Source of the DNA: Sphaerisporangium sp. TRM90804
GTDB taxonomy: Bacteria; Actinomycetota; Actinomycetes; Streptosporangiales; Streptosporangiaceae
Length of the DNA: 64,000 bases
Assembly: GCF_029846175.1 (NCBI RefSeq)
Contig: NZ_JARWAC010000027.1
Location: 1 to 64,000, forward strand
Direction: 5' to 3'
Made by a program: the position numbers and the translations under genes
Shown here: positions 1 through 64,000 of the stretch, one piece after another
Layout of the letters: every line of letters begins with the position of its first letter
How positions within the stretch are numbered: position 1 is the stretch's first letter
The notes under the pieces: generated by a model
The model's database searches: none
Told to the model about the DNA's origin: nothing
Seen by the model: only the letters and a program-made list of their open reading frames with translations

Positions 1-86
1 CCGATGTAGTTGTGGTTGAGCATCCGGGCCTCTTCCTGGGCCAGGACGACAACACGCCGTGCGCGGTCAGTGAACCTCTCGAACAT
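1..86 (-). CDS. clpC: ClpC-type Clp ATPase, N-terminal fragment cut by window edge
   Basis: The 28 complete codons read MFERFTDRARRVVVLAQEEA followed by RMLNHNYI, the nearly invariant start of ClpC, the Hsp100 AAA+ unfoldase that feeds ClpP. Only the beginning of the Clp N-domain is present, so it could be full ClpC or a short Clp-N-only protein. The ATG at 84-86 has GGAG seven bases upstream. It starts 20 bp after the stop of the SRPBCC gene on the same strand, so it probably belongs to that operon. Whether it is the housekeeping copy or a second paralogue cannot be told from 86 bases. Family assignment is secure; length and role are not. Confidence 0.8.
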   Translation of the reverse strand, partial: MFERFTDRARRVVVLAQEEARMLNHNYI

Positions 87-106
87 CTCGTCGCTCCGGC
101 AGCCGA

Positions 107-1171
107 TCAGGTGGACCATCCGTGCGGGCCCATGGGCGCGCCCGCGGGGGGACCGAACATCGACTGCGCGCGGCGGAACGCCAGCATCCAGAAGTTGGTG
201 ATCAGTCGTCGTTCCGGCAGCGGGTCGATGATCCGCAGGCCCTCCCACGAGTGGTGGAAGACCTGCAGAAGGCTCCGCCCGAGCCCGGCGTGCTCGATCC
301 ACAGCCGGCCGCCGAGCGCCTCGTCCCACGCGGGCCGGGCGAGGGTGAACTCCACGTACGGCATGTAGGAGGGGAACTCCTGGGCGGCCTCGACCGCCTT
401 GGTGACGTCGAGCCGCACGGTGCCGCTGGCGTCGCCCATCATCACCGTCATCGGGTCGCCGACGGCCAGCGAGCCGGTGGTGCGCTGCAGCCAGTGCTTC
501 ACGGCCCCGGGGCTGGTCAGCGCCTCCCACGCCTCGAACGCCGACAGCGGCAGCTCCGCCTGGATGTAGGGGCCCATCCGCCGCCACGTCCACCGGTTGT
601 CGGTGCCGCTGCGCAGGTGGGCCGCGAGCTGCTCCAGGATGCCCGGCCAGCCCATGCCGTTCCAGGAGCGCCAGTCGGACGGCGGGTTGACGGCCTCCTC
701 GGTGACGAGCACGGTGGTGGCCTCGGGCCCGCGTGGACGCACCTCCCAGGTGACCGACGTCGCCGGGCCGATGCCCACCCAGCGCCACAGGTACCGCAGG
801 GTGCCGGTCCTGCCGCCGTCCGGGGCGGTGACGGCCTCGGTCCTGCACAGGAAGAACTCGCCGTCCTCGAAGTCGAGGATCGACTCCTTGCCCTGCTTGG
901 CCCAGCGCCCGTTGGTCTTGGCCAACCACCGGCCCAGCGACTTGGGCTCGGTGAGCGCGCTCCACACCTCGGCGGCCGAGTAGGGCACCGTCACCTCGCT
1001 GACCAGCCGCTCCCACCGGTCCTGGGAGACGGGACGGGCGACCACGCTGAGCAGCGGGGGCAGGGTGGCGGCGGTGATGTCGGGCATCGCCAGCCAGACC
1101 GGCTGGGGTCTGGACGCCTGCCGGCCGTTGGGCGTGGGAGGTCCGGGCTGCGTGGTCGGTGAGGCGGACAT
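107..1171 (-). CDS. Double SRPBCC (START-like) domain protein
   Basis: 354 residues. After a proline-rich leader of about 40 residues come two SRPBCC/AHSA1-like modules, about 45-190 and 195-345. The first has the typical entry 'VPYSAAEVWSALTEPKSLGR' and a 'DFEDGEFF' strand; the second repeats the pattern with 'LPLSAFEAWEALTSPGAVKH'. The fold makes a hydrophobic cavity used by polyketide cyclases, lipid carriers and Aha1-like proteins; the ligand cannot be read from sequence. A second double-SRPBCC gene lies at 4486-5322 with the same arrangement, so the two are probably paralogues. I start at the ATG at 1171; an in-frame TTG at 1183 is possible. The gene is last before the clpC fragment, 20 bp away. 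Confidence 0.87.
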   Translation of the reverse strand: MSASPTTQPGPPTPNGRQASRPQPVWLAMPDITAATLPPLLSVVARPVSQDRWERLVSEVTVPYSAAEVWSALTEPKSLGRWLAKTNGRWAKQGKESILDFEDGEFFLCRTEAVTAPDGGRTGTLRYLWRWVGIGPATSVTWEVRPRGPEATTVLVTEEAVNPPSDWRSWNGMGWPGILEQLAAHLRSGTDNRWTWRRMGPYIQAELPLSAFEAWEALTSPGAVKHWLQRTTGSLAVGDPMTVMMGDASGTVRLDVTKAVEAAQEFPSYMPYVEFTLARPAWDEALGGRLWIEHAGLGRSLLQVFHHSWEGLRIIDPLPERRLITNFWMLAFRRAQSMFGPPAGAPMGPHGWST

Positions 1172-1228
1172 CGTGTCGTCCAATCGTCAACGGGCCGGCG
1201 GGGACGGGGATGGGGAAGGGCGCCGGAA

Positions 1229-1268
1229 GGCGGGCCGGGGGAAAGGGGGGGCATGCTCCCGGCCCGCC
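1229..1268 (-). terminator. GC-rich hairpin between the 214-residue gene and the SRPBCC gene
   Basis: Perfect 11-bp arms (GGCGGGCCGGG at 1229-1239, CCCGGCCCGCC at 1258-1268) around an 18-base loop, in the 112-bp gap after the stop at 1284. No U-tract follows, so it may attenuate or stabilise the transcript rather than end it. Confidence 0.4.
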
Positions 1269-1283
1269 CGCCGAGGCGGGAGG

Positions 1284-1928
1284 CTACATCTCCTCCTTGA
1301 CGAGGTAGCCGCCCATGTTGAAGCGGAGGCTGGTGAGGTAGGCCACCGGCTCCCGCTCGGGGTGCGCCATGTCGTACAGCGGCAGCATGCGGTAGATCTG
1401 GCCCTTGCCGGGCGCGCCCGCCGGCGGGATCGACCGCACGTCGTCGATCGTGAGGATCACCGGCTCCTTGTTGTAGAGCTTCATGCCCAGCTTGGGCACG
1501 TCGAAGATGCAGCCGACCGCCATGCGGCACGCCTTGGCCGAGGGGCCCTCACCCGCGTACGGGTCGAACGGCGTGCGGATCTGGCCCGCCGACAGGCAGT
1601 CGGGGTTGAGGGTGACGGTGATGGTGCCGAGCTCTTCGGACTCGCCGACCATCTTCATCTCGATGAGGTTGGTGTAGACCTCGGCGCCCGCCCACTCGGC
1701 GTCGGTCGGCTCGGACCGCACCACGCGGACCCAGCCGTCGAAGGGGACGGTGAACTCGCCCACGCCGGGCACCGCGAAGGTGTCCACGGAGTAGAGGCCG
1801 AGGTTGTCGATTCCGGGCTGCGGCGGCGTCCACGGGACGACCGGCGTCCCGGCGTACTTGTTCTCGACGCCGTCGAGGTTGACCTTCGGACCGTAGACGA
1901 TCTTTGGATCGGAGGTTGCGGCAGACAT
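1284..1928 (-). CDS. Protein of unknown family, 214 residues
   Basis: I do not recognise a characterised family. The protein is soluble, with no signal peptide or membrane segment, and is rich in valine, proline and charged residues. Predicted beta character is strong, with alternating hydrophobic strands such as 'VGEFTVPFDGWVRVVR' and 'EELGTITVTLNPDC'. Four cysteines are present; three lie in residues 110-150. The ATG at 1928 has AAGGAAA upstream. It lies 34 bp after the stop of the HEAT-repeat gene at 1963-3294, so the two are very likely co-transcribed and may act together. The neighbourhood (SRPBCC proteins, ketoreductase, SARP) suggests a role in specialised metabolism, which is inference only. 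Confidence 0.8.
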   Translation of the reverse strand: MSAATSDPKIVYGPKVNLDGVENKYAGTPVVPWTPPQPGIDNLGLYSVDTFAVPGVGEFTVPFDGWVRVVRSEPTDAEWAGAEVYTNLIEMKMVGESEELGTITVTLNPDCLSAGQIRTPFDPYAGEGPSAKACRMAVGCIFDVPKLGMKLYNKEPVILTIDDVRSIPPAGAPGKGQIYRMLPLYDMAHPEREPVAYLTSLRFNMGGYLVKEEM

Positions 1929-1962
1929 GGTGGTTTCCTTCGATGTCAGGACTGCGGGGGAC

Positions 1963-3294
1963 TCAAGGACGAGGGTGCTGGGTCCAGTCGCAGCAGGTCA
2001 GGCCTGGCACGTCCGGAATGCCGTCCATGTCGGTGTCGATCTCGCCCTCGGTGGTCGAGTAGACGTCACGGGAGTTCAGGTCGATGCGGCCGTCGCCGTC
2101 CCAGTCGTTCAGCTTGCCCTTGAAGGTGCCGAGGATGAACGCGTTGGTCATCGGCCCGACCTCGGGGTCGTGCAGCGTCGACAGCACGCCGTTGCCGGGG
2201 AGCAGGATCTCCTCCAGCGGCTTGCCCGCCACCCGCGCCAGGTTGACGTAACCCCAGCCCTGGAAGCGGCCGCGGACGTAGCGGATCGCCGGCGACTCCC
2301 TGATCTGGAAGGTCGGCTCCAGGTACCACGTGCCGTGCCGGGCGAACCCGATGTTGGCCTCGCGGATGCCTTGGGACGGGTCGTCCGCGTGCCCGGACTT
2401 GAAGAACGGCCGGGGCACGAGCGACTCGAAGAAGAAGTTGCCGCGGTCGCGCCGGGTCCGGTCGGTGAAGCCGCGGAACAGGTAGTTGTCCACGTGCGGG
2501 GAACCGTCGGCGTGCAGGCCCTCGATCGTCTTGGCGATCACGAGCTTGCGCTCGCGGGTCTCGACGTTCGGGCAGGCGTGCGCCTGGCCGTAGATGCGGG
2601 CCAGCCCTTGCGGGGCGAGCGAGATCTTGCCCCAGTGCTGGTTGGAGTCGTCCAGCCGCACGTACAGGTCGCAGTGGATGAGCAGGAAGAGCGTCTCGTC
2701 GAAGGTGCGCCCGGGGGTGAGCACCGCCGACCGCCCGTCGAACGCCGGGTCGCCGGTCTGCAGCTCGCTGATGAACAGCTTCGACCACTCGGCGATCTCC
2801 GGGTCGTCGTCCTTCAGGAAGCCCGACAGCGCGGCCACGGCCTGCGGCCCGCCCAGCTTCTCGATGGCCCACAGGGCGTCCCAGCGGACCTGCCGGTCGG
2901 TGTCGTTCTTGACGGCCTGGACGAGCAGTTCGATCGCGTCCGGGTGGTCGCGGTCGGCGTACTCGAACAGGGCCTGCTCGCGCAGCGCCGGGTCGGGGTG
3001 CTTGAGCGCCTGCTCCCGCAGGACCGAGTTGGTCCGGTTGTCCAGGCGGACCGCCACGCGGTCGAGGGCGTAGCCGAAGTCGCTCGCCCAGGCGGCGGGG
3101 TCGCCGGCCACGAAACGCGGGTCGACGTTGCTCAGCGTCGCCCGGTAGGCGAAGTTGAGCGCCTTGCTCTGCTCTTGCTCAAGGTCGTCGAGGAGGATCG
3201 GCGGGGTGCTGGACGACGTGAGGGCGTCGCTCCATGTCCCCGGCGCGTTCTCCGCGAGCGTGGCAGGCGATTTGTTACACAGGTCGATCGCCAT
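1963..3294 (-). CDS. HEAT-repeat protein with C-terminal calcium-binding-type loops
   Basis: 443 residues. Around residues 80-170 lie helical HEAT/PBS-lyase-like repeats ('DPALREQALFEYADRDHPDA', then 'DTDRQVRWDALWAIEKLG'). The middle 170-390 is of no family I recognise. The C-terminus has two Asp-rich loops, 'DWDGDGRIDLNSRD' and 'DTDMDGIPD', that match the DxDxDG pattern of EF-hand, dockerin or thrombospondin-type calcium sites. There is no signal peptide, which is unusual for dockerin-like tails and suggests a cytoplasmic calcium or scaffold role. Start ATG 3294 has GGAAGGA eight bases upstream. It heads the operon with the 214-residue gene and the SRPBCC gene. Substrate and partner unknown. 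Confidence 0.83.
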   Translation of the reverse strand: MAIDLCNKSPATLAENAPGTWSDALTSSSTPPILLDDLEQEQSKALNFAYRATLSNVDPRFVAGDPAAWASDFGYALDRVAVRLDNRTNSVLREQALKHPDPALREQALFEYADRDHPDAIELLVQAVKNDTDRQVRWDALWAIEKLGGPQAVAALSGFLKDDDPEIAEWSKLFISELQTGDPAFDGRSAVLTPGRTFDETLFLLIHCDLYVRLDDSNQHWGKISLAPQGLARIYGQAHACPNVETRERKLVIAKTIEGLHADGSPHVDNYLFRGFTDRTRRDRGNFFFESLVPRPFFKSGHADDPSQGIREANIGFARHGTWYLEPTFQIRESPAIRYVRGRFQGWGYVNLARVAGKPLEEILLPGNGVLSTLHDPEVGPMTNAFILGTFKGKLNDWDGDGRIDLNSRDVYSTTEGEIDTDMDGIPDVPGLTCCDWTQHPRP

Positions 3295-3622
3295 CTCACG
3301 TCCTTCCTTCGTATTCGCTGGCCTTGTGTCATCACACTAAAAAACCGGCCGCCCCCGCGACTTCTCACCATTTGCGGCTTATGAAAGGGGTGATCAGCAA
3401 TCTGGAAGAAGAAGGGTCGATATCGATATTGGTAGAAGTGGTTATACGGCGAACTGTGCGCCATGAAATGATGCCTGGAATGGGTATGCGGAATGCGCGT
3501 GCCCTGAGGGCCGGAGGCGCGGCCGCGCCGGCCCGGCTCGGCGGCCCAGGGCACGCGAAAGCCGGCCGCGCGCCGGGCGGGTGCCGGCGCGCGTGGCCGG
3601 ACGGGAGGGTTCGGGCCGGGCG
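3295..3622. other. 328-bp intergenic region upstream of the HEAT-repeat operon
   Basis: No gene seen. The part at about 3340-3480 is clearly more AT-rich than its surroundings and should hold the promoter for the minus-strand HEAT-repeat operon. It contains a 10-bp palindrome TCGATATCGA at 3417-3426 within a short CGATAT repeat. The part at 3490-3622 is GC-rich 3' flank of the AraC gene. Confidence 0.5.
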
Positions 3623-4489
3623 TCAGGTGGCGCGGCGGCCGGAGCGAGGCGGCCCGCCGCCGGCGGCGAGCAGCGGGAAGGCCGTGAGCACCGACGGGTC
3701 GGTGATGCGCGGCTCGCGCAGGGCGATGAAGAAGTCGGTGGGCATCGGCATGCCCGGCCCCCGGATCTCGATCGGCTCGGGCGCCGCGCCCACGTACAGG
3801 CCCGCGGCGGCGCTCTCGGTGAGCACCTCGAACACCGTCGCCGAGGCCTCCACGCTCACGGCCAGCGCCGCGTACGCGCCCCTGCGGGCCACCGGCGGCA
3901 GCGCGACGCGGCCGGGCGGCTCGATGACCGCGCACGACTTGGGGATCTCCTGGGCGATGGCCGAGGGGAAGAGCCCCACCACGGCGATGCCCGGGGAGTG
4001 GTCGGGACGGCTGCTGAGCCACCCGCACGGGCCGCGCCCGTCGTCCTCGGCCTGGGGGAGCTGGTCGAGCAGCAGCCGCACCGGGACGTCGGCCAGCGGG
4101 GCCGCGCACGTGCGGAACCGCCCGGGGGGCATGCCGACGAGCCGGTTGAACTGGCTGGTGAAGGTGCCGAAGCTGGAGTAGCCCACGGTGATGCTGATCT
4201 CCGTGGCGCTCAGGTCGGTCTCCAGCAGAAGCCGCTTGGCCTCCGCCATCCGCATGGCCGTGAGGAACCGGCCGGGGGTCGCTGCCGTCATCATTCGGAA
4301 CACCCGGTGGAAGTGGAACGGACTCATGAGGGCGGCACGGGCGGCGTCGGTCAGCTCCTGGGGCTCACCGAGGTTCTCTCGCATGGCGACGATGGCTGAG
4401 GTGATGGAACGTGCTCTGATCTCGGCGGTCGACTCCGCCGGAAGGCGGTCGCGCGGAAGGCTCGGCGGCATCGTGTCTGCGTCGATCAT
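3623..4489 (-). CDS. AraC-family transcriptional regulator
   Basis: 288 residues. The two helix-turn-helix units of the AraC DNA-binding domain are at the N-terminal side (about 25-120): 'SPFHFHRVFRMMTAATPGRF', 'LSATEISITVGYSSFGTFTS', 'FNRLVGMPPGRFR'. The remaining 170 residues resemble a GyrI-like or ligand-sensing domain. HTH-first order is the reverse of classical AraC but known in this family. The start ATG (4487-4489) overlaps the stop of the upstream SRPBCC gene as ATGA, so it is translationally coupled to it and to the ketoreductase gene. Likely target: this operon or the HEAT-repeat operon downstream; inference from position. Confidence 0.9.
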   Translation of the reverse strand: MIDADTMPPSLPRDRLPAESTAEIRARSITSAIVAMRENLGEPQELTDAARAALMSPFHFHRVFRMMTAATPGRFLTAMRMAEAKRLLLETDLSATEISITVGYSSFGTFTSQFNRLVGMPPGRFRTCAAPLADVPVRLLLDQLPQAEDDGRGPCGWLSSRPDHSPGIAVVGLFPSAIAQEIPKSCAVIEPPGRVALPPVARRGAYAALAVSVEASATVFEVLTESAAAGLYVGAAPEPIEIRGPGMPMPTDFFIALREPRITDPSVLTAFPLLAAGGGPPRSGRRAT

Positions 4490-5322
4490 CGGGCGCCGTC
4501 CCTCCGCCGGCCGAGATCGCCGATCCCCGCCACCCAGGCCGAGGCGAACCTGGCACGCAGGCCCCGCGCGCGCTCGTCGGGCAGCCCGAGCGAGCGCCAC
4601 CCCCCGTGCCGGAAGCTCAGCCGCAGCACGTCGCCCACCGGGCGCAGCCGGACGGAGCACTCGGTGGGGCGCAGCGCGCCGGGGAGCAGCACCTTGAAGT
4701 CGAGCTCGCGCTCGCCGTCGTCCCGCCAGTCGGCGATCTCGAAGCGGCGCGGGCCCTCGTCGTCGACGACGAAGAACCAGCGGGGCCGGAAGCCGTCGGT
4801 GGCGATGGGAAGCCACTGGTGGACGAGGTCGGGCGCGAGCGGGCTGCGCGGCCCCGGCGGCAGGTCGAGCGACCCGTCGACGTCCCCGCGCCAGACGTAG
4901 CGGCTCTGCTCGCCGGTGGTCAGGTAGGCGCCCAGGCGGCCCAGGAAGTCGGTCCAGCCCTCGGTCATCTCGCGCACGCCGTCGTCGTCACGGCGCGGCT
5001 CGTGGTCGGTGACGGTGATCTCGCATCCCCACGGGGTCTCGCGCAGCCGCCAGCGGATGGAGCACTCGGGCCCGAACCCGAGGAACCGCCAGCGGAACTC
5101 CACCAGGTGCGGGGCCCGCACCAGGTCGGTGCGGACGGCGAAGAAGTCGCCGTCACCGAAGTCGACCCTGGTGGCGGTCCCCTCCTCCAGCGGGGAGTCG
5201 GCGGCGCCGAACCACTTGCCCAGCCCGGCGGCCTCGGTGAGGGCCGCCCAGGCCGCCGCCACCGGGCGGTCCACGCGGACCTTGACCACGGCCGTCCCCC
5301 GGCCCGACTCACGCTCTTTCAT
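4486..5322 (-). CDS. Double SRPBCC (START-like) domain protein
   Basis: 278 residues, two SRPBCC modules (about 10-135 and 140-270). Key strings are 'VDRPVAAAWAALTEAAGLGK', 'DFGDGDFFAVRTD' and 'FRWRFLGFGPECSIRWRL', closely paralleling the SRPBCC gene at 107-1171, which suggests an old duplication within this locus. START-like folds bind hydrophobic molecules and include aromatase/cyclases; no catalytic residue can be assigned. Both ends overlap neighbours by four bases: its ATG (5320-5322) sits in the ketoreductase stop and its stop sits in the AraC start. The three therefore form a tightly coupled operon. Confidence 0.88.
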   Translation of the reverse strand: MKERESGRGTAVVKVRVDRPVAAAWAALTEAAGLGKWFGAADSPLEEGTATRVDFGDGDFFAVRTDLVRAPHLVEFRWRFLGFGPECSIRWRLRETPWGCEITVTDHEPRRDDDGVREMTEGWTDFLGRLGAYLTTGEQSRYVWRGDVDGSLDLPPGPRSPLAPDLVHQWLPIATDGFRPRWFFVVDDEGPRRFEIADWRDDGERELDFKVLLPGALRPTECSVRLRPVGDVLRLSFRHGGWRSLGLPDERARGLRARFASAWVAGIGDLGRRRDGAR

Positions 5323-6605
5323 GGCTGCCCTTTCTTCGGTGTGTTGCCCTCCGGCGGCTGCTCGCTGAGGAGCACGCTGGTGCCGGGTCCCCGCCAGGCG
5401 AGCAGGCGTTCCACCGCTGCCAGCCCTTCGGCGAGCCTGATCGGGACGTATCCGGCGAGCCGCGCCGTCGCGACGGCGCCGGTCTCGGCCGCCACGCCGG
5501 CGCCGTCCCAGATGGACCATTCGGCGGTGAGGTAGCGCGGGCCGGGGGCCGTGCGGGCCAGCCGGTCGACCTCGCGCCTGAGCAGTTCGTTGGCCAGCGC
5601 GTACGCCCCCACGCCCCGGTGCGGTGCCCGCGCCAGGATGGAGCCGAAGGCCAGCACCACCTTGAGCCGGCGGGGGTCGGCGGCCGACATGATCGCGCGC
5701 AGGCCCTCCACCTTGGGGGCGGCGAGCCGGAGCAGGTCTGCGGGCTCCAGGCCGCGCACCATGCCGCCCTCGATCGTTCCAGCGCAGTGCACGACGGCCG
5801 AGACGGGCTTGCTGCGGGTGACCCCGCGCAGCACCGCCCGGACCGCCTCCCCGTCGGTGACGTCCACCGGCAGGTGGACGAACGGCAGCCCGGAGGCGCG
5901 CATCGCCGACAGGGAGCCGTGCGCGCCGGAGGTGGTGGGGTCGATGTGGTCGAGCAGGACGGGCTGGACGCCGAGCCGCTCGGCCAGCCGCCGCGCGACC
6001 GTGCGGCCGAGCCCGCCGAGCCCGCCGGTGACGACCACCAGGTCGCCGGGGCGCAGCGGCGGCGGTTCGCGGGGCAGCGCGCCCCGGGTCCAGGAGGTGG
6101 AGCAGGCCAGGCCGTCGGCGTCGACCGCCACCTCGCCCGTGCCGGCCCGGCCGGACGTGGCCGCGGTCATGGCCAGGTCGCGCGCGGCGGCCAGCGCCGC
6201 CGCCGACGGCGCCACCTCCAGCGCGAGCGGCGCCAGCTCGGGCGCCTCGCGCCGCAGCGTGCGCAGCAGCCCCTCGCCGCCGGCCCCGGTGTGCAGCAGC
6301 ACCAGGGGGGCGCCGCCTCGCGAGGCGTGGCGTACGGCGTCCAGCAGGGTGGCGGCGCAGGGCCGGGTGAAGGCGTCGGGCAGGACGGCGACGGTGCCGC
6401 CGCCGGCGGAGGCCCAGCCGCTCACCAGGGCGGCGAGCCCGTCGGCGGGGCCGGGGGTGAACACCGTCCACGGGCGCGGGAGGCCCAGCACCGGCACGTG
6501 GCGCGGGACGGTGACGGCGGCGGGTGTCGGGATCCACACGCGGAGTCCGCGCGTTCCGTGGCGGGCCGCCCCAGGCGGGCGGAGTGGCGAGGCGAGCAGC
6601 CGCAT
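5319..6605 (-). CDS. Stand-alone polyketide-type ketoreductase (SDR family)
   Basis: 428 residues. The C-terminal half (about 195-385) is a KR domain of modular-PKS type: NADPH motif 'VVVTGGLGGLGRTVARRLAE', an N-rich 'SAVVHCAGTIEGG', and catalytic Ser, Tyr and Asn in 'FGSILARAPHRGVGAYALAN'. The N-terminal half looks like the degenerate structural subdomain that accompanies KRs. No acyl carrier, ketosynthase or acyltransferase domain is attached, so it would act in trans on a carrier- or CoA-bound ketone. I choose ATG 6605 because GGAGG lies just upstream; an in-frame GTG at 6656 would add 17 residues. Its stop overlaps the next gene's ATG. This is the clearest biosynthetic enzyme in the region. 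Confidence 0.85.
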   Translation of the reverse strand: MRLLASPLRPPGAARHGTRGLRVWIPTPAAVTVPRHVPVLGLPRPWTVFTPGPADGLAALVSGWASAGGGTVAVLPDAFTRPCAATLLDAVRHASRGGAPLVLLHTGAGGEGLLRTLRREAPELAPLALEVAPSAAALAAARDLAMTAATSGRAGTGEVAVDADGLACSTSWTRGALPREPPPLRPGDLVVVTGGLGGLGRTVARRLAERLGVQPVLLDHIDPTTSGAHGSLSAMRASGLPFVHLPVDVTDGEAVRAVLRGVTRSKPVSAVVHCAGTIEGGMVRGLEPADLLRLAAPKVEGLRAIMSAADPRRLKVVLAFGSILARAPHRGVGAYALANELLRREVDRLARTAPGPRYLTAEWSIWDGAGVAAETGAVATARLAGYVPIRLAEGLAAVERLLAWRGPGTSVLLSEQPPEGNTPKKGQP

Positions 6606-6660
6606 CGCGCCTCCAGCGTCGACCTTGTCCGTTGGTCTGTTGAGAGGATGCCCCACGTAC

Positions 6661-7455
6661 CTAGCGGATACTTAGCGGGACATCGGTGCGTCCGGCGTGG
6701 CCGGCGGCCCTGAGCACCTCGGCCTGCAGCCGCTCGGCCTCGGCCGACGGCTCCAGCCCGAGCTCGCGCTTCAGGATGATGCGCAGGTTCTGGTACGCCT
6801 GGAGCGCCTCGCTGCGCCGTCCGGCGCGGCCGAGCGCGGTGATCAGCTGGCCGTGCAGCCATTCGTTCAGCGGGTGCGCGGCCACCAGCGACCGCAGCTC
6901 CCCGATCAGCTCGCGGTGCCGCCCGAGCATCAGGTCGGCCGAGATGCGCAGCTCACGAGCGCGCAGCCGGTCCTCCTCCAGCAGCGCCACGTGGGTCTGC
7001 AGCAGGGGGCCGAGCCGGACGTTCGCCAGCGGCGGACCGCTCCACATCGCCAGCGCGTCCCGCAGGTCGTGGGCCGCCTCGTCGTGGCGGCCCTGCTCCA
7101 GGTGGACGCGGCCCCGCGTGACCAGCCGGCGGAACACCTCGGTGTCCAGGGCGCCGTGCTCGACCCGCAGGAGGTAGCCCTGCGCCATGGTCGGCAGCAT
7201 CGCGTGCCCGGCCGTGCCCATGGTCTTGCGCAGGATGTTGGTACGAAGACGGTAGATGTAGGTCTGGACCGTGGTCACCGCGGTCTTCGGCGGAGAGTCG
7301 TCCCACAACTCTTCGATGATCAGATCGAGAGGTACCACCTGGTTCGCCCGCATGAGGAGCAGGGCGAGAATTTGGCGAACCCGAGGCGCTGTGGGGGTGC
7401 AGACCCGAATATCGGTCCTTATCTCCAACGCCCCGAGCGCCCTGAATTCGATCAT
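6661..7455 (-). CDS. SARP-family (AfsR/DnrI/RedD type) transcriptional activator
   Basis: 264 residues. Residues 1-95 form an OmpR-like winged-helix domain ('MIEFRALGALEI', 'RQILALLLMRANQVVPLDLI', 'VQTYIYRLRTNI'). Residues 100-250 are the bacterial transcriptional activator (BTAD) domain with TPR-like helices ('WLHGQLITALGRAGRRSEAL', 'LQAYQNLRIILKRELGLEPS'). Such short SARPs are cluster-situated activators of antibiotic gene clusters. I start at ATG 7455, which has GGAG six bases upstream and matches the usual family start; the reading frame extends to 7497. It lies 55 bp before the ketoreductase start and is probably in the same transcript. Candidate binding repeats lie in the divergent region at 7592-7639. 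Confidence 0.93.
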   Translation of the reverse strand: MIEFRALGALEIRTDIRVCTPTAPRVRQILALLLMRANQVVPLDLIIEELWDDSPPKTAVTTVQTYIYRLRTNILRKTMGTAGHAMLPTMAQGYLLRVEHGALDTEVFRRLVTRGRVHLEQGRHDEAAHDLRDALAMWSGPPLANVRLGPLLQTHVALLEEDRLRARELRISADLMLGRHRELIGELRSLVAAHPLNEWLHGQLITALGRAGRRSEALQAYQNLRIILKRELGLEPSAEAERLQAEVLRAAGHAGRTDVPLSIR

Positions 7456-7591
7456 CTGATTCTCCGTTGACGGCGAATCTCTCCGGGTTTGCTCCATTGG
7501 TGGGCTCGCAGGTATTTGCGAGATTAGTCAGCCATTCCATAGCACGACAAGAGAATGCGCGGCGGATCCCACCAAAGTCATGCGCCGATGA

Positions 7592-7639
7592 TCGAATGTT
7601 CGGCCGGAGGTGTCGAAAGGGGGCGTGGGGTATCGAAAG
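7592..7639 (+). promoter_or_regulatory. Putative SARP-box direct repeats
   Basis: Three same-orientation heptamers, TCGAATG at 7592, TCGAAAG at 7613 and TCGAAAG at 7633, are spaced 21 and 20 bp, about two helical turns. They are followed by an AT-rich GTATTTAT (from about 7642) that could be a -10 region for the MFS gene. SARPs typically bind direct TCGA-type heptamers on one face of the helix. A fourth, weaker TCGAGGT lies at 7660. Confidence 0.45.
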
Positions 7640-7731
7640 TTGTATTTATCGCCGCGCCGTCGAGGTGAGTGACTGTTGAGGTCTGGACCGCTCCCCGGTG
7701 CCCGCGGGCACGGGCCGCTTTAGGAGTCCTC

Positions 7732-9045
7732 ATGGTGGTGACGGGACGCCGTGCGCAGGAAGGCCGTCGGCGAGGGCTCTGGCGCGTGGAGGCCGCCAGC
7801 GTGGTCGGGACGGTCATCGAGTCCTACGACTTCGCGCTGTTCGGGCTGGGCGCGGCGCTGCTGTTCGGCGAGCTGTTCTTCCCGCCCACGGGCCAGGCGA
7901 CGGCGCTGCTGGCGTCCCTGGCGACGTTCGCCGTCGGGTTCTTCGTGCGCCCGCTCGGCGCTCTCGTGCTCGGCAACCTCGGCGACCGGGTCGGCCGCTC
8001 GCCCATGATGGTGTTCACACTCGTCCTGATGGGGCTGGCGACCGCCGGCATCGGGCTGCTGCCCACCTACGACACCGTCGGCGTCCTGGCCCCGGCGCTG
8101 CTGGTGCTGCTGCGGCTGCTCCAGGGGTTCGGCGCGGGCGCCGAGTACGTCGGCGCGATCCTGGTGGTCGCCGAGTCGGGCGGCACGCGGCGGCGGGGCC
8201 TGCGGGCGAGCCTGCCGGGCACGGGGTTCTTCCTGGGGGTCCTGCTGGCGACGCTCGCCTTCACCGCGGTGTCGCTGCTGCCGGCCGCGCAGTTCGCCTC
8301 GTGGGGGTGGCGGGTGCCGTTCCTGCTGAGCGCGGTGACGGTGCTCGTCGGGCTGTACTTCAGGCTCGCGGTGGAGGAGACCGAGGCGTTCACCCGGTTC
8401 CGCGCGCAGGACCGGCCCGCGCGCTTCCCCATCCTGGAGGTGGTCCGCAGGCGGCCGCGCAGCGTGCTGATCGCGACCGCCGCCAACGGGCCGATGGTCG
8501 CGCTGTACTACCTCGTCCAGGTCTTCGTGCTGTCCTACCTCACCGGCGCGCTGGGCCTGCCGTCCGCGGTCGGGCTGGTGGCGAACATCGTCGCCTCGCT
8601 GGTGGCCATCGCCGCCGTCCCGTTGTGCGGGGCGTTGTCGGACCGGGTGGGCCGCCGCCCGGTGTGGCTGGGCGGCTCGGCCTTCCTGATGGCGTTCGCC
8701 TTCCCGCTGTTCTGGCTGGTGCAGACGCGCGACCCCGTGCTCGTGGTGACGGCGCTGGCCCTGGTCGCGGGCGCGCTGGGCGCGATGGTCGCAGCCCAGG
8801 CGGCGCTGTTCGCCGAGCTGTTCGAGACCCGCTACCGGTTCAGCGGGTTCGCCCTGGCGCGGGAGTCCAGCGCGGCCGTCATCGCCGGGCCGACGCCGTT
8901 CGCCGCCGCGGCCCTGCTCCAGGGCTACGGCGGCGCCACGTGGCCCATCGCGCTGATGGTCGTGGCGCTGGGCGCGGTGGCGTTCACGGCGGTGCTCTTC
9001 GCCCCGGAGACCCGCCACGTCAGCCTGACCGATCCCGGCGGCTGA
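7732..9045 (+). CDS. MFS transporter, metabolite:H+ symporter (MHS/ShiA-like) family
   Basis: 437 residues with about 12 hydrophobic segments. Diagnostic MFS loop motifs are 'LGDRVGRSP' between TM2 and TM3 and the repeat 'LSDRVGRRPVWLGG' in the second half. 'IESYDFALFG' in TM1 and 'GAGAEYVGAI' in TM4 are typical of the MHS group (ShiA, ProP, KgtP relatives), which usually import organic acids or osmolytes. Here, divergent from a SARP, it could instead export a product. Start ATG 7732 has AGGAG five bases upstream; longer in-frame starts lack a ribosome site. The gene ends facing the methyltransferase operon. Confidence 0.9.
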   Translation: MVVTGRRAQEGRRRGLWRVEAASVVGTVIESYDFALFGLGAALLFGELFFPPTGQATALLASLATFAVGFFVRPLGALVLGNLGDRVGRSPMMVFTLVLMGLATAGIGLLPTYDTVGVLAPALLVLLRLLQGFGAGAEYVGAILVVAESGGTRRRGLRASLPGTGFFLGVLLATLAFTAVSLLPAAQFASWGWRVPFLLSAVTVLVGLYFRLAVEETEAFTRFRAQDRPARFPILEVVRRRPRSVLIATAANGPMVALYYLVQVFVLSYLTGALGLPSAVGLVANIVASLVAIAAVPLCGALSDRVGRRPVWLGGSAFLMAFAFPLFWLVQTRDPVLVVTALALVAGALGAMVAAQAALFAELFETRYRFSGFALARESSAAVIAGPTPFAAAALLQGYGGATWPIALMVVALGAVAFTAVLFAPETRHVSLTDPGG

Positions 9046-9053
9046 CCGGCTCC

Positions 9054-9155
9054 CGCCCGCGGGGGGAGACCGGCCGCACGCCGCGGCGGGAGACCGGCCG
9101 CACGCCCGCGGGGGGAGACCGGCCGCACGCCCGCGGCGGGAGACCGGCCGCCCGG
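9054..9155. repeat. Four tandem copies of a 24-25 bp GC-rich unit
   Basis: GGGAGACCGGCCGCACGCC recurs at 9064, 9088 and 9113, and a fourth partial copy starts at 9138 (period 24-25 bp), between the converging MFS and methyltransferase genes. Each unit has a CCGGCCG core able to pair with itself, so the array may act as a compound terminator or is simple slippage-type sequence. Confidence 0.8.
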
Positions 9156-9165
9156 CCCGGCGGGG

Positions 9166-10020
9166 TCAGGGGGAGCGGGTGCCGTCCACGAACAGCAGGC
9201 GCACCGTCAGCGAGGCGGTCGCGTCGGCCTCGCTCCAGCGCCCGAAGTGCGCTCCCGGCTCGCCGGGGCGGACGACCTCGGCCGCGAAGCCGTACTCGCG
9301 CCACAGCGCCGCCGGGTCGTCCACGCCGAACACCCACGGCGCGCCCCAGTCGCGGAACACCCGCAGCATCGGCTGGAGCGCGGGCGCCCGCAGCGTCGAG
9401 GCGGCGGCGACGTTGGCCGCCACCGTGGCGCCGGGCGCGGTCAGCGCGGCGATCCGGCCGAGCAGCGTGCGCACGTCGGGCTCGTCCAGGTAGTACAGCA
9501 GGCCCTCCAGGATCCACACCGACGGCTCCCCGGGCGCGTACCCGGCCTCGACCAGGCGCTCGCCCCAGCCCGGCGCAGCCAGGTCGGCGCCCACCAGCCG
9601 GTGCCCGTCGCAGCGGGGCGCCGCGCCGAGGCCCGTCAGCGCCTCGTGCTTGGCGGCGAGCACCTCGGGGTAGTCCAGCTCGTACACGCGCGCCCCCGGC
9701 GGCCAGGGCAGCCGGTACGCGCGGGTGTCCATGCCCGAGGCGCAGATCACCGCCTGGCGGACGCCGGCGCGGGCGCTCGCGAGCAGCCGGTCGTCGAAGA
9801 AGCGGGTCCTGATCGCGTTGAACGCCGTGAGCCGCGGGACCTCGCCGCTGCGGGCGAAGAACTCCTGCAGCTCGCCGGCGAGCGCGATCCCGTCCCGCCC
9901 GGCCAGGTGCTCGGCGTACGGGTCGGCGTACAGGCGGTCGGCGCGGCGGGTCTCGGCGGCGCGCAGGGCCGCGGTGACCAGGCCGGTCCGCGACACCTCG
10001 CGCAGGTCGGGCGCGCTCAT
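9166..10020 (-). CDS. SAM-dependent methyltransferase, leucine carboxyl methyltransferase (PPM1) family
   Basis: 284 residues. Family signatures in order: 'VSRTGLVTAALRAAET' at the N-terminus, 'YADPYAEHLAG', 'RTRFFDD', the SAM-binding 'VICASGMDTRAYRLPWP', 'ELDYPEVLAAK' and 'WILEGLLYYLDEPDVR'. Actinomycetes use this family for O-methylation in specialised metabolism; the methyl acceptor cannot be inferred. The first residues (Met-Ser-Ala) follow an ATG at 10018-10020 that overlaps the stop of the kinase-like gene (ATGA), so it is the last gene of the four-gene coupled operon 12618 to 9166. The product ends in 'VDGTRSP' with no extension. Confidence 0.9.
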   Translation of the reverse strand: MSAPDLREVSRTGLVTAALRAAETRRADRLYADPYAEHLAGRDGIALAGELQEFFARSGEVPRLTAFNAIRTRFFDDRLLASARAGVRQAVICASGMDTRAYRLPWPPGARVYELDYPEVLAAKHEALTGLGAAPRCDGHRLVGADLAAPGWGERLVEAGYAPGEPSVWILEGLLYYLDEPDVRTLLGRIAALTAPGATVAANVAAASTLRAPALQPMLRVFRDWGAPWVFGVDDPAALWREYGFAAEVVRPGEPGAHFGRWSEADATASLTVRLLFVDGTRSP

Positions 10021-10646
10021 GCCGGCTGCCCCTGCGGGACGCGGACGCCCAGCGCGGCCTCCACGGCCGCCACCACCGAGTCCAGGTCGGCCGTGGCGTC
10101 CACGACCGTCAGCGGCACCCCGCTCGCGGTGTTCAGCAGGTGCGCGCGCAGGTCGCGCTGGTAGCGCACGAACGCCTCCCGGGTCGGGCGCCTGCCGTAG
10201 TGCTCCAGGGGGTTGAGGTCCGCGCCGTCGTGGGTGCGCGCCCACGTGCACTCGGGGTCGGCGTCCAGGAACACCACGCGCGAGGGGCGCGGCAGCTCGC
10301 GCCAGGCCGACGCCGTGCCCACGGCCAGCGCGTCGGCCATGCGCAGCTTGGCCAGCAGCTTGTAGTAGTAGGAGTCGACGACGACCGGGCCGTCGGCCGC
10401 GAGCAGCTCGACCTGGTCGCGCAGGTGCACCACCAGCGGGTTCAGCACGGCCATCGCCATCGTGCGCGAGTAGCGGCGCCCGAGCTCGGGCAGCACCTCG
10501 CCGAGCCAGAGCAGGCGCAGGGCGCCGAGAACGGGAAATCGCGCGTCGTCGCAGGCGGCGACGTTCACCCCGCGCTCCGCGAGCTCCCGGAGCACGGTGG
10601 TCTTGCCCACGTAATCCGGCCCGAGAAGCACGCTGAAATCCGTCAT
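10017..10646 (-). CDS. P-loop nucleotide-kinase-like protein (thymidylate-kinase fold)
   Basis: 209 residues. A Walker A 'LLGPDYVGKTTVL' opens the protein and a 'VVVDSYYYKLLAK' plus 'VVFLDADPECTWART' segment corresponds to the DRY/LID parts of TMP-kinase-like enzymes. Classical Tmk has 'FEGxDGxGKST'; here Gly-Pro-Asp-Tyr-Val-Gly-Lys-Thr differs enough that dTMP is not a safe substrate. The protein might phosphorylate a small metabolite or a biosynthetic intermediate. It is coupled on both sides by four-base overlaps (start 10644-10646, stop 10017-10019) inside the operon with two unrecognised proteins and a methyltransferase. Confidence 0.82.
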   Translation of the reverse strand: MTDFSVLLGPDYVGKTTVLRELAERGVNVAACDDARFPVLGALRLLWLGEVLPELGRRYSRTMAMAVLNPLVVHLRDQVELLAADGPVVVDSYYYKLLAKLRMADALAVGTASAWRELPRPSRVVFLDADPECTWARTHDGADLNPLEHYGRRPTREAFVRYQRDLRAHLLNTASGVPLTVVDATADLDSVVAAVEAALGVRVPQGQPA

Positions 10647-11425
10647 GCCGCCCTACCTTTCCGAGCGTGTCGCAGGTGGTGGGAGAAGTCGGGGCGCGGG
10701 CCCGGCACGGCGTCCTCGGCGGTGAGCCAGGTGACCGGCCGCAGCCGGCCGGGCGCGGCCGGGACCGGCAGCACCCGCGCGTACGCGGGCCGCCCTCCCA
10801 TGCCGCCCAGGTCGCGGACGTGCCGCAGGCGCAGCCGGTCGCCCGGGCGAAGGATGCCCCGCAGGGCCGCCTCGGCCAGGGTGTGGTGCAGGTGCACCAG
10901 GTAGGTCCCGACGGTGCCGGAGGTCACGACGTAGAGGTCGTGGGCGGCGCCGGTGGGGGAGGCGCCCGGCACGTCCAGGTCCACCCGGGCGGGCAGTTCG
11001 AGCGGCGCGGTGCCGCTGAAGGCGCGCAGCAGGCGCCGCAGGCCGACGTGCTCTCCCGGGTCGGCGGGGGCGGTCCAGGCCGCGTGCCCGTCCGGGGTGA
11101 GGTGGTCGAACCCGAAGCGGGCGCCCAGGTTGGCGGGGTTGCCGGCCAGGAAGGCGGTCCGGGTGTAGGCCCGCATCCAGTCCTCGGCCCGGGCGGGCCG
11201 CAGGCCGAGGGCGAACTTCAGGGCGCCTTTGGCGAACGCCGCCGGGTCCAGCGTGGCGAGCACCACGATGACCGACAGGTCGCGTACGGCGGGCAGCCCG
11301 CCCGTGCAGGCGTCCACCCGCTCGTCGTACAGGTCGCGCAGCAGCGCCTGCCGCTCCTGCCGGTCCGGCGGGCGGTTCCGGCCCCGGGCGTCCGGGTCGC
11401 TCCGCGGAAGGATGGCGGCGGTCAT
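10643..11425 (-). CDS. Unrecognised protein, 260 residues, in the coupled four-gene operon
   Basis: No family recognised. The protein is soluble and without signal or membrane segments. Visible blocks are 'DLSVIVVLATLDPAAFAKGA' (30-65), 'YTRTAFLAGNPANLGARFGF' (about 90-110), 'HDLYVVTSGTVGTYLVHLHH' (about 165-190) and 'GDRLRLRHVRDLGGMGG' (about 200-220), consistent with an alpha/beta enzyme or sensor. Its ATG (11423-11425) overlaps the stop of the 398-residue gene and its stop overlaps the kinase-like start, so the two unknowns and the kinase are probably made in fixed ratio. Function open. Confidence 0.82.
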   Translation of the reverse strand: MTAAILPRSDPDARGRNRPPDRQERQALLRDLYDERVDACTGGLPAVRDLSVIVVLATLDPAAFAKGALKFALGLRPARAEDWMRAYTRTAFLAGNPANLGARFGFDHLTPDGHAAWTAPADPGEHVGLRRLLRAFSGTAPLELPARVDLDVPGASPTGAAHDLYVVTSGTVGTYLVHLHHTLAEAALRGILRPGDRLRLRHVRDLGGMGGRPAYARVLPVPAAPGRLRPVTWLTAEDAVPGPRPDFSHHLRHARKGRAA

Positions 11426-12618
11426 GGGTACACCGTGCCGAGCAGCTCCGGCAGCGGGACGCTGCGGTGGCGGTCCAGCAGCGAGCTGGTGAGCCGGTAG
11501 GGGTCGACGTACCCCTCGGGCGCCGTTCGCGTGAGCAGGAACTCGCACAGGGCGGGGGAGGGGCCGGCGGCGGGCGAGGCGGGCCCGGCCTGGGCGAGCA
11601 GCCGCGCGGCCCGGGCGAGCTGCCGGCGCAGGTGATCGTCGCTGAAGGACTGGCCGCTTCCCTTGCCCAGGCCGGCCACCAGGTAGAGGCGCAGGCCGAG
11701 GCGGAAGGCGTCGGGGCCGTGCTCGGGCACGAAGCGGTCGATCAGCGCGCCCAGCGTGTACCCCTGCCACCCGCCGTGGCGGCTGGACGCCGTCACGCCC
11801 GCAATCGGGACGCGGGTGACCGGCAGGTGGGAGACGCGTCCGCCGAAGTGGGTGAGCGTGCGGGCGAGCAGGCGGTAGTCGGGCGAGAGGTCGGCGTCGG
11901 AGGCCAGGACGACCCGGTCGTGCCGGGAGGCCAGCGGGAGCAGCTCCTTCAGCGCGCACATCAGGAAGTTGGGCCGCCCGCCCGCGTCGACGAGCTGCCG
12001 CAGCGGCAGCCCGTGGGCCGACAGGTCGAGGTAGACCGGGCCGCCCCAGTGCCGCAGGTCCAGGCAGAGCCCGGCGTCCAGGAGGTGGCCCACCACCTCC
12101 TCCTCGCCGAGCGACTCCACCGGGCGCCGGCCGAGCAGCGGGTCCAGGAGGCCGATGACGCGGTACTGCTCCTGCCAGATGTCCAGCAGGCGGCGGGAGG
12201 CGGGGTGGAACCAGCCGTCGCGTTCGACGGCCTCCGCGTAGGGCCGGAGCGCGGCGGCGCTCGCGGTGCAGGGCGCGGCGTGGGAGGCGACGTAGAGCGC
12301 GCCGATCTCCTCCTCGCCCATGCCGCTGTAGTCGGCGCCGGGGTGGGCGCGGTCGAGGTACTCCCAGAAGCCGAGCACCTGCCGGGTGAGCGCGAACGTG
12401 CGGTGGTTGTACAGGCAGGTCACCTCGCCGAGGCAGGCGCCGGCCCGCTGTAACACGTCCATCCACAGCAGGAACTTCACGTGGCTCGGCGTCAGTGGCT
12501 TCGTCGGAGTGACGGTGACCGGCGCGAGGAGGGTCGTACACCGCCTTGAGGCCGGGGCGGGAGAGGTGTCCACGGCCGTCGGTGACGGCTGGACGCTCTC
12601 GGCCAAGGCAGGTCTCAT
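11422..12618 (-). CDS. Unrecognised 398-residue protein, faint class-I aminoacyl-tRNA-synthetase-like features
   Basis: No secure family. Early residues 'LTPSHVKFLLWMDVLQRAG' sit where class-I synthetases have the HIGH region, and 'LGALIDRFVPEHGPDAFRLG' followed by 'GQSFSDDHLRRQLARAARLL' resembles the post-KMSKS region of MetRS/CysRS-like proteins. HIGH and KMSKS themselves are absent, so if related it is degenerate. The resemblance is by eye and weak. Start ATG 12618 is chosen for its GGGAGG five bases upstream; the open frame runs to 12753. It heads the operon whose genes all overlap by ATGA. Together with the P-loop kinase and methyltransferase it may tailor an amino acid or nucleotide-like precursor. 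Confidence 0.8.
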   Translation of the reverse strand: MRPALAESVQPSPTAVDTSPAPASRRCTTLLAPVTVTPTKPLTPSHVKFLLWMDVLQRAGACLGEVTCLYNHRTFALTRQVLGFWEYLDRAHPGADYSGMGEEEIGALYVASHAAPCTASAAALRPYAEAVERDGWFHPASRRLLDIWQEQYRVIGLLDPLLGRRPVESLGEEEVVGHLLDAGLCLDLRHWGGPVYLDLSAHGLPLRQLVDAGGRPNFLMCALKELLPLASRHDRVVLASDADLSPDYRLLARTLTHFGGRVSHLPVTRVPIAGVTASSRHGGWQGYTLGALIDRFVPEHGPDAFRLGLRLYLVAGLGKGSGQSFSDDHLRRQLARAARLLAQAGPASPAAGPSPALCEFLLTRTAPEGYVDPYRLTSSLLDRHRSVPLPELLGTVYP

Positions 12619-13154
12619 CGTGACCTCCCGGTTGACGAATTGTCGAAAAGAACGGTCATTCAGGAATTCCCGGGAGTTTGCCTCCCGAGGCCGCTTCCTT
12701 GTCCGTTCCTGGTGCCGGTTCGCCGGCGAGCCCATGGTGGTTCGACGCCTCATGAGTCCCTCGCCGGACGTCTCAATATGCTGCTCTAACGGAAGACCGA
12801 AATGAATCCGCCTCTTTCTCGGCTAGAGTGGTCCGGGTGGAGCCTGCGGCGTCACCGTTCCCAGCCTGACCGGGGCGTATGCAGAGTCAGTTATCGATCT
12901 TTTCGGGGCTAAACACACGGTATTGATCCTTTTAGGCGCTTTCAAGCCGGGTCATCCGAAGGTGTAGTCGGGAATATCGAAAGATGTACCGATGTATTCT
13001 GATCAGGCGAACTGTCTGGATCGGATGCTCCTGTTGTATTGTGTCGCGAGGCGAGTCCGGAACCATGGTGACACGGTGAGGCCTATCGGCCTTTCCGGCG
13101 TGACTTGTCCGGATTAAAGTGGGTGCACGTGTTGCGCGCTTCGCGGAGGGACCT
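12619..13154. other. 536-bp divergent intergenic region
   Basis: It lies between the minus-strand four-gene operon and the plus-strand sensor kinase. I find no convincing gene. A 98-codon minus-strand ORF at 12932-13228 overlaps the kinase start and has atypical, Arg/Ser-rich composition. The stretch 12880-13040 is markedly AT-rich for this genome and should contain both promoters. A single TCGAAAG (12977), as in the SARP-box candidates, is present on the plus strand. Confidence 0.5.
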
Positions 13155-14234
13155 GTGGCCGGAGGATCTCGTGCAGAGGCGGCGAACGCCCTCGCGGCAC
13201 GTCTGGAAGCCTGCCGGACCGAGATCATCTCCTGTTACGAGACCGATCTCGCGTCCATGAGCAGCATCATCGCGGGCGACCCCGTGGCGGCCCGGCAGGT
13301 GCTGGTCCACGCCGACCAGATCCTCACCGACGTCATCGAGAGCCTGAGGTCGGGCGAGGTCCGCCTGGACGACAGCCACAAGCGCATGTCGTACGAGAGC
13401 GGCGTGACCCGCGCCGCCAGCGGCATGCACCCGCGCGAGTCGCTGCGCACGGCCGCCGGGTTCTTCAGCGCCGTGGTCAACGCCGTGCGCCGTGACCTGG
13501 AACGTGACGAGCATGCGGTCGACCTTTTCGGCCTGGTCTCCCTCGCGCTGAACGAGAGCACCATGCAGAGGCTCGGCGGCGGGCTGACCACCTACTCCGG
13601 CTACCTGCTGAACAAGATCCACGAGTCCCACATCGAGGAGCGGCGCCGCATCGCGCGCGAGCTCCACGACCGCGTCGGCCTGGGTCTGAGCGTGGCCCAG
13701 CGCCAGTTGGAGGCGCACGAGTTCTACGAGGACAAGGACTCCGCCCAGGCGCTCAACCGCGTGGCCGCGGCGCAGCAGGGGGTGCGCGAGGCGATGCAGA
13801 GCCTGCGGGCGGTGACCTCCGAGCTGCGACTCCAGGAACCCCTGAAGAGCCTGGAGAAGGCGCTGCTCAACTACCTGGAGACCCTGCCGCAGGGCATGGG
13901 CTTCCGGCTGTACGTCAACGGGGACGAGACGTGGGCGCCCGCCACGGTGCGCGACGAGTCCTTCCTGGTCATCCGGGAGGCCATCCGCAACGCGGTCGCC
14001 CACGGCCGGGCCGAGATGATCCTGGTCAGCGTCGAGATCGCCCCGCACGAGCTGCGCGGGTCCGTCGACGACAACGGAGGCGGGTTCGACGTGGACGACG
14101 TGCCCGCCTCGGGAGGCATGGGACTGTCGACCATGCGGGAGCGCGCGGAGCTGATGGGAGGCACGATCACGATCATGTCCCGGCCCGGCCGGGGCACCCA
14201 CGCGGAGCTCGTAATACCTCTTCAGGGACGTTGA
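13155..14234 (+). CDS. NarL-type sensor histidine kinase (HisKA_3/HATPase)
   Basis: 359 residues, no membrane segment, so a cytoplasmic kinase. Residues 1-145 are an all-helical input region without a recognised sensor domain. A coiled dimerisation segment leads to the HisKA_3 box 'RRRIARELHDRVGLGLSVAQ' with phospho-acceptor His171. The ATPase domain follows with N box 'REAIRNAVAHGRAE', G1 'VDDNGGGFD' and G2 'GGMGLSTMRERAELMGGTI'. I choose GTG 13155 because GGAGGG lies four bases before it; an upstream GTG at 13119 has no ribosome site. The response regulator begins 2 bp after the stop. Confidence 0.92.
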   Translation: MAGGSRAEAANALAARLEACRTEIISCYETDLASMSSIIAGDPVAARQVLVHADQILTDVIESLRSGEVRLDDSHKRMSYESGVTRAASGMHPRESLRTAAGFFSAVVNAVRRDLERDEHAVDLFGLVSLALNESTMQRLGGGLTTYSGYLLNKIHESHIEERRRIARELHDRVGLGLSVAQRQLEAHEFYEDKDSAQALNRVAAAQQGVREAMQSLRAVTSELRLQEPLKSLEKALLNYLETLPQGMGFRLYVNGDETWAPATVRDESFLVIREAIRNAVAHGRAEMILVSVEIAPHELRGSVDDNGGGFDVDDVPASGGMGLSTMRERAELMGGTITIMSRPGRGTHAELVIPLQGR

Positions 14235-14236
14235 AC

Positions 14237-14923
14237 ATGAACGGATCCGATGGCCCCACGACGGTCCTCGTCGTGGACGACCACGCCCTCGTCCGCGAAG
14301 GGCTCAAAGAGATACTCGATGCCCAGGGCGACATGACCGTCGTCGGCGAGGCGGGGACCAGCCACGCGGCGGTCTCCCTCGCGGTGGAGCGGCAGCCGCA
14401 CGTCGTCCTGCTCGACATCGAGATCCCCGGTGAGGAGGTCACGACCACGGTCTCCCGGATCCGCCAGTTCTGCCCGGACTCCCAGGTGATCATCCTGAGC
14501 ATGTACGACGGCCCGCACCTGCTCAAGAGCCTGCTGGCCGTGGGCATCCGGGGCTACCTGCTCAAGAGCGTGTCCAGGGAGGAGCTGCTTTCGGCGATCC
14601 GCAGCGTGCGCGGCGACGACGGCAGGGTGGTGCTCGCCGTCTCGCGCGAGAGCCTGGCGCAGGTCGAGGGGCAGTCCACGACCGTGCTGTCCGACCGCGA
14701 GCGCCAGGTCCTGGAGCTCACCGCGCAGGCGCTGAGCAACACGCAGATCGCCGCCCGGCTCTCGCTCACCGAGGCGACCGTCAAGCGCCACCTGCGCAAC
14801 ATCTTCGTGAAGCTGGGCGCGGTGTCACGCATCGACGCCGTCAACAAGGCGGTCAGCGCGTCCCTGATCAAACCGCAGGACCGCATCCCCGCCCCCCAGC
14901 GGCCGCGCGGCGCCGACCACTGA
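14237..14923 (+). CDS. NarL/LuxR-type response regulator
   Basis: 228 residues. The receiver domain (5-125) has the acidic pocket Asp14/Asp15, phospho-acceptor Asp60 ('VVLLDIEIPG'), Ser and Lys in 'IILSMYD' and 'YLLKSVSREEL'. The C-terminal LuxR-type helix-turn-helix (about 155-215) reads 'LSDRERQVLELTAQALSNTQ' and 'LTEATVKRHLRNIFVKL'. It is the cognate partner of the kinase 2 bp upstream. The pair sits beside the biosynthesis-like region and may regulate it, but the sequence shows no target. A strong hairpin at 14943-14987 closes the transcript. Confidence 0.95.
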   Translation: MNGSDGPTTVLVVDDHALVREGLKEILDAQGDMTVVGEAGTSHAAVSLAVERQPHVVLLDIEIPGEEVTTTVSRIRQFCPDSQVIILSMYDGPHLLKSLLAVGIRGYLLKSVSREELLSAIRSVRGDDGRVVLAVSRESLAQVEGQSTTVLSDRERQVLELTAQALSNTQIAARLSLTEATVKRHLRNIFVKLGAVSRIDAVNKAVSASLIKPQDRIPAPQRPRGADH

Positions 14924-14942
14924 GCCGCCCGATCCACTGAGC

Positions 14943-14987
14943 GCCCTGACCGGGCCGGCCGCGGACGGCGGACGGCCCGGTCAGGGC
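14943..14987. terminator. Bidirectional terminator hairpin
   Basis: Perfect 14-bp arms (GCCCTGACCGGGCC at 14943-14956, GGCCCGGTCAGGGC at 14974-14987) between the converging response regulator and aldo/keto reductase genes; the right arm includes the reductase stop codon. No T-run, as usual in actinomycetes. Confidence 0.7.
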
Positions 14988-15910
14988 GGGCGGCGGCGGC
15001 CGCCCCCGGCCACCGCCTGGGCCGGGAAGGCGGCGGCCAGCGAGGCGCCGAGCTCCGGCGTGAGCCTGACCCCGGCCGCCGCGGCGTTCATCTCCAGGTG
15101 GATCCGCGAGCGGGTGCTCGGCACGGCGACGACGTCGTCGCCCCGGCTGAGCAGCCAGGCCAGCGCGAGCCTGCCCAGGCCCAGGTTGAGCTGCGCGGCG
15201 ACGTACTCGGCCGCCGGGAGCAGCTTGCGGTTGACGGCCAGGTTCCCGGCCTCGAACCGCGGGTCGGCGAGCCGGTGGTCACCGGGCTCGAACTGCTCGG
15301 GTGAGACGACCCGGCCGGTGAGGAACCCGCGGCCCAGCGGACGGCAGGCGGAGAAGCCCACCCCCAGCTCCCGCGCGGCCGGCAGCAGCCTCTCCTCCAC
15401 GCGCCGGTCCCACAGGGAGTACTCGCTCGCCACCAGGGCGATCGGGTGGACGGCGTGCGCCCGGCGGAGCTGGCCTGCCGTCGGGCCGCAGAGGCCGAGG
15501 CTCCCGACCTTGCCGTCCGCGACCAGCCTGGCCATCCGGCCGACCGTCTCCTCCACCCGTGCCGTCCCCCCGAGATGCAGGGAGTAGACGTCGATGCGGT
15601 CGGTCCGCAGCCGCCGCAGCGACGCCTCGACCGACCGCTCGGGCCGGGCGGGCCCGCCGCAGGAGGTGATCAGCACCTCGTCGCGGCGGCCGGACACCGC
15701 CTTGCCCACCAGACGCTCCACCGTGCCCCGCGCGCCGCCCGCGCCGGGCACGGCGAGGTCGATCAAGGTGACGCCCAGGTCGAGCGCGTGCCCGACCGTG
15801 CGGAAGGACTCCGCCGGTTCCACCCGCCCGTAGGCGCCGGTCAGCGCCAGGCCACCGAGGCCGATGGCGGAAGAGACCAGGCCGTTGCGTCCGACCTTTT
15901 TGACCTGCAT
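14981..15910 (-). CDS. Aldo/keto reductase homologue lacking catalytic Tyr and Lys
   Basis: 309 residues with the AKR TIM-barrel pattern: 'GRNGLVSSAIGLGGLALTG' start, 'SLRRLRTDRIDVYSLH', 'GKVGSLGLCGPT', 'VASEYSLWDRRVEERLLP', 'SACRPLGRGFLTGRV' and the cofactor region 'VAVPSTRSRIHLEMNA'. The catalytic tetrad is damaged. The family 'DTAxxYG' is 'LIDLAVPGAG', so Asp stays but Tyr is lost. The 'TKxG' Lys strand is 'LITSCGG', so Lys is lost; His remains in 'YSLH'. Reductase activity by the normal mechanism is therefore unlikely; a NADPH-sensing, binding or altered role is possible. I start at ATG 15910; the frame runs on to 16207 through low-complexity sequence. Confidence 0.85.
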   Translation of the reverse strand: MQVKKVGRNGLVSSAIGLGGLALTGAYGRVEPAESFRTVGHALDLGVTLIDLAVPGAGGARGTVERLVGKAVSGRRDEVLITSCGGPARPERSVEASLRRLRTDRIDVYSLHLGGTARVEETVGRMARLVADGKVGSLGLCGPTAGQLRRAHAVHPIALVASEYSLWDRRVEERLLPAARELGVGFSACRPLGRGFLTGRVVSPEQFEPGDHRLADPRFEAGNLAVNRKLLPAAEYVAAQLNLGLGRLALAWLLSRGDDVVAVPSTRSRIHLEMNAAAAGVRLTPELGASLAAAFPAQAVAGGGRRRPP

Positions 15911-16263
15911 GTCCCACGCCGCATCAGTCGCGCGGAGACGATGGCCCACAGCGGCCGCCGGCTCGGCGTGTCCGACGTGCGTGCCCTCCGCGTTGCGGAC
16001 ACGCGCGGCGCCCGGCCCGATCGGGCCCACCGCGCCGCCCACGGCGGGAGCGGTGCCCTCCGGCGCTCCCGTCCCGTCGCCGCTCCCAGTATCGGCCCCA
16101 GGCCTCGCCGCAGCCTGGCGGTCCACTAGCGCGGGGAAATCACCAGACTCCGTCAAAAACCTCCCTGATTGCCCACAAATTAGTGTTAAGGCCCCGCAAG
16201 TGGGCACGCGACTCTACTAACCCTTGTATAACGACCGAATTCTCCGACTGCCATGGGATCATC
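15911..16263. other. 353-bp divergent region between AKR homologue and whiB
   Basis: The left two-thirds is Ala/Gly/Pro-type coding-like sequence in the AKR frame, with no ribosome site, which I treat as non-coding. The right part (16150-16240) is AT-rich, with a 7-bp inverted repeat (TGCCCAC / GTGGGCA) and TATAAC near 16228 that could be the -10 of the whiB promoter. Confidence 0.45.
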
Positions 16264-16599
16264 ATGAGCCTCCATAACCCCGTCATGCCGGACGTGGCCT
16301 GGCTGCGCAGAGCGGCCTGCCTCAGTGAGGACCCCGAGCTCTTCTTCCCGATCTCCGCCAAAGGCCCCGGCCACACGCAGCTCGAACGGGCGAAGGCCGT
16401 GTGCCACCGCTGCCCCGTGCAGGCCACCTGCCTGGACTACGCGATGGACACCGGCCAGGAATACGGCATCTGGGGCGGCACCGACCCCGACGAGCGCCGG
16501 GCGGAGGCGGCGCGCAAACGCGCCCGCCGCCGCGTCCGCGTCACCGGGTCGCGCGGCACCCGGCTGGTCGGCTCGGGCCCGGCGCGTTCACGTCCCTGA
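16264..16599 (+). CDS. WhiB-family iron-sulfur transcription factor
   Basis: 111 residues. Four cysteines, Cys19, Cys47, Cys50 and Cys56, with the spacing CxxC then C after five residues, would hold a [4Fe-4S] cluster. The turn 'YGIWGGTDPDERR' (67-79) and a basic tail 'RKRARRRVRV' complete the Wbl signature. Wbl proteins bind the sigma-A region 4 and act in development, redox response or antibiotic regulation; which subclass this is cannot be told. ATG 16264 has GGGAT upstream; the ORF opens earlier at 16183 without support. Confidence 0.93.
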   Translation: MSLHNPVMPDVAWLRRAACLSEDPELFFPISAKGPGHTQLERAKAVCHRCPVQATCLDYAMDTGQEYGIWGGTDPDERRAEAARKRARRRVRVTGSRGTRLVGSGPARSRP

Positions 16600-16627
16600 A
16601 CGACGCGGGCCGAGCCCGCCCGACGCC

Positions 16628-16660
16628 GAGCCGCGCGGCATGACCGAAACCGCGCGGCTC
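16628..16660. terminator. Bidirectional terminator hairpin between whiB and alcohol dehydrogenase
   Basis: 11-bp perfect arms GAGCCGCGCGG (16628-16638) and CCGCGCGGCTC (16650-16660) with an 11-base loop, between two converging genes. Confidence 0.65.
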
Positions 16661-16687
16661 GACTTCTGTCCCCCGCCGGAACGCGGG

Positions 16688-17869
16688 TTACGGAACCAGA
16701 AGGATCTTGATGGCCCCGTCCTGCTTCTTCTGGAAGATCTCGTACCCGTGCGGCGCCTGCTCCAGCGGCATGCGGTGGGTCGCCAGATCCATCACGCCCA
16801 GCGGGTCGGCCTCGTCGGTGACCAGCGGGAGCAGGTCGTCGATCCAGCGCTTGACGTGGGCCTGGCCCATGCGCAGGGTGACGCCCTTGTCGAACAGCCG
16901 CAGCATGGGGAACGGGTCGGCCATGCCGCCGTAGACGCCGGAGATCGAGATGGTGCCTCCGCGCCGCACGATCTCGAACGCCTGGTTCAGCGCGGCCAGA
17001 CGGTCGACCCCGGCGGTGGTCATGAGCTTGGCGGCGACGGCGTCGGGCAGCAGGCCGGTCGCGGTGTGCGCGGCCTTGGCCACAGGGGAGCCGTGCGCCT
17101 CCATGCCGACCGCGTCGATGACGGAGTCGGTGCCGCGACCGGCGGTGAGCTCGCGCACGGCCGCGACGACGTCCTTGGCCTCGCGGGCGTCGACGACCTC
17201 GATGCCGTGGCGGCGGGCCATCTCCAGGCGCTCGGCCACCAGGTCGACGGCGATGACGCGGTGGCCGAGGTGCTTGGCGACCCGGGCGGACATCTGCCCG
17301 ATCGGGCCGAGACCGAGCACCGTGACGCTGCCGCCCGCCGGGATGCCGGCGAAGTCGACCGCCTGCCAGGCGGTGGGCAGCACGTCGGACAGGTAGACGA
17401 ACCGCTCGTCGGGCGGCCCGTGCGGCACCTTGATCGGCCCGAAGTCGGCGTGCGGCACCCGCAGGTACTCCGCCTGCCCGCCGGGGACCTCGCCGTACAG
17501 CTTGGTGTAGCCGAACAGGGCGGCGCCGGTGCCGTGCTCGCGCACCTGGGTGGTCTCGCAGTGCGCGAACAGCTTCATGTCGCACATGTGGCAGTGGCCG
17601 CAGGAGATGTTGAACGGGATGACGACCCGGTCGCCGGGGGCGATGTGGGTCACCGAGGCGCCCACCTCCTGAACGATCCCCATGGGCTCGTGCCCGAGGA
17701 TGTCGCCGTCGCCCATGAACGGGGCCATGACCTCGTACAGGTGCAGGTCGGACCCGCAGATGCCGGTGGCGGTGATCTTGATGATGGCGTCGGTGGGTTC
17801 CTTGATCGCCGGGTCGGGGACCTCTTCGACCCGCACGTCGCGCTTGCCGTGCCAGGTGACGGCCTTCAT
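16688..17869 (-). CDS. Zinc-dependent alcohol dehydrogenase (formaldehyde-dehydrogenase-like MDR)
   Basis: 393 residues. Catalytic zinc ligands are Cys in 'TGICGSDLHLYE' and His in 'LGHEPMGIVQEVG'; the structural zinc loop is 'CGHCHMCDMKLFAHC'. The NAD(P) fold has 'VTVLGLGPIGQMSA'. The length and the insert around 250-300 fit the long-chain, glutathione-independent formaldehyde-dehydrogenase-like branch, often annotated only as zinc-dependent dehydrogenase. The substrate is uncertain. It lies downstream of the CBS-domain gene on the same strand in a group of stress-type genes. Start ATG is at 17869. Confidence 0.93.
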   Translation of the reverse strand: MKAVTWHGKRDVRVEEVPDPAIKEPTDAIIKITATGICGSDLHLYEVMAPFMGDGDILGHEPMGIVQEVGASVTHIAPGDRVVIPFNISCGHCHMCDMKLFAHCETTQVREHGTGAALFGYTKLYGEVPGGQAEYLRVPHADFGPIKVPHGPPDERFVYLSDVLPTAWQAVDFAGIPAGGSVTVLGLGPIGQMSARVAKHLGHRVIAVDLVAERLEMARRHGIEVVDAREAKDVVAAVRELTAGRGTDSVIDAVGMEAHGSPVAKAAHTATGLLPDAVAAKLMTTAGVDRLAALNQAFEIVRRGGTISISGVYGGMADPFPMLRLFDKGVTLRMGQAHVKRWIDDLLPLVTDEADPLGVMDLATHRMPLEQAPHGYEIFQKKQDGAIKILLVP

Positions 17870-17930
17870 GGTGCCTCTCTCTGTGTCGATGACGGTTCGC
17901 GGACGGCCCGCGCGCGGCCCTTGTCGCGGG

Positions 17931-17960
17931 AAGCCCCGGGCACGAGGGTGACCGGGGCTT
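17931..17960 (-). terminator. Hairpin between CBS gene and alcohol dehydrogenase
   Basis: 9-bp arms AAGCCCCGG (17931-17939) and CCGGGGCTT (17952-17960), 12-base loop, 37 bp after the CBS stop on the minus strand. Confidence 0.5.
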
Positions 17961-17996
17961 GCGCGTGAGGGCCGCCGTATCGCCGGTCCCGGCGGC

Positions 17997-18413
17997 TCAG
18001 TCGGAGGTCAGGGCGTCCATGAGGTCGCCCACGCGCGCGTCGGGCAGGGCGCGGGCCACGTCGGCCAGCGCGACCATCCCGACCAGGTCGTGACCGTCGA
18101 TCACGGGCAGGCGGCGCACCTTGTGCGCGGCCATGGTCCGCAGGATCTCGGACGCGTCGTCGTCGGCGCCGATGGTGACGGCCTCACCCTGGGCGAACTC
18201 GCCCGCCAGGCAGGCCTTCGCGTCGCGGCCGTGCGCCACGACCTTCACCACGATGTCACGATCGGTGAGCATGCCCTTGAGCCGGTTGTCGGTGCCGCAG
18301 ATGGGCAACGAGCCGACGTCCAGGCGGGACATCTTCTCCGCCGCGTCCTGGACGGACTCGTCCACGTTCACGCATTCGGCGTTGGGCGTCATGATCTCTC
18401 GTGCGGTCGTCAT
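17997..18413 (-). CDS. CBS-domain pair protein
   Basis: 138 residues made only of two CBS modules (about 8-58 and 75-130). Each carries the typical hydrophobic-Asp pattern: 'GMLTDRDIVVKVVAHGRDA' in the first and 'VRRLPVIDGHDLVGMVALAD' in the second. Such stand-alone pairs bind adenine nucleotides and are common in actinobacterial dormancy and hypoxia/stress regulons. No effector domain is attached. The gene is preceded by AAGGAG (18423-18428 region, minus strand) and sits between two hairpins, so it is probably a single transcript. Confidence 0.93.
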   Translation of the reverse strand: MTTAREIMTPNAECVNVDESVQDAAEKMSRLDVGSLPICGTDNRLKGMLTDRDIVVKVVAHGRDAKACLAGEFAQGEAVTIGADDDASEILRTMAAHKVRRLPVIDGHDLVGMVALADVARALPDARVGDLMDALTSD

Positions 18414-18452
18414 CGTCGACTCCTTCGAGCGATTCGGTGTTGCCGTGAAGCC

Positions 18453-18481
18453 GTCCCGGCGCGGCGGCGCCGCGCCGGGAC
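18453..18481 (-). terminator. Strong hairpin between DUF4383 gene and CBS gene
   Basis: 13-bp perfect arms GTCCCGGCGCGGC (18453-18465) and GCCGCGCCGGGAC (18469-18481) with a 3-base loop, 17 bp after the DUF4383 stop. Confidence 0.65.
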
Positions 18482-18497
18482 CTTGTGACGGGGCCGG

Positions 18498-18947
18498 TCA
18501 GAGCCGGCCGCGGGTCGCCGACCGGCGGCTCAGCAGGAAGCCGAGCGCGGCCATGCCGAGGCCGAGTACCAGGTGCAGCCAGTTGTCGGCGTTGTTGAAC
18601 GGGACGAAGTTGGCAGCGGTGTCATGCCCGACCAGGAGGCCGTATACCCACAACAGCAGGTAAACGGCGCCTCCGCCGATCAGGTACGAGCGCGCGCCCG
18701 ACCACGTCCTGGCGAGTACCACTCCGGCGACGCCGAAGAGCAGGTGCACGACGTTGTGCAGGATCGACACCTCGAACACGCCGAGCAGCATGGCGTCCGA
18801 CTGGTGTCCCGCGAACTGCATCTGGTCCATGTTCGTGGTGACGCCGGGGATGAAACCGAGAATCCCGACGAGCAGGAAGACCGCTCCCACGACGAGTGCC
18901 GCCGTCTGCAGCGGTGTGCGCGTGTTGCGCGAGTGTGCGACGTCCAT
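18498..18947 (-). CDS. DUF4383-type four-helix membrane protein
   Basis: 149 residues with four membrane segments, roughly 15-35, 60-80, 85-105 and 115-135 ('TAALVVGAVFLLVGILGFIP', 'LLFGVAGVVLARTWSGARSY', 'AVYLLLWVYGLLVG', 'LHLVLGLGMAALGFLL'). The conserved His-Asn-Val-Val-His in 'ILHNVVHLLFG' and 'DNWLHLVLG' identify the DUF4383 family, of unknown biochemical role and often in stress regulons. ATG 18947 has GGGAGG five bases upstream; the ORF extends to 19007 without support. A sigma-B-like promoter lies at 18997-19024. Confidence 0.88.
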   Translation of the reverse strand: MDVAHSRNTRTPLQTAALVVGAVFLLVGILGFIPGVTTNMDQMQFAGHQSDAMLLGVFEVSILHNVVHLLFGVAGVVLARTWSGARSYLIGGGAVYLLLWVYGLLVGHDTAANFVPFNNADNWLHLVLGLGMAALGFLLSRRSATRGRL

Positions 18948-18996
18948 GACGCCTCCCGAGGGCTGGGGGATACTGTTTCCGCTGGCTATTGGCCGC

Positions 18997-19024
18997 CTAC
19001 CCCGCAACCTGGGCCATACACAAC
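18997..19024 (-). promoter_or_regulatory. Candidate sigma-B-like promoter for the DUF4383 gene
   Basis: On the minus strand GTTGTG (19019-19024) and GGGTAG (18997-19002) are separated by 16 bp, 50 bp before the start. It fits the loose GNNT...GGGTA pattern but is the weakest of four such sites here. Confidence 0.35.
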
Positions 19025-19244
19025 TCCTCGGCCCGGCCCTGCAAAGCAGCGGGTTCGATCTTTCACACCCTCGCCGGGCGACCGTTGCGGGCGCTCGTGG
19101 CCCCGTCGGCGCCAGGGGCCCCGGACCGTCCGCCCGGTGGCGGGGGATCGCGGACCCGGCCGCGCCGGAGGAGTCCCGGCCGGCGGGCGCCGCGCCGAAG
19201 ACCCCGCCGCCGGCCCGGATCGCGGCCGGTCGTTTACTGAGAAT

Positions 19245-19268
19245 GTTTGCTCAGTTCAGAGGGGGTAT
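19245..19268 (+). promoter_or_regulatory. Sigma-B-like promoter upstream of the DUF2795 gene
   Basis: GTTTGC (19245-19250), 12 bp, GGGTAT (19263-19268): a near-exact match to the general-stress sigma-B pattern GTTT-N12-14-GGGTAT. It is followed by 103 bp before the ATG at 19372. Confidence 0.6.
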
Positions 19269-19371
19269 GAGGCGCGATCCCGCCGCCGAGCCAGTCCCGG
19301 CGGCGACCTGCGGGTTCGCGGGCGCCTCCCCGTGGATCCTCGGCCATATCGCAGCGGCTCGGGAGGAACCC

Positions 19372-19797
19372 ATGATCATGGAACGCGGTAGCGACAAGCA
19401 CGGCCGTCGCCTCGACGAGGCGATCAAGCACGAGACCGAGGGGATCGTCCGCGGCGGCGGCACCAGCCGCGCCGAGGAGTGGATGGAGCCGGAGCCCGTC
19501 CAGGACCCCGAGGCCGACCTCTCCCCGCGCGAATACGCCCCCGGCCACGAGCCCGGAGTGGCGCCCGGGATGTCCGCCGCGGACGTCGAGCGGCGGAGCA
19601 ACCTGGCCAAGTGGCTGAGCGACGCCGCCTACCCGGCCGACCCGGCCGCCCTGCTCCGGCACGTCGAACGGAACCCGGCGGTGCCCGACGCCGTGGTGGC
19701 GGCGGTCCGCTCCCTGCCGGACGCGCGCGAGTTCCGCAACATCGGGGACATCGCCGAGGCGCTCGGTCTCGGACGCGAACGCCGCCATGCGGAGTAG
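19372..19797 (+). CDS. DUF2795-domain protein
   Basis: 141 residues. Residues 1-75 are a hydrophilic, acidic region ('HETEGIVRGGGTSRAEEWME') of unknown structure, and 80-140 match the small helical DUF2795 domain: 'SNLAKWLSDAAYPADPAALL', then 'ALRSLPD'-like helix 'VVAAVRSLPDAREFRNIGDI'. The domain occurs singly or doubled in actinobacterial stress genes; function unknown. ATG 19372 has GGGAGG five bases upstream. A sigma-B-like promoter at 19245-19268 and the hemerythrin gene 161 bp downstream support a stress role. Confidence 0.87.
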   Translation: MIMERGSDKHGRRLDEAIKHETEGIVRGGGTSRAEEWMEPEPVQDPEADLSPREYAPGHEPGVAPGMSAADVERRSNLAKWLSDAAYPADPAALLRHVERNPAVPDAVVAAVRSLPDAREFRNIGDIAEALGLGRERRHAE

Positions 19798-19890
19798 CCG
19801 GGCCCCGCTCCGGTTGCGGTCGGCGGCGCCGGGCGCCCACCGCCCGTCGTGACGGCGGTCGCGCCGCCGCCCGGCGGCGGTGCGGGTCGC

Positions 19891-19915
19891 GTTTCCCACC
19901 GGAAGATCGGGGTAC
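19891..19915 (+). promoter_or_regulatory. Sigma-B-like promoter upstream of the hemerythrin gene
   Basis: GTTTCC (19891-19896), 13 bp, GGGTAC (19910-19915), 43 bp before the ATG at 19959. Good match to the actinobacterial sigma-B-type consensus. Confidence 0.6.
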
Positions 19916-19958
19916 CGCCGAGCGAACCCGGGAGCCCGAGGCAGAGGAGGGGAGTTCC

Positions 19959-20528
19959 ATGATGCAGCACGGCGGTGATGTCATCACCGTCCTGACCACC
20001 GACCACCGTGAGATCGAGGTGATGCTCGCCGAGCTTGAGCGGTTGCGTGGCACGGATGAGAGGGATCGCCGCAAGGACCTGACCGAGCAGGTGATCATCG
20101 AGCTGGTGAGGCACTCGGTCGCGGAGGAGGCCTACCTGTACCCGGCCGCCCGCAAGCTGATCCCCGGCGGCGACCTGCTGGCCGACCGGGACATCGCCGA
20201 GCATGCCGAGGCCGAGCGCCTGATGAAGGAGCTGGAACGCACCGACGTCGGCGACCCGGCCTTCGACCCGCTGCTGGACAGGTTCACGGCCACCGTCCGG
20301 GAGCACGTGCGGGAGGAGGAGAGCCGCCTGTTCCCCCAGCTCGTCCAGTACGCCGACGTGGAGGAGCTGGTCAGCCTGGGCAGGAAGATCCAGACCATGA
20401 AGAAGGTGGCCCCGACCCGTCCGCACCCGTCCGCCCCGGTGACCCCGCCCGTCAACAAGCTCCTGGCCCCCGGCACCGGCCTGGTCGACCGAATCCGCGA
20501 CGCGGTCACCGGCCGGGGCCGCGACTGA
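19959..20528 (+). CDS. Hemerythrin HHE-domain protein
   Basis: 189 residues. The four-helix diiron domain occupies about 8-140. Candidate metal ligands are His16 ('TTDHREIEVML'), His52 and Glu56 ('VRHSVAEEAYLYP'), His in 'IAEHAEAERLM', and His plus Glu in 'REHVREEESRLFPQ'. Such proteins bind O2 or NO or act as oxidative-stress sensors. The C-terminal 45 residues are Pro-rich and probably disordered. ATG 19959 (followed by a second ATG) has AGGAGGGG upstream, an unusually strong ribosome site. A sigma-B-like promoter precedes it. Confidence 0.93.
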   Translation: MMQHGGDVITVLTTDHREIEVMLAELERLRGTDERDRRKDLTEQVIIELVRHSVAEEAYLYPAARKLIPGGDLLADRDIAEHAEAERLMKELERTDVGDPAFDPLLDRFTATVREHVREEESRLFPQLVQYADVEELVSLGRKIQTMKKVAPTRPHPSAPVTPPVNKLLAPGTGLVDRIRDAVTGRGRD

Positions 20529-20551
20529 CGTACGCGGGTCGAGGCTCGCGG

Positions 20552-20596
<45 letters not shown>

Positions 20597-20607
20597 CGCG
20601 TTCCGCA

Positions 20608-20671
20608 GGTCGAGGTTCGTTCGCGGGTCGTGGTTCGCGGGTCGAGGTTCGTTCGCGGGTCGTGGTTCGCG
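20608..20671. repeat. Two tandem copies of a 32-bp unit
   Basis: A 32-bp unit beginning GGTCGAGGTTCGTTCGCGGG is repeated from 20640 and a third copy starts and decays after 20672. It is built from the same GGTTCGCGG vocabulary as the adjacent 7-mers. Nothing coding is seen between 20529 and 20749. Confidence 0.9.
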
Positions 20672-20749
20672 GGTCGAGTTCTGCGGGTCGTGACCATCCT
20701 CCTTGGGTTCCCGTGTTTCGACGGGGGCCCAAGGGGGAGCGGTCCTGTC

Positions 20750-21796
20750 ATGCGAGTCATCGTCGTTGGGGCCACGGGCAACGTGGGCACGAGTGTCGTC
20801 TCCGCGCTTGAGGCCGATCCGGAGGTCACCTCGATCGTCGGCATCGCGCGCCGGCTGCCCGGCTGGGCGCCGGGCAAGACCGAGTGGCGCGCGGCCGACG
20901 TCACCGACGCCGACCTCACGGCCGTCTTCTCCGGCGCCGACGCGGTGGTGCACCTGGCCTGGCTGTTCCAGCCCACGCACGACCCGACGGTCACGTGGCG
21001 CGGCAACGTGCTGGGCAGCAGGCGGGTGTTCGAGGCCGTAGCCGAGGCCGGCGTGCCCGCGCTGGTGTACGCCTCCTCGGTGGGGGCGTACTCGCCCGGA
21101 CCGAAGGACTCCCCGGTGGACGAGAGCTGGCCGACCCACGGCTGGCCGGGCGCGGCGTACGGGCGCGAGAAGGCCTACGTCGAGCGGCTGCTCGACCTGT
21201 TCGAGCGCGACCACCCCGGGGTCAGGGTGGTGCGCATGCGCCCCGGGTTCATCTTCAAGCGGGAGTCGGCCAGCGGGCAGCGGCGGCTGTTCGCCGGCCC
21301 GCTGCTGCCCCAGCGCCTGGTGCGCCCCGGCTGGATCCCCTTCATGCCCGACATCCCCGGCCTGCGGTTCCAGGCCCTGCACTCGGACGACGCCGGCGAG
21401 GCGTACCGGCTGGCCGTCACCCGCCCGGTGTCGGGGGCTTTCAACCTCGCCGCCGACCCGGTCATCGACCCCGTCGAGCTGGCCGGCCTGCTGAAGACCC
21501 GCCTGGTGCCGGTGTCGCCCTGGCTGGCCCGAACGGCCGTCGCCACCGGCTGGCGCCTGCGCCTGGTGCCGGCCTCACCCGGCCTGGTGGAGATGGCCCT
21601 GCAGATCCCGGTGATGGATGTCACCCGCGCCCGCACCGAGCTGGGCTGGGAGCCGCGCCACACCTCCCTGCAGGCCATCCGCGAACTCCTGGACGGCATG
21701 CAGGGCGGCGCCGGCATGGACACCCCGCCCCTGGAGCCCGACAACCTGCAGATGCGCCTCCACGAACTCACCACCGGCGTAGGCCGCCGCCCCTGA
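20750..21796 (+). CDS. NAD-dependent epimerase/dehydratase (extended SDR)
   Basis: 348 residues. N-terminal dinucleotide motif 'VVGATGNVGTSVV' (GxxGxxG), Asp in 'ADVTDADL', 'AVVHLAWLFQPTHDP', catalytic Ser in 'YASSVGAYSPG' and YxxxK in 'AYGREKAYVERLL'. The C-terminal part (230-345) is the variable substrate lobe. Sugar-nucleotide epimerase, dehydratase and other SDR activities share this architecture, so the substrate is open. ATG 20750 is preceded by AGGGGGAG at a slightly long spacing of 10. It follows the repeat-rich gap and ends in a hairpin. Confidence 0.9.
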   Translation: MRVIVVGATGNVGTSVVSALEADPEVTSIVGIARRLPGWAPGKTEWRAADVTDADLTAVFSGADAVVHLAWLFQPTHDPTVTWRGNVLGSRRVFEAVAEAGVPALVYASSVGAYSPGPKDSPVDESWPTHGWPGAAYGREKAYVERLLDLFERDHPGVRVVRMRPGFIFKRESASGQRRLFAGPLLPQRLVRPGWIPFMPDIPGLRFQALHSDDAGEAYRLAVTRPVSGAFNLAADPVIDPVELAGLLKTRLVPVSPWLARTAVATGWRLRLVPASPGLVEMALQIPVMDVTRARTELGWEPRHTSLQAIRELLDGMQGGAGMDTPPLEPDNLQMRLHELTTGVGRRP

Positions 21797-21853
21797 CCCC
21801 CGCCCGCCGCTCCCGGTGACCGGCCAAACCAGGCGACCGGTACAGCCCTCCAC

Positions 21854-21878
21854 GCCCGCGCCGACCACCGGCGCGGGC
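21854..21878 (+). terminator. Hairpin downstream of the epimerase gene
   Basis: 10-bp arms GCCCGCGCCG (21854-21863) and CGGCGCGGGC (21869-21878) with a 5-base loop, 57 bp after the epimerase stop, between converging genes. Confidence 0.55.
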
Positions 21879-22016
21879 CCCGCTTCTCCGGGGCGCGCCG
21901 AGCCCAGGTCCGCGGTACGGCCACCCCGCACCCGCGCTGCGGCGCGGTGGGGGTGGGTGGCCCGGCGGTTCTGACCGCCACCGCCACCGGCCAGGTGGCC
22001 GGGGCGGGGCGGCAGG

Positions 22017-22214
22017 TCAGGACGGGTTCAGGCGGTCGCTGCGGGACTGGAGCTCGTCGATCAGCTTGGAGGCGTCGGCCTTGCTGAGGTCCGCAGGGAC
22101 CTCCTCGCCCGCCTCGCGGGCCAGCGTTTGCAGGTAGGACTCCTGCGGGGCGGTCATCGGCTCGTCACCGGTGGCCCAGTCCTCCGGGTCCTTCTCCAGC
22201 GGTCCTCTGTCCAT
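22017..22214 (-). CDS. DUF3072-domain small protein
   Basis: 65 residues. 'PMTAPQESYLQTLAREAGEE' and 'LSKADASKLIDELQSRS' define DUF3072, a small helical domain resembling part of the SAP-like fold used near nucleic acids; function unknown. The acidic N-terminus 'LEKDPEDWATGDEP' is typical. Start ATG 22214 has GAGGGAGAGG upstream. A sigma-B-like promoter at 22248-22272 suggests co-regulation with hemerythrin and DUF2795 genes. Confidence 0.87.
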   Translation of the reverse strand: MDRGPLEKDPEDWATGDEPMTAPQESYLQTLAREAGEEVPADLSKADASKLIDELQSRSDRLNPS

Positions 22215-22247
22215 GGTCCTCTCCCTCCGTCGAACTCGTGTTCGGCC

Positions 22248-22272
22248 CTACCCGCCGCCCCGCACCCGTAAC
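22248..22272 (-). promoter_or_regulatory. Sigma-B-like promoter upstream of the DUF3072 gene
   Basis: Minus strand GTTACG (22267-22272), 13 bp, GGGTAG (22248-22253), 33 bp before the ATG. Matches the pattern seen before the DUF2795 and hemerythrin genes. Confidence 0.5.
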
Positions 22273-22303
22273 ATCACCGGCCCCGCCAGCACCGCGGAGC
22301 CCC

Positions 22304-22588
22304 TCAGCCGCCGGCCACGGACGGGATGACGTGGACCTCGGCGCCGTCGGCCAGGCGGGTGGCCGCGCCGTCGAGACGGCGGCACTCCTCGCCGCCGACG
22401 TAGAAGTTGACGTAACGGCGCAGGCCACGCTGCTCGTCGCGGAGGCGGCGGTCGAGAGCGGGGTAGAGGCCGGCCACGGTGTCGAGCACCGCGGTCAGCG
22501 TGGCGCCCTCGGCCACCTCGACGTCGAGCCGGGAGCGGCCGTCGGCATCGGCGTGCAGCACGCCGGGCAGCAGCACGGTCACCCGCAT
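22304..22588 (-). CDS. MoaD/ThiS-family ubiquitin-like sulfur-carrier protein
   Basis: 94 residues with the beta-grasp pattern ('MRVTVLLPGVLHADADGRSR', 'VNFYVGGEECRR', 'ADGAEVHVIPSVAGG'). The C-terminal Gly-Gly is the site that is adenylated and thiocarboxylated in MoaD, ThiS and CysO, or conjugated in archaeal SAMPs. No MoeB-like activating enzyme or MoaE lies nearby. It begins 9 bp after the stop of the BNR-repeat gene on the same strand, so the two are co-transcribed. The partner activity is unknown. Confidence 0.9.
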   Translation of the reverse strand: MRVTVLLPGVLHADADGRSRLDVEVAEGATLTAVLDTVAGLYPALDRRLRDEQRGLRRYVNFYVGGEECRRLDGAATRLADGAEVHVIPSVAGG

Positions 22589-22597
22589 CGCGGACCC

Positions 22598-23689
22598 CTA
22601 GACCACGGCCGCGCGGACGCACAGCACGTCGGGAAGGTGCTGGGCGACCAGCCCCCAACTGTCGCCCTCGTCGCGGCTGGCGTAGACCTCGCCCGACCGC
22701 GACCCGAGGTACAGGCCCGCGGGGTCGGCGTCGTCCGCGCAGAAGGCGTCGCGCAGCACGGTCGTCCAGAAGCCCTCCTGCGGCAGCCCGGCGGTCAGCG
22801 GGCTCCAGGTGGAACCGGCGTCCTCGCTGCGGTACACCCGGCACCTGCCCTCGGGCGGGAACCGGCGAAGGTCGGCGGAGAGCGGGAAGGTGTAGACGAC
22901 GCCGGGCCGGTGCGGGTGCACGACGATGGGGAAGCCGAAGTCGCTGGGCAGGCCCTCGGCGATGGACGACCAGCTCGCGCCGGCGTCGTCGCTGCGGTAG
23001 ACGCCGCCGTGGTTCTGCAGGAAGAGCTGCTCGGGCCGCTCGGGATGGACGGCCACCTTGTGGACGCACTGGCCGAACTCGGGATACGGATCGGGCAGGA
23101 AGTGCGCGCGGACGCCGTTGTTGGCGGCCTCCCAGCTCTCGCCGCCGTCGGAGGTGCAGTAGACGCCGCCGGTGGACATGGCGACCGTGACGCGCTTCTC
23201 GTCGGAGGGGTGGGGGAGCACGGTGTGGATCGCCATGCCGCCGTAACCGGGGGTCCAGTGCTCGCGGTGCGGGTGATCCCACAGGCTCTTGACCAGCTCG
23301 AAGGTCACCCCGCCGTTGGTGGATCTGAACAGCGCCGACGGCTCGACGCCCGCGTAGACGACCTCGGGCGCGCCGGCCGGGCCGGGCGCGAGCTGCCAGA
23401 CGCGGGTGAGCGCGGCGCCGGTCTCGGCCGGGAACGCGACGGGTGGATGCTCGGGCTCCTGCCACGTGGCCCCGAGGTCGTCGCTGACGGCCACGCTCGG
23501 GCCGAAGTGCTCACTGGTGACCCCGGCCAGGATGCGCGGCGCCGGACCGCGGGTGTCGATCGCCACGGCGTAGACGTCGGTCATGGGACGGTGCGGGCCG
23601 GTGACCTCCCACCCCGCCCGGTCGTCACGGCTGCGGGCCAGCCACAGCCCCTTGCGGGTTCCGATCGCGAGCAACACCGACTGCGCCAC
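22598..23689 (-). CDS. BNR/Asp-box beta-propeller protein (sialidase- or photosystem-stability-like)
   Basis: 363 residues. At least five Asp-box/BNR repeats of the S-x-D-x-G-x-x-W type are visible: 'VSDDLGATWQE', 'STNGGVTFEL', 'TSDGGESWEA', 'RSDDAGASWSS', 'RSEDAGSTWSP' and 'SRDEGDSWGL'. That predicts a six- or seven-bladed propeller. There is no signal peptide, so secretion as a sialidase is unlikely, and the arginine triad is not evident. Start is GTG 23689 with a perfect AGGAGG five bases upstream; the frame extends to 23983. It shares a transcript with the MoaD/ThiS gene. The propeller may hold or recognise the sulfur carrier or its target; inference. Confidence 0.88.
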   Translation of the reverse strand: MAQSVLLAIGTRKGLWLARSRDDRAGWEVTGPHRPMTDVYAVAIDTRGPAPRILAGVTSEHFGPSVAVSDDLGATWQEPEHPPVAFPAETGAALTRVWQLAPGPAGAPEVVYAGVEPSALFRSTNGGVTFELVKSLWDHPHREHWTPGYGGMAIHTVLPHPSDEKRVTVAMSTGGVYCTSDGGESWEAANNGVRAHFLPDPYPEFGQCVHKVAVHPERPEQLFLQNHGGVYRSDDAGASWSSIAEGLPSDFGFPIVVHPHRPGVVYTFPLSADLRRFPPEGRCRVYRSEDAGSTWSPLTAGLPQEGFWTTVLRDAFCADDADPAGLYLGSRSGEVYASRDEGDSWGLVAQHLPDVLCVRAAVV

Positions 23690-24081
23690 GTTGACCTCCT
23701 GGCTCGGGCCCTTCAGCTTCTTGGTGGCAGCACTATGGCACGGGTCACCGACAGTTCCGGTGGCCGTTCCGGAGGAAGGCTGCGCCGGTTCTGGGGACAT
23801 ATCCGCACGTCCCGGCTTAGAAGGTGATTCACGCTCTGTTACGCGGGAGTAGCCCACACGACAAAGGCTGACGGCTGCGTCCGGCGGCGTGTCCGTGCAC
23901 GCGCGGGTGAGCCGCAGCCCCCGCAGCGCGGTCGCCCCGCTGGGCCCGATGACACTGGCGTGAGTCTCGTCGAAGGCCGGCAACGTGCCGTACTGGCGGG
24001 TCAGGCCGCGAAGTTCCTCAGCGGCCCGGCGTCACCGTGCGCGGCGCCATGCTTGCGAGGGTGGCGTGCCCGACGACGAGG
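23690..24081. other. 392-bp intergenic region, no confident gene
   Basis: It lies between the BNR gene start and the lipoprotein stop, both on the minus strand. The minus-strand frame stays open from 23983 into the BNR gene and has plausible codon usage ('LPAFDETHASVIGPSGATAL') but no start signal, and upstream it meets a stop. It may be a gene remnant or chance openness in GC-rich DNA. Confidence 0.4.
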
Positions 24082-24996
24082 TCATTGGGCGTCGGTGGAG
24101 TGGTGACTCTCCTCGATGTCATCGAGCAGCGAGGTCGCGGGCGGCGCGCTCGGCGCGGGCTCTCCCGAGGGGACCGTCGAAGGGACCGCGCTCACCGTCG
24201 GGGCGGGGGGCAGGGCGTGGTCTCCGGCCAGGCCGGTGCCTTCCAGCAGACCCATGTGGGTGTTCACGAACTTCGCCGCGCTCTCGGCGAAGCCGCGGAT
24301 CAGAGTGTTCTGGGTGGAGGCCCGGACCGCGCCGATGGCGGGGAAGATCTTCCCGTGCGCCAGCCGCAGGCGCGTGACGGCCAGCTCGTCGTAGGCGAGT
24401 CCCTTCTTGGCGGAGATCTCGGCCATCCATCCCTTCTGGTCCTCGTTGGGTTCATCGGGCAGCGGCACGCGAAGCTGCGCCGCCACGTCCCGAACCTCGG
24501 CGTCCAGAAGTTCGTGCTGCCGGGCGATCTCCCCGAGGTTCTTCCTGGTGACGGCCCGGAAGCCGCGTCGCGCGGCCTGCCTGCCCGTCGGGATCTCCCA
24601 GAGGCCGGCCAGACGTACTTTGACCACCAGATCACGGTCCGCCGGGCTCAGCGGACCCCACGGCGTCGAGATCGTCGCCTGCGCCGCCGCGTCCTGGGAC
24701 GCCGTCCCGTCCGTCGGTGCGGCCCCGTCCGCCGGGGCCGCGCCGTCCTGCGGCGCCGCACCGTCCTCGAGGACCTGCGCCGAAGAGGCGGCGACCTCGG
24801 GCTCGGGCTCGGCATCGGACGCCTGCAGCGACGCGATGATCTGCGGCACCAGCTCCTCCGCCGGCAGGGCGCTCGGCGCCGGCCCGGTGGCGGCCGCGTC
24901 CGGCCTGCCGGAGTCTCCGGAGCAGCCCGTGGTCGTCTGAAGCACGATGAGGCTGAGAACCACGGTGGCGACCGAGGCGATACGCGCGCGTCGCAT
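24082..24996 (-). CDS. DUF4142-domain lipoprotein
   Basis: 304 residues. The N-terminus is a lipoprotein signal ending in 'LQTTTGCSGDSG', with Cys25 the likely lipidated residue. A low-complexity Ala/Asp/Gly linker (about 70-105, repeats of 'DGAAP') leads to a helical DUF4142 domain (about 110-255: 'SPADRDLVVKVRLAGLWEIP', 'GEIARQHELLDAEVRDVAAQ', 'SAAKFVNTHMGLL'), related to ferritin-like bundles. A Pro/Ser/Ala-rich tail follows. It is probably exposed on the outer face of the membrane. Role unknown. Confidence 0.88.
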   Translation of the reverse strand: MRRARIASVATVVLSLIVLQTTTGCSGDSGRPDAAATGPAPSALPAEELVPQIIASLQASDAEPEPEVAASSAQVLEDGAAPQDGAAPADGAAPTDGTASQDAAAQATISTPWGPLSPADRDLVVKVRLAGLWEIPTGRQAARRGFRAVTRKNLGEIARQHELLDAEVRDVAAQLRVPLPDEPNEDQKGWMAEISAKKGLAYDELAVTRLRLAHGKIFPAIGAVRASTQNTLIRGFAESAAKFVNTHMGLLEGTGLAGDHALPPAPTVSAVPSTVPSGEPAPSAPPATSLLDDIEESHHSTDAQ

Positions 24997-25297
24997 CTCT
25001 GCCCGATCCCTTCTTGCCTGGGGAATCGCAACCCATCGCCACTACGGCGATGGTCGCTCATCTAGAGCTACGGGCAGTTCGCGTGACCAGTTCGACGGTA
25101 TCGGGACGAGTTTCCGGTCACCGCCTGGCGAACCGCCGAACAATCCCAGGCCCATCAGCGACGGCGGGGAGGATGACGTACACGATGGCGGTCCTCAAGT
25201 CCCCCGCCCCCTTCTCGCCGGCCCGGCGAGAAGGGGGTACGGGCCGTCGTCCTTCACGGAAGGCCCCGCGCCCTGGGCGCGGTCCCGGCTGGGATGG
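24997..25297. other. 301-bp intergenic region upstream of the lipoprotein gene
   Basis: It contains the lipoprotein promoter region (25030-25140, somewhat AT-richer) and the hairpin at 25207-25237. No gene seen. Confidence 0.5.
25207..25237 (-). terminator. Strong hairpin downstream of the DUF523/DUF1722 gene
   Basis: 14-bp perfect arms CCCCCTTCTCGCCG (25207-25220) and CGGCGAGAAGGGGG (25224-25237) with a 3-base loop, 60 bp after the minus-strand stop at 25298. Confidence 0.75.
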
Positions 25298-26320
25298 TCA
25301 GGCGGGGACGTGGTTGCGCAGGCCCAGGTCGTCCGGGTAGAGCGAGAAGTACGTCTGGTCGCGCACGTACTCGGCGTCGGCCGCCAGGGAGTGGTGGCGC
25401 AGCAGGGCCAGGGGGACGCTGAGCGGCACCCGGCGGGACTGGTAGGCGTGGATCACCTCCAGCAGGTCGGCGCGGCGCGCCGGGTCGAGCCTCTCGCTGA
25501 TCATGCCCAGGCAGTGGTGCAGCACGTTGACGTTGCGGCCGATCGACGCCCGGGTGGCCAGCGCCGAGGCGAAGCCGTGGGCGTAGCCGGCGGCGAGCAG
25601 ATCCCTGGGCAGGGTGCCCGCCCTGGCGACCAGGCGGCCGAGCGTGCCGTAGGCGGCCGGGTCGTGCGCGAGGATCTGCATCTTGTGGCGGGCGTGGAAG
25701 GCCACCAGGTCACCCGGCCGCCAGGCGCTGTCGAGGAAGGCCCGTAGCCGGGCGTGGGCGAAGATCCGCTCGACGAACGCCTCGCGCAGCACGTCGTCGT
25801 GCAGGCGGCCCTCGTCCTCCACCGGCAGCAGCGGGTGGGACTCCATGATCACCTCGGCGAACATCCCCCGGCCGTGCCGGTCGACGGACGTGCCCTCGCC
25901 GTGCACGGGGATGCCGTGGGTCCCGCAGGTCGGGCTCTTGGACTTGAAGACGTAGCCGTCCACGTCCAGCGCGCCGGCCCGCGTCGCCGCCAGCTCGAGC
26001 ATGGGAGCGGTGAGGTCTCTGCGGGTCCTGCGGCTCATCAGCCGCACCCCGCAGGGGGAGCGCTCCAGGCGCACCGGCTCGCGCGGGCTGCCGAGGCCGA
26101 TCTCGATCTCGGGGCACACCGGGACCCAGTCGACGTGGCCGCCCAGCGCGTTGGACAGGAACCGGTCGCGGCTGTGGCCGCCGTTGAAGCGGACAAGCTC
26201 CCCGATCAGGCAGCTCGACACCGCGAGCCGGGGCCTTACGGCGCCGTCCGCGCCGAGCGGCCGGGGTTCTTCGCGCGGTGCCGGGCTCTCGGCTGCCGCC
26301 GTGGCTTCGTCTGCACGCAT
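25298..26320 (-). CDS. DUF523-DUF1722 fusion protein (YbbK/YbgA type)
   Basis: 340 residues. Residues 30-175 are DUF523: 'RLAVSSCLIGELVRFNGGHS', 'VPVCPEIEIGLGSPREPVRL' and the cysteine-containing 'FKSKSPTCGTHGIPV', which in this family can hold a redox or metal site. Residues 190-330 are DUF1722 (YbgA-like helical domain): 'FHARHKMQILAHDP', 'NVNVLHHCLGMISERL' and 'PLSVPLALLRHHS'. In many bacteria these domains occur beside photolyase and light-induced carotenoid genes. Here it diverges from crtE and shares a two-part promoter motif with it. Start ATG 26320 has GGGGA upstream. Confidence 0.9.
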   Translation of the reverse strand: MRADEATAAAESPAPREEPRPLGADGAVRPRLAVSSCLIGELVRFNGGHSRDRFLSNALGGHVDWVPVCPEIEIGLGSPREPVRLERSPCGVRLMSRRTRRDLTAPMLELAATRAGALDVDGYVFKSKSPTCGTHGIPVHGEGTSVDRHGRGMFAEVIMESHPLLPVEDEGRLHDDVLREAFVERIFAHARLRAFLDSAWRPGDLVAFHARHKMQILAHDPAAYGTLGRLVARAGTLPRDLLAAGYAHGFASALATRASIGRNVNVLHHCLGMISERLDPARRADLLEVIHAYQSRRVPLSVPLALLRHHSLAADAEYVRDQTYFSLYPDDLGLRNHVPA

Positions 26321-26350
26321 GATCGTCCCCGCTGGGTGAAATGTCGGTGA

Positions 26351-26384
26351 ATGTACCTTCGGTGGTTGTCTTCGACCGGATGCA
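26351..26384 (-). promoter_or_regulatory. Two-part promoter motif, DUF523/DUF1722 side
   Basis: Read on the minus strand: TGCATCCG (26377-26384), 14 bp, CCGAAGGTACAT (26351-26362), 30 bp before the start codon. The same order and near-identical spacing are found on the plus strand before crtE. The upstream element is embedded in the palindrome CGGATGCATCCG (26377-26388). Confidence 0.55.
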
Positions 26385-26459
26385 TCCGTGGGGGATCCGT
26401 GTCCATGACGTCCCCGCGCCGGCGGGTGGGCACACCCCGGCCGGGCTCTCCATCGTGTG

Positions 26460-26498
26460 TGCATCCGAAAGCCGTATCCGTCCCGAAGGTGTGTACAT
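26460..26498 (+). promoter_or_regulatory. Two-part promoter motif, crtE side
   Basis: TGCATCCG (26460-26467), 15 bp, CCGAAGGT (26483-26490), GTGT, ACAT (26495-26498), then 21 bp to the crtE ATG. The layout suggests -35/-10 elements of an alternative sigma factor or a paired activator site controlling both divergent genes. Confidence 0.55.
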
Positions 26499-26519
26499 CT
26501 GATCAAAGGAGCTACGCCG

Positions 26520-27575
26520 ATGGTGATGGCGACACGGGACGCCGCCGGGCTGCGGGAGCTGGTCGATCAACGCCTCGGCGAGCTGCTGGAGCAGGAGATG
26601 GACCGGCTGTCCTTCCTGGGCCGGGACGGCCAGGACACCTTGCGCCGCCACCTGGCGGACTTCGTCCGCGATGGCGGCAAGCGGCTGCGGCCCCGCTTCG
26701 TGTACTGGGGGCACCGGGCCGCCGGCGGCTCCCCAGACGACCAGGACGCCGTGCTCGCGGCCGGCTGCGCGGTCGAGCTGCTGCACGCGGGCGCGATGAT
26801 CCTCGACGACGTGATGGACGAGGCGGGCACCCGGCGCGGCCGGGAGACCGCCCACCTGGCCCTGGCCGGACGCCACCGGCGGCTCGGCTGGTGGGGCGAC
26901 CCCGGCAGGTTCGGGGAGTCCATGGCGACCCTGTTCGGAATCCTGGCCTTCACCTGGGCCGACGCCGCCCTGCTGGGCGCCGGCCCCCGGCTGGCCGAGG
27001 CGCTGGAGGTGTTCACCCGGCTCCGGGTGGAGATCATCGGCGGCCAGTACCTCGACGTCGCCTACGCCGCCCGCGGCGCCGGGGGCGCCGAGGAGGCCAC
27101 CCGCGTCGCCACCTACAAGTCCGGCAAGTACACCGTCGAGCGCCCGCTGCACCTGGGCCACGCCATCGCCGGAGGCGACCCCGGGCTGCGCGCCGTCCTG
27201 AGCGCCTACGCGCTGCCGCTGGGTGAGGCGTTCCAGCTCCGCGACGACGTCCTCGGCGTGTTCGGCGACCCGGCGCTCACCGGCAAGCCCGCCGGAGCCG
27301 ACCTGCGCCAGGGCAAGCGCACCTACCTGACGGCCAAGGCCCGCCAGCACGCGGACGCGTACGGCGCGGCCCTGCTCGACAACGTCCGCGACGAGGCCGA
27401 CGTGGCCGCGGCCCGCGAGCTGATCGTCGCCACCGGCGCCCTGGACGCCGTCGAACGCCGCATCTCCCTGCTGGCCGCCTCGGCGGTGGACGCGCTGGAC
27501 GGCACCGGCATCCCGCCGGACGCCAGGGCCGCGCTCGCCGACCTCGCGGACGCGGCGACCGGCAGGACCGCCTGA
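26520..27575 (+). CDS. crtE: Geranylgeranyl diphosphate synthase (polyprenyl synthetase)
   Basis: 351 residues. The first aspartate-rich motif is 'MILDDVMDEAGTRRGR' (DDxxD) and the second is 'FQLRDDVLGVFGD'. Other family marks are 'DGGKRLRPRFVYWG', 'GGQYLDV' and the lysine loop 'YKSGKYTVERPLHLG'. It condenses IPP with allylic diphosphates to the C20 precursor of phytoene. ATG 26520 (reading ATGGTGATG) has AAAGGAG eight bases upstream. It is first in crtE-crtI-crtB; its stop overlaps a 30-codon bridging ORF as TGATG. Confidence 0.93.
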   Translation: MVMATRDAAGLRELVDQRLGELLEQEMDRLSFLGRDGQDTLRRHLADFVRDGGKRLRPRFVYWGHRAAGGSPDDQDAVLAAGCAVELLHAGAMILDDVMDEAGTRRGRETAHLALAGRHRRLGWWGDPGRFGESMATLFGILAFTWADAALLGAGPRLAEALEVFTRLRVEIIGGQYLDVAYAARGAGGAEEATRVATYKSGKYTVERPLHLGHAIAGGDPGLRAVLSAYALPLGEAFQLRDDVLGVFGDPALTGKPAGADLRQGKRTYLTAKARQHADAYGAALLDNVRDEADVAAARELIVATGALDAVERRISLLAASAVDALDGTGIPPDARAALADLADAATGRTA

Positions 27576-27667
27576 TGGCCGCCCCGGCGCCCGGCGCCGC
27601 CGTCCCCGCGGACGCTATGGCCGCGCCCGGCGGCCCCTCGGGCGTGGCCACCGGCGGGCACGCGTGA
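27575..27667 (+). CDS. 30-residue bridging ORF between crtE and crtI
   Basis: Its ATG (27575-27577) overlaps the crtE stop as TGATG, and its TGA (27665-27667) overlaps the crtI GTG start as GTGA. The Ala/Gly/Pro-rich peptide has no recognisable motif. crtI has no ribosome site of its own, so this ORF may carry ribosomes across the gap by termination-reinitiation. A similar ORF bridges crtI and crtB. It may be a coupling device with no functional peptide; translation is not proven. Confidence 0.4.
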   Translation: MAAPAPGAAVPADAMAAPGGPSGVATGGHA

Positions 27668-29136
27668 CGCCCGCCGCCCGACCGGTCGTGGTGATCGGGG
27701 CGGGGCTCGCGGGGCTGGCCGCGGCGATCCGCCTGGCGTCGGCCGGGCGTGACGTGGTGGTGGTTGAGGCGCGTGACGTGCAGGGCGGCTGCTGCGGCAC
27801 GGCGAACCTCGGGCCCTACCGCTTCGACACCGGGCCGTCGGTCCTCACCATGCCCGAGGTGCTGGCCGAGACCTTCGGCGCGGCGGGGGAGGACCTGGAG
27901 AGCGTGCTCCCGCTGCGACGGCTGGACCCGTACTACCGGCTCGCCTACCACGACGGCTCCCGGCTGGACGTCGTGGCGGGGGAGGAGGCGATGACCGAGC
28001 GGGTGCGGCTGCTGTGCGGCGACGCCGAGGCCGAGCGGTACCGCCGCTTCCGCCGGCACCTGGGCAGGATGTTCGCGGTCGAGTGGCCGGCGTTCATCGA
28101 CAGGGACATGACCCGCCTGCGCGCCCTGGCGCGGCCGTACGCCCTGGGCCGGCTGGCCGCGCTGGGCGGCTTCCGGCGGCTCGACTCGCTGGTCAGAAGC
28201 CACCTCAGCGACGAGCGGCTGGTCAGGGCGCACACCTTCCAGGCGCTGTACGTCGGCATGCCTCCGCGGCGGGCGCTGGGCATCTACGCCGCGGTGGCGT
28301 ACATGGACACCGTCGGCGGCGTCTTCTTCCCGCGCGACGGCGGCATGCACGCCGTGCCGCGCGCGATGGCGGCGGTCGCCGAGAAGGCGGGCGCCGTCAT
28401 CCGGTACGGGGTGCGGGCGACCCGGGTCGAGACGGACACCTCCGGCGTGTCGGCCGTCCGGCTGGACACCGGGGAGCGCCTGACCGCGGGCGACGTCGTG
28501 GTGGCGTGCGACCTGCCGCGCGCCCACGCCGGGCTGCTGCCCGCCGGGGCCGGGGACTGGCGGCTGCGCCGCCCCCGCTACTCGCCGTCATGCCTGGTGC
28601 TGCACTTCGGCCTCGACCGGCGCCCGGCCGGCCAGGCCCACCACACGCTGCACATCGGCGAGCAGTGGGCGTCCACGTTCGACGCCCTCGCCGCGGGCCG
28701 GCCGCAGCCCGACCCCAGCCTCCTGGTCACCTGCCCCGGCCAGGACACCAGCGCGGCGCCTCCGGGGCACGCCACGCTGACCGTGCTGGAGCCGACCGCC
28801 AACACCGCCGGCGGCGCCGACTGGGACCGGCTGACCCCGGAGCTGGTGGAGCGGCTGCTCGGACGCCTGGCCGCGCTGGGCTACGGCGACCTGTCGGCGG
28901 CCCCCCGGCTCACCCTGGACCCGCCGGCCTGGGAGCGCATGGGGCACTCGGCCGGCACCCCGTTCGCCCTCGACCACCGGTTCACCCAGACGGCCTGGTT
29001 CCGCCCGGCGGGCCGCGCCGGACGCGTCCCAGGCCTGCACTTCGCCGGCATGTACACCGCGCCGGGCGTCGGGGTGCCGCCGGTCATCATCTCCGGCCGC
29101 CTGGCCGCCGAGCGCATCCTGGAGACCCGCCGATGA
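27664..29136 (+). CDS. crtI: Phytoene desaturase (CrtI family)
   Basis: 490 residues. N-terminal FAD motif 'VVVIGAGLAGLAAAIRLA', the following 'VVEARDVQGGCCGT', 'YRFDTGPSVLTMPEVL' and the C-terminal FAD-contact 'FAGMYTAPGVGVPPVIISGR' are all CrtI features. 'YVGMPPRRALGIYAAVAYMD' and 'GVFFPRDGGMHAVPRAM' match the central substrate domain. It would dehydrogenate phytoene stepwise, probably to lycopene; the number of steps cannot be read from sequence. The start is GTG 27664, inside the stop of a bridging mini-ORF and without a Shine-Dalgarno sequence. Confidence 0.93.
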   Translation: MTPAARPVVVIGAGLAGLAAAIRLASAGRDVVVVEARDVQGGCCGTANLGPYRFDTGPSVLTMPEVLAETFGAAGEDLESVLPLRRLDPYYRLAYHDGSRLDVVAGEEAMTERVRLLCGDAEAERYRRFRRHLGRMFAVEWPAFIDRDMTRLRALARPYALGRLAALGGFRRLDSLVRSHLSDERLVRAHTFQALYVGMPPRRALGIYAAVAYMDTVGGVFFPRDGGMHAVPRAMAAVAEKAGAVIRYGVRATRVETDTSGVSAVRLDTGERLTAGDVVVACDLPRAHAGLLPAGAGDWRLRRPRYSPSCLVLHFGLDRRPAGQAHHTLHIGEQWASTFDALAAGRPQPDPSLLVTCPGQDTSAAPPGHATLTVLEPTANTAGGADWDRLTPELVERLLGRLAALGYGDLSAAPRLTLDPPAWERMGHSAGTPFALDHRFTQTAWFRPAGRAGRVPGLHFAGMYTAPGVGVPPVIISGRLAAERILETRR

Positions 29137-29225
29137 CGCCCACCACAGCCCGCCGACCTCGCCGCCCGCACGGCCGTCCCCGCAGGCCCGACGCCCCCGG
29201 ACACGACGGGCGGGCCCGGCGATGA
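29133..29225 (+). CDS. 30-residue bridging ORF between crtI and crtB
   Basis: ATG 29133-29135 overlaps the crtI stop (ATGA), and its TGA 29223-29225 overlaps the crtB ATG (ATGA). The product is Arg/Pro-rich with no motif. crtB lacks a clear ribosome site, consistent with translational coupling through this ORF. It is the same length as the crtE-crtI bridge although the sequences are unrelated. Confidence 0.4.
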   Translation: MTPTTARRPRRPHGRPRRPDAPGHDGRARR

Positions 29226-30121
29226 CGCTGACCGCCAGCTACGAGCGCTGCCGCATGCTCAACGCCAAGCACGGCCGCTCCTACTACCTGGCCACCCTGC
29301 TGCTCCCGGCGTGGAAGCGGCGGCACGTGCACGCCCTGTACGGGTTCGCCCGCTACGCCGACGAGATCGTCGACTCCTTCGACATGACCTCCGACCGGGG
29401 GGCGGCGCTGGAGGCGCTGGCCGGACGGCTCGCAGCCGCGCTGGACGGCGCGCCGGTGGACGACCCGGTGCTCCCGGCGTTCGCGCACACCGTGCGCTCC
29501 TTCGGCGTCGACCCGGCCGACGTCATGGCGTTCATGGAGTCGATGCGCGCCGACCTGTCGGTGACCCGCTACGCGACCTACGAGGACCTGCTCGGCTACA
29601 TGGAGGGCTCGGCCGCCGTCATCGGCACGATGATGCTCCCGGTGCTCGAAGCGCTGCCCGGCGCCGCCGCGCGTGCCCGCGAGCCCGCGCGCCAGCTCGG
29701 GCTGGCGTTCCAGCTCACCAACTTCCTGCGCGACGTGGGCGAGGACCTGGCGCGCGGCCGGGTCTACCTGCCGATGGAGGACCTGGAGAAGTTCGGCGTC
29801 GAGGTGGACGACCTCGGGGCGGCGAGCGCCGGCCAGGCCGTACGCGACCTGGTGGCCTTCGAGGCGGGCCGCGCCCGCGACCACTACCGGCAGGCGCTGG
29901 CGGGCGTCGACCTGCTCGTCCCCTCGTCGCGGCCGTGCATCCGCGCCTCCTACGACCTGTACGGCGGGATCCTGGACGAGATCGAGGGCGCCGGCCACGA
30001 CGTGCTGGCCGCCCGCGCGCGTGTTCCGCGCCGCCGCCGGCTGGCGATCTTCGCGCGCCACCTGGCGGCGGCCTCCGCGGCCGGCAGGGACGAACGCCGC
30101 GTCACCGTCCCGGTGCCGTGA
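29222..30121 (+). CDS. crtB: Phytoene synthase
   Basis: 299 residues. The two aspartate-rich motifs of squalene/phytoene synthases are 'YADEIVDSFD' (DxxxD, about 42-51) and 'NFLRDVGEDLARGRVYLP' (about 165-182). Other signatures are 'HGRSYYLATLLLPAWKRR' near the start and 'YMEGSAAVIGTMMLPVLEAL'. It joins two GGPP molecules to phytoene in two steps. The start overlaps the bridging ORF; the stop forms GTGA with an in-frame GTG at 30118 that could begin plsX. It is third in the crt operon. Confidence 0.95.
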   Translation: MTLTASYERCRMLNAKHGRSYYLATLLLPAWKRRHVHALYGFARYADEIVDSFDMTSDRGAALEALAGRLAAALDGAPVDDPVLPAFAHTVRSFGVDPADVMAFMESMRADLSVTRYATYEDLLGYMEGSAAVIGTMMLPVLEALPGAAARAREPARQLGLAFQLTNFLRDVGEDLARGRVYLPMEDLEKFGVEVDDLGAASAGQAVRDLVAFEAGRARDHYRQALAGVDLLVPSSRPCIRASYDLYGGILDEIEGAGHDVLAARARVPRRRRLAIFARHLAAASAAGRDERRVTVPVP

Positions 30122-30162
30122 GGCGGGAAGACCCGCCGGCGGAGCCGCCGGGGAGGACAGTG

Positions 30163-31191
30163 ATGGGCAAGCCCGTTGTCGTCGACGCGATGGGTGGGGA
30201 TCACGGACCGGCCGAGGCCGTGCGCGGCGCCGTCGCGGCGTGGCGGGAGCACGGCGTGCCGGTGCTGCTCGCCGGCCGGGCCGGCGTCGTGCGCCGCGAG
30301 CTGGCCAGGCACGACGCCGCCGGGGAGATCGGCGTGGTGCACGCCGAGGACGTCGTCCCCATGACCGAGCGCGGCTCCGGGGTTGGGAGCGAGGGCTCCA
30401 GCCTCGCGGTGGGCTGCCGGCTCGTCCGGGACGGCGCGGGCGCGGCGTTCGTCTCGGCGGGCTCGACCGGCGCGGTCGTCACGTGCGCGGTCCGGCTGCT
30501 CGGCCGGGCCGCGGGCGTGCTGCGCCCCGCCCTGGCTGTGGCCCTGCCCACGGCCGCCGGGGGCTCCGCAGTCCTGGTCGACGCGGGCGCCACCTCCGAC
30601 CCGACCCCCGAGATGGTCGCGCAGTTCGCGCTGCTCGGAGCCTTCTACGCCCGGCTCGTGCTCGGCGTCGCCGACCCCTCGGTGGGTCTGCTGTCCATCG
30701 GCTCCGAGCCCGGCAAGGGCAACCGGCTCACCCGCCGGGCCGAGGAGCTGCTGTCGGCCGCCTCGCTCTCCTCGGGGGACGGGCTCGCGCGGGATGACGG
30801 GCCCGGGGCGCCGCCCTGGCCGCCGTTCCGCTTCCACGGCAACGTCGAGGGGCACGACGTGCTGGCGGGCACGGTCGACGTGATCGCCACCGACGGGTTC
30901 ACCGGCAACGTCGTGCTGAAGAACGTCGAAGGCTCCGTCCGGGCCACGCTGGCCCTGGTCGCGGCGGCCGGGATCGCCGCGCCCGAGCGGCTGCGCGAGG
31001 TCGCCCGGCTCTACGACCCGCGCACGCACGGCGGCGCGGCCCTGCTCGGCCTGAACGGCACCGTCGTCGTGGCGCACGGCTCCTCCCGCGCCGGAACCAT
31101 AGCCCGGGCCTGCGTGGTGGCCCGCGACCTGGCGGAGGGCGGGGTCGTGAGCCGCATCCGCCCGCACCTCACCGCCGAGCCCGCCACGTGA
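30163..31191 (+). CDS. plsX: PlsX-like phosphate acyltransferase within the carotenoid operon
   Basis: 342 residues, usual PlsX length. Signatures: 'VVVDAMGGDHGPAEAVRGAV' at the start, 'FVSAGSTGAVVTCAV', 'LVDAGATSDPTPEMVAQFAL' and 'VIATDGFTGNVVLKNVEG'. PlsX makes acyl-phosphate from acyl-ACP, the donor used by PlsY. ATG 30163 has GGGAGG six bases upstream; an in-frame GTG at 30118 overlaps the crtB stop and could be used. The usual housekeeping neighbours (rpmF, fabD, rnc) are absent, and the gene follows crtB with a plsY-like gene close by. A role in acylating a carotenoid glycoside is inferred; an additional phospholipid role is not excluded. Confidence 0.87.
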   Translation: MGKPVVVDAMGGDHGPAEAVRGAVAAWREHGVPVLLAGRAGVVRRELARHDAAGEIGVVHAEDVVPMTERGSGVGSEGSSLAVGCRLVRDGAGAAFVSAGSTGAVVTCAVRLLGRAAGVLRPALAVALPTAAGGSAVLVDAGATSDPTPEMVAQFALLGAFYARLVLGVADPSVGLLSIGSEPGKGNRLTRRAEELLSAASLSSGDGLARDDGPGAPPWPPFRFHGNVEGHDVLAGTVDVIATDGFTGNVVLKNVEGSVRATLALVAAAGIAAPERLREVARLYDPRTHGGAALLGLNGTVVVAHGSSRAGTIARACVVARDLAEGGVVSRIRPHLTAEPAT

Positions 31192-31223
31192 GCCCATCGG
31201 CCGCGACGGCGGCGGGGCCGGGC

Positions 31224-31943
31224 TCAGGCGAGCGGGTCGGCGCCGTCCCAGCCGCCCTCGCTGCCGTAGGGGACGAACCGGGCGAACAGCTCCTCGGAGT
31301 ACCAGCCCTCGCGCCGCACGCGGCCGATCACCTCGCGGTGCCCGGGACGCTTGTAGGCGAACGACCGCACCGCGTCCGCGTCGCGCCACAGCGAGAACGT
31401 CGCCTGCCTGGCCAGCGGCCACTCGCCGATGCCGACCGACGCCAGGCAGCCGTCCTGCGCCCGCAGGTCGAGGTCCACGGCCGGGACCGCACGGTAGAAC
31501 GCGGGCAGCCGGCTCAGCCGGATGGACGCCCGCGTCAGCACCGCCACCGGCCCCCCGGCCGCCACCGGAGGGACGGCTCCGCCCGCGAACCCGGCCCCTT
31601 CGAAGGGGTCGACGCCGTTCCAGCGGCCCCGGGAGGCCACGGGCGCCAGCCGCACGTGCCAGGACTCCCGCGCCCGGGACCGCCAGCGGGCGGCGATCGG
31701 CGAGTCGCGCAGGAACGCCTCCAGCGCGCGCTCGTCGCGCCAGACCGCCAGCAGCGCCCAGCGGCGCAGGTCGGCTCCCAGGGACATGGACGTCCCCCGG
31801 CCCGTGCCCAGCAGGCGCGAGAACAGCAGCCCGCCGGTGCCGCGCAGCACCGGCCGGTCGTAGGCCATGTACCGCATGCCACCGCGGTCCGGATACCTGA
31901 TGAGGTGAAACGAAGCGATGGTTCCCGTGCTCGTCGCGGTCAT
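31224..31943 (-). CDS. crtA: CrtA-like (spheroidene monooxygenase family) carotenoid oxygenase
   Basis: 239 residues. The family's hallmark is the C-terminal '[20 protein letters not shown]' and '[10 protein letters not shown]', with N-terminal '[20 protein letters not shown]' and '[17 protein letters not shown]'. CrtA introduces keto groups at C-2 of acyclic carotenoids using O2 and a heme. The start ATG 31943 puts the first 26 bases over the start of plsY on the other strand; a later start would remove conserved residues. It is convergent with plsX, 32 bp apart. Keto or hydroxy specificity cannot be read. Confidence 0.85.
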
Positions 31944-32613
31944 CGGCGGCTACCTGCTCGGCTCGGTGCCGGTCGCGGTGCTGGTCGCCAGGACGCACGG
32001 CTTCGACCCGCGTGACGTCGGCGACCGCAACCCCGGCTTCTGGAACATGAGGCGACGGCTGGGCGGGCGGCCGGCCGTCCCGGTGTTCGCGGGCGACCTC
32101 CTCAAGGGAACCCTGGCCGGGCTGCTCGGCCTGCTGGTCAGCGGCGCCCACACCGCCGGCCTCGCCGTCACCGCGCCCGGGGGCGTGGCCGCGGGCGGCG
32201 TCCTGCCCGAGCACATGATGGTCGGCGCGGGCCTGCTGCCCCTGTACGGGACGGTGGCCGGGGACAGCGTGGTGCCGGTGTACGCGGCGGTGGCGGCGGC
32301 GATGGCCGGGCACGCCTGGCCGGTGTTCGCCGGGTTCAGGGGCGGCCGGTCCATCCTCGCGTTCGCCGGCGGCGTCGCGGTGATCTGCCCGCCCGGGTTC
32401 CTGCTGGCCGTCGGCCTGCTGGTCGTCACGGCCCTGGCCGCCCGGTCGTTCGCGGTCGGGGCGCGGGTGGGCGTGTTCGCCGTGCCCGTCCTGCAGCTGC
32501 TGTTCGTCCCGGTGCTCCAGGTGGCCGCGACCGGCCTGCTGATGTGCCTCATCGGGCTGCGTTTCGGGCAGGCGGCGCTGGCCGGTCGCCGTCCCGGGCG
32601 GGCCGGGCCGTGA
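31918..32613 (+). CDS. plsY: PlsY-like acyl-phosphate acyltransferase, divergent motifs
   Basis: 231 residues, about six membrane segments. '[19 protein letters not shown]' and '[17 protein letters not shown]' match PlsY, and '[20 protein letters not shown]' corresponds to the third motif 'GHxFPVFxxFKGGKGVAT'. Two signature loops depart from the family: '[11 protein letters not shown]' replaces 'GSGNxGATN', and 'GGRSI' replaces 'GGKGV'. PlsY moves the acyl group of acyl-phosphate to glycerol-3-phosphate; the changes, and the position among carotenoid genes next to plsX and a glycosyltransferase, suggest another acceptor. Its 3' end overlaps the glycosyltransferase gene by 65 bp on the opposite strand. 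Confidence 0.85.
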
Positions 32614-33949
32614 CGGGCGGGCAGCCGCCGTCGAGCCCGGCGCGCGGCGGCGCCAGGCGGGCGGCGGTCGTGTCCAGCGTCTCGTAGGTGCGGCCGCGCC
32701 AGGTGCGGGCCGGGCGCAGGGTCGCGTAGGTCAGGCGCAGGGCCGTCAGCGGGTCGAGCAGGGGGGACAGCGGCAGGCCGGGCCCCGGGCGGGTGTAGCT
32801 GGCCCGCAGGGCGGCGGTCAGCAGGAACCGGGTGCCGAGCAGCCCGAGGTCGAGCCGTGTCGGGCGTCCGGCCGCCAGCCGCAGCACGGGGAGGGCGGCG
32901 GCCAGCCAGAGCACCGCCAGGTCGCCCGCCTGCCACAGGCGGCCGGTGACGTCCCTGAGGTGCAGGGTGCGGCCCCACTCGCGCCAGACCTCGGCCGTGG
33001 AGTCGTGCATGTCCACCTCCAGCAGGTCGCCGGCGTCGACGAAGCGCACCGCCCAGCCTCGCCCGGCCAGCGCCCGGGCGAGCGCCACGTCGTCGGTGAG
33101 GTGGCCGCGCACCCGCGCGAAGCCGTCGGCGGCCCGCATCGCTCCGCGCCGGAACGCCATGCACTGCCCGTTGGCCACCACCCGGTGCGGGGGCGGCGGC
33201 ACCGGCGAGCCGATCGGGCCGAACCGGTAGACCAGCGTCGCGAGGAACGAGGCGTGCAGCGCCTGTTCGACCGGCCCGCCGGTGGCGAACCTCGGCCCCG
33301 CGCTCAGCAGGTCGCAGCCGTCCAGCTCCGCCGCCATCGCGCCGAACAGCCCGGGCCGGGGGCGGGTGTCGGCGTCCAGCGTGACGACCACGTCGCCGCG
33401 CGCCTCCGCGAGCCCCTGGTGGAGCGCCCACTGCTTGCCGACCCAGCCGGCGGGCAGCGGCCGGCCCGCCACGACCCTCGCCCCCAGCTCCGCCGCCACC
33501 CGCGCCGTCCCGTCGGCGGACTCGTCGTCCACCACCAGCACCTCACCCACCGAGGGATCGGCGAGCGCCGCCGCCACACAGGGCCCGATGCGGTGCTCCT
33601 CGTCCCGCGCCGGAATCACCACCGAGATCGTCCGCGAACGCGCGCCCCCCCACGCCGCTCCGACCGGCGCGGCCGGGCCGGTCGTCCAGGGCTCGATGCC
33701 CTGCCCGGTCCGGGCACTCACGTCCAGGGCCGGCTCGGGGCCGCCGCCCGCCGGAAGGGGCTCGGCGGTCAGGGCGGGCTCGGCGCGGTGCCGCTCCTCC
33801 CGGGCCGTGGTCATGGCCGGGGCGGTCCCGGGGCCGGGGTCGGCGGGGGCGCGTAGCGGGGCGCGGCGGCCGCGGCCGCGCGCCAGGCGGGTCAGCACGG
33901 CCAGGGCGGCCACGGCCTGGGCGGCGGTGAGGATCGTCGACGGCTTCAT
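32549..33949 (-). CDS. Family-2 glycosyltransferase, probable carotenoid glycosyltransferase (CruG-like)
   Basis: 466 residues. A short N-terminal hydrophobic stretch and a Pro/Ala-rich linker precede the GT2 domain (about 105-330): 'ISVVIPARDEEHRIGPCVAA', 'VLVVDDESADGT', the DxD 'VVTLDADTRPRP', and 'VRGHLTDDVALARALAGRGW' with acidic catalytic residues. The last part (340-430) has two or three membrane segments. GT2 enzymes of this kind sit with cruF in carotenoid clusters and glycosylate 1'- or 2'-hydroxyl groups. Its ATG overlaps the stop of the desaturase gene (ATGA). The sugar donor is unknown. Confidence 0.88.
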   Translation of the reverse strand: MKPSTILTAAQAVAALAVLTRLARGRGRRAPLRAPADPGPGTAPAMTTAREERHRAEPALTAEPLPAGGGPEPALDVSARTGQGIEPWTTGPAAPVGAAWGGARSRTISVVIPARDEEHRIGPCVAAALADPSVGEVLVVDDESADGTARVAAELGARVVAGRPLPAGWVGKQWALHQGLAEARGDVVVTLDADTRPRPGLFGAMAAELDGCDLLSAGPRFATGGPVEQALHASFLATLVYRFGPIGSPVPPPPHRVVANGQCMAFRRGAMRAADGFARVRGHLTDDVALARALAGRGWAVRFVDAGDLLEVDMHDSTAEVWREWGRTLHLRDVTGRLWQAGDLAVLWLAAALPVLRLAAGRPTRLDLGLLGTRFLLTAALRASYTRPGPGLPLSPLLDPLTALRLTYATLRPARTWRGRTYETLDTTAARLAPPRAGLDGGCPPVTARPARDGDRPAPPARNAAR

Positions 33950-35424
33950 CGGGCGTGGCTCCTCGGCCCGGGCGCCGCCTGGCTCGGCCCGCCCGTCGTG
34001 GGGAAGTCGTCCTCGACCAGGGAGGCGACGATGCGCCCGCCCATCGTCACCAGGGGCAGGCCGCCGCCGGGATGCGACGAGCCGCCCACCAGGTACAGGC
34101 CCCGGCGGGGGCCGCGGTTGCCCGGACGGCGGAACGGGGCCAGCGCGCCCCGGTAGGGCGTGCCGTAGATCGCGCCGCCCCAGGCGTCGTAACGCTCGCG
34201 CAGGTCGGCGGGGGTGATCATGTCGACGAACCGCAGCCGTCCCGCCAGGTCGTGGCCGCGGGAGGCCAGGCGTTCGAGCACCAGGTCCCGGTAGGCCTCG
34301 GGGGAGATCGGCCATCGGGCGGGGTCGACGGCGGGGACGTTGACCAGCATGACCCAGTTCTCGGCGCCGTCCGGGGCCTGTGTGGGGTCGTCGACGGCCG
34401 AGCAGCCGACGTAGACGGTCGGGTCCTCGGGCGGGCGCCGCCGGTCGAAGATGTCGGCGAACTCCCGCTCGTAGTCGGCGGAGAAGACGACGGAATGGTG
34501 CGGCAGACCTTCGGTCCGCCCCTCCACCCCCGCCAGCAGCAGGAACGCCGAGGACGACCGGCCGAGCCCCGCGATCCTGCGCAGCCGCCGCCGGTCGGGC
34601 AGCAGCCGCCCGTACAGCGCCGCCGCGTCGCCGTTCACCACCACGGCGTCCGCCCGCGCCTCCTCCCCGGAGGCGAGCCGCACGCCGGACACCCGGTCGC
34701 GGCCGGCGAGCACGCCGGTCACCTCGGCGCCGAGGTGGACCTCCACGCCGGCCTCCTCCAGCAGGACGGCGAGCGCGTCGGCGACGCGGGGCAGCCCGCC
34801 CCGCACGTACCAGCCGCCGTCGCCGTGCTCGATCGCCGGTATGCATCCCAGCGCCGCCGGCGCCTGGTAGGGGCTGGACCCGGCGTAGGTGGCGTAGCGG
34901 CCGACGTACTGGCGCAGGCGGTCGTCCGTGAAGTAGCGGCGCGCCAGCCCGTCGAGCGTCCGCCCGGGCGCCACGGCGAGCAGGTCGGACAGTCCCGCGT
35001 CGCCCGGCCGCCGGGCGAGCGGCCCGGTGAAGAACGTTCGCCGCGACGCCTCCAGGCACCCCCGGGCCCAGTCGTAGAACCCCATCCAGTTGCGCCCCTC
35101 ACCGGGCGCGAGCCGCTCCACCGCCTCGGCCATGCGCCCCGGCTCCCGGTGCGCGGCCAGCTCCGACCCGTCCGCGAACCGGTAGCGGCAGATCTCGTCC
35201 AGCTCAAGGAGATCCAGCTTCACCCCCAGCTCCCCGAACAGGTCGGGAAGCGTGAGCAGCGAAGGCCCGATCGAGAACGTGAACCCGTCCCGCCGCTCCT
35301 CCGCCAGCTTCCCCCCAAGCCGGCCGAGCCGCTCATAGACCCGCACCTCATGCCCACCCCGAGCCAGCAGAAGAGCACAAACCATGCCCCCCACCCCACC
35401 CCCGACCACAACCACCTCAGCCAC
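33946..35424 (-). CDS. CrtI-family carotenoid desaturase/oxygenase, second copy (CrtD-like)
   Basis: 492 residues. FAD motif 'VVVVGGGVGGMVCALLLARG', then 'VYERLGRLGGKLAEERRDGF' and 'FSIGPSLLTLPDLFGEL'; C-terminal 'LVGGSSHPGGGLPLVTMGGR'. The His-Pro-Gly-Gly-Gly tail is closer to CrtD/CrtN/CrtO-type enzymes than that of the CrtI at 27664-29136, suggesting action on lycopene or hydroxylated intermediates, such as 3,4-desaturation after CruF hydration. I start at GTG 35424, where the conserved motif begins; the open frame continues into the 147-bp repeat array, which I regard as non-coding. Coupled to the glycosyltransferase gene by ATGA. Confidence 0.88.
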   Translation of the reverse strand: MAEVVVVGGGVGGMVCALLLARGGHEVRVYERLGRLGGKLAEERRDGFTFSIGPSLLTLPDLFGELGVKLDLLELDEICRYRFADGSELAAHREPGRMAEAVERLAPGEGRNWMGFYDWARGCLEASRRTFFTGPLARRPGDAGLSDLLAVAPGRTLDGLARRYFTDDRLRQYVGRYATYAGSSPYQAPAALGCIPAIEHGDGGWYVRGGLPRVADALAVLLEEAGVEVHLGAEVTGVLAGRDRVSGVRLASGEEARADAVVVNGDAAALYGRLLPDRRRLRRIAGLGRSSSAFLLLAGVEGRTEGLPHHSVVFSADYEREFADIFDRRRPPEDPTVYVGCSAVDDPTQAPDGAENWVMLVNVPAVDPARWPISPEAYRDLVLERLASRGHDLAGRLRFVDMITPADLRERYDAWGGAIYGTPYRGALAPFRRPGNRGPRRGLYLVGGSSHPGGGLPLVTMGGRIVASLVEDDFPTTGGPSQAAPGPRSHAR

Positions 35425-35522
35425 GGGACACCCCCAGCGAAGCCACGCCGCCACCCCCATGCCGACCGAGGACATCCCTCCGGACCCCGCCCCCCGACTC
35501 GCCACCCCGCACGAGGTCGCCC

Positions 35523-35935
35523 CCCTCTCCCGCCGCTCCGGCCCCCCGCCCCTCCGGCGCCGGTAGGGCGAGTCGGTGGTGCGGCGAAGCCGGCGCCGCC
35601 GTACGGCGCCCGGCTCGGAGCACCGGGCCTTGTGGGGACGGTGCCCCGCCACGAGCGTGGTGCGGCCGGCCCTCTCCCGCCGCTCGGGCCCCCCGCCTCT
35701 CCGGCGCCGGTAGGGCGAGTCCGTGGTGCGGCGAAGCCGGCGCCGCCGTACGGCGCCCGGCTCGGAGCACCGGGACTTGTGGGGACGGTGCCCCGCCACG
35801 AGCGTGGTGCGGCCGGCCCTCTCCCGCCGCTCCGGCCCCCCGCCCCTCCGGCGCCGGTAGGGCGAGTCCGTGGTGCGGCGAAGCCGGCGCCGCCGTACGG
35901 CACCCGGCCCGGAACACCGGGCCTTGTGGGGCCGG
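35523..35935. repeat. Tandem array of a 147-bp repeat, 2.8 copies
   Basis: Copies begin at 35523, 35670 and 35817 (each at CCCTCTCC), with the landmark CGGTAGGGCGAGTC at 35561, 35708 and 35855. Sequence identity is very high; differences are scattered single bases. 147 is divisible by 3, so all six frames stay open and long fictitious ORFs arise. It fills the 522-bp gap (35425-35946) between cruF and the second desaturase, both on the minus strand. Confidence 0.95.
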
Positions 35936-35946
35936 GCGGGGGGTGG

Positions 35947-36882
35947 TCAGGATGTCCATCGGCGTCTCCAGGCGAGGAAGGCGAGGGTGCCCATGCAGGC
36001 GCCGCCGGCGGTGGCGACGAGGGGGTCGGGCGGGGTGAACACCGCGGCGAAGCCGATCGTCTCCATGACCGCCATTACCGTGTAGAGGGCGACCAGGCCG
36101 GGGGCGGCGTGGCCGGGGTTGGTGAGGATCTTGCCGATCAGTGCCATGACCAGGACGGACACCAGGAGCCAGCCGGCGAAGTTGCTGACGGGCACTCCCC
36201 GGTAGGGGCCGGGTTCGGCCCAGGCCCACAGGCCCAGGCGGATCATCTGCGGGTCGAGGAACAGGTCCCACGAGGTGAGGGCGAGCGCGCCCACCACGAT
36301 CCGGGACGTCGTACCGCGCGCCACCGCGGAGGCGACCGCGTAGGACGCGAGGCCCATGCCGCCCCAGGCCACGGCCACGATCACCGGGACGCCGCCGAGC
36401 TCGGGCCACAGCAGGCCGGTGTACCGGTACTCGCCGAACGGGAAGCCCGTCCGGATGCCGACCCATTCAGCGGCATACCCGACGACCACCGTCCCGGCGA
36501 ACGCCGCCACAGCCCTGGGCGAGGTGTGCGCCGCGGCCGCGTAGGCCACGGCCGCCGCGGCCAGCAGGAGCACCACGACGCTGGTGAGCCGCACCGGCGC
36601 GGGCTCAAGCCCGGAGAGCACCTGCGCGACGATCATGGCGCCCAGCGCCACCGTGCCCGCGACCAGGAACGCCCGGCGCGCGGCGGGGGCGCGCACACGG
36701 CCGACCGGCCCGGGGGCCGGCGCACCGTCCGCCGTCCTTGGGGCGCGCACACGGCCCGCCGTCCCGGACTCCGGCATACGGCCCGCCGTGCCGGACTCCG
36801 GCGCACGGCCCGCCGTGCCGGGAGTCGGCCGGGTCAGGGGCGGCCGGCCCGGGCGGGACCGATCATCGGTGGCGTCTTCCAC
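35947..36882 (-). CDS. cruF: Carotenoid 1,2-hydratase CruF family membrane protein
   Basis: 311 residues. The last 240 contain about seven membrane helices and the CruF marks 'GYAAEWVGIRTGFPFGEYRY', 'ALTSWDLFLDPQMIRLGLWA' and 'YRGVPVSNFAGWLLV'. CruF adds water to the psi end of acyclic carotenoids to give a 1'-hydroxyl group. The N-terminal 65 residues are low-complexity with a repeated 'PESGTAGR' unit and are probably cytoplasmic and disordered. GTG 36882 has GAAGG upstream; a later start at the first helix cannot be excluded. It is the first gene of the minus-strand half of the carotenoid cluster. Confidence 0.9.
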   Translation of the reverse strand: MEDATDDRSRPGRPPLTRPTPGTAGRAPESGTAGRMPESGTAGRVRAPRTADGAPAPGPVGRVRAPAARRAFLVAGTVALGAMIVAQVLSGLEPAPVRLTSVVVLLLAAAAVAYAAAAHTSPRAVAAFAGTVVVGYAAEWVGIRTGFPFGEYRYTGLLWPELGGVPVIVAVAWGGMGLASYAVASAVARGTTSRIVVGALALTSWDLFLDPQMIRLGLWAWAEPGPYRGVPVSNFAGWLLVSVLVMALIGKILTNPGHAAPGLVALYTVMAVMETIGFAAVFTPPDPLVATAGGACMGTLAFLAWRRRWTS

Positions 36883-37112
36883 ACACAGCCCTTCGCGCCG
36901 CCCGGCCGATCAGATGCACCCGTGTCCGGAGACTCCGGCGACGGTGCGCGTCCGCCCAGGTGGCGCGGCCGTAGGGGCGGCGTCAAGACTTCGGCGCCGC
37001 GCGTATAGAACCCGTCAAGGTGGTAAATCCCCGCCTTTCCCTGCGCTTCGCTGATGACGTGGCCATCTGTCCGGGTGGCCGGAATGAGCATGTCCGGATT
37101 CGAGGAGTGGGG

Positions 37113-37196
37113 ATGGCGGACGTCATCTTCGTCGCCCTGACGATCGCGGTATTCGTGATCTTCGGGATCGTCGTCAAGGCGGTGGAGCGCCTGTGA
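37113..37196 (+). CDS. 27-residue membrane peptide leading the kdp operon
   Basis: It encodes Met-Ala-Asp followed by a single hydrophobic helix '[20 protein letters not shown]' and a charged end 'VERL'. ATG 37113 has GAGGAGTGGGG upstream, the best ribosome site of the operon. Its stop TGA overlaps the kdpF GTG start (GTGA), so it is translationally coupled. KdpF, the known small subunit that stabilises KdpABC, is the next ORF, so this is an additional small peptide. Its sequence looks selected for a membrane helix, not random. It may be a second stabilising subunit or regulator; untested. Confidence 0.65.
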
Positions 37197-37282
37197 GCGC
37201 GATCAATGCCGCTGGGCTGGTCGTGGCCGCCGTCCTGGTGGCCTTCATGGTCGCGGCCCTGCTGTTCCCGGAGCGCTTCTGA
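37193..37282 (+). CDS. kdpF: KdpF, small subunit of the K+-transporting ATPase
   Basis: 29 residues, one membrane helix ('[18 protein letters not shown]') ending in 'PERF', the typical KdpF C-terminus. The GTG start at 37193 overlaps the stop of the preceding 27-residue ORF, and its TGA overlaps the kdpA ATG (TGATG). KdpF stabilises the KdpABC complex in the membrane. Confidence 0.85.
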
Positions 37283-38943
37283 TGAGCGCCACCGTGACCG
37301 GATCGCTGTTCGTCGTCTCCCTGGTCGCCGCGCTGGCGCTGGCGCACCGGCCGTTCGGCGACTACATGGCCAGGGTCTACGGCGGTACCAGGCACAACGT
37401 GGTGGAGCGCGGCGTCTACCGGCTGGTCGGCGTCCGCGCCGACGCCGAGCAGCGGTGGCCGGTCTACGCCCGCAGCCTTCTGGCCTTCTCCGCGGTCTCC
37501 ATCCTGTTCGTGTACGCCATGCAGCGCCTGCAGGACAGGCTCTGGCTGTCGCTCGGCTACCCCGCGGTCCCCGACCACGTCGCGTGGAACACCGCGGTCA
37601 GCTTCGTGACCAACACCAACTGGCAGGCCTACTCGGGCGAGTCCACGATGGGCTACCTGGTGCAGATGAGCGCCCTGGCCGTGCAGAACTTCGTGTCGGC
37701 CGCGGCCGGCATGGCGGTGGCGATCGCCCTGGTGCGCGGGTTCGCCCGTAACAGGGCGGGCACCATCGGCAACTTCTGGGTCGACCTGGTCCGCGGCACC
37801 GTACGCGTCCTGCTGCCGATCGCGTTCGCCGGCGCGCTGGTGCTCGTGGCCGGCGGCGTCGTGCAGAACCTCTTCTGGCCGCACGAGGTGACCACCCTGA
37901 CGGGCGGCGCCCAGGTCGTCACCGGCGGCCCGGTGGCGAGCCAGGAGGCCATCAAGGAGCTCGGCACCAACGGCGGCGGCTTCTACAACACCAACTCGGC
38001 GCACCCGTTCGAGAACCCCGCCACCTGGACGAACTGGTTCGAGATCCTCCTGCTGACGGTGATCCCGTTCTCGCTGCCGCGCACCTTCGGCCGCATGGTC
38101 GGGCAGGTCAGGCAGGGCTACGCCATCGTCGCCGTCATGGCCACGATCGCCCTGGCCAGCGTCGTGCTGACCAACGTGTTCGAGCTGACCAGCACGGCCA
38201 CGGTGCCGCAGGCCGTCGGCGCGGCCATGGAGGGCAAGGAGGTGCGGTTCGGCGTCCCCGGCTCGGCCACCTTCGCCGCCGCGACGACGCTGACCTCGAC
38301 GGGCGCGGTCAACTCCTTCCACGACAGCTTCACCCCGTTCGGCGGCATGATGACGCTGTTCAACATGATGCTGGGCGAGGTCGCGCCCGGCGGAGTCGGC
38401 ACGGGCCTGTACGGCATGCTCGTGCTCGCCGTGATCACCGTCTTCGTGGCGGGCCTGATGGTAGGCCGGACGCCCGAGTACCTCGGCAAGCGCGTCGGGG
38501 CGCGCGAGATCAAGCTGGCGTCGCTGTACTTCCTGGTCACCCCGGTGCTGGTGCTGGTCGGCACGGCGGTGGCGATGGGGAACCAGGCGGGCCTGGCGGC
38601 CATGCTGAACGGCGGCCCGCACGGCCTCTCGGAGATCCTCTACGCCTTCACCAGCGCGTCCAACAACAACGGCTCGGCGTTCGGCGGCGTCACCGTCAAC
38701 ACGCCGTGGTACGACGTGGCGCTCGGCCTGTGCATGGCGTTCGGCCGGTTCCTGCCGATCATCTTCATCCTCGCGCTGGCCGGGTCGCTGGCCGCGCAGG
38801 CTCCGGTGCCGGAGTCGGCGGGCACGCTGCCCACCCACCGGCCGCAGTTCGTCGGGATGGTCGTCGGCGTGACGCTCATCCTGGTCGCCCTGACCTTCCT
38901 CCCCTCGCTGGCGCTCGGGCCGCTCGCGGAAGGACTTTCCTGA
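37282..38943 (+). CDS. kdpA: KdpA, K+-translocating channel-like subunit
   Basis: 553 residues, about ten membrane helices. The four pore-loop regions of the KdpA family are present: '[17 protein letters not shown]', '[19 protein letters not shown]', '[18 protein letters not shown]' and '[13 protein letters not shown]'. KdpA belongs to the superfamily of K+ transporters and passes K+ to the KdpB site. Start ATG overlaps the kdpF stop; kdpB begins 1 bp after its stop, so the operon is tightly coupled. Confidence 0.97.
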
Positions 38944-38944
38944 G

Positions 38945-41074
38945 ATGTCATCCCAAGCAGTGAAATCACCGGGAGCCCCCGAGAAGGACTGCCGGGTCGG
39001 CGGCGGCCTGCTCGACCCCCGGCAGCTCGTCCGATCCCTGCCCGAAGCCGTCAGAAAGCTGAACCCGGCCACGCTGTGGCGCAACCCGGTCATGCTGATC
39101 GTCGAGATCGGCGCCGTGTTCACCACCGTGCTGGCGATCCTCGACCCGTCCTTCTTCGCCTGGGCCATCGTGGTCTGGCTCTGGCTGACGGCGATCTTCG
39201 CCAACCTCGCCGAGGCCGTGGCCGAGGGCCGCGGCAAGGCGCAGGCCGCCACGCTGCGCGCCGCCAGACGCGACACCACCGCACGGCGGCTGAGGAACGC
39301 GGGCGACCACGACGCCTGGGACACCGTCGGCGCGGCCGACCTGCGGCAGGGCGACCTCGTGGTCGTGGAGGCCGGGGAGATCATCCCCGGTGACGGCGAC
39401 GTCGTCGAGGGCATCGCCTCGGTCGACGAGTCGGCGATCACCGGGGAGTCGGCCCCGGTCATCCGCGAGTCCGGCGGCGACCGCTCGGCGGTGACCGGCG
39501 GCACCCGGGTGCTGTCCGACCGGATCATCGTGAAGATCACGCAGCTGCCCGGCGAGAGCTTCATCGACCGCATGATCGCGCTGGTCGAGGGCGCCGACCG
39601 GCAGAAGACCCCCAACGAGATCGCGCTCAACATCCTGCTCGCCGCGCTCACGATCATCTTCCTGGTCGCGACGATCACCATGCAGCCGCTCGCCATCTAC
39701 TCCAAGGCCCAGAACCCGGGCGTCCCGGACTCCCTGGCCCTCACGGGCGACGGCGTCAGCGGCGTGGTGCTGGTGTCGCTGCTGGTCTGCCTCATCCCCA
39801 CGACCATCGGGGCGCTGCTGTCGGCGATCGGCATCGCGGGCATGGACCGCCTCGTGCAGCGCAACGTGCTGGCCATGAGCGGCCGGGCGGTCGAGGCGGC
39901 CGGCGACGTCGGCACCCTGCTGCTGGACAAGACCGGCACGATCACCCTGGGCAACCGGCAGGCGTCGGACTTCGTCCCCGTCGAGGGCGTGAGCGCCCAG
40001 GAGCTGGCCGGCGCGGCCCAGCTCGCCAGCCTCGCCGACGAGACCCCCGAGGGCCGCTCGGTCGTCGTGTACGCCAAGCGGGCGTACGGGCTGCGCGAAC
40101 GCGAGCCGGGCGAGCTGGCGCACGCCGAGTGGGTGCCGTTCACGGCGCAGACCCGCATGTCGGGCATCGACGTGGACGGCCGGCGGGTGCGCAAGGGCGC
40201 GGCCACCGCGGTCATGAAGTGGGTCCGCGAGAACGGCGGCCACCCGACCGGCGACGTCGGCCACCTGGTCGACGGCATCTCCGCCAGCGGCGGCACCCCC
40301 CTGGTCGTCGGCGAGGTGGGCGGGGCCGGGGCGCGCGTGCTGGGCGTCATCCACCTCAAGGACGTCGTCAAGCAGGGCATGCGCGAGCGGTTCGACGAGA
40401 TGCGCCGCATGGGCATCCGCACCGTCATGATCACCGGCGACAACCCGCTGACCGCCAAGGCCATCGCCGACGAGGCCGGGGTCGACGACTTCCTGGCCGA
40501 GGCGACGCCCGAGGACAAGCTCGCCCTGATCAGGCGGGAGCAGGAGGGCGGACGGCTGGTCGCCATGACCGGCGACGGCACCAACGACGCGCCCGCGCTG
40601 GCGCAGTCGGACGTCGGCGTGGCGATGAACACCGGCACCTCGGCCGCCAAGGAGGCCGGGAACATGGTCGACCTCGACTCCAACCCCACCAAGCTGATCG
40701 AGATCGTGGAGATCGGCAAGCAGCTCCTGATCACCCGGGGCGCGCTGACCACGTTCTCCATCGCCAACGACGTCGCCAAGTACTTCGCCATCATCCCGGC
40801 GATGTTCGCGGCGGTGTACCCGGGCCTGGACACGCTCAACGTGATGCGCCTGTCGAGCCCGCAGTCGGCGATCCTCTCGGCGGTCGTCTTCAACGCACTG
40901 GTGATCATCGCGCTCATCCCGCTGGCCCTGCGCGGCGTGCGGTACCGGCCCTCCAGCGCGTCCACCCTGCTCACGCGCAACCTGTACGTCTACGGCCTCG
41001 GCGGCATCGTCGCGCCGTTCGCCGGAATCAAGCTGCTCGACCTACTCATCCAGTTCCTCCCGGGGATGTCGTAA
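38945..41074 (+). CDS. kdpB: KdpB, P-type ATPase subunit of the K+ pump
   Basis: 709 residues. Actuator motif '[17 protein letters not shown]', phosphorylation site Asp in '[16 protein letters not shown]', nucleotide-binding '[11 protein letters not shown]', hinge '[20 protein letters not shown]'. KdpB hydrolyses ATP to drive high-affinity K+ uptake when external K+ is low. A Ser in the 'TGES' segment is the usual site of inhibitory phosphorylation in E. coli and is conserved in position. The stop TAA overlaps the kdpC ATG. Confidence 0.98.
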
Positions 41075-41937
41075 TGGAACGTCTGCCAAGCTGGCTCCGC
41101 GGCCATCTCGCCGCACTCAGGGCCGTCATCGTGCTGACCCTGCTGACCGGCGTGCTCTACCCGCTGGCCGTTACCGGCGTCGCCCAGGCCTTCTTCGGCG
41201 GCAGGGCCGACGGGTCCCTTCTGTCGAGCGGCGGCAGGCAGGTGGGCAGCGCCGTCGTCGGCCAGTCGTTCACCGACCAGCGGGGCGAACCGGTCAGGAG
41301 GTACTTCCAGAGCCGGCCGTCGGCGGCCGGCTACGACATGCTCGCCACCGCGGCGAGCAACCTCGGCCCCGAGGACGTCGTCGACACCCTGCCCGACCCG
41401 GCCGGGGCGGACGACGCGGCCAGGGAGGGCTCGCGGTCGCTGCTCACCCAGGTCTGCGCCCGCTCCGCGGCGATCGGCCGGCTGGAGGGCGTCAGCGGCG
41501 CACGCCCGTACTGCACGCCCGACGGCGTCGGCGCCGTGCTCAAGGTCTTCCCGGCCACCGGCACCCCCACCCGCGCGGTCAGCGTCAACCAGGCCTGCCC
41601 GGCCGCGCCGTTCCTCGCCCGCTACCAGGGCGTGGCGGTGGAGTGCGGCAGGCCCGGCGAGGACTACGCGGCCGGCCGCACCGTCCCCGTCCGGGGCTCG
41701 GCGCCCATCCCGGTGGTGCCCGCGGACGCGGTCACCGCCAGCGGCAGCGGCCTCGACCCCGACATCTCCGTGGCCTACGCCAGGCTGCAGGCGCCCCGGG
41801 TGGCGGGGGAGCGGGGCATCGCCCTCGCCAGGGTGTTTACGCTGATCGAAGAGCACACCACCGGCCGCGGCCTCGGCTTCATGGGCGAGCCTGCGGTCAA
41901 CGTGCTCCGGCTCAATCTGGCACTCGACAGGGGGTGA
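41074..41937 (+). CDS. kdpC: KdpC, accessory subunit, with long central insertion
   Basis: 287 residues, clearly longer than the roughly 190-220 usual for KdpC. One N-terminal membrane helix ('LRAVIVLTLLTGVLYPLAVT') leads to conserved 'VGQSFTDQRGEPVRRYFQSR', 'SNLGP', then the family end 'DAVTASGSGLDPDISVAYAR' and 'EEHTTGRGLGFMGEPAVNVL'. Between them about 90 extra residues, with three Cys ('TQVCARSA', 'PYCTPDG', 'VNQACPAAP') plus one more, form an added extracytoplasmic module. KdpC stabilises KdpAB and increases ATP affinity. TAATG overlap with kdpB. Confidence 0.95.
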   Translation: MERLPSWLRGHLAALRAVIVLTLLTGVLYPLAVTGVAQAFFGGRADGSLLSSGGRQVGSAVVGQSFTDQRGEPVRRYFQSRPSAAGYDMLATAASNLGPEDVVDTLPDPAGADDAAREGSRSLLTQVCARSAAIGRLEGVSGARPYCTPDGVGAVLKVFPATGTPTRAVSVNQACPAAPFLARYQGVAVECGRPGEDYAAGRTVPVRGSAPIPVVPADAVTASGSGLDPDISVAYARLQAPRVAGERGIALARVFTLIEEHTTGRGLGFMGEPAVNVLRLNLALDRG

Positions 41938-41945
41938 TCGCCGCG

Positions 41946-44492
41946 ATGCCACGCGGCAGGCTCCGTGTGTACCTCGGCGCGGCCCCCGGGGTCGGCAAGA
42001 CGTACGCGATGCTCTGCGAGGGCCGCCGGGCGCGCGAACGCGGCCGTGACGTGGTCGTGGGCCTCGTGGAGACCCACGGCCGCCCCCGCACCGCCGACCT
42101 GCTCGAAGGCATGGAGATCATCCCGCGCGGGACGCTGGTCCACCGGGGGGCCGAGTTCACCGAGCTGGACGTGGACGCCGTCATCGCCCGGGCGCCGCGC
42201 GTCGCGCTGATCGACGAGCTGGCGCACACCAACGTCCCCGGCTCGCGCAACGTCAAGCGCTGGCAGGACGTCGACGAGATCCTGGACGCCGGCATCGACG
42301 TCGTCTCCACCGTCAACATCCAGCACCTGGAGTCGCTCAACGACGTCGTCCAGGCGATCACCGGCGTCCCGCAGCGCGAGACCGTGCCCGACGAGGTCGT
42401 GCGCCGGGCAGGCCAGGTGGAGCTGGTCGACATGTCGCCCGAGGCGCTGCGCCGGCGCATGGCGCACGGCAACGTGTACGGGGCCGAGAAGGTCGACGCG
42501 GCGCTGTCGAACTACTTCCGCGTCGGCAACCTCACCGCGCTGCGCGAGCTGGCGCTGCTCTGGGTCGCCGGCGAGGTGGACGACCAGCTCGACCGCTACC
42601 GCGCCGAGCACGGCATCGGCTCCACGTGGGACACGCGCGAGCGGGTCGTGGTGGCGCTGACCGGCGGGCCCGAGGGCGACACGCTGATCCGGCGCGCGGC
42701 CCGGGTCGCGGCCCGGGGCAAGGGCGCCGACCTGCTCGCCGTGCACGTCACCCGGGCCGACGGCCTCGGCGGCGGCGACCCGGCGGGCCTGACGCGCCAG
42801 CGGGCGCTGGTCGAGAGCCTCGGCGGCACCTACCACCAGGTGGTCGGCGACGACGTGCCGCGCGCCCTGCTGGACTTCGCGGGCGGCGTCAACGCCACCC
42901 AGCTCGTGCTGGGGGCGTCGCGGCGCGGGCGGCTGGCCCAGATCCTGTCCCGGGGCGTGGGGGTCGAGACGATCACACGGTCGGGGTCGATCGACGTCCA
43001 CGTGATCACCCACGGCGAGGCGCGGAGGGGACGCGGGCGGCCTTCGCGGTCGCGCGCCGCCCTGACCCGCCGGCGCCGGCTGTGGGGCTGGGGCCTCGCC
43101 CTGCTCGGCCTGCCCGCGCTCACGGTCGTGCTGGCCCCGTTCCGCGAGACGCTGTCGCTGCCGAGCGAGATCCTGCTGTTCCTGCTGCTCGTGGTGGGCG
43201 TGGCGCTGGCCGGCGGCCTGTGGCCGGCCCTGACCGCCGCGGTGGGCGGCTCGCTGCTGCTCAACTACTTCTTCACCTCGCCGTACGGCAACCTGACGAT
43301 CGCCGATCCGCAGAACATCTTCGCCCTGACGGCGTTCGCGCTGGTCGCCGCCGCGGTCAGCGCGATCGTCGACCTGGCGGCGCGGCGCACGCGCGAGGCG
43401 ATCAGGGCGACCACCGAGGCCGAGATCCTCTCGACGCTGGCCGGGCACGTCCTGCGCGGGGAGGCCGCGGTGCCGTCCCTGCTGGGGCGCATGCGCGAGA
43501 CCTTCGGGCTGACCTCGGTGGCGCTGCTCGAACGCAGCCCCGAGGCCGGCCCCGACGACCGTTCCGATCCCGAGGCGTGGCGGATCGTCGCCACCTCCGG
43601 CGGCGCCCCCTGCGGCTGCCCGTCCGCCGCCGACACCGACGTGGTCATCGACGACACCCTGGTCCTGGCCGCCCGGGGACGGCTGCTGGAGGCCGCCGAC
43701 CGCCGGGTGCTGGAGGCGTTCGCCACCGAGGCCGCCGTCGCGCTGCGGCACGAGCGGCTGCGCAAGGAGGCCGAGCGGGCCAAGCCGCTGGCGGAGGCCG
43801 ACAAGATGCGCACGGCGCTGCTGGCCGCCGTCAGCCACGACCTGCGCACCCCGCTGGCCTCGGCCAAGGCCGCCGTGGGCAGCCTGCGCAGCCGCGACGT
43901 CCGGTGGTCGCGCGAGGACCGCGACGAGCTGCTCGCCACCGCCGACGAGTCCCTGGACAAGCTCGGCCGCCTGGTGGCCAACCTGCTCGACATGAGCCGC
44001 CTGCAGGCCGGCGTGCTCGGGGTGTCGCTCGAACCGGTCGCCGTGGAGGAGATCGTGCCCCGGGCGATCGACGACCTCGGCCCGACCGGCGTCCCGATCC
44101 GCGGCGACATCCCGCCCGGCCTGCCCGAGGTGCTCGCCGACCCGGCCCTCCTGGAACGCGTGCTGGTCAACGTGATCTCCAACGCGGCCCGTTACAGCCC
44201 CGCGGGCCGGGAGGTGCTGGTGACCGGGAGCCGGCTCGGCGGGCACGTGGAGATCCGCGTGGTCGACCGCGGCCCGGGCATCCCGCCCGAGGACCACGAC
44301 CGCGTCTTCATGCCCTTCCAGCGCCTGGGCGACCGCGACAACCACACCGGCGTGGGCCTCGGCCTGGCCCTCTCCCGCGGCCTCGCCCAGGCCATGGGCG
44401 GCACCCTCACCCCCGACGAGACCCCCGCCGGCGGCCTCACCATGATCCTCACCCTCCCCATCTCCCCACCCCCCGCCGCCCCGGCGCCGTAA
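41946..44492 (+). CDS. kdpD: KdpD, K+-responsive sensor histidine kinase
   Basis: 848 residues. The KdpD N-domain (1-210) has Walker A 'GAAPGVGKTYAMLCEG' and 'VALIDELAHTNVPGSRNVKR'; a USP-like domain follows (240-360). Four membrane helices span about 385-480, then a GAF-like region, and the kinase core with H box 'LLAAVSHDLRTPLASAKAAV', N box 'VLVNVISNAARYSP', G boxes 'VVDRGPGIPPEDHD' and 'GVGLGLALSRGLAQ'. It senses K+ and probably c-di-AMP through the USP domain. An upstream in-frame GTG (41934) overlaps the kdpC stop and is an alternative start. No kdpE follows. Confidence 0.96.
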   Translation: MPRGRLRVYLGAAPGVGKTYAMLCEGRRARERGRDVVVGLVETHGRPRTADLLEGMEIIPRGTLVHRGAEFTELDVDAVIARAPRVALIDELAHTNVPGSRNVKRWQDVDEILDAGIDVVSTVNIQHLESLNDVVQAITGVPQRETVPDEVVRRAGQVELVDMSPEALRRRMAHGNVYGAEKVDAALSNYFRVGNLTALRELALLWVAGEVDDQLDRYRAEHGIGSTWDTRERVVVALTGGPEGDTLIRRAARVAARGKGADLLAVHVTRADGLGGGDPAGLTRQRALVESLGGTYHQVVGDDVPRALLDFAGGVNATQLVLGASRRGRLAQILSRGVGVETITRSGSIDVHVITHGEARRGRGRPSRSRAALTRRRRLWGWGLALLGLPALTVVLAPFRETLSLPSEILLFLLLVVGVALAGGLWPALTAAVGGSLLLNYFFTSPYGNLTIADPQNIFALTAFALVAAAVSAIVDLAARRTREAIRATTEAEILSTLAGHVLRGEAAVPSLLGRMRETFGLTSVALLERSPEAGPDDRSDPEAWRIVATSGGAPCGCPSAADTDVVIDDTLVLAARGRLLEAADRRVLEAFATEAAVALRHERLRKEAERAKPLAEADKMRTALLAAVSHDLRTPLASAKAAVGSLRSRDVRWSREDRDELLATADESLDKLGRLVANLLDMSRLQAGVLGVSLEPVAVEEIVPRAIDDLGPTGVPIRGDIPPGLPEVLADPALLERVLVNVISNAARYSPAGREVLVTGSRLGGHVEIRVVDRGPGIPPEDHDRVFMPFQRLGDRDNHTGVGLGLALSRGLAQAMGGTLTPDETPAGGLTMILTLPISPPPAAPAP

Positions 44493-44651
44493 CGCGGCTC
44501 GGCCGTCGCGAGGGTCACGCCCTCACCGAATCCCGCACGCCGCCGGTCGCCCTGCCCCGTCGCGCCCCTTCCGCGGCTGAGGACCGGTCCTTGCGAGGGG
44601 AGACCTCGCGGACGCGCCGTGTCCTCCCGCGTCCGTCTCGTGCCGGTCGGG

Positions 44652-44676
44652 ATCCGCTAGATCCGATCTAGCGGAT
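44652..44676. promoter_or_regulatory. 25-bp perfect palindrome, probable repressor operator
   Basis: Arms ATCCGCTAGATC (44652-44663) and GATCTAGCGGAT (44665-44676) around a single central C, 59 bp before the flavin reductase ATG. A one-base centre is not a hairpin geometry; it is typical of TetR- or PadR-type operators. No such regulator is beside it. Confidence 0.65.
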
Positions 44677-44735
44677 GCCCGGCCGGATCTCGCGCCTGAG
44701 GGGTGACCGATCCGAACGGGCGAAAGGGGGCGACG

Positions 44736-45320
44736 ATGCCGGCCGCACAGGCTCCGCCGCCGCTTCGCGTGGCCGTGATCGTCGGGAGTACCAGGGAGGG
44801 GCGGGCGGGCGAGACCATCGCCCGCTGGTTCGCCGGCCGGGCGCGGCGGCGGGCCGATCTCGCCGTCCACCTCGTCGACCTCGCCGACTACGCCTTCCCC
44901 GGCAGGTACCCCGAGGAGCCGACGCCCTCGATGCGCGACTTCGCCGGGCAGGTCGGCAGGGCCGACGCGTTCGTGGTGGTCACCCCCGAGTACAACCGCA
45001 GCTTCCCCGCCTCCCTCAAGCAGGCGATCGAGTTCGCCTACGACGAGTGGCAGGCGAAGCCGGTCGGCTTCGTCGCCTACGGCTGCCGGTCCGATGGCGT
45101 GTACGCGGTCGAGCACCTGCGCGGCGTCTTCACCGAGCTGCAGGCCGTCACGATGCGCGACAGCCTTCGCCTCAACCTGCTCGGCGCCGGCGTCGACGAC
45201 GCCGGCGTGCCGTGCGGCACCGACGACCAGCTGCAGGCGGCCGCGACGCTGCTCGACCAGCTCACCTGGTGGGGCCTGGCGCTGCGAACGGCCCGCGCCG
45301 CCCGGCCCTACGTCTCCTGA
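44736..45320 (+). CDS. NADPH-dependent FMN reductase / azoreductase-type flavoprotein
   Basis: 194 residues with a flavodoxin-like fold. Phosphate loop 'VIVGSTREGRAGETIARWFA', the flavin-contact 'VVVTPEYNRSFPASLKQAIE' and 'FAYDEWQAKPVGFVAYG' identify the NAD(P)H:FMN reductase/chromate-quinone reductase family. Start ATG 44736 has AAAGGGGG upstream; the ORF opens earlier. It is the first gene of an operon with a DrrAB-like exporter 29 bp downstream, suggesting a quinone or aromatic-drug detoxification unit controlled by the upstream palindrome. Confidence 0.9.
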   Translation: MPAAQAPPPLRVAVIVGSTREGRAGETIARWFAGRARRRADLAVHLVDLADYAFPGRYPEEPTPSMRDFAGQVGRADAFVVVTPEYNRSFPASLKQAIEFAYDEWQAKPVGFVAYGCRSDGVYAVEHLRGVFTELQAVTMRDSLRLNLLGAGVDDAGVPCGTDDQLQAAATLLDQLTWWGLALRTARAARPYVS

Positions 45321-45349
45321 CCCCCTGAAAGCGAAGAAGGACCTCAGAC

Positions 45350-46339
45350 ATGCGTGAAAGCGAGAAGACCGGCCTGGCGATCGAGGCCTCCGGCCTGGTC
45401 AAGGCGTTCGGCGGCAACCGCGCCGTCGACGGCCTCGACCTGCGGGTGCCCGCGGGCACCGTGTACGGCGTGCTAGGCCCGAACGGGGCCGGGAAGACCA
45501 CCGCCGTCAAGATGCTGGCCACCCTGCTGCGCCCCGACGGCGGCGAGGCCCGCATCTTCGGCAGGGACGTCATCCGCGAACCGGACGCCGTCCGCGGCCT
45601 GGTGAGCCTGACCGGCCAGTACGCCTCGGTCGACGAGGACATGACCGGCTGGGAGAACCTCGTCCTGCTCGGCAGGCTGCTCGGCCACAGGAAGCCGGCC
45701 GCCAGAGACAGGGCCGCCCAGCTCCTTGAGGCGTTCGGGCTCACCGACGCAGGCGCCCGCCAGGTCAAGACCTACTCCGGCGGCATGCGCCGGCGGCTCG
45801 ACATCGCGGCCAGCATCCTGAACACCCCCGACGTGCTGTTCCTCGACGAGCCCACCACCGGCCTCGACCCGCGCAGCCGCAACCAGGTGTGGGACATCGT
45901 GCGCATCGTGGTGGCCCACGGCACGACCGTGCTGCTCACCACCCAGTACCTCGACGAGGCCGACCGGCTGGCTGGCCGCATCGCGGTCATCGACCACGGC
46001 AGGCTCATCGCCGAGGGCACCCCGGGCCAGCTCAAGGCCTCCGTCGGCGCCGGCTCGGTGCACGTTCGCCTGCGCGACCCGTCCCAGCGCTCCGAAGCCG
46101 AGCTGCTGCTCGCCAAGGAGCTGAACGCCCCCGTCCTGCTGGACGCCGACCCGAGCGCCCTCACCGCCCGCGTCCCCGGCGACGGCGCCGACCACGTGGC
46201 GGCCGAGCAGGCCTCCCGAGCCCTGGCCGAGCTGGCCGCCGCCGGCATCGCCGTCAGCGACTTCTCCCTGGGCCAGCCCAGCCTCGACGAGGTCTTCCTG
46301 GCCCTCACCGACCGCCCCGCCGAGAAGACCGCCGCATGA
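45350..46339 (+). CDS. ABC exporter ATPase, DrrA-like
   Basis: 329 residues. Walker A '[20 protein letters not shown]', Q-loop '[20 protein letters not shown]', signature '[20 protein letters not shown]', Walker B '[20 protein letters not shown]' and H-loop '[17 protein letters not shown]'. The C-terminal 90 residues match the DrrA regulatory extension ('[18 protein letters not shown]'). It drives a two-component drug exporter with the permease at 46401. Its stop overlaps the ATG of a 22-codon ORF that bridges to the permease. Confidence 0.96.
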
Positions 46340-46404
46340 GCGGCACGGCGCTCCAGACCATCACGTTCCGTACCACCGCAGCGCAGGAAGAGGCCGCAGC
46401 ATGA
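46336..46404 (+). CDS. 22-residue bridging ORF between ABC ATPase and permease
   Basis: ATG 46336 overlaps the ATPase stop (ATGA) and its TGA 46402-46404 overlaps the permease ATG (ATGA). The peptide reads [20 protein letters not shown] then two residues. It contains the AGGAAGAGG ribosome site of the permease within its coding sequence. It probably serves translational coupling; a functional peptide is less likely. Confidence 0.4.
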
Positions 46405-47246
46405 GCGCGATCACCGCCGAGACCAGCACCGTCTACGTCCCCGCCCCCGAGGCGCTCGGCGCCGTCCTGGCCCCGGGGGCGCGCCCGCCGCGCCCGAGCG
46501 CGCTGTCGGCGTCGATGACGTTCGGCTGGCGGGCCATGTTGAAGATCAAACACGTGCCCGAGCAGCTCTTCGACGTCACCGCGTTCCCGATCATGATGAC
46601 GCTGATGTTCACCTACCTGTTCGGCGGCGCGATCGCCGGCTCGACGACCGAGTACCTGCAGTTCGTGCTGCCGGGCATCATGGTGATGAGCGTCGTGATG
46701 ATCACCATGTACACCGGCGTGGCGGTCAACAGCGACATCGAGAAGGGGGTGTTCGACCGCTTCCGCACGCTGCCGATCTGGCGTCCGTCGACCATGGTCG
46801 GCTACCTGCTCGGAGACATGCTCCGCTACACCCTCGCCTCCACGGTCATCCTGACGGTCGGCCTGATCCTCGGCTTCCGCCCGGCGGGCGGTCCCGCCGG
46901 GGTGATCGCCGGCATCGCGCTGCTGGTGGGCTTCTCGTTCGCGTTCTCCTGGATCTGGACGATGTTCGGCCTGATGCTGCGCAGCGAGAAGTCCGTGATG
47001 GGCGTCAGCATGCTGGTGCTGTTCCCGCTCACCTTCCTCAGCAACGTCTTCGTCAGCCCCGAGACCATGCCGGGCTTCCTCCAGGCCTTCGTCGGCGTCA
47101 ACCCCGTCGCCCACCTCGTCGCAGCCGTCCGCTCCCTGATGGCAGGCACCCCCGACAACGGCGAGATCACCTGGGTCCTGACCTCCGGCGCCCTCCTGAT
47201 CGTCATCTTCGGCGCCCTGACCATGCGCCTCTACAACCGCAAGTAG
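46401..47246 (+). CDS. ABC exporter permease, DrrB-like
   Basis: 281 residues, six predicted membrane segments: 'FDVTAFPIMMTLMFTYLFGG', 'FVLPGIMVMSVVMITMYTGV', 'YTLASTVILTVGLILGFRP', 'IAGIALLVGFSFAFSWIWTM', 'VSMLVLFPLTFLSNVFVSPE' and a last helix near the C-terminus. The ABC-2 signature region 'VNPVAHLVAAVRSLMAGTPD' follows the fifth. With the DrrA-like ATPase it forms an exporter for hydrophobic drugs. A strong hairpin stands 10 bp after the stop. Confidence 0.95.
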   Translation: MSAITAETSTVYVPAPEALGAVLAPGARPPRPSALSASMTFGWRAMLKIKHVPEQLFDVTAFPIMMTLMFTYLFGGAIAGSTTEYLQFVLPGIMVMSVVMITMYTGVAVNSDIEKGVFDRFRTLPIWRPSTMVGYLLGDMLRYTLASTVILTVGLILGFRPAGGPAGVIAGIALLVGFSFAFSWIWTMFGLMLRSEKSVMGVSMLVLFPLTFLSNVFVSPETMPGFLQAFVGVNPVAHLVAAVRSLMAGTPDNGEITWVLTSGALLIVIFGALTMRLYNRK

Positions 47247-47256
47247 CCCGAGACCC

Positions 47257-47286
47257 GATCCCCGCCCGACCCCACGGGCGGGGATC
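47257..47286 (+). terminator. Terminator hairpin after the exporter operon
   Basis: 12-bp arms GATCCCCGCCCG (47257-47268) and CGGGCGGGGATC (47275-47286), 6-base loop, immediately after the permease stop. The rest of the 289-bp convergent gap shows nothing else. Confidence 0.75.
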
Positions 47287-47535
47287 ACCGCTCCCTCCAT
47301 CCGATGCGACGTCCCGGCGCCGGGCCGGTGGGAGGTGGTGCGCGGGGAAGTCGGTTCTCGGCCTGTCACGTCAAAGGACGCGTGCTTCTGACGTGCGCCC
47401 CAGCCTTCTCGAGCACTCATCTCGTGCAAGCCGGGCCGCATTCTCGAAAAGGTGCCTTCGGCGCGCCTTCTGAGGGCGACCCTCGCCCGACGCCATCCCC
47501 ATCGTCGCGCGGGCACGGTGGCCGTGTCGGCCTGT

Positions 47536-50500
47536 CTACAGGCGCCAGGAGGTCTTGTCAGGGGGTTGGTAGCGGCAGGTGGCGCCGGTGGAGACGGTGG
47601 CGCGGAGGTGGGCCGCCAGGGCGGGGTGGAGAGTGTCGAGTTTGCGGAGGATGTCGCGGATGCGGGCGGTGACGGTCTTGCGGGCTCGTTCGGCCTCGTC
47701 GCCCAGGCGGCGGTCGCGGCCGCCGAGGCCGGACGCCGAGCGCAGCTCCGCGAGCAGAGCCTCGCGCTCCCTGTCGAACTCCGCCGCCCTGCGGTCGTCC
47801 CCCTGCTCGGCCGCGCGGTCGATCTCCTCGTCGAGCCGCGACAGGTGCGCCCGATACCGCGCCTTCGCCTCGTCGTCGAGCACCGGGTCGCCACCCATGC
47901 GCCGTGCGGCCACGACGACCTCCCCGCCACGGGGGTCGAGCAGCCGGACGGCGGGAACGTCGCTCCCCGGGAGGCTGAGCAGGATGTGCAGGTCGCGCAG
48001 GCCTTTGGCGTCCGGCAGATGAACCGTGCGCCCCCCGAACCCGAGCGACCACACCGCCCCGTCCCGCCGGAACTCGTTGATCGCGCCCCCACCCCGCGAC
48101 GCGGAGCCGTCCGCCCCGGGACCGTCCACCGCCGGCACGTGCGTGATCTTCGGCAGTGTCACCGGCCCGGGGGTTCGGCCCGGGGACGGCAGACCAGGGG
48201 ATACGGGGACGGCGACCTCCCCGGATGCCGGGTGCGATGGCGCGGAGGTGGCGGGGACGGCGAGGTCACCGGCGGCCAGGAACCCCAGCTCAGGGGATGC
48301 GGCGACGTCACCGGCGGCCGGGAGCGCGGGCCCGGGGGATGCGGGCACCGAGAGGTCACCGGAAGCCGCGTGTGGGAGTTCGAGGGGCGGGGGGACGGCG
48401 AGACCGCGGGCGGCCGGGAGCACGGGGTCACGGGAAGCCGGGCGCTGGGGGTCACCGGGGACGGGGAGGGTGGGGGAGGCGTGGAGGTGGCGGGTTCGGC
48501 GGATCTGGGCTAGGAGGGAGCGCATTCCCAGCTCGGCGGCCTCGGGCTCCGCGGCTTCCAGGAGCCGCGAAGCCTCCTGCGCGTCGCCGGGGCCACCGCG
48601 TGCCAGCAGGGCCTCGGCCAGGCGTGCCCTGGCCTCCAGCGACCAGGGGCGTGCCCTCAGCAGGTCGGCCGAGTGCCAGGCGGCGGTGAAGCCGGCGACG
48701 GCCTCGTCCCAGCGCTCCTGGGCGGCGTCCAGGACCGCCAGCCAGAGGACCACGGGGCCGCGGATGTCCCACCCGTAGAGGGAGACCGCCCACTCGCCGG
48801 AGTGCGGCAGCAGCTCGGCGCGTGCGATCTCACACAGCCGGGGATCACGCGAGGCCGCGGCCGCCTCCGCCTGGAAGCACAGCCACAGGGGCTGGATCGA
48901 CCGATCGCCCGGCTTGCCGGCGGCCGTGACCTCCGCGAGGTGGCGCAGCGCGGCGTCGAGGTTCCCCATGCGCAGTTCGGCGATCGCCACGAGCAGGTCG
49001 GGGCACGGATGCCGGGTGCGCCGGAGCTCCAGGTGCACGGCGTCCAGCTCGTCGAAGCGGCCCTGCATCAGCCGCAACGCCCAGCGGTGATGATCGATCA
49101 TGAACTCGAGGTGCTCGTGGCCGTGCACCTGGCCGTGCGTCAGCACCTCCTCGACGAGGTGCTCGGCCTCCTCGAAGCGCCCCATGAGGCCGGCCAGGAT
49201 GCTGCGGTCGATGACCAGGGAGAGACCGACACGCGGCACGCCGCTGCGCTCACCGAGCACGATGTAGTCGCGAAACTGGTCGAGGTAACGAGGGTCGCCC
49301 AGCTCGAGCAGGGCGACCCACCGCAGGGCGGCCGCGATGGTCTCCATCTCGACCTCGCCGCCGCGGCGCGCGACGGCCAGCAGCTCCTCGGTGAGCGCCA
49401 CCCGTTCGGACGCGGTGCCCGGCCCCCAGATCGTGTCGTGCCGCGCCCACAGACCGAACGCCAGCGCCTCGTCGTCGTCCTCACTCCGGGCCTGGACGGC
49501 GAGATGGATCGCCAGGTCCTGCGCCAGGCGGTCGCGGGCCAGCAGGCCCTCGGTGGGCGCGTCACCGCCCACGAGCCTGGCATGCGCCTCCACCAGCACC
49601 TCGGTGCCCGCCGGCCCGAGGTGCTCGTCGTAGGTGCGGTGGATCGACAGGGCGACACGGGCGAGCAGCCGGGGGTCGTCGAGCTGCCGGGCGATCGCGA
49701 CGGCCTCGCCGAAGATGCGCCGCCCGTCGACGCGGTCGGCCCACACGTGCAGCTCGTGCGCCAGACGGAGGGCGACCTCGACCCGTCGGCGCGGCGCGTC
49801 GGCCGGGGTGGCGGCGAGCGCCCGGCGGTAGTGCCCGATGGCCTCCTCGGTGGCCAGGCGCCTGCCGGCGTCACGCGCCGCCGCCAGCAGGTGCTTCACC
49901 ACGACCTGGGGGTCGAGGTGCTCGCCGGCGAGGTGGGCGTGGCGGGCCAGGTCGGCGGGAAGCAGCCGCCCGCCGAGCTCCGCCGAGGCGTCCAGCGCCC
50001 GCACGACGCCGGCGTGCCACCGGGGCCGCTTCGCGTCATCGAGGGAGTCGTACAGGGTCTCGCGCACGAGATCGTGGGCGAAGGCGAACACGCCCCCGCC
50101 CTTCGCCGCGACGAGCCGGGCCGCCATGGCCTGGTCGAGCAGGCGGTCGACGTGCGGGACGGGAGCCGCGGCCAAGGCGGCCAGCACCTGGCGGTGGAAC
50201 TCGCGGCCGAGCACCGAGGCGGCGGTGAGGATCTCCACGACCGGCTTCGGCAGCAGGGACAGCCGTCGCAACAGCGTGTCGCGCACACCCGGCGCGATCG
50301 CCGTCACCGAGCCGCCGCTGCGCCACAGCCGCGCGGTCTGCTCGACGAAGAACGGGTTGCCGCCGGTGCGCCGGTGCACCTCGGCCACCAGATCGGCGGA
50401 CGGCTCGTCGCCCGCCGTGCGCGCCATGAGCGCGCCGACGTCGTCGCGATCGAGGCCGGTGAGCGAGATCGTCGTGGCCTTGGCGACGAGCGGCGGCAGC

Positions 50501-51078
50501 AGCGGGCGCAGCGGGTGGTCGGCGGCCTCCACCTCGACGTCGCGGTAGGTGCCGACGAGCAGCAGCCGCTCGAACCAGGTGTGCTGGGCGGCGAACCGCA
50601 GGAGCTTGAGCGAGGCGACGTCGGACCAGTGCAGGTCGTCGAGGACCACCATGACCGGCCGGCTCTGCGACACCGACACGAGCGCGCTCGTCACCGCGTC
50701 GTACAACGGGAAGCCGTCGACGGCCTCGGCGCTCGACGCCTCGCCGAGCAGGGCGGCGAGGCTGCCGCCGCCGACCTCCTCGGCCGCCGCCCACTCGGCG
50801 GGCGTCGCGCCGCGCCGCAGCCCGCGCAGGACCTGCACCCACGGCCAGTAGCCGGGCGCGCTGTCGGAATCCCAGCAGGAGCCGCCCAGGACGAGCGCCC
50901 CCAGCCGCCGAGCCTCGTCGGCCGCGCTGGTGACCAGCGTGGTCTTGCCGATGCCGGCCTCGCCGGTGACCAGCACCAGCCCCCCGTGGCTCTCGGCGGC
51001 CCGTTCGGCCTCGGCGCGCAGCAGCGCGGCAGGGTGCTCCCTGCCGATCAGGCCCGCCGTCATGTCGTGGATACGCAT
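47536..51078 (-). CDS. Large AAA ATPase with TPR-like region (LuxR/LAL- or adenylate-cyclase-associated type)
   Basis: 1180 residues. Residues 5-330 are an AAA16-type ATPase: 'IGREHPAALLRAEAERAAES', Walker A 'LVTGEAGIGKTTLVTSA', Walker B 'PVMVVLDDLHWSDVASLKLL'. A long helical, TPR-like region (about 380-850) follows. Residues about 855-960 are low-complexity with degenerate 15-residue repeats ('ASGDLSVPASPGPALPA'). The C-terminus (about 985-1180) is a conserved module of many actinobacterial ATPases: 'RRDGAVWSLGFGGRTVHLPD', 'KGLRDLHILLSLPG', then a coiled 'ARYRAHLSRLDEEIDRA' and 'ERARKTVTARIRDILRKLD'. There is no LuxR helix-turn-helix. Probably a signalling or regulatory STAND-like protein. 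Confidence 0.87.
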   Translation of the reverse strand: MRIHDMTAGLIGREHPAALLRAEAERAAESHGGLVLVTGEAGIGKTTLVTSAADEARRLGALVLGGSCWDSDSAPGYWPWVQVLRGLRRGATPAEWAAAEEVGGGSLAALLGEASSAEAVDGFPLYDAVTSALVSVSQSRPVMVVLDDLHWSDVASLKLLRFAAQHTWFERLLLVGTYRDVEVEAADHPLRPLLPPLVAKATTISLTGLDRDDVGALMARTAGDEPSADLVAEVHRRTGGNPFFVEQTARLWRSGGSVTAIAPGVRDTLLRRLSLLPKPVVEILTAASVLGREFHRQVLAALAAAPVPHVDRLLDQAMAARLVAAKGGGVFAFAHDLVRETLYDSLDDAKRPRWHAGVVRALDASAELGGRLLPADLARHAHLAGEHLDPQVVVKHLLAAARDAGRRLATEEAIGHYRRALAATPADAPRRRVEVALRLAHELHVWADRVDGRRIFGEAVAIARQLDDPRLLARVALSIHRTYDEHLGPAGTEVLVEAHARLVGGDAPTEGLLARDRLAQDLAIHLAVQARSEDDDEALAFGLWARHDTIWGPGTASERVALTEELLAVARRGGEVEMETIAAALRWVALLELGDPRYLDQFRDYIVLGERSGVPRVGLSLVIDRSILAGLMGRFEEAEHLVEEVLTHGQVHGHEHLEFMIDHHRWALRLMQGRFDELDAVHLELRRTRHPCPDLLVAIAELRMGNLDAALRHLAEVTAAGKPGDRSIQPLWLCFQAEAAAASRDPRLCEIARAELLPHSGEWAVSLYGWDIRGPVVLWLAVLDAAQERWDEAVAGFTAAWHSADLLRARPWSLEARARLAEALLARGGPGDAQEASRLLEAAEPEAAELGMRSLLAQIRRTRHLHASPTLPVPGDPQRPASRDPVLPAARGLAVPPPLELPHAASGDLSVPASPGPALPAAGDVAASPELGFLAAGDLAVPATSAPSHPASGEVAVPVSPGLPSPGRTPGPVTLPKITHVPAVDGPGADGSASRGGGAINEFRRDGAVWSLGFGGRTVHLPDAKGLRDLHILLSLPGSDVPAVRLLDPRGGEVVVAARRMGGDPVLDDEAKARYRAHLSRLDEEIDRAAEQGDDRRAAEFDREREALLAELRSASGLGGRDRRLGDEAERARKTVTARIRDILRKLDTLHPALAAHLRATVSTGATCRYQPPDKTSWRL

Positions 51079-51190
51079 CGCACCTCGACGGTAGCCGCCG
51101 CCACCGACACTTCGCGGCCCCGGGCCGCGGCCCTCGTCAAGATGTTCGGCGACCTCTTCGAAAAGAGGGACCCGGGCGGCGCGGGAGCGG

Positions 51191-52213
51191 TCAGCCGCGG
51201 CGGGCCCGGGCGCGCCGCTTGCCCTCGTGCATGGCCTGCACCCGGGCGACCGGGATCGTGTGGCCCTCCTCGACGAGGTCGGGCGGCAGCCGTCGCGGCT
51301 CGGGCATGTGCTCGGCCCACGGGTCGCGCTCGCCGAGCAGCCCGGGCGCGGTGCGCATCGTGAAGTCGGCGGGGACGACCTGGTCGAGATCGTCCCAGGC
51401 CACGGGGAACGACACCGGGACGCCCGGCCGCACGCGCGGGCTGTAGGCCGCGACCACCGTCGCCCCGCCGGCGCGGGTGGAGTCCAGGAACACCTTGCCG
51501 CCGCGGTCCTCCCGGATGAACGCCGTGGTGGCGAGCACGGGGTCGAGCCGTTCGGCGCGCGCCGCGATCGCCCGGGTGGCGGCGGCCATGTCCTCGACCT
51601 TCTCGTGCTCGTCGACCGGCACGAAGATGTGCACGCCCTTGGCGCCGCTGGTCTTGACCGCCCCCTCCAGCCCGCAGTCGGCCAGCGCCTGCCGGACGAG
51701 GTGGGCCGAGGCGATCACCAGGCCGAACGCGTCGGCGTCCGGCGGGTCGATGTCGAGCACCAGGTGGGTGGGCCGGTCGAGACGGCCGGAGCGCACCAGC
51801 ATGGGGTGGTACTCCACCGCCCGCTGGTTGGCGAACCACAGCAGGGTGCGCCGGTCGTCGCACAGGGCGTAGGACACCTCGCGCCGCGAGGCCTCCGCCC
51901 ACATCGGGAAGGTGCGCACCCATGAGGGCGTGTACTTGGGCACGTTCTTCTGCATGAAGGGGTCCTGCCCCTGACGCACCCGCACGACCGAGAGCGGCCG
52001 CTCCCGCAGCACCGGCACGATGCGGTCGCGGACGGCGTCCAGATAGTCCACCAGATCGCGCTTGGTGGCGCCGGCCCCGTCGAACAGCGGCTGGTCGAGA
52101 TTGGTGAGCGACACCTCGTCCCGCACCTCATCGGTGGTCACCACCTCACCATGCCCACCTGTGGCCCGGCGGGTCAACTCGCCGCCCGCCAGGGCCCGCG
52201 ACGTCTGGGGCAC
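51191..52213 (-). CDS. LigD-type polymerase domain protein (NHEJ primase-polymerase)
   Basis: 340 residues, stand-alone archaeo-eukaryotic primase domain as in the polymerase part of LigD: 'VSLTNLDQPLFDGAGATKRD', 'RPLSVVRVRQGQDPFMQKNV', catalytic 'HLVLDIDPPDADAFGLV', 'GAVKTSGAKGVHIFVPVD' and 'VSFPVAWDDLDQVVPADFTM'. Such proteins fill gaps and add ribonucleotides during end joining with Ku and a ligase; neither is in the window. The start is uncertain: GTG 52213 or GTG 52141, both in frame; the family usually begins near the latter. Confidence 0.9.
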   Translation of the reverse strand: MPQTSRALAGGELTRRATGGHGEVVTTDEVRDEVSLTNLDQPLFDGAGATKRDLVDYLDAVRDRIVPVLRERPLSVVRVRQGQDPFMQKNVPKYTPSWVRTFPMWAEASRREVSYALCDDRRTLLWFANQRAVEYHPMLVRSGRLDRPTHLVLDIDPPDADAFGLVIASAHLVRQALADCGLEGAVKTSGAKGVHIFVPVDEHEKVEDMAAATRAIAARAERLDPVLATTAFIREDRGGKVFLDSTRAGGATVVAAYSPRVRPGVPVSFPVAWDDLDQVVPADFTMRTAPGLLGERDPWAEHMPEPRRLPPDLVEEGHTIPVARVQAMHEGKRRARARRG

Positions 52214-52240
52214 CCGTGACGACCGTCCCGGCCCGGCGGG

Positions 52241-52777
52241 TCAGGGTAGGCAGCCGACGTGCGCGAGCGCCTGCTTGAGCAGGACGCCCTGCCCGCCGGT
52301 CATCTCCTGCTGCACCATCGGAGACGAGGCCTCCTGGGGCGTGAACCAGACCAGGTCGAGAGCGTCCTGGCGGGGACGGCAGTCACCGGCGACCGGCACG
52401 ACGTAGGCCAGCGACACGGCGTGCTGCCGGGGGTCGTGGTGCGGCGTGACGCCCTCGTCGGGGAAGTACTCGGCGATGGTGAACGGCTGCGGGGACGCCG
52501 GGATGCGCGGCAGCGCCGTCGGGCCGAGATCCTTCTCCAGGTGGCGCATGAGCGCGTCCCGGACACGCTCGTGCAGCAGCACCCGGCCGGAGACCAGCGC
52601 GCGGCTCACCGCCCCGTCCGGCCCGATGCGCAGCAGCAGGCCGATATGCGTGACCACGCCGGCTTCGTCGACGCGCACGGGCACGGCGTCGATGTAGAGG
52701 ATCGGCAGCCGCGCACGTGCCTGCCGGAGCTCTTCGGGAGACAACCAACCGGGCGAGGTTTCGGTCATTTCGGTCAT
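52241..52777 (-). CDS. Nudix-fold protein of the DUF4916 type
   Basis: 178 residues. 'SPGWLSPEELRQARARLPIL', 'YIDAVPVRVDEAGVVTHIGL' and 'SGRVLLHERVRDALMRHLEK' match the DUF4916 group of Nudix-like proteins. The canonical Nudix box GX5EX7REUXEEXGU is not recognisable; 'GRVLLHERVRDALMRHLEKD' occupies its place, so hydrolase activity is uncertain. ATG 52777 opens the frame and a second ATG follows at 52768; neither has a clear ribosome site. An inverted repeat at 52932-52966 lies upstream. Confidence 0.85.
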   Translation of the reverse strand: MTEMTETSPGWLSPEELRQARARLPILYIDAVPVRVDEAGVVTHIGLLLRIGPDGAVSRALVSGRVLLHERVRDALMRHLEKDLGPTALPRIPASPQPFTIAEYFPDEGVTPHHDPRQHAVSLAYVVPVAGDCRPRQDALDLVWFTPQEASSPMVQQEMTGGQGVLLKQALAHVGCLP

Positions 52778-52931
52778 TGAGCGATAGTACTTGGCACTCC
52801 CGCCAAGGACGTGCCCCCGCCCGGAGCCGCGCCGTGAATGGCCGGTCCTGGTCAGGCGACACAGGGATCGAGGCACCCTGCCCGGGCTCCCACCTGCGAC
52901 GACGTTCCGGCCGCCCGCAGCCGTGATCTCT

Positions 52932-52966
52932 CCGTATTGTCGGTGCCCGGGCGCCCGACAATACGG
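52932..52966. promoter_or_regulatory. Long inverted repeat between divergent genes
   Basis: Perfect 12-bp arms CCGTATTGTCGG (52932-52943) and CCGACAATACGG (52955-52966) flank TGCCCGGGCGC, itself partly palindromic. It lies 155 bp upstream of the Nudix-like gene and 90 bp upstream of the methyltransferase. No T-run on either strand, so an operator is more likely than a terminator. Confidence 0.5.
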
Positions 52967-53056
52967 AAAACACTCCCAATGCCATAATGAGTCGATCTTG
53001 TACCAGCTCGGTGTTCGTTTCGGGTCCCCGATGCCGTATCGAACGGAGAGACACCC

Positions 53057-53821
53057 TTGGCCTACTCGCTCGCGGGAGACTTCGACTACGAACGGCACGG
53101 CCACGGGTACGCCATCCAGCGCCGCACCGACCCCCGCATCGCGGCGCGGGTCCACGCCGCTCTCGGCGACGCCCGCACGGTCGTCAACGTGGGCGCCGGT
53201 GCGGGCTCGTACGAGCCCGTCGACCGCCACGTGGTCGCGGTGGAGCCCTCGGCCGCCATGCGAGCCCAGCGCCCCCGCCACCTCGCGCCGGCGGTCTCGG
53301 CCGTCGCCGAGGATCTTCCGTTCGACGACGACGCCTTCGACGCCGCCATGGCCATGGTCACCGTCCACCAGTGGCCCGACGCCGCCCGGGGGCTGCGCGA
53401 GCTGCGCCGCGTCAGCCGGGGCCCGGTGGTCGTCCTCACCCTCGACGGCGCGGCCCTCGGCCTGCTGTGGCTGGCCGAGTACCTCCCCGAGCTGCTCGTC
53501 GTCGACGGCCGCCGCTTCCCGCCCATCGACACGATCGCCTCCCTCGTCGGCGCCGCCGCCGAGGTCCGCCCGGTGCCGGTCCCGATCGACTGCGTGGACG
53601 GCTTCACCGAGGCCTACTACGCCCGCCCCGAACGCTTCCTCGACCCCGAGGTCCGCGCGTCCCAGTCGGCCTGGGGCGTCGTCGGCGACGCCGCGGCGGC
53701 CCGCGCCGTCGAGCACCTGCGCCGCGACCTGGAGGACGGCACCTGGGACGCCCGCCACGGCCACCTGCGCACCCAGCCCGAGTTCCAGGGCGCGCTACGG
53801 CTCGTCGTCGGCCACCCCTGA
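53057..53821 (+). CDS. Class I SAM-dependent methyltransferase
   Basis: 254 residues. The SAM-binding loop is 'VVNVGAGAGSYEPVDRHVVA' with acidic 'VEPSAAM' and 'VSAVAEDLPFDDDAFDAAMA' (motif II/III), followed by 'VHQWPDAARGLRELRRVSRG'. This is the Methyltransf_11 type found in many small-molecule methyltransferases; the acceptor is unknown. The start is TTG 53057, with GGAGAG six bases upstream. Converges with the aminotransferase 20 bp downstream. Confidence 0.9.
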   Translation: MAYSLAGDFDYERHGHGYAIQRRTDPRIAARVHAALGDARTVVNVGAGAGSYEPVDRHVVAVEPSAAMRAQRPRHLAPAVSAVAEDLPFDDDAFDAAMAMVTVHQWPDAARGLRELRRVSRGPVVVLTLDGAALGLLWLAEYLPELLVVDGRRFPPIDTIASLVGAAAEVRPVPVPIDCVDGFTEAYYARPERFLDPEVRASQSAWGVVGDAAAARAVEHLRRDLEDGTWDARHGHLRTQPEFQGALRLVVGHP

Positions 53822-53841
53822 GGCCGAGGCGACACCCGCTC

Positions 53842-55098
53842 CTACGCGCGCGGGCGTCCCGACAGGACCTCGGCCAGCCGGTCCAGGTGGGCCGCTATCC
53901 ACGGGAGCCTGGCCGGGTCGTCGCCGCGCAGCGCCTGTTCACGCTGGGAGTCGTCGCCGTAGAGCAGGCTGGTCGCGATGCGGAGCCGCAGGCGGGCGGG
54001 GTCGTCCCCGAAGGCCGAGCCGGGCAGGGTGGCCACGCCGTGCCCGGCCAGCAGGGTCGACGCGACCGTGGTGTCCGTGATCCCGGCCGGATCACCGGTG
54101 ATGCCGAGGTTTCCGAGCAGGGGAGTCATGTCGGGGTAGAGGTAGAAACCCGCCTGGGGACGCGGCACGTCCGCCCCGGCGGCGGTGAAGACGTCAGCGG
54201 TGGCCTCGGCGACGCGGGCGTGCAGGCGCGCGCTCGCCCGCACCCTGTCGCGCAGCTCGGGCGGCTCGGTGAACGCCAGGGCCGCCGCCCGCTGCACGGG
54301 ATGGGCGGGGGCCGACCACACCTCGCTGCCCACCGCGACGACCGTCTCGCGCAGGGCACGACCCTCGTCGGTCGCGGGGAACCGGGCGACGCCCAGGCGC
54401 CAGCCGCCGAGGGCGAGGTTCTTGCTCGGCCCGGTGGTGAGGACCACCCGCTCGGGAGCCAGCTCGGCCGGGCTGGTGAACGCGGCGCTCTCGTCGTGCA
54501 GCAGGTCGCGGTAGATCTCGTCGGAGACCACCAGCAGGTCGTGGGCCCGGGCCACCTCGCAGACGGCCGCCACGACGCCCGGCTCGGCGAGGGTTCCGGT
54601 GGGGTTGTCGGGCAGGGTCAGCACGACCGCGCCCAGCGGAACCCCGTCGCGGCGCGCGCGCACGGCGGTGACCTCCAGCCGCTCGGGGTCGGGCACCCCG
54701 CCCTGGCCGGGCACGGTGGGGACGAGGTGGGCGGGCAGCCCGTGCAGCGCGGCCTGCGCCGCGTAGCTGACCCAACTCGGCCGCGCCAGCGCCACCGCCC
54801 CTCCGCACGCGCCCAACAGCGCCCACAGCAGCGCCTTGCTCCCCGGCCCCGCGACCACCTGCTCCGGGTCGGTGGCCAGCCCGCGTCTGTCCCAGTACCC
54901 GGCCGCGGCCACCCGCAGCTCCTCAACCCCCTCGCACGGCCCGTAGGCCGCCATCCCCGCCCACCGCGCCAGCTCGGCGCTGAGCAGCGGATGCACCGGC
55001 ACCCCGGCCTCCCCGAACCCCAGCGGCACGGTGTCCAGCCCCGCCCGCCGCCGCCGCGCGACCTCCTCGTTCACCGCCAGGGTGGCGGAGACCGCCAT
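53842..55098 (-). CDS. Class I/II PLP-dependent aminotransferase
   Basis: 418 residues. 'VPLGFGEAGVPVHPLL', 'AYGPCEGVEELRVAAAGYWD', 'PDNPTGTLAEPGVV', 'DLLVVSDEIYRDLLHDES' and the PLP-lysine region 'TTGPSKNLALGGWRLGVARF' place it in the aspartate/alanine aminotransferase fold. The carboxylate-binding Arg is in 'DPARLRLRIATS'. The substrate is unknown. Two start sites are equally well supplied: ATG 55098 with AGGAGG, and ATG 55170 with AGGAGA, which would add 24 residues; conservation favours 55098. Confidence 0.9.
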   Translation of the reverse strand: MAVSATLAVNEEVARRRRAGLDTVPLGFGEAGVPVHPLLSAELARWAGMAAYGPCEGVEELRVAAAGYWDRRGLATDPEQVVAGPGSKALLWALLGACGGAVALARPSWVSYAAQAALHGLPAHLVPTVPGQGGVPDPERLEVTAVRARRDGVPLGAVVLTLPDNPTGTLAEPGVVAAVCEVARAHDLLVVSDEIYRDLLHDESAAFTSPAELAPERVVLTTGPSKNLALGGWRLGVARFPATDEGRALRETVVAVGSEVWSAPAHPVQRAAALAFTEPPELRDRVRASARLHARVAEATADVFTAAGADVPRPQAGFYLYPDMTPLLGNLGITGDPAGITDTTVASTLLAGHGVATLPGSAFGDDPARLRLRIATSLLYGDDSQREQALRGDDPARLPWIAAHLDRLAEVLSGRPRA

Positions 55099-55355
55099 CG
55101 GCGCCCTCCTCGGGGACGGCTCGCGGCCTGCCGCCTCGGCGTTCCGCTCGGGTACGGGGGTTCCCCACATCGGCGCTCTCCTAAGGACGGATCGGGTTTC
55201 CGCATCGGCGTCAGCCAATGCGCCTTTTCCCCACCATCGCAGCGATATGAGGCTCCCTGTCGGGTTGTGTCGCGCCGAACAGGCCGCGGCGCGGAAACCT
55301 GACGGCGTCCTGAGCGGTCTCCCCGGCATGCCCCGGCCGAGGGAGCGCCGACCGG

Positions 55356-56240
55356 TCAGATGTCGTCCACCTGGCGTTCGGGCAGGCCGTGGGTGGCGGC
55401 GATCGGGCGCCACACGTCGACGAAGCGCCGCTTCGCGGCCTGGGCCTCCTCGGAGTGGGACAGGCCGAGGCGGTAGTCGTCGTCCTCGGCGATCGGCCCG
55501 CCGCAGCCGCCGTCGAGATGGCGTGTAGCCCAGGCGAGGAAGGCGGCGTCTGCCGCACGTGACGCGTCCAGGGCCTCGACGAGCGCCCGCTTCAGCTCGG
55601 CTCCCCCGTCCAGCGCGTCCACCGCGAGCTCGCGGGCCCGGGCGAGCTGTTCCCGCCGCGCCGCGGTGACCTCGCGGATGGTCCGCACGCCCGCCCGCTC
55701 GCACCGGCTCGCGCGGGCGATCGCGTCCCCGAGCCCGGAGCGCGCGCTGCCGCTGTCGGACAGCAGGGCGTCGACGCCCCCGGCCTGCGCGGCGGCATCT
55801 CCGGCGCCGGGGTCCGCGGTGTCTTGATCCGTAGGGTCCGGGGCCGTGGTGTCCGGGTCCGTGGTGTCCGGGTCCGCCGACGCGTCGGGGCCCGTCGAGT
55901 CGGCGGGTGGGGCCGAGCCGGACGAGCCGGCGTCCGGGGCGGTGCTCGCCTCCGCCGTCGCCCCGGCGGGCCGGCCGGCTTCCGATGCCGTCGTGGCACC
56001 GGGGCCGGCCAGGAACCACCAGGTCGCGCCGAGCGCCACGACCGCGCAGCCGAGAGCGGCGAGCGCGATTCGCCACGCCTTGCCGCGCTCCCGGCGTGCC
56101 CGCCCGCGCCCACCTGACGCGGGCCGGGCCTGAGGGGTGACGGGTGTGGCCACAGAGGCGCCGCAACGGGGGCACCGGGGGAGACGCCCCATGTCGGCTC
56201 CGCAGCGTCCGCAGACGGTGCCCGACCTGGATTCGTTCAC
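55356..56240 (-). CDS. Zinc-ribbon single-pass membrane protein
   Basis: 294 residues. N-terminal zinc ribbon with two Cys pairs 'CGRCGADMGRLPRCPRCGAS' (10-29), a basic linker, one membrane helix 'IALAALGCAVVALGATWWFL' (about 58-77), a low-complexity Asp/Pro/Thr segment with 'DPDTTDPDTTAPDPTDQ' (about 120-145), and a helical C-terminal domain (165-294) with two Cys ('ASRCERAG', 'LDGGCGGP'). The ribbon faces the cytoplasm and the C-domain is outside. No function assigned. Diverges from the membrane gene at 56431. Confidence 0.87.
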   Translation of the reverse strand: MNESRSGTVCGRCGADMGRLPRCPRCGASVATPVTPQARPASGGRGRARRERGKAWRIALAALGCAVVALGATWWFLAGPGATTASEAGRPAGATAEASTAPDAGSSGSAPPADSTGPDASADPDTTDPDTTAPDPTDQDTADPGAGDAAAQAGGVDALLSDSGSARSGLGDAIARASRCERAGVRTIREVTAARREQLARARELAVDALDGGAELKRALVEALDASRAADAAFLAWATRHLDGGCGGPIAEDDDYRLGLSHSEEAQAAKRRFVDVWRPIAATHGLPERQVDDI

Positions 56241-56430
56241 AGAAGTACTTACCTCTCAGGAGTCAGTAAATCAGTGTTAATCCGGTTAAACCCCGATAAA
56301 GCCTGATAAGCAGCCGGTCATTCGGTGAGCGGTGCCGGAGTCGCGTCATCCGATCCATCTCAAGAAAGTGCTCAGGAAATGCGATGGAGACGTAAACTCG
56401 GGAGCACCGAACCGATTGGCCGGAGGGTGA

Positions 56431-58218
56431 ATGGTCATCCACAACTCTAGAACAGATCGGCTGCATGGCACGCCCCATGCCCCACGCCCTCCGATGAGCA
56501 ATGCGACGCGTTATCTTTGCGCCGCCGCATACCTCGACCCCCGTTTTCGCGAGCGGGTTCTCGACGAGATGTTGCACGACCGGTTCCGGGCGGTGGCCCC
56601 TTCGCAGGGGCGTTTCGACCTCGGGCCGGTGATCCAGCACTGCCGCGAGGCGCGCACCATGCTCCTCGTCCGCGAGATGCTCATCGCCGTCCTCCTGCTG
56701 ATCGGGCTCTACATGCAGCCCTGGGCCACGATCGCCTGGGTGTCGCTGCTCGTGCCGTTCGCTCTCCTCTCCCTCGACCGGGTCCGCGAAGGGCCGCCGG
56801 TGGTGCGCTGGCTGATCCGGGCGTGGGCGGCCTACAGCGTGCTCGTGTTATTGATCTCGACGCTGATCTGGTTGGCTTACCTCGTGCTGGGATCGGTTCT
56901 GGCCGGAATCGCGGGAGCACTCGGCTCGGCCCTCACGCTCCTGGGCGCGACGCCATTGGTGGTCGGCACCATCCTCGTTCCGTTCGCCACGCTGGTCGTC
57001 ACGGTCGGATATCGCATCGCGATATACCTGAAGCTCGTCGGGTCGCTGCGGCCCGGATCGCCCGAGCCGGATATTCCCACGCTCGATGCCAAGACCGCGA
57101 GGCGCATCGATTACGTCCGCAGGGCGCAATGGGGCAACGTCACCATGTACGCCAACGAGGACGCCTTCATGGGAGCGGGCGAAATCCAACGCGTATGGTC
57201 CATCGCCGTCGAGCTCGACCGTGTGCGCGGCGAGGGCGCGGTGCGCCGGGAGCGGGATCCGGTCGACATCGACCCGGTGGAGTTACACGAGTTCGTCCGC
57301 GCCAGGCTCCGGGGGATGCGCGACCACGTGCTGCGGCACAACGAGAGCATCCAGGCGCTGGACATCGGCGACCACGTCGTGACGCGAGGAGCCTTCACCA
57401 CCACCGACTGGGCCTGGGGACGAGCCCATCCCCTGATCACCGGGGCCGACCCGCAGCGGGTCGCCGAAGGGCTCGAACGGGCCGAGGACGCAGGGCTCCC
57501 GCGCTACCACGTCACCCCCCAGGAGGCCGCGGCCATCATGCGGCATCCGCAGGGCGGGGTCCGCTACTACCAGCGGGTGACGGTCGGCGGCATCGGGCAG
57601 GAGATCCGCGACGCCTCGGGCAGGCTCATCGCTCCGGCGGAGGACCAGCAGGCCCTCACCTCGGCCTTCATCTACCTCGCGGTCGAGGGCCGCATGCTCT
57701 ACACGCAGTTCGTGGTGACCACGCTGCCGCCGGTCCAGCCGATCTACCACGTCGTCGACGCCCTCCCGGCGATGTCCTCACCCCGCGTCGCCTGGGAGGC
57801 GGTTCGGGCGCTCAAGACGCACCTGCTGCTCGACGTGGTGGCCGCGCCCTTCCGGCTGTTCGGTTACGGCTGGAAGGCCGTGACGCAGGCGATGACCCAG
57901 ACCGATCCCGCCGACGCGCTCATCTACCAGTACGGCGCGAGGTTCAGCGTGCGGGAGGTCGGGGCCGCGCCCGAGCTGCAGACGTACATCCAGCTGCTCG
58001 ACGCCGCCAAGTACACCAAGCTGATCGAGCAGCGGCTGACCGCGGCGGTGCTCGACTTCCTGGAGGACCAGAACGTGGACACCGCCGACTATCGCCGGCA
58101 GGCGGCGAACGTGACGAACGGCTCGGTGTGGGTGGGCCCCGGCGGCACGGTGGGCCCGATCAGCTTCGGCGCGAACAGCTCCGCCACCGTCAACAACGTC
58201 GGCCAGGCGTCCGGCTGA
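56431..58218 (+). CDS. Unrecognised membrane protein with glycine-rich C-terminal tag
   Basis: 595 residues. Residues 20-75 are soluble helical, 78-215 hold about four membrane helices ('LIAVLLLIGLYMQPWATIAW', 'VLVLLISTLIWLAYLVLGSV'), and 220-560 form a large cytoplasmic alpha/beta domain of no family I know. The last 30 residues, 'GPGGTVGPISFGANSSATVN' plus 'NVG', closely match the N-terminus of the next protein, a pattern known from paired signalling proteins sharing homotypic motifs. ATG 56431 has GGAGGG four bases before. Its 5' part is richer in AT codons than the neighbours. Forms an operon with the 115-residue gene 20 bp downstream. Confidence 0.85.
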   Translation: MVIHNSRTDRLHGTPHAPRPPMSNATRYLCAAAYLDPRFRERVLDEMLHDRFRAVAPSQGRFDLGPVIQHCREARTMLLVREMLIAVLLLIGLYMQPWATIAWVSLLVPFALLSLDRVREGPPVVRWLIRAWAAYSVLVLLISTLIWLAYLVLGSVLAGIAGALGSALTLLGATPLVVGTILVPFATLVVTVGYRIAIYLKLVGSLRPGSPEPDIPTLDAKTARRIDYVRRAQWGNVTMYANEDAFMGAGEIQRVWSIAVELDRVRGEGAVRRERDPVDIDPVELHEFVRARLRGMRDHVLRHNESIQALDIGDHVVTRGAFTTTDWAWGRAHPLITGADPQRVAEGLERAEDAGLPRYHVTPQEAAAIMRHPQGGVRYYQRVTVGGIGQEIRDASGRLIAPAEDQQALTSAFIYLAVEGRMLYTQFVVTTLPPVQPIYHVVDALPAMSSPRVAWEAVRALKTHLLLDVVAAPFRLFGYGWKAVTQAMTQTDPADALIYQYGARFSVREVGAAPELQTYIQLLDAAKYTKLIEQRLTAAVLDFLEDQNVDTADYRRQAANVTNGSVWVGPGGTVGPISFGANSSATVNNVGQASG

Positions 58219-58238
58219 TCCCGTAAGGAGACTCATCC

Positions 58239-58586
58239 ATGGCGACCGAGTACGGCGGCGTGCACATCAGCGGCGGGCATGTCAGCGGGCCCATCGCGTT
58301 CGGCGCGCACGCCTCCGCCACCGTCAACAACATCGGCGTGCCCGCACTCTCCCGGGACGCCGCCGACCTGCTCGACCGCCTGGAACAGGCGATCGCCGCG
58401 CACGCCGCCTCGATCGACGAGCCGGGCAAGGCGTCGAGAGACCTGGCGGACGTGCGGAGCGAGCTGCGGGAGGCGTCTCCCGACCAGGGGCGCGTCCTGG
58501 ACGCGCTCAAGCGCATCGCCGTCAGGGCGGCCGAGGTCACGGTCGTGGTCGAACTCGTCACCAAGATCCGCGAGCTGTTCGCCTGA
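58239..58586 (+). CDS. Small protein with shared glycine-rich tag (DUF5955-like)
   Basis: 115 residues. Residues 6-34 carry 'SGGHVSGPIAFGAHASATVN' and 'NIG', the same tag that ends the preceding protein. The rest (38-115) is a helical bundle 'DAADLLDRLEQAIAAHAASI', 'DVRSELREASPDQGRVLDAL' and 'VTVVVELVTKIRELF', resembling small actinobacterial proteins of the DUF5955 kind that accompany conflict or signalling NTPases. ATG 58239 has AAGGAG eight bases upstream. I infer that the two tags interact or co-assemble; no effector domain is visible. Confidence 0.83.
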   Translation: MATEYGGVHISGGHVSGPIAFGAHASATVNNIGVPALSRDAADLLDRLEQAIAAHAASIDEPGKASRDLADVRSELREASPDQGRVLDALKRIAVRAAEVTVVVELVTKIRELFA

Positions 58587-58682
58587 TCCCGCCCCACGCC
58601 TTCCCGCGCCCCCTGGCGGGACGCCGGATGGTCACGCCCCCCGGCCCGGCCTCAAGGCGCCCCGTGTGCCGGGGGTTCCCCC

Positions 58683-59426
58683 TCAACCGAGGTCGACGGC
58701 GAGTCCGGGGCGGGCCACCGCGATCTCACCGTCGTAGGACCTCCGGGCCGCGTCCTCGGCGGCTTCCGGCCCGGTCCCGGGGATCAGATGGGTGAGGACG
58801 AGGCGCCGGACCCCCGCCTCGTCCGCGTACCGCCCCGCCTGCCGCGCGCTGGACAGATGCGAGGCCATGCCCGCCGGCACGTGCTCGGCGTAGCTGGCCT
58901 CGGCGAGGAACACGTCGGCATCCCTGGCGAGGGTCACCAGGTCGGGGCTCGGCCCGGTGTCCCCGGTGTAGGCCAGCACCCGCCCGCCCGCCTCCAGGCG
59001 CAGCCCGGCGCTGGGCACCGAGTGCGGCAGCGGCCAGGAGTCCACGAGGAAGGGCCCGATCTCGAACCGGCTGCCCGCCGTGAAGTCACGCACCCGGTGG
59101 GCGTCCTGGAGGGCCGTCGCCCGATCCAGCGCGATGACCGGGTCGACCGCCCCCGGAAGCGTGTGCACCGGAAGCGGGGGAGCCGGGTCGTCGACGAACG
59201 CCCGCGCCCGCAGCAGGGGGCTGAGGTCGGCGCAGTGATCTGGGTGCCCGTGACTCACCAGCACCGCGTCGACGTCCCGCGCGTCCATGTCGCGCAGAAG
59301 TCGCGGGACGACGGCGTACCCCGGGTCGATCAGCAGCCGGAAGCCGTCGTGCTCCAGCAGGTAACCCCCGCACGCCTGCCCGGCGCCGGGCCAGGCCCCC
59401 CACCCTCCGAACACGGTGAGCCGCAT
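58683..59426 (-). CDS. Metallo-beta-lactamase-fold hydrolase
   Basis: 247 residues. Metal site HxHxDH is His59, His61, Asp63, His64 in 'LVSHGHPDHCADLSPLLR'; further ligands are His in 'WPLPHSVPSAG' and Asp in 'YTGDTGPSPD', with a late His in 'LVLTHLIPG'. The N-terminus 'MRLTVFGGWGAWPGAGQACG' and the pattern resemble RNase Z/PhnP-like or cyclic-nucleotide phosphodiesterase-type MBL proteins. Substrate unknown. Diverges from the MarR gene, with 75 bp between starts. Confidence 0.92.
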   Translation of the reverse strand: MRLTVFGGWGAWPGAGQACGGYLLEHDGFRLLIDPGYAVVPRLLRDMDARDVDAVLVSHGHPDHCADLSPLLRARAFVDDPAPPLPVHTLPGAVDPVIALDRATALQDAHRVRDFTAGSRFEIGPFLVDSWPLPHSVPSAGLRLEAGGRVLAYTGDTGPSPDLVTLARDADVFLAEASYAEHVPAGMASHLSSARQAGRYADEAGVRRLVLTHLIPGTGPEAAEDAARRSYDGEIAVARPGLAVDLG

Positions 59427-59501
59427 GCCGCCCGACCCTACACAGCGCGCCGGCCCTCCGACAGGCGCCGTCACGGCACGCCGGTGCGGGAGACTGGGGA
59501 G

Positions 59502-59948
59502 GTGACCGCCGAGAACGACCGTCCCCGCCCGCCGGTGACCAGCGTCTCCATCATCCTGCTCACGCTGGCGCGCCGGATCGAGACCGAGCTCAACGGCGCG
59601 CTCGCGCCGCTCGATCTCACGGTCAGCAGGCTGGGGCTGCTGGGCCACATCGCCGGAGTGCCCGGCGTGTCGTTCAGCGACCTGGCGCGCATGTCGGGCA
59701 CCACGGTCCAGAGCGTTCACAGCGCGGTGAAGGCGCTCGCCGCCGCCGGGCTGGTGCGCGACAGCACCGCCCGGGCCGGATCGGCGTCCGTCATCGAGGT
59801 CACCCCGGCCGGCGCCCGCCTTCTGGAGGCGGCGCGGAAGGAGGTGGCCGAGGTCGACGACCGGTTGTTCGGCCCGGACGCCGACCCGATCCAGCGGCAG
59901 ATCGCCCACACCGTGCACGCGGCCTTCGCGGGGCCGTCCTCGTCCTGA
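59502..59948 (+). CDS. MarR-family transcriptional regulator
   Basis: 148 residues. Winged-helix core 'PLDLTVSRLGLLGHIAGVPG', 'SFSDLARMSGTTVQSVHSAV' (recognition helix) and 'LAAAGLVRDSTARAGSASVI' (wing), with helical dimerisation ends. GTG 59502 has GGGAG about nine bases upstream. The two 17-bp palindromes at 59987-60033, just downstream and before the next gene, are the obvious operators. It probably represses the following membrane-protein gene; self-control is also possible. Confidence 0.92.
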   Translation: MTAENDRPRPPVTSVSIILLTLARRIETELNGALAPLDLTVSRLGLLGHIAGVPGVSFSDLARMSGTTVQSVHSAVKALAAAGLVRDSTARAGSASVIEVTPAGARLLEAARKEVAEVDDRLFGPDADPIQRQIAHTVHAAFAGPSSS

Positions 59949-59986
59949 CGCCGGCCCACGGCCCCCTTTCCGGGGCGACCCCTGAC

Positions 59987-60033
59987 CTTCAGCCTTCCTG
60001 AAGCTTGCGTGCTAGGCTTCAGGCTGCCTGAAG
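59987..60033 (+). promoter_or_regulatory. Two MarR-type palindromic operators
   Basis: CTTCAGCCTTCCTGAAG (59987-60003, imperfect) and CTTCAGGCTGCCTGAAG (60017-60033, perfect) have centres exactly 30 bp apart, about three helical turns. The second ends 16 bp before the ATG at 60050 and overlaps the ribosome-site region, so binding would block expression. Confidence 0.7.
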
Positions 60034-60049
60034 GTTGAGGGGGGCAATC

Positions 60050-60598
60050 ATGGAAGCCGTGCTGCTGTCGGTGCACGTACTCGCCGGCATCGTGTTCGTC
60101 GGAGGCTCCGCCGTGGCGGCGAGCCTGTTCCCGCGCTACGCGCCCGTCGCCGTGAGCGCTCCGGGTCCCGACGGTTCCGCCGGTCCCGACGGTGTTGCGG
60201 GGGCCGACGGTGCTGCCGGTCCCGACGGCGCTGCCGACCCCGACGGCGCTGCGGGTTCCGGCGGTGCTCCGGGGGAGCGCAACCGCGCCGTCGCCGTCGC
60301 GCTGCACCGCATCACCCGGGTCTACGGCGTCCTGGGGATCATCGTCCCGATCGTCGGCATCGTCCTCGCCGTCGTCCAGGGCCGCACCGGCGAGATCTGG
60401 CTCACCATCGCCATGCTGCTCACCGCCGCCGCGGGCGCCCTGCTGGCCCTGCGCATCTACCCCGGCCAGAGCGAGGCCCTCGCCACCCCCGACGACGGCG
60501 CCCGGCTTCGCGGCCTCGCCATGCAGGCCGGGGTCTACAACCTGCTGTGGGCCGTCGTCGTCATCCTGATGATCGTCCGCCCGGGCGCCTATCCGTGA
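60050..60598 (+). CDS. Membrane protein with collagen-like loop
   Basis: 182 residues, four membrane helices ('VLLSVHVLAGIVFVGGSAVA', 'YGVLGIIVPIVGIVLAVVQG', 'IWLTIAMLLTAAAGALLALR', 'VYNLLWAVVVILMIVRPG'), resembling DUF2269-like integral proteins. After the first helix a 35-residue Gly-X-Y tract made of 'GPDGxAG' units (about 38-75) is inserted. Function unknown. ATG 60050 has GAGGGGGG upstream. Operators of the adjacent MarR regulator lie directly upstream, so it is probably induced by that regulator's ligand. Confidence 0.87.
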   Translation: MEAVLLSVHVLAGIVFVGGSAVAASLFPRYAPVAVSAPGPDGSAGPDGVAGADGAAGPDGAADPDGAAGSGGAPGERNRAVAVALHRITRVYGVLGIIVPIVGIVLAVVQGRTGEIWLTIAMLLTAAAGALLALRIYPGQSEALATPDDGARLRGLAMQAGVYNLLWAVVVILMIVRPGAYP

Positions 60599-60712
60599 GC
60601 CGGCCCCACACGGGCCGCGCGGACGCCGTCCCGTGACACGGGACGCCCGGCCCGTGCACGCTCGGTGACGCGCATCGGCGGCCCCCGCCGGCTGAGGCGC
60701 TTGTGCGAAAGT

Positions 60713-60748
60713 ATCAGGCGCCTTACAGTCCTCTATCAGGTCCCTGAT
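60713..60748 (+). promoter_or_regulatory. Palindromic operator candidates before the FAD monooxygenase
   Basis: ATCAGGTCCCTGAT (60735-60748) is a perfect 6+2+6 palindrome 13 bp before the ATG at 60762; a related half-site ATCAGGCGCC starts at 60713, 22 bp upstream. Probably bound by the MarR regulator encoded at 62017. Confidence 0.5.
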
Positions 60749-60761
60749 TGAGGAGTGGGTC

Positions 60762-62024
60762 ATGAAGGTGCTGGTCATCGGAGCGGGCATGGGCGGCCTG
60801 ACGCTGGCCCAAGCCCTGCGAAGTGCCGGGGTCGAGGTGGCGGTCTACGACCGCGACCCGTCGGTGGAGGCCACGGGCGGCTACCGGCTGCACCTCGACG
60901 ACCAGGCCTGCGCGGCGCTGCGCCGCCACCTGGCGCCCGCCCACTACCAGGCGCTGCTCGGCAGCTCGCCGGGATGGCGGGCGTACCGCCGGTTCGCCGT
61001 CGCCGACCACCGCATGCGGCTGCTCTTCTCGGAGGCGCGCCCCCGCTCGTCCGAGACCCTCATGATCGGCCGCATCCCGCTGCGCGGGCTGCTGGCGCAC
61101 GGCCTGGGCGACGCGCTGACGTTCGGCGCCACCTACACCGGACACCAGACCAACCCCGACGGCACGGTCACCGCGCGCTTCGCCGACGGCCGCACCGACC
61201 ACGGCGACCTGCTCGTCGGGGCCGACGGCGCGGGGTCACGGGTCGCGGCGGCCCTCGCCGGCCGCCCCACCTCCGCGCCCGCGGGGGTGAGCGGCATCGC
61301 CGGCCGCACCCCGCTGACCTCCCGCACCCGCCCGCTCGTGCCGCGTCTGCTCGCGCGGGGGCCGGCTCTGGCGTTCGGGCCGCGCGGGGTCGGCCTGTTC
61401 CTCACCGTCCACGACCCCGCCGCGGGCACCATGGTCGACCCCGCGTCCTGCACGGACGTCGCGGCCGTCGTCGAGCCGCCCACGCTGATCTGGGGCGTGC
61501 TCGCCCCCGACGACCACTACCCGGCAACCCCGCGCGACCTCGACGGCGCGGCGCTCATCCGGGTCACGCGGGCCCTGCTCCGGGGGTGGGACGAGCCGGT
61601 GCGCGCCCTCGTCGGCCACGGCGACCCCGCGACGACGGCGTTCTTCGGCTTCCACACCGCCGACCCGGACGCCGACCTCACGCCCTGGCCCGCGGGCGCC
61701 GTCACGGCCCTGGGCGACGCCGTCCACGCCATGCCGCCCACCGGCGGCATGGCCGCCGCGACCGCCATCCGCGACGCCGACGTCCTGGCCGACGAGCTGG
61801 CCTGCGTGCTCGCCGGCCGGTCCACCGTCCCGACTGCGGTGCACCGCTACCACCGCAGGATGAGCGCCTACGCGGCCGACGCCGTCCGCACGTCGTCCCA
61901 GCCCCTGCGCTGGATACACCGCCTGTCGGGCCCGGTCGGCACGGGCCTGGCCCGCGTCACCCTCCCCGTCCTCGCCACGGCCGCCCACATCGGCCGCCAC
62001 GTCACCGGAGCCCCCGTTGCCTGA
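60762..62024 (+). CDS. FAD-dependent aromatic-hydroxylase-type monooxygenase
   Basis: 420 residues. Rossmann motif 'VLVIGAGMGGLTLAQALRSA' at the N-terminus, 'DLLVGADGAGSRVAAALAGR' (DG motif), and 'AVTALGDAVHAMPPTGGMAA' (GD motif for FAD ribityl). These are the three fingerprints of class A flavin monooxygenases (PHBH/TetX type). The substrate is probably a small aromatic or drug; Tet(X)-like inactivation cannot be claimed. Regulated by an adjacent MarR gene whose start overlaps this stop by 8 bases. ATG 60762 has GAGGAG upstream. Confidence 0.92.
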   Translation: MKVLVIGAGMGGLTLAQALRSAGVEVAVYDRDPSVEATGGYRLHLDDQACAALRRHLAPAHYQALLGSSPGWRAYRRFAVADHRMRLLFSEARPRSSETLMIGRIPLRGLLAHGLGDALTFGATYTGHQTNPDGTVTARFADGRTDHGDLLVGADGAGSRVAAALAGRPTSAPAGVSGIAGRTPLTSRTRPLVPRLLARGPALAFGPRGVGLFLTVHDPAAGTMVDPASCTDVAAVVEPPTLIWGVLAPDDHYPATPRDLDGAALIRVTRALLRGWDEPVRALVGHGDPATTAFFGFHTADPDADLTPWPAGAVTALGDAVHAMPPTGGMAAATAIRDADVLADELACVLAGRSTVPTAVHRYHRRMSAYAADAVRTSSQPLRWIHRLSGPVGTGLARVTLPVLATAAHIGRHVTGAPVA

Positions 62025-62571
62025 CCGCGAGCCGGAAGGCCTGAGAAACCACACGAAGCCTGACGACACCGCCCGGAATCACGCGGAACCGGACGGCGGC
62101 CCCGCACACCCCGCGCCGGCCGAAGACGAGCCGGACGGCGGCCCCTGGGGCGATGGGGAGCCCGACCTGCCGCTGTGGGAGCTGATCCAGACCTCCCACG
62201 TCGTCGCCCGGCGCTTCACCGAGGTCTTCGCCTCCGTCGGCCTGACCCCGACCCAGTTCGGCGTCCTGGCCTCGCTCGCCGACCGTGACGACCTCACCCA
62301 GGCCGAGCTGGCCCGGGCGATCATGGTGCGCCCGCAGAGCATGAACGAGCTGTTCGTCTCCCTTCTCGAACGCGGCCTGGTGGCCCGGGACGGCCCGGGC
62401 GGCCGAGGCCGCCGCACCGGCCTGCGCATAACCGAGGCCGGCCGCGCCCTGCTCCACCACGCCCAGCCCCCGGTGGCCGCCTTCAACGCTCCCGGCGCCA
62501 TCGGCCTCTCCCCGGCCGAGGCCGCCGACCTGACCCGGCTGCTGCGCATCGTCCGCGAGACGCTGTCCTGA
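62017..62571 (+). CDS. MarR-family transcriptional regulator
   Basis: 184 residues. The first 45 are hydrophilic, Asp/Pro/Gly-rich ('PAPAEDEPDGGPWGDGEPD') and not part of the fold. The winged helix is at about 55-150: 'LTPTQFGVLASLADRDDLTQ', 'AELARAIMVRPQSMNELFVS' and 'LLERGLVARDGPGGRGRRTG'. The start is TTG 62017 with GGAG six bases upstream, overlapping the monooxygenase stop; no internal ATG or GTG precedes the domain. Likely controls the monooxygenase through the palindromes at 60713-60748. Confidence 0.88.
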   Translation: MPDREPEGLRNHTKPDDTARNHAEPDGGPAHPAPAEDEPDGGPWGDGEPDLPLWELIQTSHVVARRFTEVFASVGLTPTQFGVLASLADRDDLTQAELARAIMVRPQSMNELFVSLLERGLVARDGPGGRGRRTGLRITEAGRALLHHAQPPVAAFNAPGAIGLSPAEAADLTRLLRIVRETLS

Positions 62572-62668
62572 GAGGCTCACGGCCGCAGACGCTGAAGGGA
62601 CCTCCGGAACCCGCCCGTCTCCCGAGGCGAGTGGCGATACTTGGCGGTAGACGGCGGGCGGAGGGTGT

Positions 62669-63943
62669 GTGCGCAGGGCTGGCGTCGGTATGACGGTCGT
62701 GGTGGCGATCGTGGCGGTCAACGCCGGGTTGTGGCTCGTTCTCCCGCCCGCCGCCGCCGGACCGCACGCCGTCCGGCAGGTGCTCGGGGAGTTCGTCGCG
62801 TCCACCGCGGTCCTGCTGTTCTCCGTGACCCTCGTGCTGGCCACGCGGGCACGGTTCCTGGAGCCCTACTTCGGCGGCCTCGACCGCATGTACCGCGCCC
62901 ACCGCCGCACGGGTCAGGCCGGCTTCCTGCTGCTGACCGCCCATGTCGCGCTCATCCCGTGGACGCTGGGCTCCCCGGGCGGCACGCCGTCAGGCTTCAT
63001 CGCCTTCGCCGGGATCGCGATCCTGGTCCTGCTGACCGTGGGGCCGCGCCTGGCCCTCGTCAGGCGGGTCGTCACGCTGAACTACCGGGGCTGGCGGCAC
63101 ACCCACAAGTTCATCGGCCTGTTCTTCACCTTCGGCTTCGCCCACATGCTGCTCGTCGACCAGGTGGTCGAGACGACGGCCGTGCCCTTCGCCGTACTCG
63201 TGGCCGCCTACGTCGCCGGCATCGCCGCCTACCTGTACACCCTGCTCCTGGCGAGGTTCGTCAGGCCGACCTTCCCCTACCTGGTCGAGGTGGTGCGGCG
63301 GCTGAACAGCGCCACGATCGAGGTCTCTCTGCGGCCGCGCAAGAAGAAGCGGCTGACCTTCCGGTCGGGGCAGTTCGTGTTCGTCAGGTTCCACCGGTGG
63401 GGCCTGCGCGAGCCGCACCCGTTCACCGTCAGCAGCGCGCCGTCCGCGGAACACCTGCGCCTCACCATCAAGGCGAGCGGCGACTACACCCGAAGGGTGC
63501 ACCGGGACATCCAGGCCGGACACCGGGTAACCGTCGAGGGCAGCTACGGCATGCTCGACTACAGGCGGGGAGGCCCGCGGCAGATCTGGATCGCCGGCGG
63601 CATCGGCGTGACGCCGTTCCTGAGCTGGCTGCGCGACATGGAGCAGACGACCGAGCACACGATCGACCTGTTCTGCACGGTGCGCCAGGCCGACGAGGCG
63701 CTCTTCTGGGACGAGATCCGGGCCGCCGCCGACCGGCACCCCCGGCTGCGGGTGCACACGAACGTCTCCTCCGAGGCCGGCTCGCTGACCGTCCCCCGCA
63801 TCGTCGCCACGGCCGGAGACCTCGACGGCGCGCACATCTACATGTGCGGGCCGGTCTCCATGATCAACTCCTTCGAGCGCGGCTTCCGCCGCCTGGGCGT
63901 CCCGGCCACGACGATCCACTTCGAGGAGTTCAGCTTCCGGTAG
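62669..63943 (+). CDS. Ferric-reductase-like membrane flavocytochrome
   Basis: 424 residues. Six membrane helices in 1-205 carry paired His for heme ('RAHRRTGQAGFLLLTAHVAL', 'YRGWRHTHKFIGLFFTFGFA', 'HMLL'). The FAD-binding barrel (about 210-310) has 'FVRFHRWGLREPHPFTVSSA', with the HPFT/S motif. The NADP domain has 'IWIAGGIGVTPFLSWLRDME' and C-terminal 'HIYMCGPVSMINSFERGF'. It would move electrons from NADPH across the membrane to iron or O2, like ferric reductases and NADPH oxidases. GTG 62669 has GGAGGG upstream. After the stop (63944-64000) nothing is seen. Confidence 0.92.
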   Translation: MRRAGVGMTVVVAIVAVNAGLWLVLPPAAAGPHAVRQVLGEFVASTAVLLFSVTLVLATRARFLEPYFGGLDRMYRAHRRTGQAGFLLLTAHVALIPWTLGSPGGTPSGFIAFAGIAILVLLTVGPRLALVRRVVTLNYRGWRHTHKFIGLFFTFGFAHMLLVDQVVETTAVPFAVLVAAYVAGIAAYLYTLLLARFVRPTFPYLVEVVRRLNSATIEVSLRPRKKKRLTFRSGQFVFVRFHRWGLREPHPFTVSSAPSAEHLRLTIKASGDYTRRVHRDIQAGHRVTVEGSYGMLDYRRGGPRQIWIAGGIGVTPFLSWLRDMEQTTEHTIDLFCTVRQADEALFWDEIRAAADRHPRLRVHTNVSSEAGSLTVPRIVATAGDLDGAHIYMCGPVSMINSFERGFRRLGVPATTIHFEEFSFR

Positions 63944-64000
63944 CCGGGGGAGCGCCCGGTGGAACGATGCACATGACTACTTGGGCGGATTCGTCTTATA

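Follow-up and report, generated by a model that had tools for sequence, protein, structure and literature searches.

Enzymes of the PlsX and PlsY type normally start phospholipid synthesis, which raises the question of what a plsX and a plsY gene are doing among carotenoid genes in the 64,000-nucleotide stretch of Sphaerisporangium sp. TRM90804 DNA analysed here (hereafter the window). In this Sphaerisporangium-type genome, nine cluster genes sit at positions 26520–36882, each matched by Pfam and/or NCBIfam (Table 1), confirming the original prediction that plsX and plsY stand amid crtE, crtI, crtB, crtA-like, GT2, crtD-like and cruF genes. The order is crtE-crtI-crtB-plsX on the forward strand, crtA on the reverse, plsY on the forward, and GT2, crtD and cruF on the reverse; plsX begins 41 bp past crtB. 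The arrangement is not due to chance, because the same gene order recurs across many genera. No acyltransferase domain other than PlsX/PlsY was detected among the nine cluster proteins (Pfam, E ≤ 0.001). From the comparisons below, we consider it probable that PlsX makes acyl-phosphate and that the altered PlsY takes the role of CruD or CrtO by acylating a carotenoid, most likely in its glycosylated form.

Table 1 Features of the carotenoid cluster (positions in the window).
Feature	Position	Strand	Basis or remark
crtE, polyprenyl (geranylgeranyl) diphosphate synthase	26520..27575	+	PF00348 149.9 bits, scan from 26523; ATG at 26520
crtI, phytoene desaturase family	27664..29136	+	TIGR02734 409 bits, above cut-off 238.1; Pfam Amino_oxidase
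crtB, squalene/phytoene synthase family	29222..30121	+	PF00494 (SQS_PSY) 252.8 bits; top NCBIfam model HpnD 204.5 bits, every NCBIfam model below its own cut-off
plsX, cluster paralogue (acyl-ACP:phosphate transacylase family)	30163..31191	+	PF02504 (FA_synthesis) 242 bits
crtA-like carotenoid 2-ketolase/2-hydroxylase	31224..31943	-	NF045923 spheroidene monooxygenase 164 bits, below cut-off 300; nothing above threshold in Pfam (DUF3291 at 23.2 vs 23.5 bits)
plsY, carotenoid type, predicted acyl-phosphate:carotenoid-glycoside O-acyltransferase	31918..32613	+	PF02660 (G3P_acyltransf) 94.8 bits
PlsY loop 1, GDRNPGFWN (canonical GSGNxGATN): S35D, A40F, T41W	32020..32046	+	
PlsY acyl-phosphate histidine kept, H132 (Aquifex H92)	32311..32313	+	Role from the excerpt of PMC5700162
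PlsY loop 3, GGRSI (canonical GGKGV): K104R, G105S	32341..32355	+	
PlsY C-terminal RFGQA (canonical RHxxN): H177F, N180A	32560..32574	+	Inside the stretch overlapping the GT gene
GT2 glycosyltransferase, CruG-like	32549..33949	-	PF00535 72.4 bits; best model NF045692 (CruG carotenoid 2'-O-glycosyltransferase) 230 bits, below cut-off 600
crtD-like carotenoid 3,4-desaturase, CrtI family	33946..35460 (start 35460 or 35475)	-	TIGR02734 311 bits; NF045637 CrtD 308 bits, below cut-off 580; Pfam Amino_oxidase
cruF, carotenoid 1,2-hydratase family	35947..36882	-	PF04240 (Caroten_synth) 135.6 bits; TIGR03460 110 bits, below cut-off 154.7

The PlsY protein passes the Pfam gathering score of its family (94.8 vs 24.1 bits) and fails the NCBIfam equivalog cut-off for G3P 1-O-acyltransferase PlsY (TIGR00023, 71.7 vs 137.2 bits). 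As modelled with AF2 (pLDDT 82.5, pTM 0.79), it has the PlsY membrane fold: the top Foldseek match was 5xj7 (E 1.1e-4), and VIA aligned 180 residues with this PlsY at Z 17.0 and rmsd 3.5, the next non-PlsY entry reaching Z 6.3. Entries ranked below PlsY in the Foldseek and VIA comparisons look like chance helical matches and were discarded.

The active site departs from that of the solved Aquifex PlsY, whose residue numbering is used here. As described in the excerpt of Li et al. 2017 (PMC5700162), the Aquifex enzyme contacts G3P through S35, R45, K104 and N180 (phosphate) and through S142 and H177 (2-OH), a pocket termed invariable, and contacts acyl-phosphate through H92, the 104–107 backbone and the hydroxyl of T41, which binds the carbonyl; the H177F and N180A mutants keep 0.32% and 4.6% of activity, respectively. 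The window PlsY carries D35, R104, F177 and A180, yet retains R45. Deviations in two signature loops had been noted; both are real (GDRNPGFWN and GGRSI), and the deviation extends past them to the C terminus, where RFGQA replaces RHxxN. Among the 80 nearest, named carotenoid-linked relatives, D35, W41, R104 and F177 occur in all 80 and A180 in 79/79 (one gap), G105 is replaced by S or C in every protein, and position 45 is E in 68, Q in 6, D in 3, R in 2 and G in 1. H92, N37, N42, K62, G102 and G103 are each invariant (80/80). By comparison, S35, R45, H177 and N180 are each found in 15/15 canonical PlsY proteins and K104 in 14/15 (14 of the 17 class loci L017–L033, leaving out L021, L024 and L032, plus L039). 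Of the 80 named loci, 44 were placed with the window in sequence set A2, from which L162 and L167 were excluded because their range crossed a stop codon. Because the C-terminal substitutions fall inside the stretch overlapping the GT gene, or on its border, the other strand could account for part of their conservation.

Judged by these residues, the window PlsY is not an ordinary G3P acyltransferase: its G3P pocket is dismantled, while the acyl-phosphate histidine and the glycine pair are kept. The donor site is altered as well, because T41 is W in 80/80. This change and the many pocket substitutions, where single ones already cripple the Aquifex enzyme, would fit a protein that has lost acyltransferase activity and now hydrolyses acyl-phosphate, binds carotenoid or acts as a scaffold in the membrane. 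We regard such a loss as very unlikely, given the invariant H92, N37, N42, K62 and GG pair and a dedicated PlsX that is kept and has motifs in common with the housekeeping copies.

The same crt linkage and PlsY changes were found in five genomes outside the class. All five of these deeper PlsY proteins have D35, W41, E45, F177 and H92, none has N180, and two retain K104; plsX is absent from all five clusters. A second PlsY with canonical loops, away from the crt genes, is present in four of the five genomes. In an unrooted tree, one branch (100/99) splits the carotenoid PlsY proteins (20 rows) from the other PlsY copies. Collectively, these comparisons point to a PlsY branch, represented in at least two classes of Actinomycetota, that has fairly likely left phospholipid synthesis to become an O-acyltransferase that uses acyl-phosphate to modify a lipid sugar without a phosphate group, with D35 and usually E45 in place of the phosphate clamp and with its own PlsX recruited in one lineage. 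As a separate observation, in relatives with a canonical PlsY besides the altered one, it is the altered gene that stands among the carotenoid genes.

The original prediction had proposed a search of the genome for a second, canonical plsX and plsY. The search recovered another plsX (C28, 322 bits) and, at E ≤ 0.001, no further plsY. A sole PF02660 match and a retained PlsY fold could indicate an ordinary G3P acyltransferase pair that lies in the carotenoid cluster by chance and feeds phospholipid synthesis. Being the only plsY is not diagnostic, however, because 209/297 family genomes lack any PF02660 match; as the G3P-contacting residues are also replaced in the relatives and the deeper genomes mostly own a separate canonical-loop PlsY, we consider such a chance pair highly improbable. 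The C-terminal domain of E. coli-type PlsB (PF19277) had no match in the genome; of 14 controls, E. coli alone matched. PF01553 had five matches, two in frames of 639 and 878 aa and three in open frames of 245–255 aa, which we take to be PlsC-size.

Linkage to the carotenoid genes holds across the family. In each of the 85 family genomes that encode a carotenoid-type PlsY, CrtA shares the contig and is no more than 107 bp away from the plsY match. Six family genomes have CrtA without plsY; the weak CrtA matches of G455, G535 and G591 were dropped from the count. Three genomes with PF02660 matches were set aside as outside the carotenoid-type branch: G479, whose locus L039 is canonical, and G453 and G482, whose loci had no match to the window proteins. 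A GT accompanies plsY in 80/80 named loci and is found without plsY in 5/6 plsY-less clusters, as expected if acylation comes after glycosylation. In the coding-like ORFs of four of these six clusters, inspection by eye revealed no candidate for a replacement acyltransferase.

The linkage and the pocket changes by themselves establish only that G3P is an unlikely acceptor, and CruF and the CrtA-like enzyme would supply free hydroxyls. PlsY could then move the acyl group of acyl-phosphate to another acceptor of the pathway, either a carotenoid hydroxyl or a sugar donor or glycolipid later used by the GT. We think this unlikely in view of the GT distribution just described; moreover, the acyl group sits on the sugar in the acylated carotenoid glycosides of PMC5822342 and PMC2615216 (in the latter as its authors' proposal), as far as the excerpts of these papers go. 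The carotenoid glycoside is thus our preferred acceptor.

The cluster PlsX passes the Pfam gathering score (PF02504, 242 vs 29.1 bits), just misses the TIGR00182 equivalog cut-off (239.0 vs 243.4 bits) and matches the solved PlsX 1vi1 (E 1.3e-51). A single branch (100/100) divides the cluster PlsX proteins (26 rows) from housekeeping PlsX in an unrooted tree. Of 297 family genomes, 292 encode a PlsX. Two or more PlsX matches were found in 76/85 plsY-positive genomes vs 8/212 others; these numbers refer to search matches, among which there may be fragments of a single gene, and the Fisher tests applied to them do not correct for relatedness. At the named plsY-positive loci, plsX is present in 70/80 and missing from ten, including L184, which is cut by the contig end. 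None of the six clusters lacking plsY contains plsX, and a single PlsX match was found in each of their genomes.

T41W and the clusters without plsX, deeper ones included, might suggest that the donor is now acyl-ACP or acyl-CoA rather than acyl-phosphate, with plsX serving something else. Such a switch seems to us to have very little chance of being correct: plsX and plsY co-occur and are absent together from the six clusters, and the near-universal PlsX of the family could supply the plsX-less clusters there. Acyl-phosphate-dependent acylation of a glycosyl carotenoid, as originally predicted, is supported by comparison (the pocket, the CrtA linkage, the co-absence of plsX and the canonical PlsY elsewhere), from which we infer the acceptor, the donor and the acyl group.

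By analogy with the established roles of these families, CrtE, CrtB and CrtI would yield lycopene, whose psi end would be hydrated by CruF and desaturated by CrtD; the CrtA-like enzyme would oxidise C-2 (2-keto or 2-hydroxy), and the CruG-like GT2 would add a sugar. The cluster PlsX would convert acyl-ACP to acyl-phosphate, and PlsY, its G3P phosphate clamp replaced, would use this acyl-phosphate to acylate a hydroxyl of the carotenoid glycoside embedded in the membrane. The predicted end product is an acyclic hydroxylated carotenoid, glycosylated and then fatty-acylated. Lycopene cyclase PF05834 had seven partial matches in the genome, four at or over the cut-off of 23.4 bits, the best (31.3 bits) covering positions 1–146 of 380. 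We read them as general FAD-binding folds, because 10/14 controls, E. coli included, also match. Since the genome may still encode a cyclase, "acyclic" is itself our inference.

Fatty acylation of a carotenoid glycoside is also the role of CrtO in staphyloxanthin synthesis, an enzyme unrelated to PlsY and, to our knowledge, not acyl-phosphate dependent. The PlsX/PlsY phospholipid pathway (Aquifex PlsY, 5XJ5–5XJ9) shares with the present system the families, the fold, the acyl-phosphate histidine, the glycine pair and, in most clusters, the PlsX partner; here, in contrast, the phosphate clamp and H177 are replaced, the gene is tied to a carotenoid cluster and the predicted acceptor is not G3P. 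In the salinixanthin pathway of Salinibacter and Rhodothermus, where the excerpt of PMC5822342 assigns CruC and CruD by homology, a GT likewise adds a sugar that then receives a fatty acyl group, whereas the acyltransferase predicted here is of the PlsY family. The closest predicted product type is the acylated oscillol diglycosides proposed for Thermomicrobium roseum in the excerpt of PMC2615216, which are acyclic, cyclase-free, glycosylated and acylated; there, unlike here, the hydroxylase (CruF counterpart) carries a fused acyltransferase domain to which the acylation is ascribed. Saponification is reported to reduce the hydrophobic acyl glycosides of Thermomicrobium to a single polar one. 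The flavobacterial myxol/CrtA-OH pathway, in the excerpt of PMC11855829, similarly combines CruF, CrtD and a CrtA-type enzyme in one cluster but includes a lycopene cyclase, and the words "acyltransferase" and "glycosyltransferase" are absent from the main text of that paper.

Among the matches listed in the open-access literature, judged by title or abstract start, none reports a carotenoid cluster with PlsX or PlsY. We know of no earlier PlsY that acylates anything but G3P; the carotenoid branch would be the first. If correct, our reading would mean that carotenoids can be acylated from acyl-phosphate, and would allow a test of how often bacteria invented this step (CruD, CruF fusion, CrtO, PlsY). 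A natural PlsY branch with a rebuilt pocket and a new acceptor would reveal what determines acceptor choice in a family whose inhibitors are sought as antimicrobials (excerpt of PMC5700162), and would make acyl-phosphate chemistry available for the production of glycolipids and pigments. For the organisms themselves, acylated pigments are predicted in Sphaerisporangium, Nonomuraea, Actinomadura, Microbispora and relatives, and annotators of these genomes should not assume that "PlsY" denotes the phospholipid enzyme.

All nine genes of the carotenoid cluster with plsX and plsY are real and lie where the original prediction had placed them, on contig C20 of an actinobacterial genome of 8.3 Mb in 86 contigs. 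crtE, crtI, crtB and plsX run on the + strand, and crtA, GT2, crtD and cruF on the − strand; plsY, also on the + strand, is sandwiched between crtA and GT2.

Coordinates of the carotenoid cluster and of related loci
Feature	Sequence	Positions
Carotenoid cluster with plsX and plsY	window	26520-36882
plsY enclosed by crtA and GT	window	31224-33949
Second plsX of the window's genome	G000:C28	55783-56733
Two adjacent PF02660 matches (L100)	G453:C110	9449-11276
Acidimicrobiia locus with beta-galactosidase-like ORF	L183	10012-13200
Acidimicrobiia locus with beta-galactosidase-like ORF	L185	11614-14901

A PF02660 match was present in 88 of 297 genomes of the family, three of which were excluded as not belonging to the carotenoid plsY branch. 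Each of the remaining 85 carries a strong CrtA match on its plsY contig, and the two matches are never more than 107 bp apart. Strong CrtA matches, not counting three weak ones, occur in 91 family genomes, six of them without plsY. Scanning the subfamily alignment against 84,980 species genomes confirmed 121 relatives; among the best 80 of these, plsY is flanked by CrtA and GT in every locus and plsX is present in 70, some loci being cut by contig ends. Their hosts include Sphaerisporangium, Planobispora, Planomonospora, Planotetraspora, Nonomuraea, Microbispora, Streptosporangium, Thermoactinospora, Actinomadura, Actinocorallia, Thermomonospora and two Acidimicrobiia. Going by this linkage, plsX and plsY belong to the carotenoid cluster and are not chance neighbours. 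In the two Acidimicrobiia loci, a long ORF named by eye as beta-galactosidase-like separates GT from crtD and perhaps acts on the carotenoid sugar. In one family genome, no matches to window proteins accompany the two adjacent PF02660 matches of locus L100 in the fetched 20 kb.

The enclosure of plsY by opposite-strand crtA and GT recurs in loci L106-L185. With the start taken as the nearest start codon, the 5′ end of plsY overlaps crtA in 73 of 77 readable loci (by exactly 26 bp in 42), and its 3′ end overlaps GT in 78 of 80, most commonly by 50 bp. Two half-operons are thus interleaved, suggesting a non-contiguous operon with antisense coupling.

An AF2 model of the window PlsY (pLDDT 82.5) adopts the PlsY fold (Z 17.0 to the solved structure 5xj7). 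We compared its relatives at the G3P and acyl-phosphate contacts given by Li et al. 2017 (PMC5700162), using Aquifex numbering. Among the best 80 of 121 relatives, the G3P-site changes S35D, K104R and H177F are fixed (each 80/80), as is N180A (79/79, one gap). R45 is replaced by E in 68/80 (otherwise Q 6, D 3, R 2, G 1) and is retained in the window PlsY itself. S35, R45, H177 and N180 are retained in 15/15 canonical PlsYs (14 from the class, one from the family). S142 is A or T in 78/80 relatives, which says little because A also occurs in 5/15 canonical PlsYs. Of the acyl-phosphate contacts, H92 is retained in 80/80, and T41 is W in 80/80, which means that the donor site has changed too. In the mutant data of the same paper, single Aquifex mutants kept 0.32% (H177F), 4.6% (N180A), 1.1% (R45A) and 25% (K104R) of activity. 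D35, R104 and F177 were found there in 2.7%, 2.6% and 1.0% of 7,288 homologues, so divergent PlsY branches had been counted earlier, with no function given in that section. Both loop 3 glycines, N37, N42, D59 and K62 are invariant in the relatives, so selection is maintaining the protein as an enzyme-like site. Judged from these residues, the carotenoid-cluster PlsY appears to be a re-tooled enzyme in which those holding G3P have changed.

The contrast is sharper in a phylum-wide PlsY search (396 genomes, E ≤ 1e-12), which gave strong matches of 125-208 bits in five genomes outside the class, the next match being at 89 bits. All five adjoin CrtA, with GT, crtD and cruF in the locus. They carry D35, W41, E45, F177 and H92 (5/5) and none has N180; K104 is retained in two (L254, L256). 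One caveat to the C-terminal changes is that this plsY motif falls within the GT-overlapping stretch or borders on it, although these deeper copies, with different surrounding sequence, likewise show F177 and lack N180. Four of the five genomes (G793, G678, G753, G721) hold further PlsY homologues elsewhere, one in each with GSGN and GGKG loops, and no window crt gene matches lay near these homologues in the fetched 7-13 kb; G761 gave no second match at E ≤ 1e-12. In an unrooted tree whose bootstrap had not fully settled, one branch (support 100/99) separates carotenoid PlsYs (20 rows) from 22 others, and the more divergent third copies of G678 and G753 (L260, L261) are nearest to the carotenoid PlsYs.

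In a PlsX tree sampling each kind, cluster PlsX (26 rows) and housekeeping PlsX (21 rows) are likewise separated by one branch (100/100), and both share the stretches MGGD, SAG-T, EG-D, DGFTGN and AHG-S. The second plsX of the window's genome lies directly upstream of an ORF named by eye as arginyl-tRNA-synthetase-like. At least one PlsX match occurs in 292/297 family genomes, compared with PF02660 PlsY in just 88. Counting genome-wide matches at any position, where one match may be a gene piece, at least two were found in 76/85 plsY-positive genomes but in only 8/212 other family genomes; Fisher values for this association, computed ignoring relatedness, are tiny. Each of the six plsY-less CrtA genomes has a single PlsX match, and their clusters lack plsX (0/6) and retain GT in 5/6. 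The rearranged cluster L187 (G442) has no GT, plsY or plsX, and its product may be a naturally non-glycosylated pigment. No plsX match was found in the five outside-class clusters or the two Acidimicrobiia loci, so the recruitment of PlsX seems limited to the window's family. The genes are nested in breadth, with CrtA, CrtD and CruF broadest, followed by GT, plsY and cluster plsX, as would follow if the carotenoid were glycosylated before being acylated and PlsX supplied PlsY; this fit is suggestive, not proof.

A PF05834 search of the window's genome found no convincing lycopene cyclase (partial matches read as general FAD-binding folds), so the carotenoid backbone should be acyclic. CrtA relatives are described as 2-ketolases or 2-hydroxylases in PMC11855829, and the best model for GT is CruG, a 2'-O-glycosyltransferase, at a score below the cut-off. 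The acceptor of PlsY is inferred from this gene content. Two described pigment types come nearest: acylated oscillol diglycosides, proposed for Thermomicrobium (PMC2615216), with acylation assigned to an acyltransferase domain on a hydroxylase, and salinixanthin (PMC5822342), with acylation assigned to CruD. In the window's cluster, PlsY would serve instead, filling the role of carotenoid acylation.
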